DNA from: a virus
Virus record (IMG/VR): IMGVR_UViG_3300010354_000009
Location: 1 to 41,212 of that record
DNA: 41,212 bases
Direction: 5' to 3' (one strand)
The notes under the pieces were generated by a model. That model worked only from the letters and a program-made list of their open reading frames with translations, was not told the origin of the DNA and searched no databases. Positions 1 through 41,212 of the stretch are shown piece after piece (within the stretch, counting starts at the first letter, position 1; every line of letters begins with the position of its first letter). The position numbers and the translations under genes are program-made.

Positions 1-41
1 TAGTGTCATGGTCGCGCATCGCGTACGCGGTGCGCGTGCCA
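1..41. repeat. 41-bp direct repeat, copy 1 (genome end)
   Basis: Identical over 41 bases to 406-446 and to 41172-41212. Its middle is a near-perfect 24-bp inverted repeat centred on GTAC (arms CGCGCATCGCGT and ACGCGGTGCGCG, one mismatched pair). The copy lies directly upstream of the first small gene (start at 83). Identity with the window's last 41 bases shows that the molecule closes into a circle or has a terminal overlap. Confidence 0.9.
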
Positions 42-82
42 CGTCCCGACGGTCGGGGCGCAGATTGACGGAAGGGAATGTC

Positions 83-397
83 GTGGACATCTACTGCAAG
101 CGTTGCGGCGAACCGTGGGACATGGACGACATCCATGAGGAGATCTCGGCACGGCTGGAGTCTGGCGCGCTCGACGCGGACGCGCCGTACGAAAGGCACT
201 ACAGCACGGTCAAGCGGGAGTTCTTCCGGCTCGGGTGCGGCGCGTTCACGGATGTCGTGGGCGAGGGTTACGTGTGCGCGGATACGGGTTCGGCTCGGGC
301 CCACGTGGCGGCGGTGTTGTACGACGTGTTCGGGCATGACTTGGACGGGGTCGCCAGTGACCTGGCGGATGCCGAGTATCTCGGGATCTTCCGGTGA
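83..397 (+). CDS. Small CxxC protein, function unknown
   Basis: 104 aa. I chose the GTG at 83 because GGAAGGG lies just upstream and the protein then begins MDIYCKRCGEPWDMDDIHEE; a longer reading from 8 would run through the 41-bp repeat. The N-terminal C-x2-C followed by GEPW and an acidic helix is a zinc-knuckle style often seen in small phage proteins. There is no second cysteine pair of the same kind (other Cys occur in LGCGAF and VCADTG), so metal binding is uncertain. The gene is bracketed by the two 41-bp repeats at 1-41 and 406-446, which makes it a potential excisable cassette. It is the first gene after the circle junction of the rightward operon. Function is not recognised. Confidence 0.75.
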   Translation: MDIYCKRCGEPWDMDDIHEEISARLESGALDADAPYERHYSTVKREFFRLGCGAFTDVVGEGYVCADTGSARAHVAAVLYDVFGHDLDGVASDLADAEYLGIFR

Positions 398-405
398 GCG
401 CGCCC

Positions 406-446
406 TAGTGTCATGGTCGCGCATCGCGTACGCGGTGCGCGTGCCA
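406..446. repeat. 41-bp direct repeat, copy 2 (internal)
   Basis: Exact copy of 1-41, placed just after the stop of the first gene and 42 bp before the ATG at 489. Each copy is followed by a short GC hairpin (CCCGA...TCGGG after copy 1; GTCCC...GGGAC after copy 2) and then a purine-rich ribosome binding site. The element therefore behaves as a repeated gene-leader module, similar in position to the start-associated sequences known from cluster K mycobacteriophages. That comparison is an inference from placement. Confidence 0.9.
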
Positions 447-488
447 TGTCCCGAGGGACGGGGCAGACGGATGGAGAGGGGAACGGTG

Positions 489-728
489 ATGGCTGAATCG
501 GTGTGGGTCGCGGAGTTTGATTCGCGGTCGTTCACGTTCACGGCGGTGGATAAGACGCGTGATCTGGCGGTGGGTGCGTTGCGTCGCGGGTTGCGTAAGT
601 GGGCGGAGATGAACGATCTGGCGGAGGACTGGTTCGCAGCGTATGAGGATGGTTTCGTCGTGGTGCGTGTGCCTATCGGCGCATGCATGGTGGATATGGA
701 TCGTGCGCTGACGGAGGGGCGGCTGTGA
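489..728 (+). CDS. Small acidic protein, function unknown
   Basis: 79 aa, starting at an ATG preceded by GGAGAGGGG. The sequence MAESVWVAEFDSRSFTFTAVDKTRDLAV... suggests a compact alpha/beta protein in which an N-terminal beta hairpin precedes a helix (LAVGALRRGLRKWAEMNDLAEDWFAAYEDGF). It has one cysteine, no signal peptide and no membrane segment. The stop overlaps the GTG start of the next gene (GTGA), so translation is probably coupled. It is the first gene after the second 41-bp repeat. Similar short proteins are common in actinophage early operons, but I do not recognise a family. Confidence 0.75.
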   Translation: MAESVWVAEFDSRSFTFTAVDKTRDLAVGALRRGLRKWAEMNDLAEDWFAAYEDGFVVVRVPIGACMVDMDRALTEGRL

Positions 729-877
729 GCGCGCCCGTGGTGCCGGCGTGGGTGTGGGCGCTGGCAATCATGGTGCCGTGTCCGGTGTGTGGCGCGGATG
801 GCGGGGAGCTGTGTCGCGTGGATTGCACGGGGGAGGCGTCGCTCATGGTGGCGCTCGAGGATGGGGGCGCGTCGTGA
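725..877 (+). CDS. Zinc-knuckle microprotein
   Basis: 50 aa if the GTG overlapping the previous stop is used; an internal ATG giving MVPCPVCGADGGELC is the alternative. It contains CPVCGADGGELCRVDC, i.e. C-x2-C-x6-C-x3-C, compatible with one zinc site and close to short treble-clef knuckles widespread in actinobacterial proteins. A hydrophobic stretch (VVPAWVWALAIMV) precedes it if the GTG start is right. The stop overlaps the next start. No function can be assigned. Confidence 0.65.
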   Translation: MSAPVVPAWVWALAIMVPCPVCGADGGELCRVDCTGEASLMVALEDGGAS

Positions 878-1014
878 CTGATGTGCCCATCTGTGACCGG
901 TGCGGGTTCGTGGTGCGGCGTGCGTGGCTGGATGTGCATGGTCACGGCACGTTGTGCGATCGGTGCGTGCGTGAGCTGGATGAGCGGATGAAGGGGGAGG
1001 GCGATGGTGCCTGA
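874..1014 (+). CDS. Zinc-ribbon microprotein
   Basis: 46 aa from a GTG that overlaps the previous stop. Two CxxC pairs (ICDRCGFV near residue 7-10 and LCDRCVREL near residue 28-31) with a connecting WLDVHGHG loop form a minimal zinc ribbon. The C terminus is a charged helix (ELDERMKGEGDGA). It belongs to the run of overlapping microproteins that opens the rightward operon. DNA or protein binding is plausible for the fold, but no specific role is visible. Confidence 0.7.
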   Translation: MTDVPICDRCGFVVRRAWLDVHGHGTLCDRCVRELDERMKGEGDGA

Positions 1015-1153
1015 CGTGATCTGGTCGCTTGGGAATTTCGTGGCGCACGCGGTGTGCCTGGTCGCGATGATCGGGGGCGGTGCGGTGTGTATCGCGCTTG
1101 CGTGCGAGGCGGTGCGTGATGTCGGCGTGTCGGATAGTGACAATACGGTGTAA
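1004..1153 (+). CDS. Small single-pass membrane protein
   Basis: 49 aa. An ATG at 1004 overlaps the previous gene and is preceded by AAGGGGGAGG. The translation has a hydrophobic span of roughly residues 12-34 (FVAHAVCLVAMIGGGAVCIALAC) and a short acidic tail (VSDSDNTV). This suggests a one-TM inner-membrane peptide with the C terminus exposed. Its place in an early operon, far from the lysis genes, fits superinfection exclusion or host-membrane modulation better than holin activity, but that is inference. Confidence 0.6.
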   Translation: MVPDVIWSLGNFVAHAVCLVAMIGGGAVCIALACEAVRDVGVSDSDNTV

Positions 1154-1154
1154 C

Positions 1155-1190
1155 GTGACAGGATCGTCCTGTCCCGTATCGTGAGGGGAG
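1155..1190 (+). promoter_or_regulatory. Putative promoter/operator with inverted repeat
   Basis: GTGACA (1155-1160) and TATCGT (1177-1182) are separated by 16 bp. A perfect inverted repeat GACAGGA-TCG-TCCTGTC (1157-1173) sits between them. The motif CCCGTATCGT followed by a G-rich stretch recurs at the stronger promoter near 40143. The ribosome binding site GAGGGGAG follows immediately, which leaves little room for a leader, so the element may be an operator or start-associated repeat rather than a complete promoter. Confidence 0.35.
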
Positions 1191-1195
1191 ATTGA

Positions 1196-1390
1196 ATGAT
1201 GGACGGTAACGATCAAGCCGTGGTGCGGCACCTGGCTCGACTCATGTACCTGGCGTACTGCCGTAAGCGGGGCGAGAGCCCGTTCCGTGAAGGCTACGTG
1301 CCAGCGTGGGCGCTGGACTACGCCGAGGTCGCGGTTGATTTCCTCGGCTACGAGGACGATGTGCTCAGCCGGGACGTGGTGCCGGCATGA
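1196..1390 (+). CDS. Small hypothetical protein
   Basis: 64 aa, starting at tandem ATG codons preceded by GAGGGGAG. The protein is largely helical and begins MMDGNDQAVVRHLARLMYLAYCRKRGESPF, with an aromatic, acidic C-terminal half (YVPAWALDYAEVAVDFLGYEDDVLS). There is no membrane segment and no metal motif. The stop overlaps the next ATG. It follows the inverted-repeat element at 1155-1190 and may begin a separately controlled sub-operon that includes the WhiB gene. I do not recognise the family. Confidence 0.7.
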   Translation: MMDGNDQAVVRHLARLMYLAYCRKRGESPFREGYVPAWALDYAEVAVDFLGYEDDVLSRDVVPA

Positions 1391-1536
1391 TCCTAGAGCT
1401 GATCACCTGTGACGGGTGTGATTGGACGGATCCGATGCCGAGCAGCGTGGTGCCGGGAGCGTGGATCGTCGCTGACGGCCACCATTACTGCAGTCCCGCA
1501 TGCCGCACCCGCGCCGAGGTTGGTGATGCGGAATGA
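1387..1536 (+). CDS. Zinc-ribbon microprotein
   Basis: 49 aa; the ATG overlaps the preceding stop (ATGA) and the TGA overlaps the WhiB start. The translation contains ITCDGCDWTDP and HHYCSPACRTRAE, a C-x2-C ... C-x3-C arrangement of the kind found in small actinophage zinc proteins. Overlap with neighbours on both sides indicates co-translation with whiB. Function is unknown. Confidence 0.65.
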   Translation: MILELITCDGCDWTDPMPSSVVPGAWIVADGHHYCSPACRTRAEVGDAE

Positions 1537-1808
1537 TCGAAGGGTTGAATGGTTTTGAGCCGTGTGCGACCACGGACCCTGAACTTTTCTTCCCCGATAG
1601 GGCCGACTGGTATTCAAGCCAGACGGCGAAGAAACTCTGCCGGTCATGCCACGTGATTGACGCGTGTTTTGCTCACGCGTTGAAGCATGAGGAGTATGGC
1701 GTGTGGGGCGGTACGACGGGCGTTGAGCGCCGCAATATGCGCAGGCGTATGGGCCTGCGTTATGAGCCGTTAGATCCGTATAACGGGGTGGTGCGTCGTG
1801 CGTCCTAG
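1533..1808 (+). CDS. whiB: WhiB-family transcriptional regulator
   Basis: 91 aa. The four cysteines at residues 11, 36, 39 and 45 give C-x24-C-x2-C-x5-C, the Fe-S ligand set of WhiB/Wbl proteins. The conserved turn GVWGG follows at about residue 56, and a basic stretch (VERRNMRRRMGLR) after it is the expected DNA-contact segment. Known Wbl proteins bind the primary sigma factor region 4 and alter host promoter choice; phage versions such as WhiBTM4 act as dominant regulators and affect septation and superinfection. Here it lies within the early rightward operon, between a zinc-ribbon peptide and a hypothetical protein. This family is the best single indicator of an actinobacterial host. Confidence 0.95.
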   Translation: MIEGLNGFEPCATTDPELFFPDRADWYSSQTAKKLCRSCHVIDACFAHALKHEEYGVWGGTTGVERRNMRRRMGLRYEPLDPYNGVVRRAS

Positions 1809-2103
1809 GAAAGCGGACATGGAAGCGATGGTGCGTCTGCTGGATGCGGATGTGCCGATCAGTCTTGATGACATGGCGCGTGATGTGCTTGAGCTGGCGT
1901 GGATGCTGGCGGAGGGTCGCCCGAAGATGGGCATCATCATTGATCAGCCTGGTGTGGGTGTGACGTTGCATGGCCCGTTTGAGACTCCGGCGCAGGCTCA
2001 GAAGTATTTGACGCGGTTCCCGTTTGCTGGGCCAGCGCGTCCCCGTGTGCTGGTGACCCGCATGATTCGTGACGATGCAAACAGTACGGAAGAGGAGTCA
2101 TGA
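1798..2103 (+). CDS. Hypothetical protein downstream of WhiB
   Basis: 101 aa from a GTG inside the end of whiB. The N-terminal half is helical (KADMEAMVRLLDADVPISLDDMARDVLELAWMLAEGRPKMG). The C-terminal half resembles a small beta-rich domain (IIIDQPGVGVTLHGPFETPAQAQKYLTRFPF). The last codons overlap the next gene's ATG. There are no cysteines and no transmembrane span. Tight coupling with whiB suggests joint regulation; no function is recognised. Confidence 0.7.
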   Translation: MRPRKADMEAMVRLLDADVPISLDDMARDVLELAWMLAEGRPKMGIIIDQPGVGVTLHGPFETPAQAQKYLTRFPFAGPARPRVLVTRMIRDDANSTEEES

Positions 2104-2501
2104 TTCCGACGTTGATGCTGGCGGTTGCGTTGAGTGCGCCGGTGAATCCTCCGGCGATGCCGGTTGATCATGCGACGGAGCGGTTCATGTCGTGTGTGGC
2201 GCATCGGGAGTCTCATGGGAAGGCGACGGCGGTGTCCCGTACGGGCAAGCATCGTGGGAGATACCAGGTGACGCCTGCGATGGGTCGTGGCATGAGCTGG
2301 CATGTGTTGCCGTGGTTGCGGTCGTGGCATCCGCACCCTGAGCGGTATGCACGATGGTTGCGGGTGACGCCAGTGAATCGGTGGCCGGCACGGGTGCAGG
2401 ACGCCGCGTTCGTCCTCACCTTGCACCATGACGGGAAGCGATGGTCGGGGTGGCGGCACTGGTACTTGTCGGGGTCGCGCTGTAACCGCCTGGTGCCGTG
2501 A
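2100..2501 (+). CDS. Exported lytic transglycosylase / Rpf-like protein
   Basis: 133 aa. The N terminus (MIPTLMLAVALSAPVNPPAMP) looks like a short signal peptide or anchor. The following domain has FMSCVAHRESHGKA with a glutamate in the lysozyme/SLT position, then the substrate-groove motif GRYQVTP, and a C-terminal WSGWRHWY segment; two cysteines (about residues 31 and 128) could form a disulphide outside the membrane. This is the layout of small actinobacterial SLT/Rpf-type muralytic domains. It is far from the lysis cassette (15884-16813) and is coupled to regulator genes, so it may act during infection or lysogeny rather than in final lysis. Confidence 0.65.
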   Translation: MIPTLMLAVALSAPVNPPAMPVDHATERFMSCVAHRESHGKATAVSRTGKHRGRYQVTPAMGRGMSWHVLPWLRSWHPHPERYARWLRVTPVNRWPARVQDAAFVLTLHHDGKRWSGWRHWYLSGSRCNRLVP

Positions 2502-2773
2502 TGCTGCGCCTATTCACCCGTCGCAGGGTCGAAAAACCCAATGAAATCAACGACTTTTCGGCCCCGTTCTCGGGACTGGCGGAGCCCCCGACTGCCGACT
2601 TTCGCGGTATGTCATCGACGACATGTCCGTGCGGCTGCGACTTCCTCATCATCTGCACCCGCTTTGATCCTGAGACCAGGCTGCCGGGGTTCTACCTGCT
2701 GGATGCACGGTGTGCCGCATGCGGGTCGTGGATCACGGCCCCGACACCAGTCGATGAGTCGCCTGATGTCTGA
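2501..2773 (+). CDS. Zinc-ribbon protein
   Basis: 90 aa from the ATG of a TGATG overlap (a GTG one codon earlier is possible). After a basic N terminus (MLRLFTRRRVEKP) it carries TTCPCGCDF and, about 30 residues later, ARCAACGSW, forming a four-cysteine zinc ribbon around a beta hairpin. The C terminus is proline- and acid-rich. The stop overlaps the next microprotein's start. The role is unknown, though the basic N terminus would allow nucleic-acid contact. Confidence 0.65.
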   Translation: MLRLFTRRRVEKPNEINDFSAPFSGLAEPPTADFRGMSSTTCPCGCDFLIICTRFDPETRLPGFYLLDARCAACGSWITAPTPVDESPDV

Positions 2774-2888
2774 GTGCTGGAAGTGCGAGGGATCTGGCCT
2801 GGTGTGGTCAATGGCGTTGACGGGTTGGCGTGACTGCGGGATATGTGGGGGGAGTGGTGAGTTGGATGCGCAATACGAATCCGTCTAA
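2766..2888 (+). CDS. DnaJ-type CxxCxGxG microprotein
   Basis: 40 aa, ATG overlapping the previous stop. It holds two CxxCxGxG-like repeats, CWKCEGSG and CGICGGSG, separated by about 19 residues. This is the signature of one DnaJ zinc-finger module, without a J domain. Stand-alone modules of this sort are frequent in actinophages. It may bind unfolded protein or act as a redox switch, but nothing in the sequence proves it. Confidence 0.65.
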   Translation: MSECWKCEGSGLVWSMALTGWRDCGICGGSGELDAQYESV

Positions 2889-3045
2889 GTGTGGCTGGTG
2901 TTTGACGAAGGACTGCGACAGGTGTCGTCCTGTTGTGGAGTTTGAGGGCAATCGTTGGGTGTGTGAGTGCGATCACGCGAGCGGTGTGATGTCGCAGCGT
3001 GAATGGCTCGGGTATGAGCGGGATGTTGATGGGAGGCCGGGATGA
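2866..3045 (+). CDS. Cysteine-rich microprotein
   Basis: 59 aa from the ATG at 2866; GTG at 2857 is an alternative. The sequence KCGWCLTKDCDRCRPVVEFEGNRWVCECDH has cysteines spaced C-x2-C-x4-C-x2-C then C-x-C, enough for one or two zinc sites. A GGGGGGAG ribosome binding site lies about 11 bases before the chosen ATG. The start overlaps the DnaJ-type peptide by 23 bp and the end overlaps the next gene. Function is not recognised. Confidence 0.6.
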   Translation: MRNTNPSKCGWCLTKDCDRCRPVVEFEGNRWVCECDHASGVMSQREWLGYERDVDGRPG

Positions 3046-3419
3046 CCGGTCACCTGCCCGAGTGCCCAGTCATAAACGGAGCGGTCTGTCCTCACGATCC
3101 ACGCTGCAACTGTCAATGTATGTGCAAAATGCTTCGGGCCTGCGAGCAGCGGGTGCGCATGGAGGACGACGACGACTACGCATATGTAGCGGCTCAGGCT
3201 GAGGCTGATGGCCGTAGGCGTGGCTGGAATGAGGCTTTGGACGCGGCAGAAGCAGCAGTAGCGGAACAGAAACTTGTTCCCCTAGCAAAGCAGGGACGGT
3301 TCATCATCACACGCAACAGCAAATTATGGGATCAGAGACAAGTATGGTCCGAACTTGGTTGGTGGGACTTCAGGAAATCAGCCCTCGCCGCTATCGACGC
3401 GCTGAAGGAGAAGCCATGA
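3042..3419 (+). CDS. Hypothetical protein, tandem paralogue A
   Basis: 125 aa. The N-terminal third is cysteine-rich (ECPVINGAVCPHDPRCNCQCMCKMLRACEQRVRME). The middle and end follow the pattern GWNEALDAAEAAV ... SALAAIDALKEKP. The next gene repeats this order (YAAALDAARDAV ... HALAAIDALREERR), so the pair are tandem paralogues. The C-terminal helix AL-AAIDAL-E is common in small actinobacterial phage proteins. The stop overlaps the next ATG. A metal-binding or scaffolding role is possible; no specific function is assignable. Confidence 0.7.
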   Translation: MTGHLPECPVINGAVCPHDPRCNCQCMCKMLRACEQRVRMEDDDDYAYVAAQAEADGRRRGWNEALDAAEAAVAEQKLVPLAKQGRFIITRNSKLWDQRQVWSELGWWDFRKSALAAIDALKEKP

Positions 3420-3832
3420 TCCACGACCCGATGTGCGTGGAGTTGAACGCATTCGACAACCAGTACGGGTACACAACCAGTTGCAAGTGCGAGAGGTTGC
3501 GTGCTTACGCCGCCAAGGTGCGAATGGAAACGCAACTGGAGTGCAGGCCGACACAGCAGGAAGTTTACGACCTCATCGCGTCTGCCGTTGCTGACGCAGT
3601 TGCCCCGTCGCTCTACGCGGAGGACCGATACCAGCAGGGCTACGCCGCCGCTCTGGACGCTGCCCGTGACGCGGTGGCTGCGCTGCCGCACGAAGATGGT
3701 TGCTGCTCCAAGGGCTGCGCGTGCCAGACGCGGGAAAAGCCAGAGCCTTGCGATCTGTCCTGTAACTGCTCGTTCTGGTGGATGGGTCACGCCCTTGCCG
3801 CTATTGACGCCCTGCGAGAGGAACGAAGGTGA
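3416..3832 (+). CDS. Hypothetical protein, tandem paralogue B
   Basis: 138 aa, starting at the ATG that overlaps the preceding stop. It shares the domain order of the upstream gene: a CxC-type N terminus (TSCKCERLRAYAAKVRMETQ), the helix YQQGYAAALDAARDAVAAL, and the C-terminal helix HALAAIDALREERR. A second cysteine cluster (GCCSKGCACQTREKPEPCDLSCNCSFWW) is inserted before the last helix. The pair probably arose by duplication. Function is unknown. Confidence 0.7.
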   Translation: MIHDPMCVELNAFDNQYGYTTSCKCERLRAYAAKVRMETQLECRPTQQEVYDLIASAVADAVAPSLYAEDRYQQGYAAALDAARDAVAALPHEDGCCSKGCACQTREKPEPCDLSCNCSFWWMGHALAAIDALREERR

Positions 3833-3933
3833 AACAGTTCTTCGGTAAGTGGAAGCGGGACAAGCGAACCGGTGAGCTGGTGTGGAAGTGGAAGAAGCGC
3901 AAGGTGAAGGGCGTAAAGAAGGGGAAGTCGTGA
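3829..3933 (+). CDS. Highly basic micropeptide
   Basis: 34 aa from a GTG overlapping the previous stop. Nearly half the residues are Lys or Arg, alternating with aromatics (KQFFGKWKRDKRTGEL...WKWKKRKVKG). Such peptides bind nucleic acid or membranes by charge. The frame is bounded by coupled overlaps on both sides (GTGA), which supports translation despite the small size. No homologue is recognised. Confidence 0.55.
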   Translation: MKQFFGKWKRDKRTGELVWKWKKRKVKGVKKGKS

Positions 3934-4121
3934 AGAATCCTGCGTGGTACATGACAAGCGATGAGTATTTCGCTCTCGTGAAGGAATGCCTTGAGTATTA
4001 CGGGGATCAACCCGAGCAGCGCTGGCACCCAGAGGATCTTGAGGCTCAGCTTGAGGCGATCCAAACGGTGATGAGTAAGGTGCTGCGCCACGTGTGCGAG
4101 AAGGACCGTGTCCGAGTTTGA
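3930..4121 (+). CDS. Small hypothetical protein
   Basis: 63 aa from the GTG that overlaps the TGA of the basic peptide. It is soluble, helical and aromatic (NPAWYMTSDEYFALVKECLEYYGDQPEQRWHPEDLEAQLEAIQTVMSKVLRHV). There is no metal motif and no membrane span. The 3' end overlaps the next gene. I do not recognise a family. Confidence 0.65.
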   Translation: MKNPAWYMTSDEYFALVKECLEYYGDQPEQRWHPEDLEAQLEAIQTVMSKVLRHVCEKDRVRV

Positions 4122-4287
4122 TCACGACCCGTTGTGCCGTACTCACTACCGGCGCAGCCTGCCGGTGAGGTATTGCAGTGACTGCGACCTGATCGCTCGG
4201 GTCCGTGAACAAGAGCGACGCACGCGCCCACGATGGGATCGCCCATCTGATCTCAGTGACCCGCAGATGGGGGAGATGATCCATTGA
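4108..4287 (+). CDS. CxxC microprotein before the glycosyltransferase
   Basis: 59 aa, GTG start inside the previous gene's end. It contains DPLCRTHY and RYCSDCDLIARVREQERRTRPRW, i.e. one Cys/His pair and one CxxC that could share a zinc ion. The TGA overlaps the TTG start of the glycosyltransferase. It completes an unbroken chain of overlapping reading frames from 2100 to 6019. Function is unknown. Confidence 0.6.
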   Translation: MSEFDHDPLCRTHYRRSLPVRYCSDCDLIARVREQERRTRPRWDRPSDLSDPQMGEMIH

Positions 4288-5384
4288 GGATCGGTTTCGT
4301 GTCTGAGGACTGGGTCAGTGCCGGACCTCGACTGATACCGGGCGGATGCACCTACTACCGGTGCATGCTGCCAATGAACGCTGCCGGACCGTACGCCCAA
4401 GTCGGCAAGCTCGCATTCACCGCTGCCGGTGGTTTCGGGGTACGTGTCAACGGTGACGAGGCCGTGTTTGGGTTTGACCAAATCGTGTTCAAGATGGTCA
4501 TGCACAAGTGGATTCCGAAGCAGATGGAGATCGCACAGGCTTTGGGTCAGCGCATCATCGTGGACATCGATGACCATTTTGATGGGTTGCATGACGACAA
4601 CAGGGCGAAAGCAATCACGGATCCAGAACGGAACCGTGCCACGAACCGGGAGCATCTGCGCCGTATCGTGGAACTGGCGGACACGGTCACCGTATCGACG
4701 CCATTCCTTGCCGACTATTACGCCGATAAGGCCCGTGACGTGAGGCTCGTGCGGAACGGTATTAACCCGAATCAGTTCACGGTCCGTCCGGTACGCAACG
4801 AGAAGCCGGTGATTGGGTGGGCGGGTGCGATGGGCTGGCGGTCCAGCGACATTGACACGCTGCGCTCCTGGCTGCCAGCGTTTCTTGAGGAGCATGATTT
4901 TTTGTTCTTGCATGCGGGGGATGACCCTGAGCAGCCTCGGTTTGCGGACCGTGCCGGCGTGCCAGCGGAACGGATGCTCCTGTCTAGCATGCGCCCGTTG
5001 CCGAAGTATCACGAGATGCTGCAGTTTGATATCGGGATCGTGCCGTTGAACGACATCCCGTTCAATCATGCGAAGAGCGCGATCAAAGGCTTGGAGTATG
5101 CCGCTGCCGGCATCCCGTTCGTGGCACAAGCCCTACCGGAGTATCAACGGATCCACGATATGGGCGTGGGGCGTGTCGCCACGACACCAGACGATTGGGT
5201 GCGGGAACTCACGGCCTTGCTGGATTTCAAGACCCGTAAGCGTGAGGCGAGGTGGAATCACGAGCTGGTCATGCAGGATCACACGATCCGCAACACGGCC
5301 CACGACTGGGTTGCAGTGTTTGAGGATTGGGATATGACCCTGCCGATCCGCACCTCGACCATCGCCTACAGGGACTCAATCTGA
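4284..5384 (+). CDS. Glycosyltransferase, GT-B fold (GT4-like)
   Basis: 366 aa, TTG start overlapping the preceding stop. The N-terminal half begins RIGFVSEDWVSAGPRLIPGGCTYYRC and contains IIVDIDDHFDG and the TVSTPFLADYY segment typical of GT4 acceptor domains. The C-terminal half has the nucleotide-sugar pattern VRNGINPNQF, KPVIGWAGAMGWRSSD, then DIGIVPLNDIPFNHAKSAIKGLEYAAAGIPFVAQALPEY, which includes the E(x)7E-like donor motif region. Full-length for the family. It is coupled to a DUF115/Maf-like gene downstream, so the pair may build a glycan on host surface, virion or modified DNA. The acceptor cannot be read from sequence. Confidence 0.85.
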   Translation: MRIGFVSEDWVSAGPRLIPGGCTYYRCMLPMNAAGPYAQVGKLAFTAAGGFGVRVNGDEAVFGFDQIVFKMVMHKWIPKQMEIAQALGQRIIVDIDDHFDGLHDDNRAKAITDPERNRATNREHLRRIVELADTVTVSTPFLADYYADKARDVRLVRNGINPNQFTVRPVRNEKPVIGWAGAMGWRSSDIDTLRSWLPAFLEEHDFLFLHAGDDPEQPRFADRAGVPAERMLLSSMRPLPKYHEMLQFDIGIVPLNDIPFNHAKSAIKGLEYAAAGIPFVAQALPEYQRIHDMGVGRVATTPDDWVRELTALLDFKTRKREARWNHELVMQDHTIRNTAHDWVAVFEDWDMTLPIRTSTIAYRDSI

Positions 5385-6019
5385 TGGACATCTATGTGCT
5401 CGGGTCCGGTGCAACCCTTGACCACATTAAGCCCCGGTTCTTTGAGAACAAGCACGTGATCGCCACGAACCTTGTGGGGGAGCGCCTCGGCTTGTACGAC
5501 GTTGGGTGCAGGCGCCTGTTCACGCACAGTCACTATCACGAGGACACGTTCATGCTGGCGGAGAAGTATCCGCATCATTTCTTTTGGACACCGCTCGGGG
5601 ATCAAGGACATTCTGCGGAACCGAAACGGGACGATCTGCCGAACGTCGTGTTTTACCCGCACGAGCCCACGAAGTATGACTTCAACGTGGATGACGCGTG
5701 GCCCAGGCACGACAGTGGATTGATTGTGGGATCGACTAGTGTCCACGGCAGCATGCACCTGGCATGCAAGCTGGGTGCCGGCACCGTGATCCTCGTCGGC
5801 GTGGACTGCGGGCTACTGGATGGGCGAGCGAATCAGGAAGGCTACGACTCAGGGAACCTCGTCACGAGTGACACGATCGGGTGGCTTGCCCGTTGGGAGC
5901 TGCACCTACGAGAGGTGAAGGACCGCTTGAGAGCGATATACCAGGTGGACTTCCACAGCCTGAACCCGTTCATCAACCTCAACCTTGAAGGCCACGAATG
6001 GACGAACCCACTGCGGTAG
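5384..6019 (+). CDS. DUF115 / Maf-like protein (MptE-like fold)
   Basis: 211 aa from the ATG of a TGATG overlap. It starts DIYVLGSGATLDHIKP, a Rossmann-like GSG loop, and later has LIVGSTSVHGSMHLACKLGAGTVILVGVDCGLLDG, the core motif of DUF115 proteins. That group includes archaeal MptE-type 6-hydroxymethylpterin pyrophosphokinases and bacterial Maf/sialyltransferase-like proteins. Next to a GT4 enzyme, the glycosylation branch is more likely than pterin synthesis. This is the last gene of the rightward operon; a structured gap follows. Confidence 0.7.
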   Translation: MDIYVLGSGATLDHIKPRFFENKHVIATNLVGERLGLYDVGCRRLFTHSHYHEDTFMLAEKYPHHFFWTPLGDQGHSAEPKRDDLPNVVFYPHEPTKYDFNVDDAWPRHDSGLIVGSTSVHGSMHLACKLGAGTVILVGVDCGLLDGRANQEGYDSGNLVTSDTIGWLARWELHLREVKDRLRAIYQVDFHSLNPFINLNLEGHEWTNPLR

Positions 6020-6020
6020 G

Positions 6021-6222
6021 TGGTTGTGTGTGGGAGTCAAACCCACGCCTTTCGGACTTGCTGCGCTGGAATGCAGATTCCTGTACCCGTGTTCCCAGGC
6101 CAGCGTTCACGGATGTTCAGTCCGTGCGGTGACGGCCGATCCGGCTAGGCATGTACTCCACGGAGTTCCCTGCGGCTTCTCGCTAGCAGTGTCGGTCCCG
6201 CCGATACCGCTTCGCACAACCA
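6021..6222 (-). ncRNA. Candidate structured RNA with tRNA-like 3' domain
   Basis: No gene is apparent between two convergent stops. The minus strand can fold into a closed multi-branch: an outer stem TGGTTGTG/CACAACCA (6215-6222 with 6021-6028); a 10-bp hairpin AGCGGT..TCGG/CCGA..ACTGCT (6185-6211); ACTCC-GT-GGAGT (6155-6166); CACGGA-7 nt-TCCGTG (6108-6126), itself flanked by pairing GGCC at 6098-6101 and 6134-6137; GGAAT-4 nt-ATTCC (6068-6081); and a T-arm-like GTGGG-TTTGACT-CCCAC (6030-6046) next to the closing stem. It resembles a tRNA/tmRNA acceptor plus T-arm enclosing ~150 nt of hairpins, but I cannot match tmRNA or a tRNA intron. The strand choice rests on the T-arm. Confidence 0.4.
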
Positions 6223-6230
6223 TGATCATC

Positions 6231-6842
6231 TTACCGCTTCCACGGTGGTTCACCACCAAGAAACTCCACCATTCGGTCCACGGCACGCTCTTCACGGCGA
6301 CGCACCGTCCGCTCATGCACCTCAAACTGCTCCGCCAGCGACTCCCACGTCCGGTTGTCACGGTAGATGCAGGCCAGCAGGTACTGATCCTCGATCTTCA
6401 AGTCAAAGAACGCTGCCCGAACATCGATGATCATCGCCAGACGATTGTTGCCTTCGCTTGGACGGGCCGGTGTCCTCGCCTCATGCGACTCCGTGTGCTG
6501 ACCGGACACCCAGTCGTCCTGATTCCAGATCACCGGCAGGATCTCCCGAACCATCGCGGGCGTGTAATAGTGCAAGTCACCTGGCTGCAGGTGGGAGCGG
6601 CGGCGACGCTCCTTCGCCACGATATTCAGACAGTACTGACGGCACGCGTTCCGCAGTTTGTTCTTCCCATGCGTGCCCTGCTCCTTCCACAACACGACCT
6701 TCTCAATGTGACTAACCATCCACAGGTTCGCTTCAGCGACCAGTTCGTCCGTGGACACGAGTCCACGGGCGGACCGTGCCGCACTCATTGCACCCTGCTT
6801 CGCGAGCCGGACCTCGGTCTCCCCGATCCAGTCCTCTACCAC
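6231..6842 (-). CDS. RNA polymerase sigma-factor-like protein
   Basis: 203 aa, GTG start overlapping the upstream phosphoesterase stop. The C-terminal ~45 residues (DQYLLACIYRDNRTWESLAEQFEVHERTVRRREERAVDRMVEFL) look like sigma region 4, with a helix-turn-helix around ESLAEQFEVHERTVRRR. The N-terminal part (STDELVAEANLWMVSHIEKVVLW...LRNACRQYCLNIVAKERRRRS) has the helical character of region 2, including a basic aromatic segment. It is short compared with primary sigma factors and may be a divergent phage sigma or an HTH activator. As last gene of the leftward operon it could switch transcription to later genes. Confidence 0.6.
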   Translation of the reverse strand: MVEDWIGETEVRLAKQGAMSAARSARGLVSTDELVAEANLWMVSHIEKVVLWKEQGTHGKNKLRNACRQYCLNIVAKERRRRSHLQPGDLHYYTPAMVREILPVIWNQDDWVSGQHTESHEARTPARPSEGNNRLAMIIDVRAAFFDLKIEDQYLLACIYRDNRTWESLAEQFEVHERTVRRREERAVDRMVEFLGGEPPWKR

Positions 6843-7576
6843 GTGTACTGCTCTCCCTCGATGACGAATGAACGGTTTTGGATGAACACGGGGTATGGGG
6901 TGACACGGTTGCCGTCCACGTACAGCACACCGAAGCCCTGCTGCCAGTTGTGGGTCTTTGCGTACCGTGCTTTCTTCATGTCCATAAGGTTGCCGACCTC
7001 AAACCCGAACAGGGTGCGGGTGATGTTGCCGTTGACGCCTTGCGTCTCGGGCTTCACCCCGAGACGGTGCGTGTGGCCTATGGCGCAGCTCAACCCCACT
7101 TTTTTAGCCAGGTTAAGGGCCGTTTTGCCCGCCTCCTGCGACAGTCCCGCCTCGTCACCATGCAGCACGCACCATCCCGGTGCGACACGAAACGCCTGCT
7201 CATGGAACGTGATGCCCATTTCAGGCAGACGCAGGAAGTTCTTCAATTCCAGTTCGGGAACGCCCATCAGTCCTGGCAGGCGACGCATGATCGAGGCAAA
7301 CAACCGGTCCGTGTGATTGCTACGGACCACGTGCTGTACCTGCAGATCACGCAACACCTGAACCGTCGTGTCACGATCACGGCCCATGCTGCGCTCGTAC
7401 TCCAGCGGGGTGCCCTGCGACCAGCGTCCGATCGTCTGGAAGTCCATCTCGTCACCGACCGTGACCACGATGTCGTTCGGTTGCTTCAGGTCAGCGATGC
7501 ATTGGGCGACCGCATCCACGGCACGAGCATCGTGGAAAGGAACCTGAAGATCGGACACAAGCCAGATGCGTTTCAT
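6836..7576 (-). CDS. Calcineurin-like metallophosphoesterase
   Basis: 246 aa, with the start placed at the ATG inside the ATGA overlap with the upstream gene. The metal-binding signature is present in order: VSDLQVPFHD (D-x-H), VTVGDEMDF (GDxxD), VRSNHTDR (the NH of GNHD, with G replaced by S), VLHGDE, and AIGHTHR (GHTH). Length and motif order fit phage metallophosphoesterases related to those found near replication genes. Possible substrates are phosphodiesters in DNA ends or cyclic nucleotides; the sequence does not decide. It belongs to the coupled leftward operon. Confidence 0.85.
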   Translation of the reverse strand: MKRIWLVSDLQVPFHDARAVDAVAQCIADLKQPNDIVVTVGDEMDFQTIGRWSQGTPLEYERSMGRDRDTTVQVLRDLQVQHVVRSNHTDRLFASIMRRLPGLMGVPELELKNFLRLPEMGITFHEQAFRVAPGWCVLHGDEAGLSQEAGKTALNLAKKVGLSCAIGHTHRLGVKPETQGVNGNITRTLFGFEVGNLMDMKKARYAKTHNWQQGFGVLYVDGNRVTPYPVFIQNRSFVIEGEQYTW

Positions 7577-7950
7577 GCAATGCCCTCCAACCGGCGCTGC
7601 CACCTTGACAACTGGATGTCAAGGAACGTCAGGTAGTTCACCGCGTCAGCAAGTTCATCCCGCAGCTCTAGGATGATCCGCTGCGGAGCCATTGATTCAA
7701 ACGCCTGCGACTGCGACCCCGAATATTGACGGGCACCCGTGTCCGAGATGCGGAACCTAGCGTAGTTGCAGAACCTGCGCTGCGCCTCCGCTAGTTCCTC
7801 GGTCGTCACCCCGTACGACGGGTGTTTTGCTTGGGCAAGGGGGGGACGCACAACGTTATCCGACCCGTCTTGCGATCCTGCGCCTCGATGCGCAGCCCAA
7901 TATTCCTCAAGATATCCAATAGTTGGGCCCACTCCTGCGCCGTCACTCAC
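7573..7950 (-). CDS. Hypothetical protein with MazG-like helix
   Basis: About 125 aa from a GTG at 7950; ATG 7965 and GTG 7968 are possible starts. The segment FCNYARFRISDTGARQYSGSQSQAFESMAPQRIILELRDELADAVNYLTFLDIQLSRWQRRL ends in an ExxDE-x3-D-x2-NY helix that recalls the metal-binding helices of MazG-like or dUTPase-like nucleotide pyrophosphohydrolases, but only one such helix is evident. Neighbours are a phosphoesterase and a small membrane protein. Assignment is tentative; a nucleotide-metabolism role is an inference. Confidence 0.55.
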   Translation of the reverse strand: MSDGAGVGPTIGYLEEYWAAHRGAGSQDGSDNVVRPPLAQAKHPSYGVTTEELAEAQRRFCNYARFRISDTGARQYSGSQSQAFESMAPQRIILELRDELADAVNYLTFLDIQLSRWQRRLEGIA

Positions 7951-8134
7951 GATCACTCTTCTCATCACGCACGAGGCGGTACAAGGGCGTGTCCGCCCCG
8001 TGTTTCATTTCCTCCTTGATGATCTTCCGCCACTCACGCTCGTCCCGCTCCGCACGAACCCACTCGTACAGGGCCGTGCCGATGATGACGGCGAGGACGG
8101 TCGTGACGAAATACAGCACCACTTCCCAGTTCAT
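7943..8134 (-). CDS. Small single-TM protein
   Basis: 63 aa, the ATG overlapping the Toprim primase stop (ATGA). Residues ~4-22 (EVVLYFVTTVLAVIIGTALYEW) form one transmembrane helix, followed by a highly charged cytoplasmic tail (RAERDEREWRKIIKEEMKH). It is embedded in the replication operon between primase and a hypothetical protein, so a role in membrane association of replication or in exclusion is conceivable. No family is recognised. Confidence 0.65.
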   Translation of the reverse strand: MNWEVVLYFVTTVLAVIIGTALYEWVRAERDEREWRKIIKEEMKHGADTPLYRLVRDEKSDRE

Positions 8135-8751
8135 AGCCCGACCCTCTTCCTGATTCCCTCCATGCCTTCCGACATGAAGACTTCGTTCACGTCCATGCCA
8201 TCGGGCATGGACACCACGGTTGCGACATCAATCTGCTGCGCGATCTTCTTACCCAGATCCCGACCGGGCTGATCCCCGTCACACAGGACAATCACCCGCC
8301 GGTAGTCAGCGAACGCTCGCGCGTACCAGGTCTTCCACCCGTTCGCTCCCGGCACACCGACAGCGGGGATCCCGCACTCAGCGTTCGCGATGATCGTGTC
8401 CATCTCGCCTTCACAGATCCCGATCACGTCGGTGTCCTGCTGGAATGCGAGCACGTTGAACAGGGTCGAGTCGGCACCGGCACGCGACAGGTACTTCGGT
8501 GACCCGTCGTCGTGCATGGCACGGAACCGGATATCCACGACACCGGACGGTGTGAGGTAGGGGATGGCGAGGCGACCGGTGTACTGTTCATGCCCGATCA
8601 TCGGCTCTTGTACGTAGCCGAGGCGGAACATATGTGCGGCTTGTCGTCCGATACCGCGACCCGCTAGGTACGGTGCGGCTGCGTCGACCTGAAGCTGATA
8701 CGTCCGTGTCGCTTCTTCCAGTGAGTTCTTCACATCGACGGACAGCGTCAC
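8131..8751 (-). CDS. Toprim-domain DNA primase subunit
   Basis: 206 aa, GTG start with GAAGGGG nine bases upstream. The N-terminal part (APYLAGRGIGRQAAHMFRLGYVQEP...GRLAIPYLTPSGVVDIRFRAM...PKYLSRAG) is the primase core region that precedes Toprim in DnaG-type and phage primases. The Toprim motif follows as IGICEGEMDTIIANAECGIPAVGVPGANGW and later VIVLCDGDQPGRD (DxD). The start lies inside the zinc-ribbon gene, overlapping by 164 bp in another frame. The pair therefore acts as a split primase that makes RNA primers with the ATPase at 11178-11960. Confidence 0.85.
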   Translation of the reverse strand: MTLSVDVKNSLEEATRTYQLQVDAAAPYLAGRGIGRQAAHMFRLGYVQEPMIGHEQYTGRLAIPYLTPSGVVDIRFRAMHDDGSPKYLSRAGADSTLFNVLAFQQDTDVIGICEGEMDTIIANAECGIPAVGVPGANGWKTWYARAFADYRRVIVLCDGDQPGRDLGKKIAQQIDVATVVSMPDGMDVNEVFMSEGMEGIRKRVGL

Positions 8752-8971
8752 GGTAGTTGACCCCTTCGTAGTGTTGGACGACAGCGATTGCGTCTCCGGC
8801 GAATCCGCAGGCGAGGCATTTCACGTGGCCGGTATCGGATGAGATTCGGCAGGACATGTGTGAGTCGTCGTGGGCGCCGCATTTCACGGTCTGCCACACG
8901 CCTCGCGGTGCGGGGAGCTGCCACCCGTAGTGCTCTAGTACGGGCCAGATGTCAAAGCGTGCGTCACTCAT
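8588..8971 (-). CDS. Primase zinc-binding (CHC2-like) protein
   Basis: 127 aa from the ATG overlapping the upstream stop (a start four codons earlier is possible). Residues ~8-75 contain VKCGAHDDSHMSC and VKCLACGFAGDAIAVVQHYEGVNYRDAVRRCEELTG, the Cys/His/CxxC zinc ribbon and following helix of primase N-terminal domains. The last ~45 residues (TDVSASGRRSRTVPSGSRY...) are low-complexity and coincide with the overlapping Toprim gene, so they may be a by-product of the shared sequence. Homologous Toprim sequence is in the +1 frame, so fusion by frameshift is possible but no classical -1 slippery site is seen. Confidence 0.75.
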   Translation of the reverse strand: MSDARFDIWPVLEHYGWQLPAPRGVWQTVKCGAHDDSHMSCRISSDTGHVKCLACGFAGDAIAVVQHYEGVNYRDAVRRCEELTGRSDTDVSASGRRSRTVPSGSRYRTTSRTYVPPRLRTRADDRA

Positions 8972-9243
8972 GCGTGCATCCACGACTTGCTGTTGCCCTC
9001 TTCGTACAGGGCCAGCATCTCCTCGCCCCCATGCTCGCGGATGTACTCTCGCGACCCAGCTAGCTCGACGGCGTACTGCTCCATGATCAAGGAAATGCCT
9101 CGTGCAAGACGCTCATCGGCACCGATCGTTGCGTCGTCAAGCCCCTGTCGGCGTGCCGCAAAGGCGGCAGTTGATTTCTCAACGTGTGGCTGACGCCAGT
9201 ACTGTCCAAGAAGGGTTCTCAGGTCGTCGCGCTGCTTGCTCAT
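8968..9243 (-). CDS. Small hypothetical protein
   Basis: 91 aa. ATG overlaps the nuclease stop and the TGA overlaps the zinc-ribbon primase start. The sequence is soluble, charged and helical (MSKQRDDLRTLLGQYWRQPHVEKSTAAFAARRQGLDDATIGADERLARGISLIMEQY...). No metal motif is present. Its position between a nuclease and a primase suggests a replication-associated role, without direct evidence. Confidence 0.65.
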   Translation of the reverse strand: MSKQRDDLRTLLGQYWRQPHVEKSTAAFAARRQGLDDATIGADERLARGISLIMEQYAVELAGSREYIREHGGEEMLALYEEGNSKSWMHA

Positions 9244-9599
9244 GCGACTCCGTTCCAGCGGAGCAGTTCCACGAACGTGTCCAGCGTCATCACCACACGT
9301 CCCTCACCGGCACCTTTCTGCCTGGTCTTCGTGACCACGACACCGAGCGTCGGCACCTTGTACTTGTCCTCGTAGTTGTCGGCCTCAACGTCGGCCTCCC
9401 GCAGGAACTGCGCCATGTCCGCGGCCTTCACGTTCTTCGCCTCAATCACGATGACGCTGTTCGCCAGCTCAATCGCCACGTCCCCAATGTCTTTGCTGCC
9501 GGAACGGGGTAGGCGTCGGGCTTTCACCCCGCACGTGTTCAGGTGCTCCTCGATCTGCGCTTCCCAGCGGGATCCACGGGCCTTGTTCGCTGCGCTCAT
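9240..9599 (-). CDS. PD-(D/E)XK nuclease, Hjc/RecB-like
   Basis: 119 aa from the ATG that overlaps the upstream micro-gene stop. The layout GSRWEAQIEEHLNTCGVKARRLPRSGSKDIGDVAIELANSVIVIEAKN is the restriction-nuclease-like core: helix with E near residue 14, D-I-GD strand, then E-x-K (IEAKN). Small single-domain proteins of this type include archaeal Hjc Holliday-junction resolvases and phage endonucleases. A role in resolving replication or recombination intermediates before packaging is likely. The C terminus (VLVVTKTRQKG...DTFVELLRW-like) completes a compact alpha/beta fold. Confidence 0.75.
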   Translation of the reverse strand: MSAANKARGSRWEAQIEEHLNTCGVKARRLPRSGSKDIGDVAIELANSVIVIEAKNVKAADMAQFLREADVEADNYEDKYKVPTLGVVVTKTRQKGAGEGRVVMTLDTFVELLRWNGVA

Positions 9600-9709
9600 C
9601 GCCGCACCACCGACTTGACCGCAAGTGCGAACGCTGCGATCGCGACCGCGATCCAGATGCGTGACGACAGCACCCACAGGCGTGACTCAAACGTCGGGTC
9701 ACCGTTCAT
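9596..9709 (-). CDS. Membrane micropeptide
   Basis: 37 aa, ATG overlapping the methyltransferase stop and TGA overlapping the nuclease start (both ATGA). The translation has one hydrophobic helix (RIWIAVAIAAFALAVKSVV) with a basic C terminus (KSVVRR). Perfect coupling on both sides supports it being real. Function unknown. Confidence 0.5.
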   Translation of the reverse strand: MNGDPTFESRLWVLSSRIWIAVAIAAFALAVKSVVRR

Positions 9710-10350
9710 GCGGACGCCCTTACCGCAGTGTTGATTAGACAGGCAATGTAGTTGGCGACGTTGACGGTGACCGCGTTACCCATCTGCTTGTACCGTGCGG
9801 AGTCGGGTAAGCCGGTGTTCCAGTCGTCGGGGAATCCTTGAAGTCGGCAGACCTCGACAGGTGTAAGGCGGCGCACTTGCATATGTGATAGCACCGCAGG
9901 GGCACTAGGTATACCGACGCCGCTACCAACCTTTACCGCTGGTGATACGTCATTCATTGCGGAAACTCCATGTGTTCCGCCCGTTGGGTAAAAGCCAACC
10001 GCTGGGACTGCGGTGCTGCCGTTGTTCTGAGCCTGCAACGTGGGCACGACTCCTTCCGTTATGAACGGTCCGCCAGCAGCCTCAGACTGACCCGGCTTGA
10101 ACGAATAGACGGGGGTGGGGCAAATGCTCGGCGGTGCCTGTGTCGCCTTCAACGTTGGGCTCACATCCTCAAAGACGTTGGCATTGGAACCGAACTGCGT
10201 GTCAAACGAGACAAGTACCGTGGCCCGTGTCTCGGTTGCGTTATCGAACGCGTTCAATGTCGGGCTCACCCCCCCCCGAACCCACGTCTCGTAGTCCTCG
10301 TCCGACATGGCGCGGCGGGACTTGACGTACACATCATTCACTGACCACCA
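9706..10350 (-). pseudogene. dcm: C-terminal part of C5-cytosine methyltransferase, split off
   Basis: This frame carries the end of the methyltransferase that begins at 11181: SRRAMSDEDYETWVRGGVSPTLNAFDN, then motif IX/X sequence RRLTPVEVCRLQGFPDDWN and RYKQMGNAVTVNVA. It is in the same register as the N-terminal part but separated by a TGA (10420-10422). The expected linking sequence (VTGTLSPGAHPGGFNGQDAYNN) is read only in another frame, up to a TGA at 10334-10336. Two compensating single-base shifts, each at a CTGGTGGTGG sequence, would restore one protein. A run of nine G lies at 10269-10277 (C on plus). It may be a broken gene, a phase-off variant or an assembly error. A separate start for this piece is not evident. 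Confidence 0.65.
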
Positions 10351-10419
10351 CCAGCATGTTGTTGTACGCGTCCTGCCCGTTGAAGCCACCAGGATGAGCA
10401 CCCGGTGACAGCGTGCCCG

Positions 10420-11181
10420 TCACCGATCCACCACCAGATCGGTGGCGGACTTGTAGTCCCGTGCCGCGATCGTTGAGCTGATCGTGTCCTTCATGTACCG
10501 GTCCGTTCGCAGGATCCGAAAGATCTCTCTCTCTCTCTCTCTCTCTGCTAACCCGCTACCGCCATCAGTGCCTCCTGCAACGCTGGCGGCAACTGCTTGC
10601 CGCGACGCGACGCCCTGCGGAGGATGCCAGCGCAAGCCTTCGGGCTCAAGAAGTACCGCTCGTCCACCGAAGTCTCGAGCACTTCCGACAATGAACACTC
10701 GCTTACGACGCTGGGGGACACCGAATGCTTGGGAGTCAACAACTCGCCACTCAATGTGATGAAACCCTGCATCGGCCAGCGAAACGAGGATCTCTCCGAA
10801 AGTCCGTCCCTCATCTGCGGTAAGGAGACCGGGCACGTTCTCAAGGATGATCGTCTCTGCCCCGATGTGCGTCGTGAAGTCGAGCGCGTTCCAGAAAAGG
10901 TTCCCTCGGATGTCGTCCCGTCCGAGGCGCTTGCCTGCGACGCTGAACGGCTGGCAGGGGAATCCTCCGCAAACAACGTCAACGTTTCCCACGAGTCCAT
11001 GCTCATCAGCCCACTCTTTCGCTGTCGTCACGTCGTCATGCAGCGGCACATCCGGCCAATGCCGCTTGAGGATCGTCTGGCAGTGCTTGTCAATCTCCAC
11101 CTGGCCGACGCATGTCCACCCGGCCAGCTCAAACCCGAGGTCAAAGCCACCGACACCCGCGAACAGGGACACGAACCTCAC
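10420..11181 (-). CDS. dcm: DNA (cytosine-5) methyltransferase, catalytic part
   Basis: 253 aa, GTG start overlapping the helicase stop. Motif I is FVSLFAGVGGFDLGFELAG, motif IV GGFPCQPFSVAG with the catalytic Cys, motif VI ILENVPGL, and motif VIII FGVPQRRKRVFIVG. The target-recognition part and motifs IX-X are in the downstream segment. After motif VIII the gene contains a (CT)11 tract (plus 10524-10546) that encodes alternating Glu-Arg, followed by IFRILRTDRYMKDTISSTIAARDYKSATDLVV and a TGA. As read, the product lacks motifs IX and X and is probably inactive unless frames are rejoined. Phage Dcm enzymes usually protect DNA from host restriction. Confidence 0.85.
   Translation of the reverse strand: MRFVSLFAGVGGFDLGFELAGWTCVGQVEIDKHCQTILKRHWPDVPLHDDVTTAKEWADEHGLVGNVDVVCGGFPCQPFSVAGKRLGRDDIRGNLFWNALDFTTHIGAETIILENVPGLLTADEGRTFGEILVSLADAGFHHIEWRVVDSQAFGVPQRRKRVFIVGSARDFGGRAVLLEPEGLRWHPPQGVASRQAVAASVAGGTDGGSGLAEREREREIFRILRTDRYMKDTISSTIAARDYKSATDLVVDR
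10524..10546. repeat. Dinucleotide (CT)11 tract inside methyltransferase gene
   Basis: Twenty-three bases of uninterrupted TC/CT (GA on the coding strand). The tract is in frame and gives the peptide EREREREI. Tracts of this length in methyltransferase genes are known hotspots for slipped-strand mispairing in bacteria, where loss or gain of one unit shifts the frame. Confidence 0.95.
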
Positions 11182-11960
11182 GAGTCAAAGTCCCTTATCT
11201 GCATTGTGGACGGGTGGTAGTCCATCCACACCGCCGTCTTCCCCGTCGCGTCCGCGGGGCCGTACCGGTTCTTGACGGCAGCAACCGCCATCAACCCCGG
11301 CTCATCTGACGAGAGTGTGAGCACGAGGCTGGGGATCTGGGCGATCTTGCCGTGCAGCGCCGACCGTGGCGGGCACGGCTGGCCGTGATATGACTCGGAC
11401 GTGTGATGCAGGATCGCCCACGCCGAACCCGTGTCCCGACTCCACCACTTCACCTCACGCATGAGGGACCGCAGTGACGAGAACTCGTCACCCTGCTCGT
11501 GCGTGATATCAACGGCGTTATCAACAATGACGAGTTCGGGATCCTCGCCCATGATCATGCGGTACGTGTTGACCTCGTCTTCAAGGTCACCGAGAGTGGG
11601 GGAGGCGTCAAACATCCACTTGATGTGTCCGGCATGCTCACTGATTACCCGTGACGCCCACTCAGGATCCGTCAGCATTGCTGCTTCCACATCAAGCTGC
11701 GGCATTCGCGTCACCATTGAGATGGTGCGAAGCGCCATCGTGGACTCGTGCGAATCGCACGACACGTACAGCGTCGGCACTTTGGATGCGACAGCGATCG
11801 CGAGAGCGAGCGATGACTTGCCGGCACCAGGCGGTCCGGCAATCATTGAGACTTCGCCTCGGCGGATGCTGATGCCAGCGTCCGTCCATGACTGGAACGG
11901 CACCGGGATAACGGTGCCGCCCCGGTCAATGGAGCGGACAGCACGGTGTAATGTCCTCAT
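11178..11960 (-). CDS. DnaB/RecA-like replicative ATPase
   Basis: 260 aa. Walker A is GPPGAGKS at residues 42-49, and a Walker B-like ELVIVDN is near residue 141. HHTSESYHG and RSALHGKIAQIPSLVLTL follow the pattern of DnaB/RepA-type C-terminal helicase domains (DnaB-like motif H3/H4 region). It lacks the DnaB N-terminal domain, as in many small phage helicases and archaeal RadA-like proteins. Together with the split primase it probably forms the phage helicase-primase, working with host DNA polymerase. The TGA overlaps the methyltransferase GTG. Confidence 0.8.
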   Translation of the reverse strand: MRTLHRAVRSIDRGGTVIPVPFQSWTDAGISIRRGEVSMIAGPPGAGKSSLALAIAVASKVPTLYVSCDSHESTMALRTISMVTRMPQLDVEAAMLTDPEWASRVISEHAGHIKWMFDASPTLGDLEDEVNTYRMIMGEDPELVIVDNAVDITHEQGDEFSSLRSLMREVKWWSRDTGSAWAILHHTSESYHGQPCPPRSALHGKIAQIPSLVLTLSSDEPGLMAVAAVKNRYGPADATGKTAVWMDYHPSTMQIRDFDS

Positions 11961-11963
11961 CGG

Positions 11964-12422
11964 TTATGCGGGGAACACGTCCCACTCGGGCGAACCGCGA
12001 CGCACCCAGATCGCCTCGCACTGCGGGGCACCCTTCGGCTGCGGGCAGAACCAGGCCCGCCACGGCCCCTTCGCGCCAACACCGGAGCGGGCCGTACGTG
12101 ACCCGTGCTGGCACGAAGGGGTAGCGGCCTGCTGGAAGGACGGTGCGGGGGCGGGCACGTCCCATCCAGTGGATGCCGCTGCTGGAGCAGCAGGTGCCGG
12201 CACAGACGGGGGCTGCTGTGCGGGCGGCGCAACCGGCATCGCCTTCGCGACGTTCGCGGTTGCCTGGATCTGCTGCTCCAGCGCGGCTAGACGCGCCACG
12301 CGATCCTCAAGGATCGCCAGCGCGAGATCGTAGGACTGCTCGTCGTGCCCATACGCGTTGTGCAGGGCACCAAGCGGTGACTTGAAGTTGGACTGAACAA
12401 GCACGTTGTCGGGTGCGCTCAT
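11964..12422 (-). CDS. Hypothetical protein with proline-rich linker and C-terminal zinc motif
   Basis: 152 aa. The N-terminal ~60 residues form a helix with coiled-coil character (YDLALAILEDRVARLAALEQQIQATANVAKA). An Ala/Pro linker follows (PVAPPAQQPPSVPAPAAPAAAS), then a C-terminal module CQHGSRTARSGVGAKGPWRAWFCPQPKGAPQCEAIW, i.e. C-x-H ... C ... C, likely zinc-binding. Proteins with this tail are common next to ssDNA annealing, RecB-like or helicase genes in actinophages. A DNA-recombination accessory role is a reasonable guess. Coupled by ATGA to the nuclease upstream. Confidence 0.65.
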   Translation of the reverse strand: MSAPDNVLVQSNFKSPLGALHNAYGHDEQSYDLALAILEDRVARLAALEQQIQATANVAKAMPVAPPAQQPPSVPAPAAPAAASTGWDVPAPAPSFQQAATPSCQHGSRTARSGVGAKGPWRAWFCPQPKGAPQCEAIWVRRGSPEWDVFPA

Positions 12423-13234
12423 GCGATCATCTCCTCTTGAATACCGGAATTAGTGTGCTGGTGTGTGTAAGCGTGGCAGTGCTGCTTCACCCCGCACGAT
12501 CCGCACAGGATCGACAGGTGCGGGATGTACAGCTCGTTGTCAATCAGGATCCGTGCCTTGCGCAGCATGTCCTCAATCTGCTCGTCGCTGCGCCACAGGT
12601 GGTGGATCGTGGACAAGGTGCCCTGTCGGGCCATCCAGTACGCCCCGTAGTGGGCCTGCAGGCCCAGCGTGGACTGCAGGGCGTACCGGTAGTAGTCCAT
12701 CTGCAGGCTGGACGGGGGAGTGTTCCGCCCAGTCTTCAAGTCCACGATCAACAGGTCACCGGTCGTGGCGTCCACGAACACTCGGTCAATGAACCCTTTG
12801 AGTTCCACCTGGTCCGCGGTCAACGCCCCCACGGACACCTCGATCGCGGGTCTTCCGTTCAGGTCAAGGATCTGCAGGTTGAGGTTCGTCAGCCGCCAGT
12901 CAATCCATGCCTGTACGAACTTCGGTCCGTTGTCCCGCCACCACGTCTCGTCCTCCCCATTCGGGTAGTCCTTCGTGGCACGACCCGATGTGCGGAGGAG
13001 GGACAGATCCTCAACTGAACTTTGGCTCAGACCGTAGTCAAACGACTCAGTGAACAAGTCGGCTGCAGTTGCGTCAATCGCTCCCTTGTCCCACGCCTCC
13101 GTGGCAGAGTGGACAGCGGTGCCACCGATGAGCCACCACGCGGGATCCTCAGGGATCCCCTCGATGCGGGTCAGGCGGTACTTCTCACCGCACGTGAGCA
13201 GGGTCTCCACCTGCGAGTAGGACAAATGACTCAT
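12419..13234 (-). CDS. Cas4/RecB-like PD-(D/E)XK exonuclease
   Basis: 271 aa starting at MSHLSYSQVETLLTCGEKYRLTR, the ATG overlapping the upstream stop. Nuclease motifs are present in order: GTAVHSATEAW (G-x3-H), GFIDRVFVDATTGDLLIVDLKTGRN (D ... D-x-K), and LQMDYYRYAL (Q-x3-Y). An N-terminal Cys (TCGEKY) and a C-terminal CGSCGVKQHC cluster could hold a 4Fe-4S cluster as in Cas4 and AddB. The family processes DNA ends, typically 5'-3' degradation before annealing recombination. Length fits the family. Confidence 0.85.
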   Translation of the reverse strand: MSHLSYSQVETLLTCGEKYRLTRIEGIPEDPAWWLIGGTAVHSATEAWDKGAIDATAADLFTESFDYGLSQSSVEDLSLLRTSGRATKDYPNGEDETWWRDNGPKFVQAWIDWRLTNLNLQILDLNGRPAIEVSVGALTADQVELKGFIDRVFVDATTGDLLIVDLKTGRNTPPSSLQMDYYRYALQSTLGLQAHYGAYWMARQGTLSTIHHLWRSDEQIEDMLRKARILIDNELYIPHLSILCGSCGVKQHCHAYTHQHTNSGIQEEMIA

Positions 13235-13434
13235 TGTGAGTCCCCTACCGTAAGGTCCACATCGGCGAACGCAAAACGCCAAGTGTGCGTGTCGTCGTCC
13301 TCCAGCGTGTAATCAAGGATTTCCAACGGCCCCTCAATCTGGTAGTCCGAGACGAGCTGGAGCCACTCGTCAAGGTCCGGTTCGCCGTGGCTGATCACGG
13401 TCAATGTCCGGTCAGTGATGGTGATGTTGATCAT
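13231..13434 (-). CDS. Small acidic protein, first gene of leftward operon
   Basis: 67 aa, beta-rich and acidic (MINITITDRTLTVISHGEPDLDEWLQLVSDYQIEGPLEILDYTLEDDDTHTWRFAFADVDLTVGDSQ). ATG is preceded by GAGGGGGAA. It is the first coding sequence after the control region 13435-13660, so it should be expressed at the highest early level. The compact size and charge resemble DNA-mimic-like or inhibitor proteins, but that is only an impression. No family is recognised. Confidence 0.7.
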   Translation of the reverse strand: MINITITDRTLTVISHGEPDLDEWLQLVSDYQIEGPLEILDYTLEDDDTHTWRFAFADVDLTVGDSQ

Positions 13435-13498
13435 GGGTTCCCCCTCAGGTGCCCAGTATTGTGACAGTCCACCGAGGGTGTTTGCAAGGACCGCCCTG

Positions 13499-13535
13499 CG
13501 GCGTGTCGCGAAGTCTGCTGGACGGCGACACGCCG
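13499..13535. repeat. 11-bp inverted repeat in early leader
   Basis: Perfect arms CGGCGTGTCGC (13499-13509) and GCGACACGCCG (13525-13535) with a 15-nt loop, in the untranslated region upstream of the first leftward gene. On the minus strand it would form a stable hairpin about 65 nt before the ATG. It may be an operator or a leader RNA hairpin. A TTGCAA at 13482-13487 on the minus strand is a possible -35 element. Confidence 0.6.
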
Positions 13536-13588
13536 TGTCTGGGTTTTGAGGGAGTCTCTTGCATTGGCGACGATCGTGGGCTACAACC

Positions 13589-13660
13589 TACGTAACGTTG
13601 TAATAACTACACTGGAAAATACGTAGTACACGTAGTATGTGTTTAGTACGTAACGTAATA
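13589..13660. promoter_or_regulatory. AT-rich iteron-like control region
   Basis: Contains two copies of TACGTAACGT followed by TAATA (13589-13605 with TTG inserted; 13647-13660), and between them a direct repeat ACGTAGTA twice (13621-13628 and 13630-13637). It is far richer in A+T than flanking coding sequence. It lies between the terminator of the HTH gene and the leftward operon, so it is the best place for the early leftward promoter and for binding of the HTH protein. An iteron-type replication function is also possible. Confidence 0.5.
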
Positions 13661-13690
13661 AGAGCCGGGGCTTTTAAGAGCCCCGGCTCT
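13661..13690. terminator. Strong bidirectional hairpin terminator after HTH gene
   Basis: Perfect 12-bp stem AGAGCCGGGGCT/AGCCCCGGCTCT with loop TTTAAG, followed on the minus strand by TATTACGTTACG. It sits 23 bp after the HTH gene stop and separates it from the leftward operon. The U-run is short, but stem stability is very high. Confidence 0.7.
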
Positions 13691-13713
13691 ACTACTACCG
13701 TTAACGATACGTA

Positions 13714-14190
13714 CTAGCTCTGACGGTTGCCGCGGGCTTTACCCGCGGCCATACGCAACGACTTTTTCCGAATCGGGATCTTGCCCCGGTGATCCTTATA
13801 CCGTTTTGAGATGTAGTGAAACCCTCGATTGTCGTCGTAGTCGTACCCGACGATCAGCTTCTTCTCATCCAACTGCCGAAGCCACGAGGTCAATTCCTCG
13901 GTCTCCCGAGCCGTCAGATCCCTGCCCTGGTTCCGCTTCCCCAGAAGCCGCAGCATCCGCACCGGCTGGGCCGTCACGTGCCGAGGGTTGATCCGCCACG
14001 GGATCTCGTCCTGATACCGCGGAGCATCCTCCGAGAGGCCGTAGCGGACCATTGCGTTGGCGATCGCTGACCGAGTCACCCGCTGCCCAAACTCCTTCTC
14101 GGTCAGCTCAACCATCTCAGCCTGCGTGTACCCCGCGTCCCGCCACCGCCGCAGCACGTCCTTGCTGGGTGTCCGTGTAGGTGGTGCCAT
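13714..14190 (-). CDS. Helix-turn-helix regulator (candidate repressor)
   Basis: 158 aa, ATG start. Residues ~8-50 (SKDVLRRWRDAGYTQAEMVELTEKEFGQRVTRSAIANAMVRYGLSED) form an HTH of the kind that recognises DNA in phage regulators. The middle region contains ARETEELTSWLRQLDEKKLIVGYDYDDNRGFHYISK, which is winged-helix-like, and the C terminus is very basic (KDHRGKIPIRKKSLRMAAGKARGNRQS). It is transcribed alone, between AT-rich repeats and the DnaA-box region, opposite the integrase. That context suits an immunity repressor or an origin-binding protein; the sequence does not distinguish them. Confidence 0.65.
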   Translation of the reverse strand: MAPPTRTPSKDVLRRWRDAGYTQAEMVELTEKEFGQRVTRSAIANAMVRYGLSEDAPRYQDEIPWRINPRHVTAQPVRMLRLLGKRNQGRDLTARETEELTSWLRQLDEKKLIVGYDYDDNRGFHYISKRYKDHRGKIPIRKKSLRMAAGKARGNRQS

Positions 14191-14223
14191 GTCCGCGTAT
14201 CCTTTGTCTTGTGTGTACTGCCT

Positions 14224-14340
14224 TGTGGATAACTAGGTTACAGCACGTCCATGCAGCACTGTCCACATTGATGACCGGACATTGTCCACATCAAAAAACG
14301 CAAAATCCGCCCGATATGTCCGAACATATTTCAATGTTCA
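14224..14340. other. Candidate replication origin: DnaA boxes plus AT-rich repeats
   Basis: Three DnaA boxes lie within 67 bp: TGTGGATAA (14224-14232, reverse of TTATCCACA), CTGTCCACA (14259-14267) and TTGTCCACA (14282-14290, exact actinobacterial consensus). They are followed by an AT-rich stretch (14291-14340) containing overlapping inverted repeats ATATGT-4-ACATAT (14314-14329) and GAACAT-6-ATGTTC (14322-14339). This matches the layout of DnaA-dependent origins; the inverted repeats may be operators of the adjacent HTH gene. Confidence 0.5.
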
Positions 14341-14396
14341 ACTACCGCATTTCCCTCACAAAAAGCCCCAACATGGGACTTAGAAACACACTTTTG

Positions 14397-14421
14397 TGTC
14401 CGAGGGGGGAATCGAACCCTC
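14397..14421 (-). other. attP: Candidate attP core: 3' end of a class II tRNA gene
   Basis: On the minus strand the sequence reads as T-arm GAGGG-TTCGATT-CCCCC (14421-14405; one A-C mismatch) followed directly by a 7-nt acceptor strand CTCGGAC (14404-14398) and discriminator A (14397), i.e. exact tRNA spacing. A small hairpin ACAC-CGTT-GTGT (about 14428-14439) upstream resembles the long variable arm of Ser/Leu tRNAs. The rest of the tRNA is absent. It lies ~90 bp before the integrase gene, the classic attP position. Confidence 0.6.
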
Positions 14422-14446
14422 TTGCTAACACAACGGTGTGGTTCTG

Positions 14447-14476
14447 TTGACATCGGTCAATATTGACTGTCACAAT
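14447..14476 (+). promoter_or_regulatory. Putative integrase promoter
   Basis: TTGACA (14447-14452), an 18-bp spacer and CACAAT (14471-14476) form a sigma70/SigA-like promoter about 35 bp upstream of the integrase ATG. TCAC/GTGA half-sites overlap the -10 region (TCAC-AATC-GTGA, GTGA-TAT-TCAC), and CGTACCGTA nearby is a half-site of the palindrome at 39696-39712. AGGAG at 14502-14506 is the ribosome binding site. Confidence 0.5.
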
Positions 14477-14510
14477 CGTGATATTCACATCCCGTACCGT
14501 AGGAGTCACA

Positions 14511-15530
14511 ATGAGAAAGCTCATCGTCAGCGACATCCGAGACCCGTACCTGGCCCACCTCAAGGCTCGGGGACTGACCGCCGGCACCGTCAAAATGCAC
14601 CGCGTGTTCCTCAACCGGTGGGTCGCCATCGTGGGGGACACCCGAGTGGACCTCATTAAGCCGCACCACGTCGAGACGTTCTTCGCCGGGGGAGGGTGGT
14701 CTGGCACCACCCAGAACTTGTACCTGTCCGTCCTGCGTGGCTGGATCGCGTGGCTGCACCGCCACGGTCACCTGCCCCGCCACATGGATCCCACCGAAGG
14801 GTGGCGCAACGTCCGCACCGAAACCAAGGAGCAGTTCTGGCTGCCCGTGGACGAGTTCAGCGCCCTGCTGGACGCCGCCGACAACCCCCGCGACCGGGCC
14901 GTCATCGCGATCGGCCTGTACACGTTCCTGCGCGGCAGCGAGGTCGCGTCCCTGCGACTGCAGGACGTGGACTTTGACCGCAACACGATCAGCGTGTACC
15001 GGTGGAAAACCAAGGAAGCCGACGTGATGCCGATGTGCGTGGAGCTTCGGGAGGAACTGGAGCGGTGGATCAAGGAGTACAAGCGGCTCATGGTGTTCAA
15101 CCTGGTCCCCGAGTGGTATCTGGTTCCCACCCGCAAGCCGGTCACCGACCCGCACACCGCGAAGTACACCCGCACCATCGAGGCCGAACTGCTGCCCACG
15201 ACGAAATTGTTCAAGCCGTACGAGTGCGTGAAACGTGCCCTTGAGGCACTGGGCTACGACCCGAAGGGGACCGGTGCGCACTCCCTTCGCAGGGCAGGCG
15301 CGAGGGCGCTTTTTGACCGGCTCCGGTCGGAGGGCTACGACGGTGCCCTGCGTCGCGTGTCAGCCATGCTCGGACACAAGGACACCAAGACGACTGAGAT
15401 CTACCTCGGCCTGTCGCTGGAACGGCAGCAGCGTAACGAGCTGCTCGCCGGTCAAGTGATGTTCCCCGCCCAGCGACGCACCGCTAAAGTGGTGGCCCTC
15501 AAGGAGGTAAAGAGTGGCAACCGTGGCTAG
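14511..15530 (+). CDS. int: Tyrosine recombinase / phage integrase
   Basis: 339 aa, with the ATG chosen for its AGGAG 5-8 bases upstream (an in-frame earlier start at 14463 lies inside the promoter). The N-terminal SAM-like core-binding domain spans roughly residues 1-90 (VSDIRDPYLAHLKARGLTAGTVKMHRVFLNRW). The catalytic domain has the box I Arg in FLRGSEVASL, HSLRRAG (H-x-L-R), LGHKDTKTT (GH) and the nucleophile in EIYLGLS. All catalytic residues are visible. There is no arm-binding domain of obvious length, so it is a short integrase. With the tRNA fragment upstream it would integrate by site-specific recombination. The next gene overlaps its 3' end. Confidence 0.93.
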   Translation: MRKLIVSDIRDPYLAHLKARGLTAGTVKMHRVFLNRWVAIVGDTRVDLIKPHHVETFFAGGGWSGTTQNLYLSVLRGWIAWLHRHGHLPRHMDPTEGWRNVRTETKEQFWLPVDEFSALLDAADNPRDRAVIAIGLYTFLRGSEVASLRLQDVDFDRNTISVYRWKTKEADVMPMCVELREELERWIKEYKRLMVFNLVPEWYLVPTRKPVTDPHTAKYTRTIEAELLPTTKLFKPYECVKRALEALGYDPKGTGAHSLRRAGARALFDRLRSEGYDGALRRVSAMLGHKDTKTTEIYLGLSLERQQRNELLAGQVMFPAQRRTAKVVALKEVKSGNRG

Positions 15531-15753
15531 GAAGGTCTGCGACCGCTGTCGCAACGCCAGCAGCGTGGACGTGATGATGGTCGTCTACAAGTACCAGGAC
15601 TCCTCCCCGTGGGAGGTGGACTTGTGCGCTGACTGCTATGAGGATCTTCTCGGATCCCTGCGCAAGGTGTCCCGTCCGGCGAAGCGGGCGAACGTGAAGC
15701 CCCAGTACCGGATGACGGAGACGATCCTGACCCCAGAGCAGCTCGGGGACTGA
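15514..15753 (+). CDS. Zinc-ribbon protein following integrase
   Basis: 79 aa from a GTG overlapping the integrase, preceded by AAGGAGG. CDRCRNASSVDVMMVVYKYQDSSPWEVDLCADCYEDLLGSL gives a C-x2-C ... C-x2-C zinc ribbon in a small beta hairpin; the rest is basic (RKVSRPAKRANVKP). Similar small zinc proteins occur in actinobacteria next to Lsr2-like genes. Co-transcription with the integrase suggests a directionality (excisionase-like) or lysogenic role, but it has no typical Xis winged helix. Confidence 0.65.
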   Translation: MATVARKVCDRCRNASSVDVMMVVYKYQDSSPWEVDLCADCYEDLLGSLRKVSRPAKRANVKPQYRMTETILTPEQLGD

Positions 15754-15785
15754 AAGCCCTCAGAGCCGTTTTAAGGCACGAGAAA

Positions 15786-15821
15786 AACCCCCCTGCCCGT
15801 TGACTCTAGGCAGGGGGGTTT
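15786..15821. terminator. Bidirectional rho-independent terminator
   Basis: AAAAACCCCCCTGCC ... GGCAGGGGGGTTT forms an 11-bp stem with an 11-nt loop and U-runs on both strands. It separates the rightward integrase unit from the leftward late operon that ends at 15884. The remaining gap 15822-15883 shows no feature. Confidence 0.85.
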
Positions 15822-15883
15822 CGTGTCTCAGAATGGCTGGAATCGCCCCTATGGGGCCTTCTACGGCGTAGTGTGAGTATCGG

Positions 15884-16393
15884 CTAGGACGGGGCGGAAG
15901 TGCCGTCCGACTTAATGCCCAGTCGCTTGATCTCCGCTAGGACCGCAGCCGTGCCCACCCCGTGCTTGAACGTGTAGTGCATCGGGTCAAGAAACCGCGT
16001 GTACGTGATGCCGGCCTCAAGCAGCCGGTACTTCTTCAGCAGGCGCTTCAGGCGGGCGTACTTCACCGGGTTCTTCAGCCACCAAGTCAGCCCATGCCCC
16101 TGCCGGCCATCAGGCCCGGTGGCATTCAGGTCCATCGCCACCCCCGCACAATGATCGGAGATCTTGTCCGTCGCGCGACCCGACCGGACCGGGGACCACC
16201 CCCAGTCATCAAACGTGCCCGTATCAATCGGGGCGATCTGCTCGTGGTACTCCGACGCGAACGCGACAAGGTACGGACCGAGCTGCTTGTGCAGCTTGAT
16301 CTTGCGGTTCGTGCCAGGAATGGTGAACGACTTCAGCTTCGTGCTCGAGCCGTCAGCGATGATCGGCCACCCATGAATCGTCTTGTCAGGCAT
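15884..16393 (-). CDS. Endolysin, peptidase M15 (D-Ala-D-Ala carboxypeptidase-like)
   Basis: 169 aa with the ATG overlapping the holin end; a longer upstream reading is not needed. Zinc site motif SDHCAGVAMDLNA at about residues 79-91 (H and D ligands), catalytic region, and DPMHYTF near residue 138 (third ligand H) identify VanY/L-Ala-D-Glu peptidase M15 enzymes. It would cleave peptidoglycan stem peptides at lysis. There is no signal peptide, so export depends on the holin-like genes directly upstream. It is the last gene of the late operon. Confidence 0.85.
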   Translation of the reverse strand: MPDKTIHGWPIIADGSSTKLKSFTIPGTNRKIKLHKQLGPYLVAFASEYHEQIAPIDTGTFDDWGWSPVRSGRATDKISDHCAGVAMDLNATGPDGRQGHGLTWWLKNPVKYARLKRLLKKYRLLEAGITYTRFLDPMHYTFKHGVGTAAVLAEIKRLGIKSDGTSAPS

Positions 16394-16568
16394 CGCTGCC
16401 CTTCGGGACGTTCGCGGCAGCCAACCCGCCCATGAACACGGCGTAGATGACGCCGGCAATCGCAATTGCCTTGTTGTCGTCAATCCACCCGAACGCCTGC
16501 GTCAACGGCACCACCGCCATGCCAACCGAGTACAGGTACTTGCGCCACTTCGCGGGGATCACGGGCAT
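16386..16568 (-). CDS. Holin-like two-TM protein
   Basis: 60 aa. Two hydrophobic spans are visible (about residues 11-27, YLYSVGMAVVPLTQAFGW; and 33-52, AIAIAGVIYAVFMGGLAAAN) with a short turn, and a basic N terminus (PAKWRKY). This is the size and layout of class II holins of actinophages. It is coupled to the endolysin gene downstream and to a second membrane protein upstream, forming a three-gene lysis cassette. Confidence 0.7.
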   Translation of the reverse strand: MPVIPAKWRKYLYSVGMAVVPLTQAFGWIDDNKAIAIAGVIYAVFMGGLAAANVPKGSDA

Positions 16569-16813
16569 TACATCAACTCCTCAACATCGGACTCCAACTG
16601 GAGCACCGCCTTCTTCAACATGGACACGTCATCCGTCAGCGCATCGACCTTCTTGTGCAGGTCATTCAGCGACTTGCCACCGTTCGCGGTGGGCTGGATC
16701 TGATACGTGAACTCGCGGATCTTCTGCTTGATGAACCACCCAAGGGCACCAAGCAGGATGCCGATGATCGTCAGGACACCAAGGACCAGACCAACGATCG
16801 CCTCCGGTGTCAT
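16568..16813 (-). CDS. Single-TM coiled-coil protein, holin-like (DUF2746-like)
   Basis: 81 aa from ATG (a GTG one codon earlier is possible). One TM helix (AIVGLVLGVLTIIGILLGALGWFIK) is followed by IQPTANGGKSLNDLHKKVDALTDDVSMLKKAVLQLESDVEEL, a short coiled coil. The NGGKSL turn followed by coiled coil resembles the actinophage DUF2746 group found in lysis cassettes. It may be a second holin, pinholin or antiholin. The stop is immediately followed by the two-TM holin. Confidence 0.7.
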   Translation of the reverse strand: MTPEAIVGLVLGVLTIIGILLGALGWFIKQKIREFTYQIQPTANGGKSLNDLHKKVDALTDDVSMLKKAVLQLESDVEELM

Positions 16814-18729
16814 CACACGAGCCTCAGCAGGATCGTGATCACACCACCATTGCCGGACACTTGACGTGTCGGCGGGTTCGTGCGGGAGTACGACACCCGC
16901 TCCACGTAGGCGGACACCAGTTCACCGGTCGTGAAGTCACGGAACTGGATCAACGCAGACGCCTGCTCCAGGGCTTTCAAAAGTTTGTACCGGGCATAGG
17001 CACCGTTCTTCGTGCCATACCGCACGCCCTGCCGGTCCACCTCAAAGTCAAAACACATCACTGGGACGGAGATCAGTTCCGTGCGAGACGGCGACGGGAT
17101 CGCCCGCACCTGATAGCCCTTGATCAGCGACGTGGCGGTCTTCGCGTCATTCGGACGCAGGCGGACCGCCAAGTAAATGTCCGGCTGCGGCGTTGCCGCC
17201 ACCGCACCCAGCGTTGACACCGCGTCAGGGATACTGGACGTGACCAGAGCAGTCGGAGCCCACGAGGAAGGGGAGCCGGAGTCTGTCGTGGACGCGAACA
17301 TCGTCGCATCCCCAGACATCAAGGTCGATCCGATCAGGCGGACATCCACCCACGACTTCGGCTCGATCGTGCCCAGTCGGATACGGCCCGTCTCAAGCCA
17401 TCCCTCGGCCACGAAATTGTCGGTCTGCTTGTAGACGCCATTCCCGCTGACCGCCATCCACAGCTTCCCTCCAGCGATCGTCACCTGCGACGCGGCACCC
17501 GTCACCCCAGACGGGGCCACCAGGTCAGGGGCAGTGGCGAACTGCAGGACCGCGTTGTTGATCGTGCGACCCAGATCAATCCGGTACAGGCCGGCACGCT
17601 GCACCCGGTCACCGACCTCGCCCTTCGTGCCCACCGTGCAGTACACGTAGGAGTCCACCGCGACCGAGTCGCGGACCCCGTCACTGGTCTCCACCAGCAG
17701 CGGACCCAGCGTCAGCGACCCATTGGATTCGATCGACGCGACCCGCACACCCTTGCTCGTACCCACGATCAGATACGAACCGATGTACGAGTACAGGGAG
17801 TACACCAGTTCGGTACGGGGCATGTCCGCCACGATCGTCGGCACATCCAACGTCACCGTCGTCGTGGTCGTCGCGATCGTGACCCGCTCAATCGTGGACG
17901 TGTCCCCGACATAACCGGACAGATATATCGCGGACGGTCCCTCAGAAATGTCCGTCCACGTCCAGCCCGTCGGGCGAGCCGTGCCAGAATCCAGAGCCGT
18001 CGGCAGGGACGGACCCGTGCCCGTCAGCTCGTACACGGCCTTGCCGACCGTCGCCATGAGGCGGGACTTCACCCACCGGATCAGCGTCGTGTCCCCGGTA
18101 TTCCAGATCTTGCTCCCAGCACCCGTGGGCAGGGAGCCCTTGTAGATGCCGGTGGAGTCCGCGACGTAGTAGTTCGCGCCATCGGTCGTGATCGACGTGA
18201 TCGTGCCCGTGCCACCCCACGACACCGCCGACGCGGACCCCGACGACGGCACGTACGTGAGCGTCGCGTTCGCGGCGTGCAGCACCCCGGTGTTCACGCC
18301 CAGCAGATGCTGGGTCGTGGCGGACGCCGACAGGGCGGACGCGGTGGAGTTCAGCAGCGACAGCTCACTGGGATTCCACACGTTGATGCCACCACTGGTG
18401 GTGTAGCGGAACCGTGCCTCCTGGTCGTTGATCTCCAGCGGCTCGGCAGTGCTCAGCCCACTGCCGTAATGCCACGTGGACTGCGACCGGATCCAGTACC
18501 CCGAATCCAGTGACTGCTCACCGGGATTGCGCTCATTGTCAATGCGCTGGCGACGGAACTCTGAGGTTTCCCGACGCATCGGGGAGGCGTCGGAGATGGC
18601 GAGCAGGAACGGCAGGCCACCGATCTCCACGTCCCACCTGATCGAGGTGGGCACGAGCGCACCGCTGGAGCCGGTCAGGGTCAAGCCCAGCTCGGACAGC
18701 GTCTCCTCAGTAATGTCGTAATACGGCAC
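16813..18729 (-). CDS. Large tail protein, beta-propeller-like
   Basis: 638 aa from GTG with GGAG upstream. Repeated short beta motifs (e.g. SSGSASAVSWGGTGTITSITTDGANYYVADSTGIYKGSLP, KLWMAVSGNGVYKQTD, SYLIVGTSKGVRVASIESNG) are typical of beta-propeller or tubular tail proteins. The N-terminal ~100 residues (VPTSIRWDVEIGGLPFLLAISDASPMRRETSEFRRQRIDN) could dock it to the tail. Location near the lysis genes at the end of the tail module fits a minor tail protein or receptor-binding component. A hairpin terminator at 18749-18767 partly isolates it from upstream genes. Confidence 0.7.
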   Translation of the reverse strand: MPYYDITEETLSELGLTLTGSSGALVPTSIRWDVEIGGLPFLLAISDASPMRRETSEFRRQRIDNERNPGEQSLDSGYWIRSQSTWHYGSGLSTAEPLEINDQEARFRYTTSGGINVWNPSELSLLNSTASALSASATTQHLLGVNTGVLHAANATLTYVPSSGSASAVSWGGTGTITSITTDGANYYVADSTGIYKGSLPTGAGSKIWNTGDTTLIRWVKSRLMATVGKAVYELTGTGPSLPTALDSGTARPTGWTWTDISEGPSAIYLSGYVGDTSTIERVTIATTTTTVTLDVPTIVADMPRTELVYSLYSYIGSYLIVGTSKGVRVASIESNGSLTLGPLLVETSDGVRDSVAVDSYVYCTVGTKGEVGDRVQRAGLYRIDLGRTINNAVLQFATAPDLVAPSGVTGAASQVTIAGGKLWMAVSGNGVYKQTDNFVAEGWLETGRIRLGTIEPKSWVDVRLIGSTLMSGDATMFASTTDSGSPSSWAPTALVTSSIPDAVSTLGAVAATPQPDIYLAVRLRPNDAKTATSLIKGYQVRAIPSPSRTELISVPVMCFDFEVDRQGVRYGTKNGAYARYKLLKALEQASALIQFRDFTTGELVSAYVERVSYSRTNPPTRQVSGNGGVITILLRLV

Positions 18730-18748
18730 TCATGCTCCAAAAGGAAAA

Positions 18749-18767
18749 CCCCGCGAAGCTCGCGGGG
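18749..18767 (-). terminator. Intrinsic terminator within late operon
   Basis: Perfect 8-bp stem CCCCGCGA/TCGCGGGG with 3-nt loop, followed on the minus strand by TTTTCCTTTT. It lies between the stop at 18818 and the GTG at 18729 and would reduce readthrough into the tail-fibre-like and lysis genes, so these may be set at a lower level or require antitermination. Confidence 0.75.
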
Positions 18768-18817
18768 TCGGTCTGACCAGGTACAGGTGGGGGACTTGCC
18801 GAGTTATTCGCTGCCGG

Positions 18818-19066
18818 TCAGGCAGCCGGTGCAGCCTCCGCGACCGGGGACTTGAACTCCACCCCGTCCCACGAGTCACCAACCACCGGGGTCTTACCCC
18901 GATATGCGCCTGTAGGGCTGAACTGACGCCACTCACCAAGCACACCAATGGCATTCGGCAGATCATCGTTGTAGTTGGTTTCAGCGTTATCAGTCGTATC
19001 AAACGTCGTGGTAATCATTTGAGTGACAACCATGTTCTCAATCTGAGCAAAGCATGAGTTTGGCAT
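18818..19066 (-). CDS. Small late protein, unknown
   Basis: 82 aa, ATG with TAGGAG upstream. The sequence MPNSCFAQIENMVVTQMITTTFDTTDNAETNYNDDLPNAIGVLGEWRQFSPTGAYRGKTPVVGDSWDGVEFKSPVAEAAPAA has a repeated Thr/Asn-rich beta character and resembles short proteins that phages of aquatic bacteria encode next to tail fibres (my recollection, not a search). It ends before the intrinsic terminator. Function unknown. Confidence 0.6.
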   Translation of the reverse strand: MPNSCFAQIENMVVTQMITTTFDTTDNAETNYNDDLPNAIGVLGEWRQFSPTGAYRGKTPVVGDSWDGVEFKSPVAEAAPAA

Positions 19067-19074
19067 CGTAACTC

Positions 19075-19416
19075 CTATGCGGATTTAGCAGGCTCGTATG
19101 GATATGGAACTTTCAACTCGCGTAAATACGACTCTAAACGGCTATTCGCCATTGGTCCTTCGTACTCTTGAATGAGATGACCCCGTTCAACAACGATGTA
19201 CAACTCACCGTGCGGCATGAAAGCGGCATAGACGCCAAACGGCCCACCGTTTTCAATGATGACTTCCCATAGGTCAACATCTTCAATTCGCATAGGACGG
19301 TTCTCTGTCCACGGAATGAGCGGTGGAAACGCAAGATGCGGCGCGTCCATCATGTTCGGATCAAAGTATTCGCCTGCATCCGAAAAGATATTGACGGTGG
19401 TCTTGAAACGAGCCAT
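19075..19416 (-). CDS. Conserved hypothetical tail-region protein
   Basis: 113 aa. MARFKTTVNIFSDAGEYFDPNMMDAPHLAFPPLIPWTENRPMRIEDVDLWEVIIENGGPFGVYAAFMPHGELYIVVE looks like a compact alpha/beta protein; the MARFKTTVNIF start and the DVDLWEVI segment recall a family I associate with aquatic podoviruses and siphoviruses, from memory only. The ATG overlaps the glycine-rich protein's stop. A tail assembly or chaperone role is plausible. Confidence 0.6.
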   Translation of the reverse strand: MARFKTTVNIFSDAGEYFDPNMMDAPHLAFPPLIPWTENRPMRIEDVDLWEVIIENGGPFGVYAAFMPHGELYIVVERGHLIQEYEGPMANSRLESYLRELKVPYPYEPAKSA

Positions 19417-20393
19417 TACGTCAGATACCTGACGATGACAATACCGGAACCACCAGTAGGAACAACTGATCCATTTGCCGCGCTAGCGTTACCGCCGCCC
19501 CCACCTCCGGTGTTCGCGGTTCCGGGTGTGCCAACGGTTCCGCTACTAGCGGCCCCTGCTCCGCCTCCTCCTGCGCCACCAGTTCCACCGGCTCCGTTAT
19601 AACCCTGTCCACCTCCACCGCCAGCATAGTTAGTCGCGCTACCGCTGATGGAGTTTGACAGACCCCCACCACCGTTTCCTCCAGTAGTGCCAGTTGCAAC
19701 GGAACCAGCCGCGTTTGCACCCCCACCACCAGCGCCGGACGCCCAGTTGGCGATTGAGTTCTGGTACCGATAAAGACCGTTGCCGCCCTTGTTCCCCTGT
19801 GATGTACCAGCGATACCAAGGTAGGTGCCGAGAGCAAAACCGCCCTGCATTGAGTATGGGCTGTTGCCGCCCGTTCCAGCACCACCACCTGAGCCGCCAA
19901 AGAGCAGTTCATGGACTCCAAGTGTTGCGATGCCATTGACGGTGGCATTGCCGTATCCACCACCGCCACCGCCACCGAGGGCAACGTAACGGTCAAACAT
20001 TGACGCACCGCCCTGAGCGCCAAAGTAGTTATAGGTGAAACCGTCGATATTGAATGTTGACCCGGTACCACCAGCACCGACATTGACCCGGTAACTGTTT
20101 CCACCGACAAGAGAAATATTTGTTGCGGAGATGTACCCTCCAGCACCGCCGCCACCGCCGCCGCTGCCAGCGCCATTTACGCTTGGGATTCCGCCGCCGC
20201 AGCCACCGCCACCAACTACAAGAATGTCTACGGTAAGCGACGAATCATTGACAACGAAGAAATCTGCGCCCGTAGCGGTAAACGTGTGGATCGTGTAGGA
20301 ACCAGAAGTAGTGATCGTCCCACCAGATGCACGGCCGCCTAACGACGCACTCATATTGAAGAATGTTGGGTACTTCAATCTTGAGATTGCCAT
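19416..20393 (-). CDS. Glycine-rich tail fibre/adhesin
   Basis: 325 aa. From residue ~60 to the end the protein is dominated by GGGG, GGGGGGGYGN and GSGGGAGTGG clusters, the poly-Gly II type sandwich found in phage tail tips and adhesins. The N-terminal ~55 residues (MAISRLKYPTFFNMSASLGGRASGGTITTSGSYTIHTFTATGADFFVV) contain the HTFTATG-like 'glycine-rich domain' entry strand. Such fibres mediate host binding. Its position between small decorative proteins and tail genes agrees. Confidence 0.8.
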   Translation of the reverse strand: MAISRLKYPTFFNMSASLGGRASGGTITTSGSYTIHTFTATGADFFVVNDSSLTVDILVVGGGGCGGGIPSVNGAGSGGGGGGAGGYISATNISLVGGNSYRVNVGAGGTGSTFNIDGFTYNYFGAQGGASMFDRYVALGGGGGGGYGNATVNGIATLGVHELLFGGSGGGAGTGGNSPYSMQGGFALGTYLGIAGTSQGNKGGNGLYRYQNSIANWASGAGGGGANAAGSVATGTTGGNGGGGLSNSISGSATNYAGGGGGQGYNGAGGTGGAGGGGAGAASSGTVGTPGTANTGGGGGGNASAANGSVVPTGGSGIVIVRYLT

Positions 20394-20737
20394 TATGAGT
20401 TCTCCACTCCATATGCCGAAAAGTTGACGCTGGTTGAAGATGACGACACATTGAGGTAGCGGTTCGTTGGATCAAGAACGATTCCAGCGGTGAGAACTAC
20501 CGTGTCATTAGCCGCAACAGTTGCTTGAAATGCGATGTAGCGACCGGCAGCGTAGGTTGCTGATGCGGTGTTGATTGCAACTGTGTACGTTGCGCTTGAG
20601 GATGATGCGTTGCAAATGACGATGCTGGAGATAATCGTGCTTGTACCAGCGGTGCCACTTGCAGAGTAGAGGTTTGCGGCGGTACCGATGGTGCCAGAGC
20701 CAGCAGCGGCACCAAGCTGCTTATATGTCGCGGCCAT
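20393..20737 (-). CDS. Virion-associated beta-sandwich protein
   Basis: 114 aa. The protein is rich in short Ser/Thr/Ala beta strands (STIISSIVICNASSSSATYTVAINTASATYAAGRYIAFQATVAANDTVVLTAGIVLDPTNRYLNVSSSSTSVNFSAYGVE), the pattern of small phage accessory beta-sandwich domains seen next to tail fibres. It starts in an overlap with the upstream gene region and is coupled to the glycine-rich fibre. No catalytic motif. Confidence 0.65.
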   Translation of the reverse strand: MAATYKQLGAAAGSGTIGTAANLYSASGTAGTSTIISSIVICNASSSSATYTVAINTASATYAAGRYIAFQATVAANDTVVLTAGIVLDPTNRYLNVSSSSTSVNFSAYGVENS

Positions 20738-20740
20738 GAA

Positions 20741-21256
20741 TCAAGCTCCCATCAGAAGGAAAATATCGGGGTAGCCCCCACCACTAGAAGCAGCAGCACC
20801 CCACGATGCCCCGCCAGAACCATCAGCCACCAGCGTCTGACCAGCAGTAGCCGCACCAGAACCAACCTTGTCGTACGTGACAGCAGTCGAACCGATCTTC
20901 GTGTTCGTCACCGCACCAGTCGCCAGCAGCGTCGCCGTCACCACGCCAGTACCGTTGATGAACGCATTCGGCTCATCAAAGTCCTGGGCCGAAACACCGT
21001 GGTTGACGGTCGCGCCAGCGGAATGAGCTGTCGCGGTCGTGCCATCAACGGCACGAGTCACCGTCAGTGTCGTCCCAGAACGGGACGTGACCGTCACCAC
21101 CTCCTCAGAGGCCGTGTCCTGGTCAATGATCAGGGTGTACGGAGTCGAGGCAGGAAAGCCCGTGACCGCGCCCACGACCATCGAGGTCGCAACATCCGAG
21201 ATGCTGGACGACAGCGTCGTACGCTGCGCTGTACTGGAGTAATACCTACGGGCCAT
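20741..21256 (-). CDS. Structural tail-fibre-like protein
   Basis: 171 aa. N-terminal RTTLSSSISDVATSMVVGAVTGFPASTPYTLIIDQDTASEEVVTVTSRSGTTLTVTRAVDGTTATAHSAGATV is the 'phage tail repeat' hinge used at many fibre N termini to attach to the virion; the rest (FDEPNAFINGTGVVTATLLATGAVTNTKIGSTAVTYDKVGSG) reads like a trimerising fibre shaft with KIGS/TYDKVG turns. It overlaps nothing upstream and is separated from the connector gene by 9 bp. Confidence 0.7.
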   Translation of the reverse strand: MARRYYSSTAQRTTLSSSISDVATSMVVGAVTGFPASTPYTLIIDQDTASEEVVTVTSRSGTTLTVTRAVDGTTATAHSAGATVNHGVSAQDFDEPNAFINGTGVVTATLLATGAVTNTKIGSTAVTYDKVGSGAATAGQTLVADGSGGASWGAAASSGGGYPDIFLLMGA

Positions 21257-21265
21257 TTAGTCCTC

Positions 21266-22159
21266 TCAGCGGCTGTAGTGGCTACGAGCGGGGAACAGAT
21301 CCTGAAGACGCCGGGTCTCCTCCTGCAGGCGCACCTGGTACTGCTGCAGCATGTAGCGACCAAGCTGCGCGGCGGCACCCACGGGGCGCTGGTTCGCGGC
21401 GAAGTCCGCCTCCGCCGACATGCCGGACAGGTGCGGGGAGTCAAAGAACGGCACCATGCGGTAGGCGGCACCCAGACGAATCACGTCCTCTGCTGACGCC
21501 GGAAGGCCCGTCACCGTGACGAAATCATCGGACGGGTTCTCCAGCACGGTCGGCTGCTTCGCGTACACCACCTGCACCGTGCGACCGGGAACGATCGAGT
21601 CATACACCGACACCGTCGCACCCGTCGCAAACACACCCGTGTTCGCGTGCTGATCCATGCGCCAACGACGCACCGGCATCCACTCCTTGCTCGGGCCGAT
21701 CGTCTGCCAAGACACCTGCAGCACCTTCGTCGTGGCCGCCGGCAGCGCGTACGTCGTGATCGCGGGATTCAGGGTGAACGTCGTCACCCCGACACCCCAC
21801 AGGTCGGGGTACACCGCACGGATCGCCTCGTTGATGGCCCGCTTCACCAAGTTGCGGGGGAACAGGGGAGACGACACGACGCGCGTACCCGAGGCGTGGG
21901 AGGCAGCGGTCGTGCCGCGGTAGCCACGCCCATACGGGGGGATCGTCGCGGTCAACGCGGTCGTGTCAATCGTATCCGCCCAGATCAGCTCGTCATCAAT
22001 CTCCAGCACGCCACGGGAGATCGCGGTCGCATCCGCCAGCGACAGGGTCGTTGCCGACGCGGACGCGTTCGCCGTCAGGTACGTGGCCTGATCCTGCAGG
22101 GTCGTGAACCCATACAGGTACAGCAGCGTGGAGTCGGTCAGTTCGCTGAACGTGCTCAT
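21266..22159 (-). CDS. Head-tail connector / tail tubular protein-like
   Basis: 297 aa. After an N-terminal strand-rich part (ASASATTLSLADATAISRGVLEIDDELIWADTIDTTALTATIPPYGRGYRGTTAASHASGTRVVSSPLFPRNLVKRAINEAIRAVYPDLWG), it has a beta-sandwich with VYAKQPTVLENPSDDFVTVTGLPASAEDVIRLGAAYRM and a C-terminal helix LGRYMLQQYQVRLQEETRRLQDLFPARS. The order helical segment, beta domain and C-terminal long helix is that of tail adaptor or tubular proteins next to portals in podoviruses. Function inferred from position and shape. Confidence 0.65.
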   Translation of the reverse strand: MSTFSELTDSTLLYLYGFTTLQDQATYLTANASASATTLSLADATAISRGVLEIDDELIWADTIDTTALTATIPPYGRGYRGTTAASHASGTRVVSSPLFPRNLVKRAINEAIRAVYPDLWGVGVTTFTLNPAITTYALPAATTKVLQVSWQTIGPSKEWMPVRRWRMDQHANTGVFATGATVSVYDSIVPGRTVQVVYAKQPTVLENPSDDFVTVTGLPASAEDVIRLGAAYRMVPFFDSPHLSGMSAEADFAANQRPVGAAAQLGRYMLQQYQVRLQEETRRLQDLFPARSHYSR

Positions 22160-22476
22160 CCATTACTCGCATTCACAAACTTGGCCGTCTTCTTGTTCAC
22201 GATCATGTGCGCGGGCGGATCCTTCTGGGCGTCATACGGGCGACCCAGCTTCTTCGTCGCGGCCTCGGCCTCACGGACCTTTGCGACCGTCGTGGACTCC
22301 GGCTGAATGCCGTTCGCCCGAGCGACCCGGTACGCCGCCAGATCACCCCGAGTTTTCTCCCACACGCCCTGCAATGGCGAGTTGATGACCGAGTTCACGG
22401 TCACGTTCGCTGCCTGCAGGCACTCCGCATACGAGTCGTGGTCCTTCGTCCGGCAGCCACTACGACAGTTACTCAC
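22156..22476 (-). CDS. Small conserved structural-region protein
   Basis: 106 aa, GTG start overlapping the upstream stop. It begins MSNCRSGCRTKDHDSYAECLQAANVTVN, with three cysteines likely to bind a metal, and continues as a helical protein whose C-terminal part contains PAHMIVNKKTAKFVNASNG. The Cys-rich beginning followed by a helix suggests a small connector or adaptor. I have no family name for it. Confidence 0.65.
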   Translation of the reverse strand: MSNCRSGCRTKDHDSYAECLQAANVTVNSVINSPLQGVWEKTRGDLAAYRVARANGIQPESTTVAKVREAEAATKKLGRPYDAQKDPPAHMIVNKKTAKFVNASNG

Positions 22477-23441
22477 GCAACCTCCACAAGATCCGAGCGG
22501 CCAGCGGCCACGAACGCCTGGTATTCGGTCTCCGACAACTGGTAATGCCGCCCACCGAGGAACGCGTAATCCGCGTCCTGCAAGTCCTGCTGATACACGT
22601 AGTCCGTGATCGTGACCACGTTGTCCTTGATCAGGATCGTCTGCGCCGTATCGATCCCGTACCGAGAGAACGGCAGGACCGACGTGTACACCTGCTCGTA
22701 CGTGGGTTGCGCGAGCCGGTAGATCGGCAGAGCCGTGAGGGGACCAAGGGTCACATCCGCGCTCAACGACGCCGTACTGTTCGTAACAACCCGTGTTCCG
22801 GTCGCGGCTAGATCCGCGTCCCCGTTCAGGTCCGCGGTGCCCGCGTTGATGATCAACCCACCGAGTGCCGTGAGGTCTGACTCCGCGCTCATCGCGGACG
22901 CAGCGACCTTCACGATCGTGCCCGCAGCAACCAGGTCAGACGACCCGATTACGATCGAGGCACCCAGTTCCACGCGGGTCGCGGTCGCCTGCAGATCGGA
23001 CTCGACAGAAAGGGTCGCATAAGCGACGGCATAACGCAGCGCGTTACTGCTCAGGTCAGATTCGCCCGACAGGGTGCTCGCCGCGACACCGACATAGATG
23101 CCGGTCGCGTACAGGGCCGACTCGCCCGTAAGGGCACTGGCGGCGGGAACCACTCGGACTGCGGCGGCGGTCAGATCCGACTCAGCGGTCAGTGCTGTCG
23201 CACCGACCACCACCCGCGTTCCAGACGCGGCAAGATCGGACTCCGCCGTCAGTGCTGTGTTTGCGGTAATGACGATGCCGCCGACAGCCGTCAGGCTTGA
23301 CTCAGCCGTTAACGCAGCGGACGCCTTGTAGATGCCCGTCGCGGACGCGGACAGGGAGGAGTCTGCGGTAAGACCCGCAGCCCCAGAGAACTGCTGCGGG
23401 ATACCGAGCAGGGCAACTACCCGCTCAGTAATACCCAGCAT
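22473..23441 (-). CDS. Structural protein with eleven ~20-residue repeats
   Basis: 322 aa. Residues ~20-240 consist of about eleven tandem units of ~20 residues with the pattern (A)xALTAESDLxAxGxxVxV, e.g. ANTALTAESDLAASGTRVVV and GATALTAESDLTAAAVRVVP. This periodicity fits a beta-solenoid or fibre shaft. The last ~80 residues (YRLAQPTYEQVYTSVLPFSRYGIDTAQTILIKDNVVTITDYVYQQDLQDADYAFLGGRHYQLSETEYQAFVAAGRSDLVEV) resemble the small protein encoded at 23832-24089, so the gene looks like a fusion of a common phage module with a repeat array. No SD is strong; coupling to the upstream gene is likely. Confidence 0.7.
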   Translation of the reverse strand: MLGITERVVALLGIPQQFSGAAGLTADSSLSASATGIYKASAALTAESSLTAVGGIVITANTALTAESDLAASGTRVVVGATALTAESDLTAAAVRVVPAASALTGESALYATGIYVGVAASTLSGESDLSSNALRYAVAYATLSVESDLQATATRVELGASIVIGSSDLVAAGTIVKVAASAMSAESDLTALGGLIINAGTADLNGDADLAATGTRVVTNSTASLSADVTLGPLTALPIYRLAQPTYEQVYTSVLPFSRYGIDTAQTILIKDNVVTITDYVYQQDLQDADYAFLGGRHYQLSETEYQAFVAAGRSDLVEVA

Positions 23442-23444
23442 GGG

Positions 23445-23828
23445 CTAGCTCAGGCTCAGGGTGATGCTGCTCGCACCGAACTGCAGGGTGTCCCCAGACG
23501 CCGTCGTCTTATTCGCCGTCAGAGCACCATACGCGAGGCGCTTCGGCGTGCCCGCCGAATCGTAGATCTCAATCCCGACCACGGTCGCCACCGGCATCCC
23601 CGTGAAATTGATCTCCGCACTGTTCGCGATCTGGCCGCTGGACGCGGAACCGAACGCAATCGTCTGACGGGCATACGAGCCACCGGTCACCTCAGTGCCA
23701 GCGGCACTGTCAGACCCGTTTGCCGTCATCAACGCCAGCTTGATCGGGGTCGTGACGCTGTACGCGGCAGTCCCGACCAGCGCATCGAGAAGCTGGTTCT
23801 CAATCGTGTTTGGCAGATTGTCAGCCAC
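23445..23828 (-). CDS. Gp80-like minor structural protein
   Basis: 127 aa. MADNLPNTIENQLLDALVGTAAYSVTTPIKLALMTANGSDSAAGTEVTGGSYARQTIAFGSASSGQIANSAEINFTGMPVATVVGIEIYDSAGTPKRLAYGALTANKTTASGDTLQFGASSITLSLS follows the pattern ENKLLD...T-P-LxLALxTA...G-xYARxxI-F...GIxIYDSAG...LxYGAL..., the actinophage Gp80-type family found near tail and head genes. A decoration, fibre base or neck role is likely. Confidence 0.75.
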   Translation of the reverse strand: MADNLPNTIENQLLDALVGTAAYSVTTPIKLALMTANGSDSAAGTEVTGGSYARQTIAFGSASSGQIANSAEINFTGMPVATVVGIEIYDSAGTPKRLAYGALTANKTTASGDTLQFGASSITLSLS

Positions 23829-23831
23829 TTG

Positions 23832-24089
23832 CTACTCCTCAGTGGGTGTGTATCCGGCTGCAATCAACAGCGCGGCTTCTTCGTCGCTGATCGGGTAGAT
23901 GTGCCCACCCTGGTAAATAAAGTCAACGTCAGGGTCCGTGAACAGACCCACATTGGGGGAGACGACCGTCTCGTACGATGCACCCCGCTTGATCACCGTG
24001 TACGCGTACGTCCAGCGATATCGGGACAGCAGCGGGCCGCCACGAGCGGGTTTCAGCTCGTACGTGGGCGGCGTGAACACGTACCCCAA
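23832..24089 (-). CDS. Small structural protein with C-terminal module shared with 22473-23441
   Basis: 85 aa from a TTG start preceded by GGAGGAAAG. The tail YAYTVIKRGASYETVVSPNVGLFTDPDVDFIYQGGHIYPISDEEAALLIAAGYTPTEE parallels the C terminus of the repeat protein (YVYQQDLQDADYAFLGGRHYQLSETEYQAFVAAG...). A hairpin at 24114-24146 precedes it, so expression is separated from the major capsid gene. Role likely in virion assembly; no named family. Confidence 0.65.
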   Translation of the reverse strand: MGYVFTPPTYELKPARGGPLLSRYRWTYAYTVIKRGASYETVVSPNVGLFTDPDVDFIYQGGHIYPISDEEAALLIAAGYTPTEE

Positions 24090-24113
24090 TGTTTCTTTCC
24101 TCCCCCAACAGCA

Positions 24114-24146
24114 GGGACCGCCACCCCGTAATGGAGTGACGGTCCC
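24114..24146. terminator. Hairpin after major capsid gene
   Basis: GGGACCG/CGGTCCC arms extended by an imperfect inner stem (13 bp with two mismatches, 5-nt loop) between the MCP stop and the next TTG start. No U-run follows, so it may act as an attenuator, RNA-stability element or processing site rather than a clean terminator. Confidence 0.45.
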
Positions 24147-24169
24147 CACCGTCAGATGTTCAGCGCCTA

Positions 24170-25096
24170 CTAGGAGGCGATGGACGAACCGGACTCAACC
24201 CGGTACAGCGCGGCCTCGCGGAAGCGAGCCCACCCTGCGAGCGCGTACCAGCCCACGGGGCGGAAGCGCATGAGCTTGTCAACGACAGGGCCGATGACGA
24301 TGCCCGGCTCGACGGCAACAGCCTCGGCAAGAGCCTGCTGACCGGCGATGATCGTGCGGTAGTTCTTGGCGCTTGAGGCACCATCGGTGCCGACGTACGC
24401 ACGCGGGGTCTCCACGATGTACGCGCCACCGAGCACACCAGTCACGGCGTTGAGGATGTTCCCAACGTTCGGATCGGTGTACTTGCGGATGTCCTCAAAC
24501 GCGAGAGCGCCGGTCTCCGAACGGAGATCATGCGCGGTCTCCGGGTGCGTGTACGCGGCGTACAGCATCCCCTCCCGCGGGACAGCGTTGCCAGCACGGA
24601 GCTTGGCAACAGCCTTGCGGATCTGGGCACCGCCCAGCGTCATCGCAGCGGTCACGCCCGAGGTCGCGGTAGCGGACCCCGAGTAGATGACGTTACTGCC
24701 CTGACGCAGGACGCCGACGACAACCTTGTCAATCGAGTCAGCGAGGTTGTAGGCGACCAGGTTCGCGACAGCCGGATCAACATCCGAAAACGCGAACTCA
24801 CCCAGCTTGCGGGTGTTGAGCACGGTGTTGCCGTACTCGTTGAGGGTGACGGAAACGGTATTCACGTCACTGATTGCGACCGCGTCGGGATCGGTGGTCT
24901 CGGTCAGGGTACTCGTCGCAGCGGCGAGATCCTGGTAAAGCGAGAACACAACCGAGGAACCCGGCATGGCCTGCTGAACCGGGCGCTTGTCCGCAAGATT
25001 GCGGAACATCGGCTGGGAACGAAGAGCGAACTCGACGTACCGGTCGTATGCGGTCTTGACAAGACCAGCAAGCGCAGAGGTATCAGTGTAAGCCAA
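24170..25096 (-). CDS. Major capsid protein (N4-gp56-like)
   Basis: 308 aa, TTG start with a near-perfect AAGGAGGTGA ribosome binding site. The order ALAGLVKTAYDRYVEFALRSQPMFRNLADKRPVQQAMPGSSVVFSLYQDLAAATSTLTETTDPDAVAISDVNTVSVTLNEYGNTVLNTRKLGEFAF ... LVAYNLADSIDKVVVGVLRQ ... GMLYAAYTHPETAHDL ... IVGPVVDKLMRFRPVGWYALAGWARFREAALYRVE is the HK97-fold N4-gp56-type capsid protein known from podoviruses and actinophages. It follows the scaffold gene directly, as usual. Confidence 0.88.
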   Translation of the reverse strand: MAYTDTSALAGLVKTAYDRYVEFALRSQPMFRNLADKRPVQQAMPGSSVVFSLYQDLAAATSTLTETTDPDAVAISDVNTVSVTLNEYGNTVLNTRKLGEFAFSDVDPAVANLVAYNLADSIDKVVVGVLRQGSNVIYSGSATATSGVTAAMTLGGAQIRKAVAKLRAGNAVPREGMLYAAYTHPETAHDLRSETGALAFEDIRKYTDPNVGNILNAVTGVLGGAYIVETPRAYVGTDGASSAKNYRTIIAGQQALAEAVAVEPGIVIGPVVDKLMRFRPVGWYALAGWARFREAALYRVESGSSIAS

Positions 25097-25102
25097 CTGT
25101 GT

Positions 25103-25119
25103 TCACCTCCTTCAGGTGA
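25103..25119 (-). promoter_or_regulatory. Hairpin that can sequester the capsid ribosome binding site
   Basis: The MCP Shine-Dalgarno AAGGAGGTGA forms one arm of TCACCT-GAAGG-AGGTGA on the minus strand (perfect 6-bp stem, 5-nt loop), placed 7-14 bases before the TTG start. A hairpin covering a consensus SD would give translational control of the most abundant protein. Confidence 0.45.
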
Positions 25120-25147
25120 GAGATAACAGGATTGATAGAACGAGGGA

Positions 25148-25636
25148 CTAGACCGCCTGCGGTCCAGACACGTTCCCGAACAGCACCTTGTTCAGCTCCT
25201 CAGGATTAGAGGCCGACCGGATAAGGGACGAAAGCTGATCAGGATCATTCGTGAACGGCTGACCCGAAGACTGCGTCGCGCTAATGCGCTGCCACGCAGC
25301 CAAATTCGGATCCACCTGCTGCGGCTGTCCCTCAGTCTCGGCAGGGGCAGCGGTCACACCGAACACGTCGGCGTTCTCCGTAACCCAAGCCTCAACCTCC
25401 TCCGCAGAGGTCGCATCAGCAGGAATGAACTTCGCGATCTTCTCGGGAAGTCCCTTTGATGCGAGAACGTCCTTGACCGACCTTTCACGAACCGACGACA
25501 TGAGCAACTCCTTCTCGGCAGTCACTTCCTTCAACTGCTTCTGAAGCGCCTTGTAGGCTTTCCGCAGATCCCGAAGTGCGCCAGAGTCACCCTGAGCGTC
25601 CCCAAAATCGTCGTCGTCAAAGTCGAAATCGGACAT
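25148..25636 (-). CDS. Capsid scaffold protein
   Basis: 162 aa. An acidic start (MSDFDFDDDDFGDAQGDSG) leads into a long coiled coil (ALRDLRKAYKALQKQLKEVTAEKELLMSSVRERS), a Pro/Gln-rich middle and a helical C terminus (PDQLSSLIRSASNPEELNKVLFGN). This is the profile of phage scaffolding proteins, and it lies immediately before the capsid gene. ATG start with GGGAGAAACAC upstream. Confidence 0.8.
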   Translation of the reverse strand: MSDFDFDDDDFGDAQGDSGALRDLRKAYKALQKQLKEVTAEKELLMSSVRERSVKDVLASKGLPEKIAKFIPADATSAEEVEAWVTENADVFGVTAAPAETEGQPQQVDPNLAAWQRISATQSSGQPFTNDPDQLSSLIRSASNPEELNKVLFGNVSGPQAV

Positions 25637-25754
25637 GTGTTTCTCCCAACTGGTTGATAGGTGATGTCGCCACCCGCACCACTACTCGGGGAAGTAGCAA
25701 TGGCTGTGACTACCGGTCTTTCACGCCGCCAGGGCCGGTCGGTCTGGCTGGGAG

Positions 25755-25840
25755 TGGACGAGCCCAGAATCGAACTGGGGTGAGGTCACTGCGCAGGTAG
25801 CAACACCGCGTCCTACGTGACCACTGAACCTGTCTCGCCC
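25755..25840 (-). tRNA. tRNA-like element with non-standard fold
   Basis: 86 nt. Acceptor GGGCGAG/CTCGTCC (one G-U) with discriminator A, and T-arm CCCAG-TTCGATT-CTGGG with exact spacing, are convincing. The middle does not give normal D and anticodon arms; instead GGTCACGTAGG pairs with CCTGC...GTGACC (a 3-nt GCA bulge) around a 14-nt loop. No 3' CCA is encoded. Alternatives with anticodon loops containing TGC or GCG need mismatched stems. It could be a degenerate tRNA, a regulatory tRNA mimic, or an attachment remnant. It lies in the gap between the 25849 gene and the scaffold gene. Confidence 0.45.
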
Positions 25841-25848
25841 GTATTCAG

Positions 25849-26958
25849 TTAAATACTTGCCGTCCTCGTCAGGGTGTCCCTGCCCGCAGCAGACGTGCCA
25901 CCGAAACGGGCACGCTCCCGCGACTGCAGACCCTTCACCTTCCGCTGAGCCTCAGGATCAATACTGAACTCGCTCTGCAGGATCTCTGAATCCGACAAAT
26001 CCGTTGCCTCAAGGTTCGCCAGACGCTTCGTCGCGTCCCGCACTTGACGAGCCGTACCGAGCTGAATCGCCGCATTTTGCGTTGACAGGTCATTCGGACC
26101 GGACAGGGCAGCGATTGACTCCGCGGTGTTCACGTCCGCGTCAAGGCCACGAGCCTGCGCCAGACCACCGAAGATCGCGGCGTTCGCCTTCCGGTTGATC
26201 TGATCCTGCGTACGGGTCGGATCCAGCGTGTACGCGACCAGGTCCGCGGCGGACACGTTGTAGTACCGCTGCAGGGCGTCACGGACCTCCGGTGCGGTCT
26301 CGTTCACGACGCGCTGCGCGTCCGCAATCCGGTTCTTCACCTCAGTGACGGACACCGTGTAGTCACCGACGAGCTGCGCGATCGCGTCCCGCTCCGTGGG
26401 GCTACCCGCCCCACCAAGATATGACTGTAGTCCAGCCTCGCGGAACGCCTGCCGGTACTCCGTCTCCAGACGGATGTAATCCGCCTCGTTACGCACGTCA
26501 TTGATGCCCTTCTGCTGAAGAGCAGTCAGCCCCTTGAACCGCGTCTTGTAGGCATCTGTCTGGCGCAGACCATTGGCGATGAGGGCCGTGTTGTAGTTGT
26601 ACTGCGCGACAAGCGCATCCACACTGCCAGCAAGTTCACCAAGCCCATACTGCGTGAGCAGATCGCGCAGGTACGCGCTGGCCGTGTCGCGGGCCTGCGC
26701 CCTGTAAAAGTCCGCAAGGCTCGTGTCGGGTGCAACAGGTGTCGGAGTGGGTGCCGGTGCGGGGCCGGGATCCGGTGTCGGCGCTGGAGCCTGAGGCGTG
26801 GGGGCAGGTGCCGGTGGGGCGTTCTGAATCATTGCCTGAACAGCAGCGGGGGATGAGCCCTGAGCGTTGTTCAGCACGGGAGCCGGGGTCGGAGACTGGG
26901 CATTCGCCCCTGTATCGGGAACGTTGCGCCACGCTCCGCCAGCGTAGATCAGTGCCAT
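25849..26958 (-). CDS. Virion structural protein with proline-rich N terminus
   Basis: 369 aa. After MALIYAGGAWRNVPD comes a Pro/Ala-rich linker (residues ~25-80, APTPQAPAPTPDPGPAPAPTPTPVAPD), then an almost entirely helical body (FYRAQARDTASAYLRDLLTQYGLGELAGSVDALVAQYNYNTALIANGLRQTDAYKTRF...). Helical, soluble proteins of this kind cluster with portals and injection proteins in podovirus-like actinophages. Likely an internal virion or ejection component. ATG start. Confidence 0.65.
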   Translation of the reverse strand: MALIYAGGAWRNVPDTGANAQSPTPAPVLNNAQGSSPAAVQAMIQNAPPAPAPTPQAPAPTPDPGPAPAPTPTPVAPDTSLADFYRAQARDTASAYLRDLLTQYGLGELAGSVDALVAQYNYNTALIANGLRQTDAYKTRFKGLTALQQKGINDVRNEADYIRLETEYRQAFREAGLQSYLGGAGSPTERDAIAQLVGDYTVSVTEVKNRIADAQRVVNETAPEVRDALQRYYNVSAADLVAYTLDPTRTQDQINRKANAAIFGGLAQARGLDADVNTAESIAALSGPNDLSTQNAAIQLGTARQVRDATKRLANLEATDLSDSEILQSEFSIDPEAQRKVKGLQSRERARFGGTSAAGRDTLTRTASI

Positions 26959-26963
26959 TCAGA

Positions 26964-27896
26964 TCACCTAAACCCAAACATGCGAAGAATGTCCTCACCG
27001 GCACGTGCATACGTGTCATACGCGTTATCGGTCTTTTGCCATCGCGGATCCTCACGAATCATTCGCTGCGCTTCATACAACGGAACAACCAAAGGCTTTC
27101 CATCGGGACCGACACCCTGCGTGATCTTCTGCATGATCGGGTCATCAAGACCGATTGCATCGTTCTCCAGCAGTTTGCGAGCCGTATCCTGATACGGGGC
27201 GAACAGCGCCTCAGGGTCATAACCCTGATTGATCTTGTCCGCCCACGCAGGGAACATGCCCACCAGATACGTCTTGCGCAGCTCCGCCTTCGCATCATCC
27301 AGCGACTGCATCCCCGTCGCCCCACGCGAAATGAACGGAGCCAACTGCTCCGGCGTCAGATTCAACCCGTTCCGTCGAGCCCAATCAGCGAGGCTTGCCT
27401 GCACGTCACCCGCAGTGCCACGCAGATCACCGCCCTTTGCGGCAGCCTTCTGGATCTGATCACCCAAAGCCCGCTGCGTCTGGACCGCATCCCAGCCATT
27501 GAACCGCGACTGCTCCGCCAGTTCCGTCAGCGCCTCATCAGACAGTTCCAGACCAGCACGGGCAGCCTGCTGCCCGATCACCCGCTTGAGTTCCTCAACG
27601 GACTCGCCATACAGGTTCGTGTTGTTCTGCTTGTCCTGCGCACGTTCAATCGCAGCACGCTGCTGCTTGGAGTCCAGATCCTCAAAGAACGACACACCCC
27701 GAGTCAGGGCATTGAACTCGTCCTGCGTGATCTCACCAGTAGGCGAGCGGCGAACCACCGCCTTCAACTGGTCAAAGAACCCCTGCAGTTCAGGGTAAGC
27801 CTCAATCATGTAGTTGAAGTACGCGTACCGAGCGATCGTGTCAGCAACCGCACGCTGACGCTGCTTCTTGTCCTTCTCAACAGTCCGGTCAGCCAT
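26964..27896 (-). CDS. Helical internal virion-type protein
   Basis: 310 aa from the ATG overlapping the upstream stop. Sequence is alpha-helical and charged throughout (VEKDKKQRQRAVADTIARYAYFNYMIEAYPELQGFFDQLKAV...GQQAARAGLELSDEALTELAEQSRFNGWDAVQTQRALGDQIQKAA). GTAGDVQASLADWARRNGLNLTPEQLAPF near the middle recurs in style with the neighbours. It contains no membrane span. Together with 25849-26958, 27889-28728 and the 1787-aa protein it forms a block of likely ejection proteins. Confidence 0.65.
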   Translation of the reverse strand: MADRTVEKDKKQRQRAVADTIARYAYFNYMIEAYPELQGFFDQLKAVVRRSPTGEITQDEFNALTRGVSFFEDLDSKQQRAAIERAQDKQNNTNLYGESVEELKRVIGQQAARAGLELSDEALTELAEQSRFNGWDAVQTQRALGDQIQKAAAKGGDLRGTAGDVQASLADWARRNGLNLTPEQLAPFISRGATGMQSLDDAKAELRKTYLVGMFPAWADKINQGYDPEALFAPYQDTARKLLENDAIGLDDPIMQKITQGVGPDGKPLVVPLYEAQRMIREDPRWQKTDNAYDTYARAGEDILRMFGFR

Positions 27897-28728
27897 TCTT
27901 CCCGCCAATCCGGTTGAAGAACATGTCCAGCACGTCCGTCTTCAGCACGTTGTCAGCAAACACGGGGTTCTCCCGAATGATCTGATCCGCAAGATCCGTG
28001 TCACTCATGCCTTCCTGCGTGAGCCTGGTCGGCCCCGAACCTGACGACACGGTCGGGTTGCGCATCTCACCAGCACGGAAGTCCTTCGTGTACTGCGCCA
28101 GCTCGTCGTCGGTCAGGTTGCGTCCCAGCTTGTCCACTGCAAGCCGGTTCAAGAGCATCGCAGCAGACTGCGAATCCATCGTGGACACCGACGACACCGG
28201 ACCGGAGTAGCCGCCAGAACCCGATCCACCGGACCCAGTAGCACCCTGACCGCCATTCGCCTTGGAGGCGATGTACTCCAGCAGGTCAACCTCGGTCTGC
28301 TGACCGGCATCAACCCGAGCAGCAGCCTCCTTGGCTGCCATCTGGAACGCCTCCTTAATGGAGGTCGCTGACTTGGCCTTCGCCCCAAGGAAGTTGCCTG
28401 CTCGAAGGTTGTCAACCAGCAGGTTGTAGCCGTCAGGATCGTTTGCCTTCAGGCTCGTCAGCCACTCCGTGGACACGTCATACACGGTCGTCTGGGCACG
28501 CTGGTTCGGCCCCATCGCACCACCCAGACCAGCACCCTGCTGACCAAGGCGACCCAGATACAGGGGCGACATGTCCGCATTCCACGGCGTTGGCTTAGTC
28601 TCCATCGTGGTCGTCGTCGCACCCGCAGTCGCGGGGGGAGTGGACGCTGCACGGCTACCAGGAGCGGTCTGAGTCCGAGGCGGCGGAGGCTTCGGCTTGC
28701 CACCCTCAGAGGGGACGCGGGTTACCAT
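27889..28728 (-). CDS. Virion protein with proline/threonine-rich N terminus
   Basis: 279 aa from ATG with GGGAG 9 bases upstream. Residues ~8-45 are Pro/Thr/Ala-rich, then a helical domain (YDVSTEWLTSLKANDPDGYNLLVDNLRAGNFLGAKAKSATSIKEAFQMAAKEAAARVDAGQQTEVDLLEYIAS). A Gly/Ser linker (GATGSGGSGSGGYSG) separates it from a second helical domain with LGRNLTDDELAQYTKDFRAGEM. The two-domain structure joined by flexible linkers suggests an injected or internal head protein. Confidence 0.65.
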   Translation of the reverse strand: MVTRVPSEGGKPKPPPPRTQTAPGSRAASTPPATAGATTTTMETKPTPWNADMSPLYLGRLGQQGAGLGGAMGPNQRAQTTVYDVSTEWLTSLKANDPDGYNLLVDNLRAGNFLGAKAKSATSIKEAFQMAAKEAAARVDAGQQTEVDLLEYIASKANGGQGATGSGGSGSGGYSGPVSSVSTMDSQSAAMLLNRLAVDKLGRNLTDDELAQYTKDFRAGEMRNPTVSSGSGPTRLTQEGMSDTDLADQIIRENPVFADNVLKTDVLDMFFNRIGGKNG

Positions 28729-31700
28729 CTCGATCAACTCCCAAAAGCGTGTACATGACCCGGCGAATGAACATCTCCGCGTTCGGATCCTCGGATGCGA
28801 TCTGCTGAAGGTTGTAGATCAGGTCCGCACGGATCTGCGCCCGCTGCGTCTTTGCCGCGTTCGTCTGCTGGCCCTTGATCTGGTCCAGCATCGGCTTGTA
28901 GTGATCCCACGTCGCCACCGCCTCCGCGATCTTCTCAACCGCTAGAGGAACCGTGTCGTTGTTCTCGTAGTACCACTCCAGCAGCATGCGGATCTCACCA
29001 CGCCGAACCGGGTTGCCGTCCTGATCAAACGTGCCGTCCAGCATTGCGTTGGCGTCGTCCTTCGTGTCCTGCACGTTCTGCGACAGGAGCGTGGCAAGAC
29101 CGGGGTAGTCGGCGTAGATGCTGGGCTTCAGCTCGTCATCCCAGTACGCTTTCCACCGCTTGCGCTCCTCATCGGTCGTCGCGTCAAGGATGTGCTGCTC
29201 CACATCATCCTTCGTCTGGAAGTACTCAAACTTGCCCTTCGCCAGACGCAGGTTGGTCAGGTACTCATCCGTGCTGGCCTTCTTCGTGAACCCGTTCTCC
29301 CGCAGCCAGCGGGCCGTGTCGTACGAGAAGTCACCACCATCCACCGGAGCAAGGAACATGGACGCGGTCTTGAACTTGGAGATCATCTCAGGGTTGTCCT
29401 GAGCGAACTGGATCGTCGTCTCCGCACGGGGGATCTCCGGCAGGTTCCGCAGACCAGAAGCGCGGGTAGCCGTGGACACCGTGTACGGCGCAGCCTCAAG
29501 GCCATACGTGGACACCCAGTCAATCATCGCCCGACCCCACGGATCCGGCTCGCCGTCCTTCTCGTACTTCGTCGCCAGAGCCAAGTACTGCTGCCGCATG
29601 TTTGAGATGCCGTACTTGCGGGCAATGTCGGTCACATCGTTCTGCTCAATCTGCGGCGACGCCGGATACAGGAAACCCATGATGAGGCGGGTCACGAGGA
29701 TGTTCGTGGCAAGCGTCGCGATACCGGAACGCGCCTCGTCAATCTCCGCCTCGTCAGCGGAAGGCTTCGGCATCTTGCCGGCACCCTCCATGACCTGAGC
29801 CGCACCCATGAACGCGGATGCGTATGCCGAATCTCGCTCGTCCTGTGACAGCGAGTTGAACAGGCGCATCACCGGAGCGGGAATGATGGACTGCCAGATC
29901 GGGACGTTCTCCGAGTAGTCGCCAAGGAGCGCCTGCTCGTAGCTCTTGAACTGCGGAACCAGGTTCATTACGGACTTGACCAGCAGGCTTGAGGTCGGGC
30001 TGGACGCCATCGGCAGCCACTGCTGCGGATCCGCAGACGGGGCCAGCATCTTCACCTTGCCGCTGAAGATCAGTGGCATGTCGGACACGAACATGCGGTT
30101 GCCGCCGAACGTGGCAAACACCTGCCCCAGCAGGCCGTTCACTAAACCGGCACCGGGATACAGGAAATACCTGTCACCATTCTCGTCGGTGCTGATGAAG
30201 CCCGACTCGTCAAGGGCGTGCAGGGCAAGAGCGGACTTGTACAGGCCGATCGGCTCGTACTTCGCCATCCGGTACACGCGGCGGTAGAAATCCTCGGTGG
30301 CGCGGTAGTAGCGGGCGAAGTTCCGCATCCGCCACGCCAGCATGGACTGGTTCGCGGGATTGTCCGTGTACGCAAGCGTCACCTGCATGGCACGATCAAG
30401 CGCCATGCGCGTCACCGTCCTGGACGCAGCCTCCGCGCCCTCCGCACCCATCGCGGCAGCAAGTTCCGCCTGATAGCCGGCGTACTGGCGTCGAGCCGAC
30501 AGGTAGTTCGCGAAGAAGATCGGCTCACGGGAAATGCGGGCAACCTGATTGCCCATCATGTTCCAGACCTTGTCGGTCCACTGCACTGGGATCTTGTACG
30601 GCTTCTCGTCCACCTCACGACCAAGGATGTACCTTGGCATGTCGTTTTCGTTGAACCCGCGAAGATCAGACACCGAGATGCGAGCGTTTCCGTCAGGATC
30701 GGAGTACCGAGCGATCCGGTTTCCGGCCTGATCGCGGTCCACGAACCGGGTCCACAGGCCGCGGTTGAGGCTGCCGTCACGGCGGGAGAACGTGTTGTAC
30801 ACGTCCCGCACATAGCGGCGAGCCATGTCATCCACGCTGGTGTTCGCGCCGTAGATCGCGGAGAACCGCTCACGGTAGCCGTAGCGGGTGTCGTTTGCGA
30901 TCGCCTGCGCGACACGGGTCACCGCGTCATCAAAGTTGTCAAGGTTGGCAACCGCGATACGCCCGATGCTGCCGTCTGCCAGCAGGATGCCTTCAATGGA
31001 CCGCTGCCACCACGTGAACCGAGCGAAGTTGTCGCCCGCCATCGCGATCGACTTGAACTCACCCTTGGGGTACACGGTGAGCACGTCGTCAATGGCGGCA
31101 CCACCATCGGACACTGACAGGCTGGGGAACGTGCCCTGATTCAGGTGGTGGGCCAGTTCGGTGATCTCGTCAAGGATGTCTTGACCGGCCTGCGACCCAG
31201 CGAAGTCAATGAGGTACTGCTCGTCCTCCGCAGACAGGGTCTTGCCGATCTTCTGCCGGACCACGGAGCGGACAGCCAATTGCTGCAGTAACTGCATGTC
31301 ACCCTCACGGGCAGCGACATGGGCGGCGGCAACTTCCGTCTCGTCCAGACCTGGCAGCAGTACGTTTCGGGCGAAGCTGTACTGGGTGTGGTTGCCGACC
31401 TTGCGCATCTGGCGGGCGAAGATGCCGATCTTCTTGCCCGTCGCCTCACGGAAGCCCGTCGTGATCGCGCGTCCCTTGACGGCGTCAAGGAACTTGCCTC
31501 CGGTCACCGCGTACAGGAACCAGTCCTCAAGGGCGTTGCGCATTGAGTAGCGCGGACCCATCAGCGTGATCATGGACCACAGGTCAACCGCGACTTTCCC
31601 GGCAGCGGTCGGCGTCAGGCCGAGCGTCTGCTGGATCAGCTTGCTGCGTTTGGTGATGAGGGCAATATCGTTGAGGTTCGGGACCGCGACATAGTCCGCG

Positions 31701-34072
31701 GTCTGCCACAGGTGCGTCGCATGCTGCAGCCCGTCATAGTTTGACGGGGACTCGTCAATGACGTTGTCCACCAGTGAGCGCAGATCCTCCGGCACTCCGG
31801 TGCGTCCCGTGCGCTGCAAGAACTCAGGGATGGACAGCGTCTCGTCACCGACGACCACCATGAGCTGGTTCGGGGCGTACAGTTCCCCGCCCCTCGTGCC
31901 AGTCACCAAGTCACGGGCGAGGTCCGCGACGGTCATCTCCTCGCCGTTGCGCTTGATGACACGGGTCGCCACGTCGTCAAAACCACGCGAGTACGCCGCG
32001 GACCGGACGATGCCGGTCCACATGAGGCGTCGCTGACCCTCGGTCGCGTTGCGCCAATCGTCCGCGAGCCGGACCGCCATGTCTTTCGGGACGAACAGTC
32101 GAGCGAACTTGAGGAACTTCTGGGTGTCGCTAGCGTCCTTCACGTACACCGCGGCAGTCGGGACGGTGGTTGCGCCCCAGCGGGTCAGCTTGTCCCACGC
32201 CCGTGAGAACCGTGCATCCGACTGACCGTTCAACAGACGCTGGGCCTTGCCAAGCTCTGGGGCGCTGTCGTTGAGCATCTGCCCGACCGACACGGTCGGA
32301 TCGTTGGCTTGCTCCACGAATCGCTCATAGTCGCGGGCACCGGCCCCCTTCGGGGTCGGATTGAAGATCGCATCGGAGATGCGGCGGCGAACCGTGGAGC
32401 CCCACAACATCGCGTTACGCGGCAATATCTGCTCGGCTCGACGCGGACCCTGTCCGGTCGCCATGCGGGCCATTACCGAAGACTTGTTCAGGGCGTCAAC
32501 TGCAGCCTGATCACCGGCTTGAATCGCCTCGCCACGGGCAATCCGCAGAGCGTTGTTCGCTGACACCACGTAGTCAGCGAAATCGTCCGCGCTACGCACG
32601 TTTGCCCGCACCAGATCCTGCAAGACATCCTCAGGGAAGTACTCCCCGTATCGCTTCGCGATACGCTGCCGCAGACCGGCCTTCACCGCGGTGTCCGCAG
32701 TGTCGTTCAAGCGCCCAATGTCCCGACCCAGATCGTCAAGATAGGCGGCAACGGACGGCTGCGACAGCGCCGCACGGACGGAACCCTCGGCGGCGTCTGG
32801 GGCAATCTTCGTCAGGGCGTACTTCGCCCCAAGGTACGCATTGCGGACCTTGCTGGTGAAGATCAGCGGATCGTTGCCGAACGTGCTGGCAACATTTGCC
32901 GTACCGGCGACACCCTGCTGAAAGTCACTCCCGCGGTATCCGGTCTCGTCCGGTCCCGGCACGCCAGCAACTTGGCCGGTAAGAATGTTCGTGGTGGACA
33001 ACAACTGCCCAGCGTCACCCTGATTGGCGGAATTGATGATCGCCTCAAGGCGACGCCACTTCTGGGCCGTCGCCTCCTGCTCAGGATCACGCGACTGGGA
33101 GAAGATGTTGCGCAGGATCGTCGCCCGCTCAGGGTCGCCCGCATACTTCGCAATCAGGGTCGCTGCGGGCGAAGGATCGCCCTGACGCTTCAGGGTCTGC
33201 AGCTCGATCATCAGATCGACCGGGGCATCCCCGTACTCGCGTCGAGCCTCGTCCACAACCTTCGGGTTGTAATTGCCCTCAGGGGTGTTCTCAACATCGT
33301 CCCAGTAGAAGAAGATGTCAGAAATCCGGTCCGTGATGTAGTCCGTTGGGTTAGAAGACCCCGCGACCGAGCCAATGAGACCACCGCGCTGCTGCTGCCC
33401 GTACGTCACCGCCCGCTGCGCCCGCTGCCCCACCTCGTTGATCGGGTTCAGGACGTTCTCAAACAGGAAGTTCGCGGCGGTGCCAATGACGGCACCAGCC
33501 TTGGCGATCGGAGAGTTGGCATCCTCAACAGCCTGCTGGGCCTGCTCCATGAACTGTTGCTGCTTCTCGTCCAGAATGTCCAGCACGGCAGCACGCTGCG
33601 GAGGCGTCATGGTCAGCAGGATGTTCGTCTGCGCGACCGGATCGTCCTTGTTCTCAATGATCTTGTCCGCTGCCGACCAGGCGGCAGCAAAGTTCACGAC
33701 CCGACGCACATCCGCCTCAGTGAGGTCGGGATTGTCCATCATGGCCTTCGCCAGCGTCGGGTACTCGCGCACCGGTCGAGCCGCACGAGAATCCCACGAC
33801 GCGAGCTTTGACTGCGCATCGACAAGGCGCTTGCGGGCACGCTCAGACACGACGGGCGTGAACCGGTTCTGAGCACCACCCTGCACCGCGTCAACCGCCT
33901 GCTGGGCCTTGTTCCGCTCCGTCAGAAGAGCAACACGCTCGTCAACGGCGCGCCACGTCGGGTTTGAGTAATCCTCATCCTTCTGAAGATCAATGATCTG
34001 CGGCTCAGCAACCGAAGCGCGCTCCGCTTCCTTCACGGATCGGCGCACGGCGATCGTGGGATCAGCCGTCAC
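28706..34072 (-). CDS. Giant virion protein (candidate ejection/internal head protein)
   Basis: 1788 aa, GTG start sharing one base with the upstream stop. It is mostly alpha-helical with repeated charged helices. Distinct regions: a membrane-active-looking stretch (GAVIGTAANFLFENVLNPINEVGQRAQRAVTYGQQQRGGLIG near residue 210), AAGKVAVDLWSMITLMGPRYSMRNALEDWFLYAVTGGKFLDAV near residue 820, and hydrophobic helices near the C terminus (IATLATNILVTRLIMGFLYPAS). I see no polymerase, lytic or protease motif. In podoviruses one very large protein between portal and capsid genes is commonly an internal protein ejected with DNA. This is the longest gene by far. Confidence 0.7.
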   Translation of the reverse strand: MTADPTIAVRRSVKEAERASVAEPQIIDLQKDEDYSNPTWRAVDERVALLTERNKAQQAVDAVQGGAQNRFTPVVSERARKRLVDAQSKLASWDSRAARPVREYPTLAKAMMDNPDLTEADVRRVVNFAAAWSAADKIIENKDDPVAQTNILLTMTPPQRAAVLDILDEKQQQFMEQAQQAVEDANSPIAKAGAVIGTAANFLFENVLNPINEVGQRAQRAVTYGQQQRGGLIGSVAGSSNPTDYITDRISDIFFYWDDVENTPEGNYNPKVVDEARREYGDAPVDLMIELQTLKRQGDPSPAATLIAKYAGDPERATILRNIFSQSRDPEQEATAQKWRRLEAIINSANQGDAGQLLSTTNILTGQVAGVPGPDETGYRGSDFQQGVAGTANVASTFGNDPLIFTSKVRNAYLGAKYALTKIAPDAAEGSVRAALSQPSVAAYLDDLGRDIGRLNDTADTAVKAGLRQRIAKRYGEYFPEDVLQDLVRANVRSADDFADYVVSANNALRIARGEAIQAGDQAAVDALNKSSVMARMATGQGPRRAEQILPRNAMLWGSTVRRRISDAIFNPTPKGAGARDYERFVEQANDPTVSVGQMLNDSAPELGKAQRLLNGQSDARFSRAWDKLTRWGATTVPTAAVYVKDASDTQKFLKFARLFVPKDMAVRLADDWRNATEGQRRLMWTGIVRSAAYSRGFDDVATRVIKRNGEEMTVADLARDLVTGTRGGELYAPNQLMVVVGDETLSIPEFLQRTGRTGVPEDLRSLVDNVIDESPSNYDGLQHATHLWQTADYVAVPNLNDIALITKRSKLIQQTLGLTPTAAGKVAVDLWSMITLMGPRYSMRNALEDWFLYAVTGGKFLDAVKGRAITTGFREATGKKIGIFARQMRKVGNHTQYSFARNVLLPGLDETEVAAAHVAAREGDMQLLQQLAVRSVVRQKIGKTLSAEDEQYLIDFAGSQAGQDILDEITELAHHLNQGTFPSLSVSDGGAAIDDVLTVYPKGEFKSIAMAGDNFARFTWWQRSIEGILLADGSIGRIAVANLDNFDDAVTRVAQAIANDTRYGYRERFSAIYGANTSVDDMARRYVRDVYNTFSRRDGSLNRGLWTRFVDRDQAGNRIARYSDPDGNARISVSDLRGFNENDMPRYILGREVDEKPYKIPVQWTDKVWNMMGNQVARISREPIFFANYLSARRQYAGYQAELAAAMGAEGAEAASRTVTRMALDRAMQVTLAYTDNPANQSMLAWRMRNFARYYRATEDFYRRVYRMAKYEPIGLYKSALALHALDESGFISTDENGDRYFLYPGAGLVNGLLGQVFATFGGNRMFVSDMPLIFSGKVKMLAPSADPQQWLPMASSPTSSLLVKSVMNLVPQFKSYEQALLGDYSENVPIWQSIIPAPVMRLFNSLSQDERDSAYASAFMGAAQVMEGAGKMPKPSADEAEIDEARSGIATLATNILVTRLIMGFLYPASPQIEQNDVTDIARKYGISNMRQQYLALATKYEKDGEPDPWGRAMIDWVSTYGLEAAPYTVSTATRASGLRNLPEIPRAETTIQFAQDNPEMISKFKTASMFLAPVDGGDFSYDTARWLRENGFTKKASTDEYLTNLRLAKGKFEYFQTKDDVEQHILDATTDEERKRWKAYWDDELKPSIYADYPGLATLLSQNVQDTKDDANAMLDGTFDQDGNPVRRGEIRMLLEWYYENNDTVPLAVEKIAEAVATWDHYKPMLDQIKGQQTNAAKTQRAQIRADLIYNLQQIASEDPNAEMFIRRVMYTLLGVDRDGNPRPL

Positions 34073-34509
34073 TACCAGCCTCTCCTCAGAGAGATGTCAA
34101 GAAGCGCCGCAATGTCACCGGTCGTGTCATACGGGAGCAGTCGCTCAAGAGTGTCCGCGAGGCTGTTCGTGCCACCGGCAGAGCCGGAAGGGCCGTCACC
34201 GGGACCGAACGGGGCACCCGCCGTCACCGGTTCATCGGGGCGAGCCGTAGGAGCGAACAGGGGAGTGGCGGCGACACTAGGGCCGGTGGGACTCGTTTTC
34301 CGCGCTCTCGTATTGGACACCGAAGGTGTCGCCGCCAGCGGAGCCGACGACTGCATGTCGTTGTAGTCCGCGTTCTCCCCATACGCCATCCCCGTCATGG
34401 GGACGGTGGTCTGCGATGGACCCCCATCGGTTCGACGGGCAAGACGGCCAGGGCCGGACACTGGCGCAGGGTTCTGTGGCGTACGAGCGCCACCCCAACC
34501 TTCAGGCAT
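34072..34509 (-). CDS. Proline/serine-rich small virion-region protein
   Basis: 145 aa, starting at MPEGWGGARTPQNPAPVSG (ATG overlaps upstream stop). It is low-complexity and rich in Pro, Ser, Thr, Ala and Gly until a C-terminal helix (SLADTLERLLPYDTTGDIAALLDISLRRGW). Probably a flexible accessory of the virion or assembly. The stop shares its final base with the 1788-aa gene start. Confidence 0.65.
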   Translation of the reverse strand: MPEGWGGARTPQNPAPVSGPGRLARRTDGGPSQTTVPMTGMAYGENADYNDMQSSAPLAATPSVSNTRARKTSPTGPSVAATPLFAPTARPDEPVTAGAPFGPGDGPSGSAGGTNSLADTLERLLPYDTTGDIAALLDISLRRGW

Positions 34510-34777
34510 CCTCACTCCCGTCGTCTAGCCGCACCGTTCGCGGATCCTGCAGTTCACGCTCGGGCGTCGGCCCGAACTCGTCGTCGTCCTCGTCATGCTC
34601 ACCATCAAGCATCCCGAACCGGTACAGCTCTAGGAGCGCGTTGTGCCACATCTCGTGCAGGCGATTCGCCATGTCGGATGCGACATCGGGGGACCACGAC
34701 ACGTCCTCCGCAAGGAGACCGACTCGCATGTCCTGCCATGAGATGTAGGCGTGCATGTTGCGGCTCAATCCGCGCAT
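34502..34777 (-). CDS. Small acidic protein, head region
   Basis: 91 aa. MRGLSRNMHAYISWQDMRVGLLAEDVSWSPDVASDMANRLHEMWHNALLELYRFGMLDGEHDEDDDEFGPTPERELQDPRTVRLDDGSEDA combines a helix bundle-like N-terminal half with a strongly acidic tail. No metal motif. Encoded between small basic virion-type genes and the proline-rich protein. Role unknown; the acidic tail could be a scaffold- or DNA-mimic-like feature. Confidence 0.65.
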   Translation of the reverse strand: MRGLSRNMHAYISWQDMRVGLLAEDVSWSPDVASDMANRLHEMWHNALLELYRFGMLDGEHDEDDDEFGPTPERELQDPRTVRLDDGSEDA

Positions 34778-34810
34778 CGGTGTCTCCTCACGAACGTCTT
34801 CTTGGTTGTG

Positions 34811-34942
34811 CTACTTGCCCTTAACGCCAGTGACGTGAATCGGCTTGGCGATCATGTCCGAGTTCATCGCACCGGACTTGTCCTCAATCGGCATCGAGGT
34901 CGGCGCGCTCGGGGCAGGCTTGCCCTGATTCGGCTGCGGCAT
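34811..34942 (-). CDS. Small proline-rich protein
   Basis: 43 aa, ATG with AAGGAG upstream. The peptide starts MPQPNQGKPAPSAPTSMPI and ends AKPIHVTGVKGK. It is one of three consecutive micro-genes in the head module. Function unknown. Confidence 0.55.
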   Translation of the reverse strand: MPQPNQGKPAPSAPTSMPIEDKSGAMNSDMIAKPIHVTGVKGK

Positions 34943-34957
34943 TGCTTCTCCTTAGGG

Positions 34958-35080
34958 TTACTTCTTGCCGCCGAGCGGCGACTTGGTTGTTGGAACGTTC
35001 GGCATCTTGGTGGAATCCTCAGGGTGGTTGCCGTCTCCACCCTTGGACTGGTCAAACCAGCAACCGCACGAAACGCACAC
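34958..35080 (-). CDS. Zinc-binding micropeptide
   Basis: 40 aa from GTG with GGAGG upstream. Begins CVSCGCWFDQSKGGDGNHPEDSTK, a CxxCxC knuckle plus His, and ends PNVPTTKSPLGGKK. Its good ribosome binding site and placement between similar micro-genes support it. Role unknown. Confidence 0.55.
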   Translation of the reverse strand: MCVSCGCWFDQSKGGDGNHPEDSTKMPNVPTTKSPLGGKK

Positions 35081-35114
35081 GGCTACCTCCCCTTCACGTC
35101 GTTGGTTGGTGTCG

Positions 35115-35381
35115 TCACCACTTGACTCGGTCTGCCCAATAGGCGGCGCTCATCTTGCCCTTGGCAATGTTCTTGGCATGACGAGCCTTGAAAGCCTCGT
35201 TGCGTTTCGTCCCATCGGGGGAACCCTTGACGCCCTGCTGACCGAACCGGATCGTCTTCACTTGATCGCCGTCCTTCGCCACGACCACGTGGCTCTTGGT
35301 CGGGTGGTTCGGGGTGCGCTTGGGCTTGTTGTAGCCGTCAACACCGGCACGCTCTAGGCGTGGATCCTTCTTACTTGCCAC
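35115..35381 (-). CDS. Conserved basic phage protein
   Basis: 88 aa, GTG start overlapping the upstream stop. VASKKDPRLERAGVDGYNKPKRTPNHPTKSHVVVAKDGDQVKTIRFGQQGVKGSPDGTKRNEAFKARHAKNIAKGKMSAAYWADRVKW matches in layout a family I know from memory in podoviruses of aquatic bacteria (KPKRTP...SHVVVAK...IRFGQQG...FKARHAKNIAKGKMSAAYWAxxxKW). The strongly basic, short protein is likely a virion or DNA-binding accessory. Confidence 0.75.
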   Translation of the reverse strand: MASKKDPRLERAGVDGYNKPKRTPNHPTKSHVVVAKDGDQVKTIRFGQQGVKGSPDGTKRNEAFKARHAKNIAKGKMSAAYWADRVKW

Positions 35382-35532
35382 GGCTCGCCCGCATGTTGTC
35401 CACAAGATTCGGGTAGGGGCGACCGGCCTTCTTCGCTGCCGCCTTCGCCTTGGACTTCTGCTCAGGAGTCATCTTCTGAGACGACTTCTTCGGGTTCGGC
35501 TTGTCCCACACCGGCTTCTTCTTGTCAGCCAC
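35371..35532 (-). CDS. Lysine-rich micropeptide
   Basis: 53 aa from GTG with TAGGAGGAG upstream. Sequence VADKKKPVWDKPNPKKSSQKMTPEQKSKAKAAAKKAGRPYPNLVDNMRASRGK is dominated by Lys and Pro, resembling histone-like or DNA-condensing peptides. The stop overlaps the next gene's start, so translation is coupled. It is the first gene after the portal. Confidence 0.6.
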   Translation of the reverse strand: MADKKKPVWDKPNPKKSSQKMTPEQKSKAKAAAKKAGRPYPNLVDNMRASRGK

Positions 35533-35541
35533 GCGCTCCTC

Positions 35542-37419
35542 CTAGACCGGCAGACGCCGGGAGATGTTCGCTTGCAGGTTCGGTTGCCCACCGGAGCCCA
35601 GTCCGGCGAGCAGCATCTGCAGGTCCGGCCTGCCACCGGCTGCCATGCCGGCCTGACCAGGTGCGACACCGCGCATCAGCCCTGAGTCGCTCAAGCCCTG
35701 ACCACCGCCACCGGCAGGGGGAGCTTCATCGGGGGAGCCGACCATCCCTGCGGCTTCCGCACCCGTGGCCTCAACCCCTGCCGGTGTCGGCATTTCCTCC
35801 GGTGCGAAAGCGGATGACACCACTTCCTCGATCGACTGGCCCTTTTGGCGACCGATGATGATCGCGGAAAGGCGGGACAGGACTTCACCGGGGTCTTGAC
35901 CGTTCTGTGCGAGAACGGGGATCGCTTGGGCGTAGCCAGCAACGGCCTGCTTCAGGGCGTCGCGCATCTCCTCAATGTCAACGCGCTGCTCTTCCTCGGT
36001 CGCGTTGAGCGCGAACGGCATCTGGCGGCGCAGGAAGTCACGGGAGATGAGCCGGTCGCCGCGGGCCTGCAGCCCGAATACCAGCGCCCGGTTCGGGTCC
36101 AGTCCGGCCATGAGGCCGTACTGCACGTCCACGGTGTAGTCGCCCTTGATGTCACGCTCAGGGCGGTAGCGGATCTCGTACGGGGTGCCGTCAGAGTTGC
36201 CGCGGATCGTCTTGGTGTCCGACCCGAACAGTTTCTCGTCCACCATCATGGCCTTGGCGATGAGCCGCTCGAAGGTCTTGGCGAACATGGCCTGGCCGGT
36301 GCGGATCTGGGTGTCAAACCCAGACATGAGTGCCTGCACGCCACGGCCCGTCACGACTGAGGAGTCAATCGCGCCGTTGCGGGCCTCAGGGTAGCGGGAG
36401 CCCTGACGCAGCTCCTGGTCAAGGATGCCCTGCTGGGCGAACGCGGCCTGCGGCACCTCGATCGGGACGCGGCGGACCTTCTCCCCGTTGGCGGTGCGCA
36501 GCACCGAATCCGGGCCGAGGGCAAGTTCCTGCGCGTCTGGGGGCAGCACGATCGGTGCCTGCACCGCCTTCTGCGCCGCCTCAAGGGACAGCAGTGCGAA
36601 GCGGGCCTTGGCAACCTGCACGGCGAGCACGTCATCGAACTGTCCGTAAGAGTCGTCGTCCACGCCGGGGCGCTGGGTCCACTCGATCAGGCATTCCCCG
36701 ATCGGGTTCTTCACCGACTCCAGCACGATGCCGTTGCGCTGCGGCAGGAAGATCGTGTCCACGAAACGGTCGTGGTAGCGGACCACCTCGATAAGGTCGT
36801 TGCCGGAGCCGGGGCGTCCGATCGCGGACTCCGACTCGGGGTACATGGCGACGAGTTCGTCGCGGGACTTGAAGAAGCTGAAGAACGCCGCCGACACCAT
36901 GCCCCAGCGGTCCCGAACCGGGTATGCGCCGATCGAGTCAAGGAACCGGATGCGCGGCATGCGCTCATCCACGTCCACCTCAACGATGGCGGGAACGAAC
37001 CCGTACGTGAAGTACCGGTCCGAGGCGGTGTACATCTGGCGCTGCACATCGGAGAACGCGAGATACCCGTTCACGATGCGGGTGCGCTTCTCCGCGAACT
37101 CCCGTGCCGAATCCGACACCATCTTCGCGCTGGCGCAGTTGAATGCCGGCAGGGGCGCAAGCACCTCAGCGAGGTCGCGGGCCGCCACATCGACCATGTT
37201 GGCGACGATGCCGCGGTCAAACGGGCCGTCAGGGAACAGGTCGGGGTACACGTCCCGCATGCGGCCCTGACGCACAGCAAGCACGTTCTGCATCCGCGCG
37301 TCACGGTCACCGGACCGTGCCTTCATGCGGTTATACAGCTGCTTCAGCTCGGCAAGGCTCTGCTTGCCCATGCCGTCGTCATAGCCGACACGCTCCGCGT
37401 TCGGCGGGTATTCAAACAT
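35542..37419 (-). CDS. Portal protein
   Basis: 625 aa, ATG in a TGATG overlap with the terminase stop (TTG one codon earlier is possible). Portal features: an N-terminal helix-rich wing (LAELKQLYNRMKARSGDRDARMQNVLAVRQGRMRDVYPDLFP), stem region around VDVAARDLAEVLAPLPAFNCAS, and a C-terminal region (EEMPTPAGVEATGAEAAGMVGSPDEAPPAGGGGQGLSDSG) that is flexible. The QRNGIVLESVKNPIGECLIEWTQRPG and ALMSGFDTQIRTGQAMFAKTFERLIAKAM segments are typical of podovirus-type portals. It follows the terminase as expected. Confidence 0.85.
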   Translation of the reverse strand: MFEYPPNAERVGYDDGMGKQSLAELKQLYNRMKARSGDRDARMQNVLAVRQGRMRDVYPDLFPDGPFDRGIVANMVDVAARDLAEVLAPLPAFNCASAKMVSDSAREFAEKRTRIVNGYLAFSDVQRQMYTASDRYFTYGFVPAIVEVDVDERMPRIRFLDSIGAYPVRDRWGMVSAAFFSFFKSRDELVAMYPESESAIGRPGSGNDLIEVVRYHDRFVDTIFLPQRNGIVLESVKNPIGECLIEWTQRPGVDDDSYGQFDDVLAVQVAKARFALLSLEAAQKAVQAPIVLPPDAQELALGPDSVLRTANGEKVRRVPIEVPQAAFAQQGILDQELRQGSRYPEARNGAIDSSVVTGRGVQALMSGFDTQIRTGQAMFAKTFERLIAKAMMVDEKLFGSDTKTIRGNSDGTPYEIRYRPERDIKGDYTVDVQYGLMAGLDPNRALVFGLQARGDRLISRDFLRRQMPFALNATEEEQRVDIEEMRDALKQAVAGYAQAIPVLAQNGQDPGEVLSRLSAIIIGRQKGQSIEEVVSSAFAPEEMPTPAGVEATGAEAAGMVGSPDEAPPAGGGGQGLSDSGLMRGVAPGQAGMAAGGRPDLQMLLAGLGSGGQPNLQANISRRLPV

Positions 37420-39302
37420 CAAGCCCCAATCGGTCGGAAGGCCCGCATGGCTTCCATGTCAAGCAGGCTCACCGTGGTCTGCCGCTGCTTATCCCACGGT
37501 GTCAAGAACATTGAGTCACCCACGTGGGAGCGCGCATAGGCGCTGTTCATCATCACGCGGTCACGGCACGCCAGCTCCGCGAACCAGAACGCCATCACGA
37601 GGTCCGTCTTCGTGCCCTTCGGCAGATCCGGTGCCCACGTGACCAACTGCTCCACGAACGCCTTGGCAGCCTCACTGATCGAGGTGCTTGGCAACTCCAC
37701 GAGCTGCTGCTTGTCCTGCCAGCCGTTGAACAGCACCGTCATCGAGGCGACACCGAAGTCGCTGTCATGCTTGTTGGAGCCAGTGAAGTGGGGGCGGATC
37801 ACGGTGCCGCGGGCCGCGCAATACTCGTTGATCTCCCGATCGTGAACCAGGAAGCCCTGGAAGCCGTTCTTCTCGATCCGCCACTCCACGATCGCGTACT
37901 TCTCCGTCCATGAACGGATCAGTTCACGCATCTGCTCCGGTGTCGTGCCGGCCTTGTTGTAGAAGTCCAGCACGTACCGCTTGTTGGAGCGGATATCCAA
38001 ACCCACCACGACCGCGGCAGTGTGGCCCGCGGTGGCGGGGTCAAGCCCAGCGACGATGATGAGCCCGTCCATGCCTTCGGGGCGGCAATTCACCATGCCG
38101 CGGGGCATCAGGCCGGTCATCCGGTTGCCGTTAATGGACGCCTTCACCGCGTCGGAGTTGAACACCGCGTCGTCGGCGACCTGCTTTTGCATGTACACCA
38201 TCGCCCACGCACGCGGCGAGACGCGGGCACGCTTGCGGTTCAGGCGTGGACCGTCCCATTTCGGGAACAGCCCGTCCGGTCCCGGCTCAAGCTGGTCACC
38301 CTTCGCCCCAGCCTCCGGCTGGTTGGACCGCGGCCACAGCGTCACCCACTCCTCAGGGGTGTCCGCGAACTCCAGCACCCCCGGCATCGCCAGATACGAC
38401 CACGGCGACACCTCATCGGGGTAGCGGTGCGGGTCACGCAGCTCCGAATACAAGTCCTTGGATGCCAAGCGGGTGCCCACCACGAGCAGGGCACCATTGG
38501 AGGAGATACGGGAGATCAGTTCGGACTGGATCCAGTCAATCTGCTTCTCGTACTCTTGGGCGTTTGACAGGTCCACGCAGTCATCCATGATGATCAGATC
38601 CGCGCGCGCGCCGTATACGTGGGAACGGACACCGAGTGCCTGAACGGTCGGATCCTTCTCACCGGAATCCCTGACCGAGTCCGACACGTAGATCATCGTC
38701 TGGTTCCACGCCTCGGCGTCCTTATCAAACCCGCCCACCGGGGCATACGCCGCAATCATCTCCGCATACGCCGGATGCGTCAGGCGGGTCTTGATCGCGT
38801 ACAGCATCTTCTTCGCCATCTCGGCGGTCTTTGACACCAGAATGATCCGCACATTCGGATCCATACAGATCCGGTACACCGCGTAGTTGATCGTCACCGA
38901 GGTCGTCTTCGCGTGCTCCGGCGGCATGTTCACCATGATCAGGTCACGCTCACCGGGCAGATGCGTCATCGCCGGGTGCAGCCAGGACGGGTCACGGCCC
39001 TCAATCAGGTCCACCACGTTCTGCGTATGCGGGAACACGCGGGCGTTCAAGTACTTCTCAGAAAACTCAGGGAACGGGATCTGCTCCCCACGCACCGCCA
39101 AATCCACCTGGCGCATCCGGCGCAGCCGGTTCACCGACTCCTTGAACTCCGGCGACTCCCGCCGCCACTGCTCATACGTCGCCTCACTGCGGCCCGTCAG
39201 GCGCAACGCCTCCCGCACCGACACCCCGGTCTGCAAATGCTGCAGAAACCGCTTCTGCGCCGCAGCCTTCGACTCCGAATCCACCCGCCCTGGAGCAGCC
39301 AC
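37419..39302 (-). CDS. terL: Terminase large subunit with N-terminal HTH-like segment
   Basis: 627 aa from the GTG with GGAG five bases upstream (a longer ATG reading begins at 39383 but lacks an SD). The ATPase has a Walker A-like VNMPPEHAKTTS near 125-135 and Walker B LIIMDD at 236-241. The C-terminal RNaseH-like nuclease region has VAGLDPATAGHTAAVVVGLD around residue 415 and the later WRIEKNGFQGFLV. The first ~60 residues (QHLQTGVSVREALRLTGRSEATYEQWRRESPEFKESV) look like a small-terminase HTH, which may replace a separate TerS gene that I do not see. It packages DNA into the prohead with the portal. Confidence 0.85.
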   Translation of the reverse strand: MAAPGRVDSESKAAAQKRFLQHLQTGVSVREALRLTGRSEATYEQWRRESPEFKESVNRLRRMRQVDLAVRGEQIPFPEFSEKYLNARVFPHTQNVVDLIEGRDPSWLHPAMTHLPGERDLIMVNMPPEHAKTTSVTINYAVYRICMDPNVRIILVSKTAEMAKKMLYAIKTRLTHPAYAEMIAAYAPVGGFDKDAEAWNQTMIYVSDSVRDSGEKDPTVQALGVRSHVYGARADLIIMDDCVDLSNAQEYEKQIDWIQSELISRISSNGALLVVGTRLASKDLYSELRDPHRYPDEVSPWSYLAMPGVLEFADTPEEWVTLWPRSNQPEAGAKGDQLEPGPDGLFPKWDGPRLNRKRARVSPRAWAMVYMQKQVADDAVFNSDAVKASINGNRMTGLMPRGMVNCRPEGMDGLIIVAGLDPATAGHTAAVVVGLDIRSNKRYVLDFYNKAGTTPEQMRELIRSWTEKYAIVEWRIEKNGFQGFLVHDREINEYCAARGTVIRPHFTGSNKHDSDFGVASMTVLFNGWQDKQQLVELPSTSISEAAKAFVEQLVTWAPDLPKGTKTDLVMAFWFAELACRDRVMMNSAYARSHVGDSMFLTPWDKQRQTTVSLLDMEAMRAFRPIGA

Positions 39303-39333
39303 GGCAACTCCAATCAGACGAAAATGACAGTAC

Positions 39334-39586
39334 GCCCCGGCGACAGCATGGATAGCCGGGGCACCGGAATTGGGGGAAACCATGAGCCGAGGCGAGCGAC
39401 AGCGAGCCGAGGCTCAGGAAAGGGGTACTGGGGGTGCCTAAGGCGGACCCCCAAGGGGTCCGCATACACGGGTACATCGGCGAGCGAAGCGAGCTAAAAC
39501 CGTAGGAGTGAGCCAGCCCCTCAAGGGCTGGCGAACGACCACGTACACCGTTGTAGTGCGGTATCGCAGCCCCCTAAAGGGGCTGC
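39334..39586 (-). ncRNA. Array of four perfect hairpins in late-operon leader
   Basis: Four stems in order: GCCCCGGC/GCCGGGGC (39334-39362); GCGGACCCC/GGGGTCCGC, loop 3 (39443-39463); GCCAGCCC/GGGCTGGC, loop 5 (39512-39532); GCAGCCCC/GGGGCTGC, loop 5 (39566-39586). A direct repeat GAGCCGAGGC occurs at 39384-39393 and 39404-39413. No U-runs follow on the minus strand, so these are not simple terminators. They lie between the probable late promoter and terL, compatible with an antitermination leader or a packaging (pac/cos) site. Confidence 0.5.
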
Positions 39587-39671
39587 TCTATACGGTAGTA
39601 AAAAAGCTCTCACTATTAATTCCCTGTCCGTGACACCCCCTGTGACACTTTTTCGGCAACTTTTTTCAAAA

Positions 39672-39687
39672 TGTGACGCACTTCACA
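39672..39687. promoter_or_regulatory. CRP/GlxR-type palindrome
   Basis: TGTGA-CGCACT-TCACA fits the CRP-family consensus TGTGA-N6-TCACA exactly. In Actinobacteria GlxR/Crp binds this pattern. Two further GTGACA(C) half-sites lie at about 39629 and 39644. The AT-rich region here is the likely promoter zone of the leftward late operon. I could not pick a convincing -35/-10 pair. Confidence 0.5.
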
Positions 39688-39695
39688 CAAAATAC

Positions 39696-39712
39696 CGTAC
39701 CGTAACGGTACG
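39696..39712. promoter_or_regulatory. 17-bp palindromic operator
   Basis: CGTACCGT-A-ACGGTACG is a perfect inverted repeat. A half-site CGTACCGTA also occurs just upstream of the integrase gene (~14493-14501). Shared half-sites in front of the late and integrase units suggest a common regulator, possibly the HTH protein at 13714. Confidence 0.5.
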
Positions 39713-39810
39713 AAACGGACACCGTATTGGGGTGAGGGAATACCAGGCGCAACCACGAGCGGTGTCTGTTCCTATGGAGAACGCGTTGATAAACAACGCC
39801 CGGGTCAAGC

Positions 39811-39826
39811 TCGTACACGTGTACGA
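39811..39826. promoter_or_regulatory. 16-bp perfect palindrome
   Basis: TCGTACACGTGTACGA is a perfect 16-bp palindrome inside the ~800-bp gap 39303-40119. Purpose unknown: operator, replication or nicking site. The remaining gap sequence (39720-40119) shows no convincing gene; short frames there lack ribosome binding sites. Confidence 0.55.
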
Positions 39827-39868
39827 CATGGGCCCTCGGGTGCCCCTCGCGGGTGCGTCGGATCGGTT

Positions 39869-39893
39869 GATACCGGTAATCCCACCACGGTTT
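39869..39893. repeat. Diverged direct repeat, copy 1
   Basis: 25 bp sharing 20 positions with 40049-40073 (both begin GATACCGG and end CGGTTT), 180 bp apart. Both lie upstream of the 40120 promoter, so they may be binding sites for a regulator of the rightward operon. Confidence 0.4.
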
Positions 39894-40048
39894 GACCGCC
39901 CTCGACCGGTGTCCACACGTATACACGCGCGACCGGACCGCGACCGGTGCGGATAGGTGTCGCGGGGGAGACTGTCGCGACCCCGCTACGTGGCGCGCGT
40001 TCCACTATGCGGAACGGTGCGTGTCGGGTGGCGGGTGCGTGGCGGTGC

Positions 40049-40073
40049 GATACCGGAAATCCAGCTCCGGTTT
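40049..40073. repeat. Diverged direct repeat, copy 2
   Basis: Second copy of the 25-bp repeat (see 39869-39893), ending about 47 bp before the -35 element of the promoter at 40120. Confidence 0.4.
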
Positions 40074-40119
40074 TCCAGGACGGTGCGGGATGCGTTGTGG
40101 ACACGGTGAGCGATTCATG

Positions 40120-40148
40120 TTGACAGTACGGCGCGGTGCCCGTATCGT
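40120..40148 (+). promoter_or_regulatory. Sigma70-like promoter of rightward operon
   Basis: TTGACA (40120-40125), exactly 17 bp, then TATCGT (40143-40148). Followed by a ~40-nt leader with GGAGGG before the first gene. The -10 and its surroundings (CCCGTATCGT) recur at 1173-1182. It would drive 40194-41158 and, through the circle junction, the small-gene operon. Confidence 0.6.
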
Positions 40149-40193
40149 CGGGGGTGCGGGAGATTCCTGCTGACTGACGGAGGGAACGTGATC

Positions 40194-40424
40194 ATGGCCT
40201 ATGCGGCTACTTTCAAGTGCACGCGGTGCGGGGAAGAGTGCGAGTTCCGTGCCGCGAATTTCGCGGATTCTGGGTTGTGCGACGAGTGCTATGCGGCGCA
40301 GCCGGATGTGGGCCCGTGCGAGTGCTGCGGGGAGTTGTCCGATACTCGCGCGTTTGCGACGCCGGACGATTGGAATTCACCCCTGTGGTGCAAGGCGTGC
40401 CGCGTGTCGGGCGGTGCGGCATGA
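40194..40424 (+). CDS. Zinc-ribbon protein, first gene of rightward operon
   Basis: 76 aa from ATG (GTG at 40188 is possible but too close to the SD). Three Cys pairs: TFKCTRCGEECEF, LCDECYAAQPDVGPCECCGE, and LWCKACRVSG, spaced for two zinc ions. The arrangement suggests a double zinc ribbon binding protein or nucleic acid. TGA overlaps the next ATG. Expressed from the 40120 promoter. Function unknown. Confidence 0.75.
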   Translation: MAYAATFKCTRCGEECEFRAANFADSGLCDECYAAQPDVGPCECCGELSDTRAFATPDDWNSPLWCKACRVSGGAA

Positions 40425-41158
40425 GGGCGCCGTCAGGGTTCGTCGTCTGGCGGGGACTGTCGCCATTGGATGGCGCGCCGATCGTGATGGTTGCGACGGG
40501 TGTCGGGGGTCGGCGGTCGCAGAATCGGAAAACGGGCGACATGATCCAAACGTGGATCTTGCGAGAGGATATTAGTCCGCTGGCGGCGATCCGCGCGGAT
40601 GAGGATTACAGCGTGTGCGGATCTTGTCCGCACCGTGGCCGGACCGATAGCACGGGGCGTCGCATTGCGCGATCGTGCTACGTGAACGTCGGGCAGGCGC
40701 CGATGACGATTTGGCGGGCATACCGTGCGGGTAAGTATCCGCGCCTGTCGTGGCCGGTAATTGAGCGTTTGATGGTGGGCCGGAAGGTGCGACTCGGCGC
40801 GTATGGGGATCCGGCGATGGTGCCGCTAGCGATCGTGGCACGCCTGGCGCGTGCCGCGGACGGATGGACCGGTTACACGCACCAGTGGCGGTGGTGCGAT
40901 CGCGGGTTCGCGGATTACGTGATGGCATCCGCCGATTCGGTCAAGGACCGTCGTGCCGCCCGTGAGCTCGGTTACCGGTCCTTCATGGTGCTACCGGCGG
41001 GTGCGGGTGCGCCGGATCGTGCCACGTTGTGCCTGTCGGTGGCGCGGGGTACGTCTTGTGCGGATTGTCGGGCGTGTGCGGGTACGCGTGAGGGAACGGT
41101 GCGGGGCGTGGATATCTATATCGAGGCTCATGGTGCGGGTGCTAAGCACGTGCAATAG
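40421..41158 (+). CDS. Conserved phage protein with Cys-rich sites, function unknown
   Basis: 245 aa, ATG overlapping the previous stop. The N-terminal part (LSPLDGAPIVMVATGVGGRRSQNRKTGDMIQTWILREDISPLAAIRADEDYSVCGSCPHRG) and CYVNVGQAPMTIWRAYRAGKYPRL are a recognisable conserved phage block that I recall from many phage genomes without a known role. The C-terminal part has a second cluster (GTSCADCRACAGT). LGAYGDPAMVPL and HQWRWCDRGFADYVMASADS look like a conserved core with W and Y residues. Possibly a metal-binding enzyme or nucleic-acid protein. It is the last gene before the circle junction. Confidence 0.75.
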   Translation: MRAPSGFVVWRGLSPLDGAPIVMVATGVGGRRSQNRKTGDMIQTWILREDISPLAAIRADEDYSVCGSCPHRGRTDSTGRRIARSCYVNVGQAPMTIWRAYRAGKYPRLSWPVIERLMVGRKVRLGAYGDPAMVPLAIVARLARAADGWTGYTHQWRWCDRGFADYVMASADSVKDRRAARELGYRSFMVLPAGAGAPDRATLCLSVARGTSCADCRACAGTREGTVRGVDIYIEAHGAGAKHVQ

Positions 41159-41171
41159 TGACAGTTGACCG

Positions 41172-41212
41172 TAGTGTCATGGTCGCGCATCGCGTACGCG
41201 GTGCGCGTGCCA
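41172..41212. repeat. 41-bp direct repeat, copy at the window end
   Basis: Identical to 1-41 and 406-446. It is preceded by GTGACAGTTGACCG, and since the window is circular this is the true upstream sequence of copy 1. TTGACC (41165-41170) 17 bp before CATCGC is only a weak promoter match. Confidence 0.9.

Follow-up and report, generated by a model that had tools for sequence, protein, structure and literature searches.

A tRNA-like RNA family without a recognizable anticodon arm in environmental phages

Comparison of homologous loci showed that many unrelated environmental phages carry a conserved RNA with an acceptor-like closing stem, a D-arm-like hairpin, a T-arm, and, in place of the anticodon arm, a domain that differs from lineage to lineage. 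The RNA was studied in a 41,212-base IMG/VR viral record, IMGVR_UViG_3300010354_000009 (the whole stretch analyzed, here called the window), where it sits between the stop codons of a sigma-factor-like gene and a convergent gene. Single-sequence folding energy was ordinary (z of -0.75 on the minus strand; the plus strand was better, at z -2.2) and would therefore not have revealed the element by itself, while neither Rfam 15 (no family at the gathering score) nor ARAGORN (0 tRNA/tmRNA) matched the window or the homologous loci. Comparison is thus the sole deciding evidence, and it is decisive: the homologues keep the same ends and covary strongly. The initial annotation, made on the window alone, had proposed that a tRNA acceptor/T-arm domain encloses an insert of ~150 nt, in a layout like that of tmRNA but with no tag frame, which the homologues bear out, and had suggested a new phage ncRNA class or a tRNA mimic, a reading that the shared boundaries and covariation support. 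It had also named Rfam and ARAGORN searches (which returned nothing for the window element), covariation in homologues (found), and a conserved coding ORF across the region as a refutation (no such ORF was found). The features of the window copy and its neighbors are as follows.

6019..6222, minus strand: whole tRNA-like RNA, with T(-1) at 6222, the starting G of P1 at 6221, and A-C-C at 6021-6019; homologues share these boundaries
6231..6842, minus strand: upstream sigma-factor-like gene (PHROG sigma-K/transcription regulators); stop codon 8 nt before the RNA
5384..6019, plus strand: convergent neighbor gene without assigned function; its stop codon borders the RNA 3' end
6215..6221, minus strand: 5' strand of P1 (acceptor-like stem), GGUUGUG, pairing with 6028-6022; 98% of cells paired over 15 sequences
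6022..6028, minus strand: 3' strand of P1, CACAACC; base 6029 is unpaired between T-stem and P1
6210..6214, minus strand: linker CGAAG between P1 and D-arm, near-invariant in 15 sequences
6193..6209, minus strand: D-arm-like hairpin CGGU-AUCGGCGGG-ACCG; stem retained, with the free N-N' pair seen as all four Watson-Crick types
6047..6192, minus strand: central domain replacing the anticodon arm; covariation in 9 longer homologues
6183-6181/6065-6063, minus strand: central-domain helix GCG/CGC
6173-6170/6076-6073, minus strand: central-domain helix GCAG/CUGC
6163-6159/6091-6087, minus strand: central-domain helix CCGUG/CACGG
6150-6144/6104-6099, minus strand: central-domain helix GCC(U)AGC/GCUGGC
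6126-6108, minus strand: central-domain hairpin CACGGA..UCCGUG
6062-6047, minus strand: variable-arm region at the end of the central domain
6030..6046, minus strand: T-arm GUGGG-UUUGACU-CCCAC; double-sided changes in 3/5 pairs, 100% paired

The window also encodes a metallophosphoesterase, a sigma-like regulator, a DnaB-like helicase, a PD-(D/E)XK exonuclease, a cytosine methyltransferase, and a tyrosine integrase. Since the cultured relatives of the metallophosphoesterase are nearly all actinophages, this gene set and its relatives point to a putative phage of Actinobacteria. Immediately before the tyrosine integrase gene, a sequence like the 3' half of a tRNA (14390-14440; reverse strand GAGGGTTCGATTCCCCCCTCGGACA) is likely an attP core that corresponds to a tRNA gene end.

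All copies have in common an end-closing helix of 6 to 9 bp, whose letters differ while pairing is retained, the D-arm-like hairpin GCGAAGCNGUANNGGCGGGACNG, the T-arm GG-UUCGAYU-CC, and, where the anticodon arm of a tRNA would be, a variable domain between the two arms. The 8-bp outer stem TGGTTGTG/CACAACCA (6215-6222 with 6021-6028) and, inside it, the T-arm-like GTGGG-TTTGACT-CCCAC (6046-6030, minus strand) are present exactly as initially described. The "10-bp hairpin with bulge" (CGCTGG/CCAGCG) proved specific to the window copy: its covariation score lay at or below that of shuffles, and the homologues favored another inner fold. The homologues added the D-arm-like hairpin, which the initial annotation had left unmentioned, and a canonical UUCGAYU T-loop in all copies except the window, where it reads UUUGACU. 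Because A-C-C (6021-6019) comes after the closing stem, the RNA 3' end more likely lies near 6019. A73-C-C follows P1 in 7/9 long members and is absent from most short ones, and a single unpaired base usually breaks the P1/T-stem stack. By sequence and covariation, the D-arm and T-arm could form a tRNA-like elbow; the three-dimensional D-loop/T-loop contact itself is inferred.

Homologues were found in 18 further IMG/VR contigs, giving 19 records with 16 distinct sequences of about 90 to 240 nt (the shortest 92 nt): the window, L017, L025, L046 (also L086), L099, L119, L162, L129 (with an assembly gap inside the RNA), L141 (also L164), L154, L155, L157, L159 (also L151), L150, L149, and L161. 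Three contigs with the same RNA at 71 to 73% identity and the same ends came from blastn against loci gathered via a neighboring gene, and the set was enlarged by pattern scans, the helicase neighborhood, and a covariance model (R1). The last scan, with the linker/D-loop letters GCGAANCNGTANNGGCGGGAC only, yielded further, very different carriers; these, too, have a T-arm farther downstream and a closing stem, and the pattern had specified neither. Membership is least secure for L161, which was omitted from the core alignment because only 3 pairs make up its T-stem and the register of its closing stem is shifted.

The core alignment (P1, linker, D-arm, and T-arm; 54 columns and 15 sequences, hand-assembled around motifs, central domain excluded) had a covariation of 0.595, compared with 0.172 ± 0.025 after shuffling (0/500 shuffles reached the observed value) and at most 0.214 in slid controls, with 99.2% of cells paired and double-sided changes in 10/16 pairs. 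In this alignment, a bulged base was removed in L157, N stands for a missing spacer in L154, and the unread bases around the L129 gap were filled with N and the D-stem letters CCG (the last G is absent from the assembly). For some of these sequences, the search pattern had contained the linker CGAAG; P1 had never been in any search pattern, yet it changed on both sides in 6/7 pairs. Likewise, the D-motif pattern fixed only the linker and D-loop, and the free D-stem N-N' pair was complementary at 16/16 loci with a downstream T-arm (some of them same-contig or near-identical copies), compared with 1/6 of the loci without one (seven in all; L160 ends too early to judge). Across the whole fold, inner helices included, the nine longer members (the window, L017, L025, L099, L119, L162, L154, L141, and L046) reached 0.353, compared with 0.128 ± 0.018 when shuffled. 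With the D and T stems held and P1 left free, constrained folds gave P1, the D-arm, at least one central arm, and the T-arm in every copy, and an additional hairpin before the T-arm in most copies.

Very divergent phages thus have compensatory changes in each of the core helices, and these changes show selection on structure. They contradict the idea that these are decayed, functionless tRNA or tmRNA genes captured by phages, which the tRNA-like arms and sporadic presence might suggest and which we regard as very improbable. To a terminator cluster between convergent genes, one of the original suggestions, or to chance folding, we give virtually no credence: the window does have convergent genes and hairpins, but inspection of the window copy revealed no T-tracts and no intrinsic terminator (a GC hairpin followed by a T run), the homologues lie between codirectional genes, the helices covary, and the folding energy is not unusual. 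The arrangement in which a T-arm-like hairpin directly adjoins an 8-bp closing stem occurred once in the window and in 0/60 equally long windows from a first-order Markov model, in a test devised after the case had been seen.

Covariance model R2, built from eight copies including the window, scored 103.9 bits on the window copy, one of its own sequences, and recovered six copies outside its building set (E values of 7e-11 to 2.7e-25). In 97 control loci, it found only the 15- to 17-nt D-loop letters placed by the earlier search pattern and chance-level matches. All nine matches listed from 396 actinobacterial genomes (one per species; the true hosts of the carriers are not known) fall on genuine tRNAs and tmRNAs or extend into them, and no family member was thus seen among the tested host genomes; in eight cultured phages (Arthrobacter, Streptomyces, Gordonia, and cyanobacterial), the model gave no copy and two weak tRNA-like matches. 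Moreover, blastn with the RNAs of the window, L150, L149, L159, and L155 against 50,697 phage records gave no recognized homologue among the matches listed, all of which were short T-arm/tRNA matches or due to chance. Across 84,980 genomes, a gapped pattern hit once (L136), by chance and without flanking arms; the D-motif pattern was absent from 296 actinobacterial genomes, and a sigma-protein scan of viral contigs gave no result. No publication describing this RNA was found in the limited, open-licence literature available.

Among known classes, tmRNA (Rfam RF00023, clan CL00001) has a similar layout, an acceptor-like stem and T-arm closing a long insert, and the D-region GGUAUCGGCGGGA resembles that of tmRNA (e.g., GGTATCGACTGG in an actinobacterial tmRNA). 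This layout, the D-region likeness, and permissive Rfam matches to tmRNA would fit a reduced ribosome-rescue RNA with no tag reading frame. The matches, however, were T-arm fragments only (13 to 15 bits, compared with 47) and did not continue past the T-arm, barring one chance-level match on the opposite strand (pseudoknots were not systematically sought). Unlike in tmRNA, the D-stem covaries and the length is 90 to 240 nt, with one member of only 92 nt; no tag frame with resume and stop codons was consistent among the homologues, which differ by indels; and the alanine identity pair G3.U70 is absent, with U3-A70 in the window type and variation at that position. We therefore consider a tmRNA-like function quite improbable. 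Class II tRNAs and selenocysteine tRNA (Rfam RF01852) share the D-arm, the T-arm, and, in most members, the hairpin before the T-arm, and three weak permissive matches to tRNA-Sec were obtained (21 to 24 bits, compared with a gathering score of 47). The RNA differs from them in that CGAAG replaces positions 8-9, the central arm is enlarged, ARAGORN calls none, and no 7-nt anticodon loop was recognized in the predicted folds, whose central arms hold other loops (e.g., 4 nt in the 92-nt member).

The YrlA motif GNCGAANG was unmatched in most members. Bacterial Y RNAs such as YrlA are likewise noncoding RNAs with a tRNA-like module (PMC7790460), and their occurrence in mycobacteriophages is reported in a paper citing Chen 2014 (PMC12282133), so that a Y-RNA-like scaffold tethering an RNA-binding protein through its tRNA-like module can be imagined. 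It has little to recommend it, as Rfam Y RNA models gave no match even at an E value of 10 and a Ro60/TROVE gene was found in 0/18 carrier records, several of which are fragments and whose hosts are not known (the control search was positive in a control genome). GOLLD and ROOL are also phage-associated structured RNAs without known function, GOLLD lying near tRNA genes, but they are much larger (GOLLD, >400 nt) and the element has no Rfam match to them. Plant-virus tRNA-like structures (e.g., TYMV TLS) mimic the tRNA elbow as well; those lie in RNA genomes, whereas the element is a gene of DNA phages. A group I intron (GACTA...TAGTC) was rejected on layout and had no Rfam match.

In L017, L025, L046, L099, L119, L129, and L162, the RNA precedes the helicase gene, with the stop codon of the upstream gene on one side and the ribosome-binding site of the helicase on the other; in L119 and L129, this interval also holds a small additional ORF. 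At this site in sister phages, the two genes abut directly or are linked by the same spacer minus the RNA (filled versus empty: L025 versus L112-L116, L119 versus L121/L135, L129 versus L127/L128, L099 versus L109/L110, and L046 versus L131). The window RNA lies ~5 kb from the helicase site and follows the sigma-like gene, at a position that is empty in the two closest syntenic relatives; one of these has the RNA before the helicase instead (L099/L130). In other carriers, its neighbors encode terminase or head proteins, and some of these copies (L150, L159, and L155) run against the flanking genes; -10-like letters, suggestive only, occur upstream of some opposite-strand copies. Judged from these genome comparisons, with changing sites and sister phages lacking the RNA, it was shown to behave like an accessory gene, inserted at different places in different phages. 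In the phage of L150, the RNA lies between perfect 22-nt direct repeats, CTCAACGACGACGCTGCGCCCG (L168:3335-3560), as if inserted by duplication or recombination; flanking direct repeats as a sign of mobility were not seen in the other carriers. A conserved hairpin of ~60 nt (TAGTGTGGGcag...ctgTCCACACTA), possibly a terminator or attenuator, lies upstream of the helicase in L119, L121, L127-L129, L135, and L162, whether or not the RNA is present.

This placement bears on whether the fold is merely a cis cleavage signal between cistrons for RNase P/RNase Z, the excised RNA having no job. The RNA lies immediately downstream of a stop codon and frequently a short way ahead of the ribosome-binding site of the following gene, and most long members have T(-1) and A73-C-C; yet cleavage would not need a large conserved central domain with covarying helices, some copies (L150, L159, and L155) run opposite to their flanking genes, and the next gene in the window is convergent. 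We thus consider processing punctuation unlikely.

A second tRNA-like element, 81 to 83 nt, was observed in sister phages (G042:13287-13369, G040:25325-25407 on the minus strand, G044, G039, G037:3009-3089 on the minus strand, G014:7183-7332 on the minus strand, G045:63-218, and G011:40928-41002; loci L143-L146 and L208-L211). Its acceptor has 7 bp, with G3.U70 and A73; it lacks a D-stem and contains a bulged central arm and a T-arm; the central arm has three covarying helices (CCG/CGG-AGG/CCU-GGG/CCC, AUCU/AGAU-CUGU/ACAG, and UCCG/CGGA-ACCA/UGGU). ARAGORN, run on L143-L146 alone, calls none there, and the alanine-type acceptor suggests that this element is possibly charged. In the phage of L025, an apparent relative (L147; G013 near 19954, minus strand) has a T-arm with a GGGGCGT/ACGCTCC acceptor.

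As for function, it is quite possible, if short of probable, that the family represents phage-encoded, nondecoding tRNA mimics, perhaps acting as decoys or competitors for a host tRNA-binding or tRNA-cleaving factor; function and binding are untested. No codon decoding is expected because there is no recognizable anticodon arm. Since most short members lack a CCA-like 3' end, P1 varies from 6 to 9 bp, and an unpaired base interrupts the stack, it is uncertain whether tRNA enzymes mature the RNA and whether it is charged, and charging should not be assumed. Position and architecture suggest that operon-borne copies would be excised from the transcript of the upstream gene at P1, by RNase P on the 5' side and tRNA 3' enzymes at A-C-C, while opposite-strand copies would be transcribed from their own promoter. 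The D/T elbow could then bind a factor that reads tRNAs by elbow and acceptor stem, an inference without binding data. Most likely, though unproven and by analogy only, the RNA would serve as a stable decoy or competitor in host takeover or antidefense, and the variable domain may, again without proof, set specificity. Elbow mimicry captures tRNA-binding factors in other viruses (PMC4810234), and tRNA-cleaving antiphage defense is countered by a phage tRNA in the case of Septu and the tRNA-Tyr variable loop (PMC13096335). The decoy role parallels the latter and remains speculative, with no host defense partner identified and hosts not known.

That these RNAs form a new class of phage accessory RNAs, nondecoding tRNA mimics that keep the elbow, exchange the effector domain, and in the course of infection hijack host factors binding tRNA or shield them, can be put forward only tentatively. 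The differently built second element in sister phages suggests a wider, unrecognized tRNA mimicry by phages. There are few tRNA-like noncoding RNAs, and an elbow-keeping, anticodon-less phage family would probe which host factors read tRNA shape. The covariance models allow phage genomes and transcriptomes to be searched directly. The contest between tRNA-cleaving defense and phage tRNAs is an active topic, to which nondecoding decoys, if the reading is true, would be a new answer.
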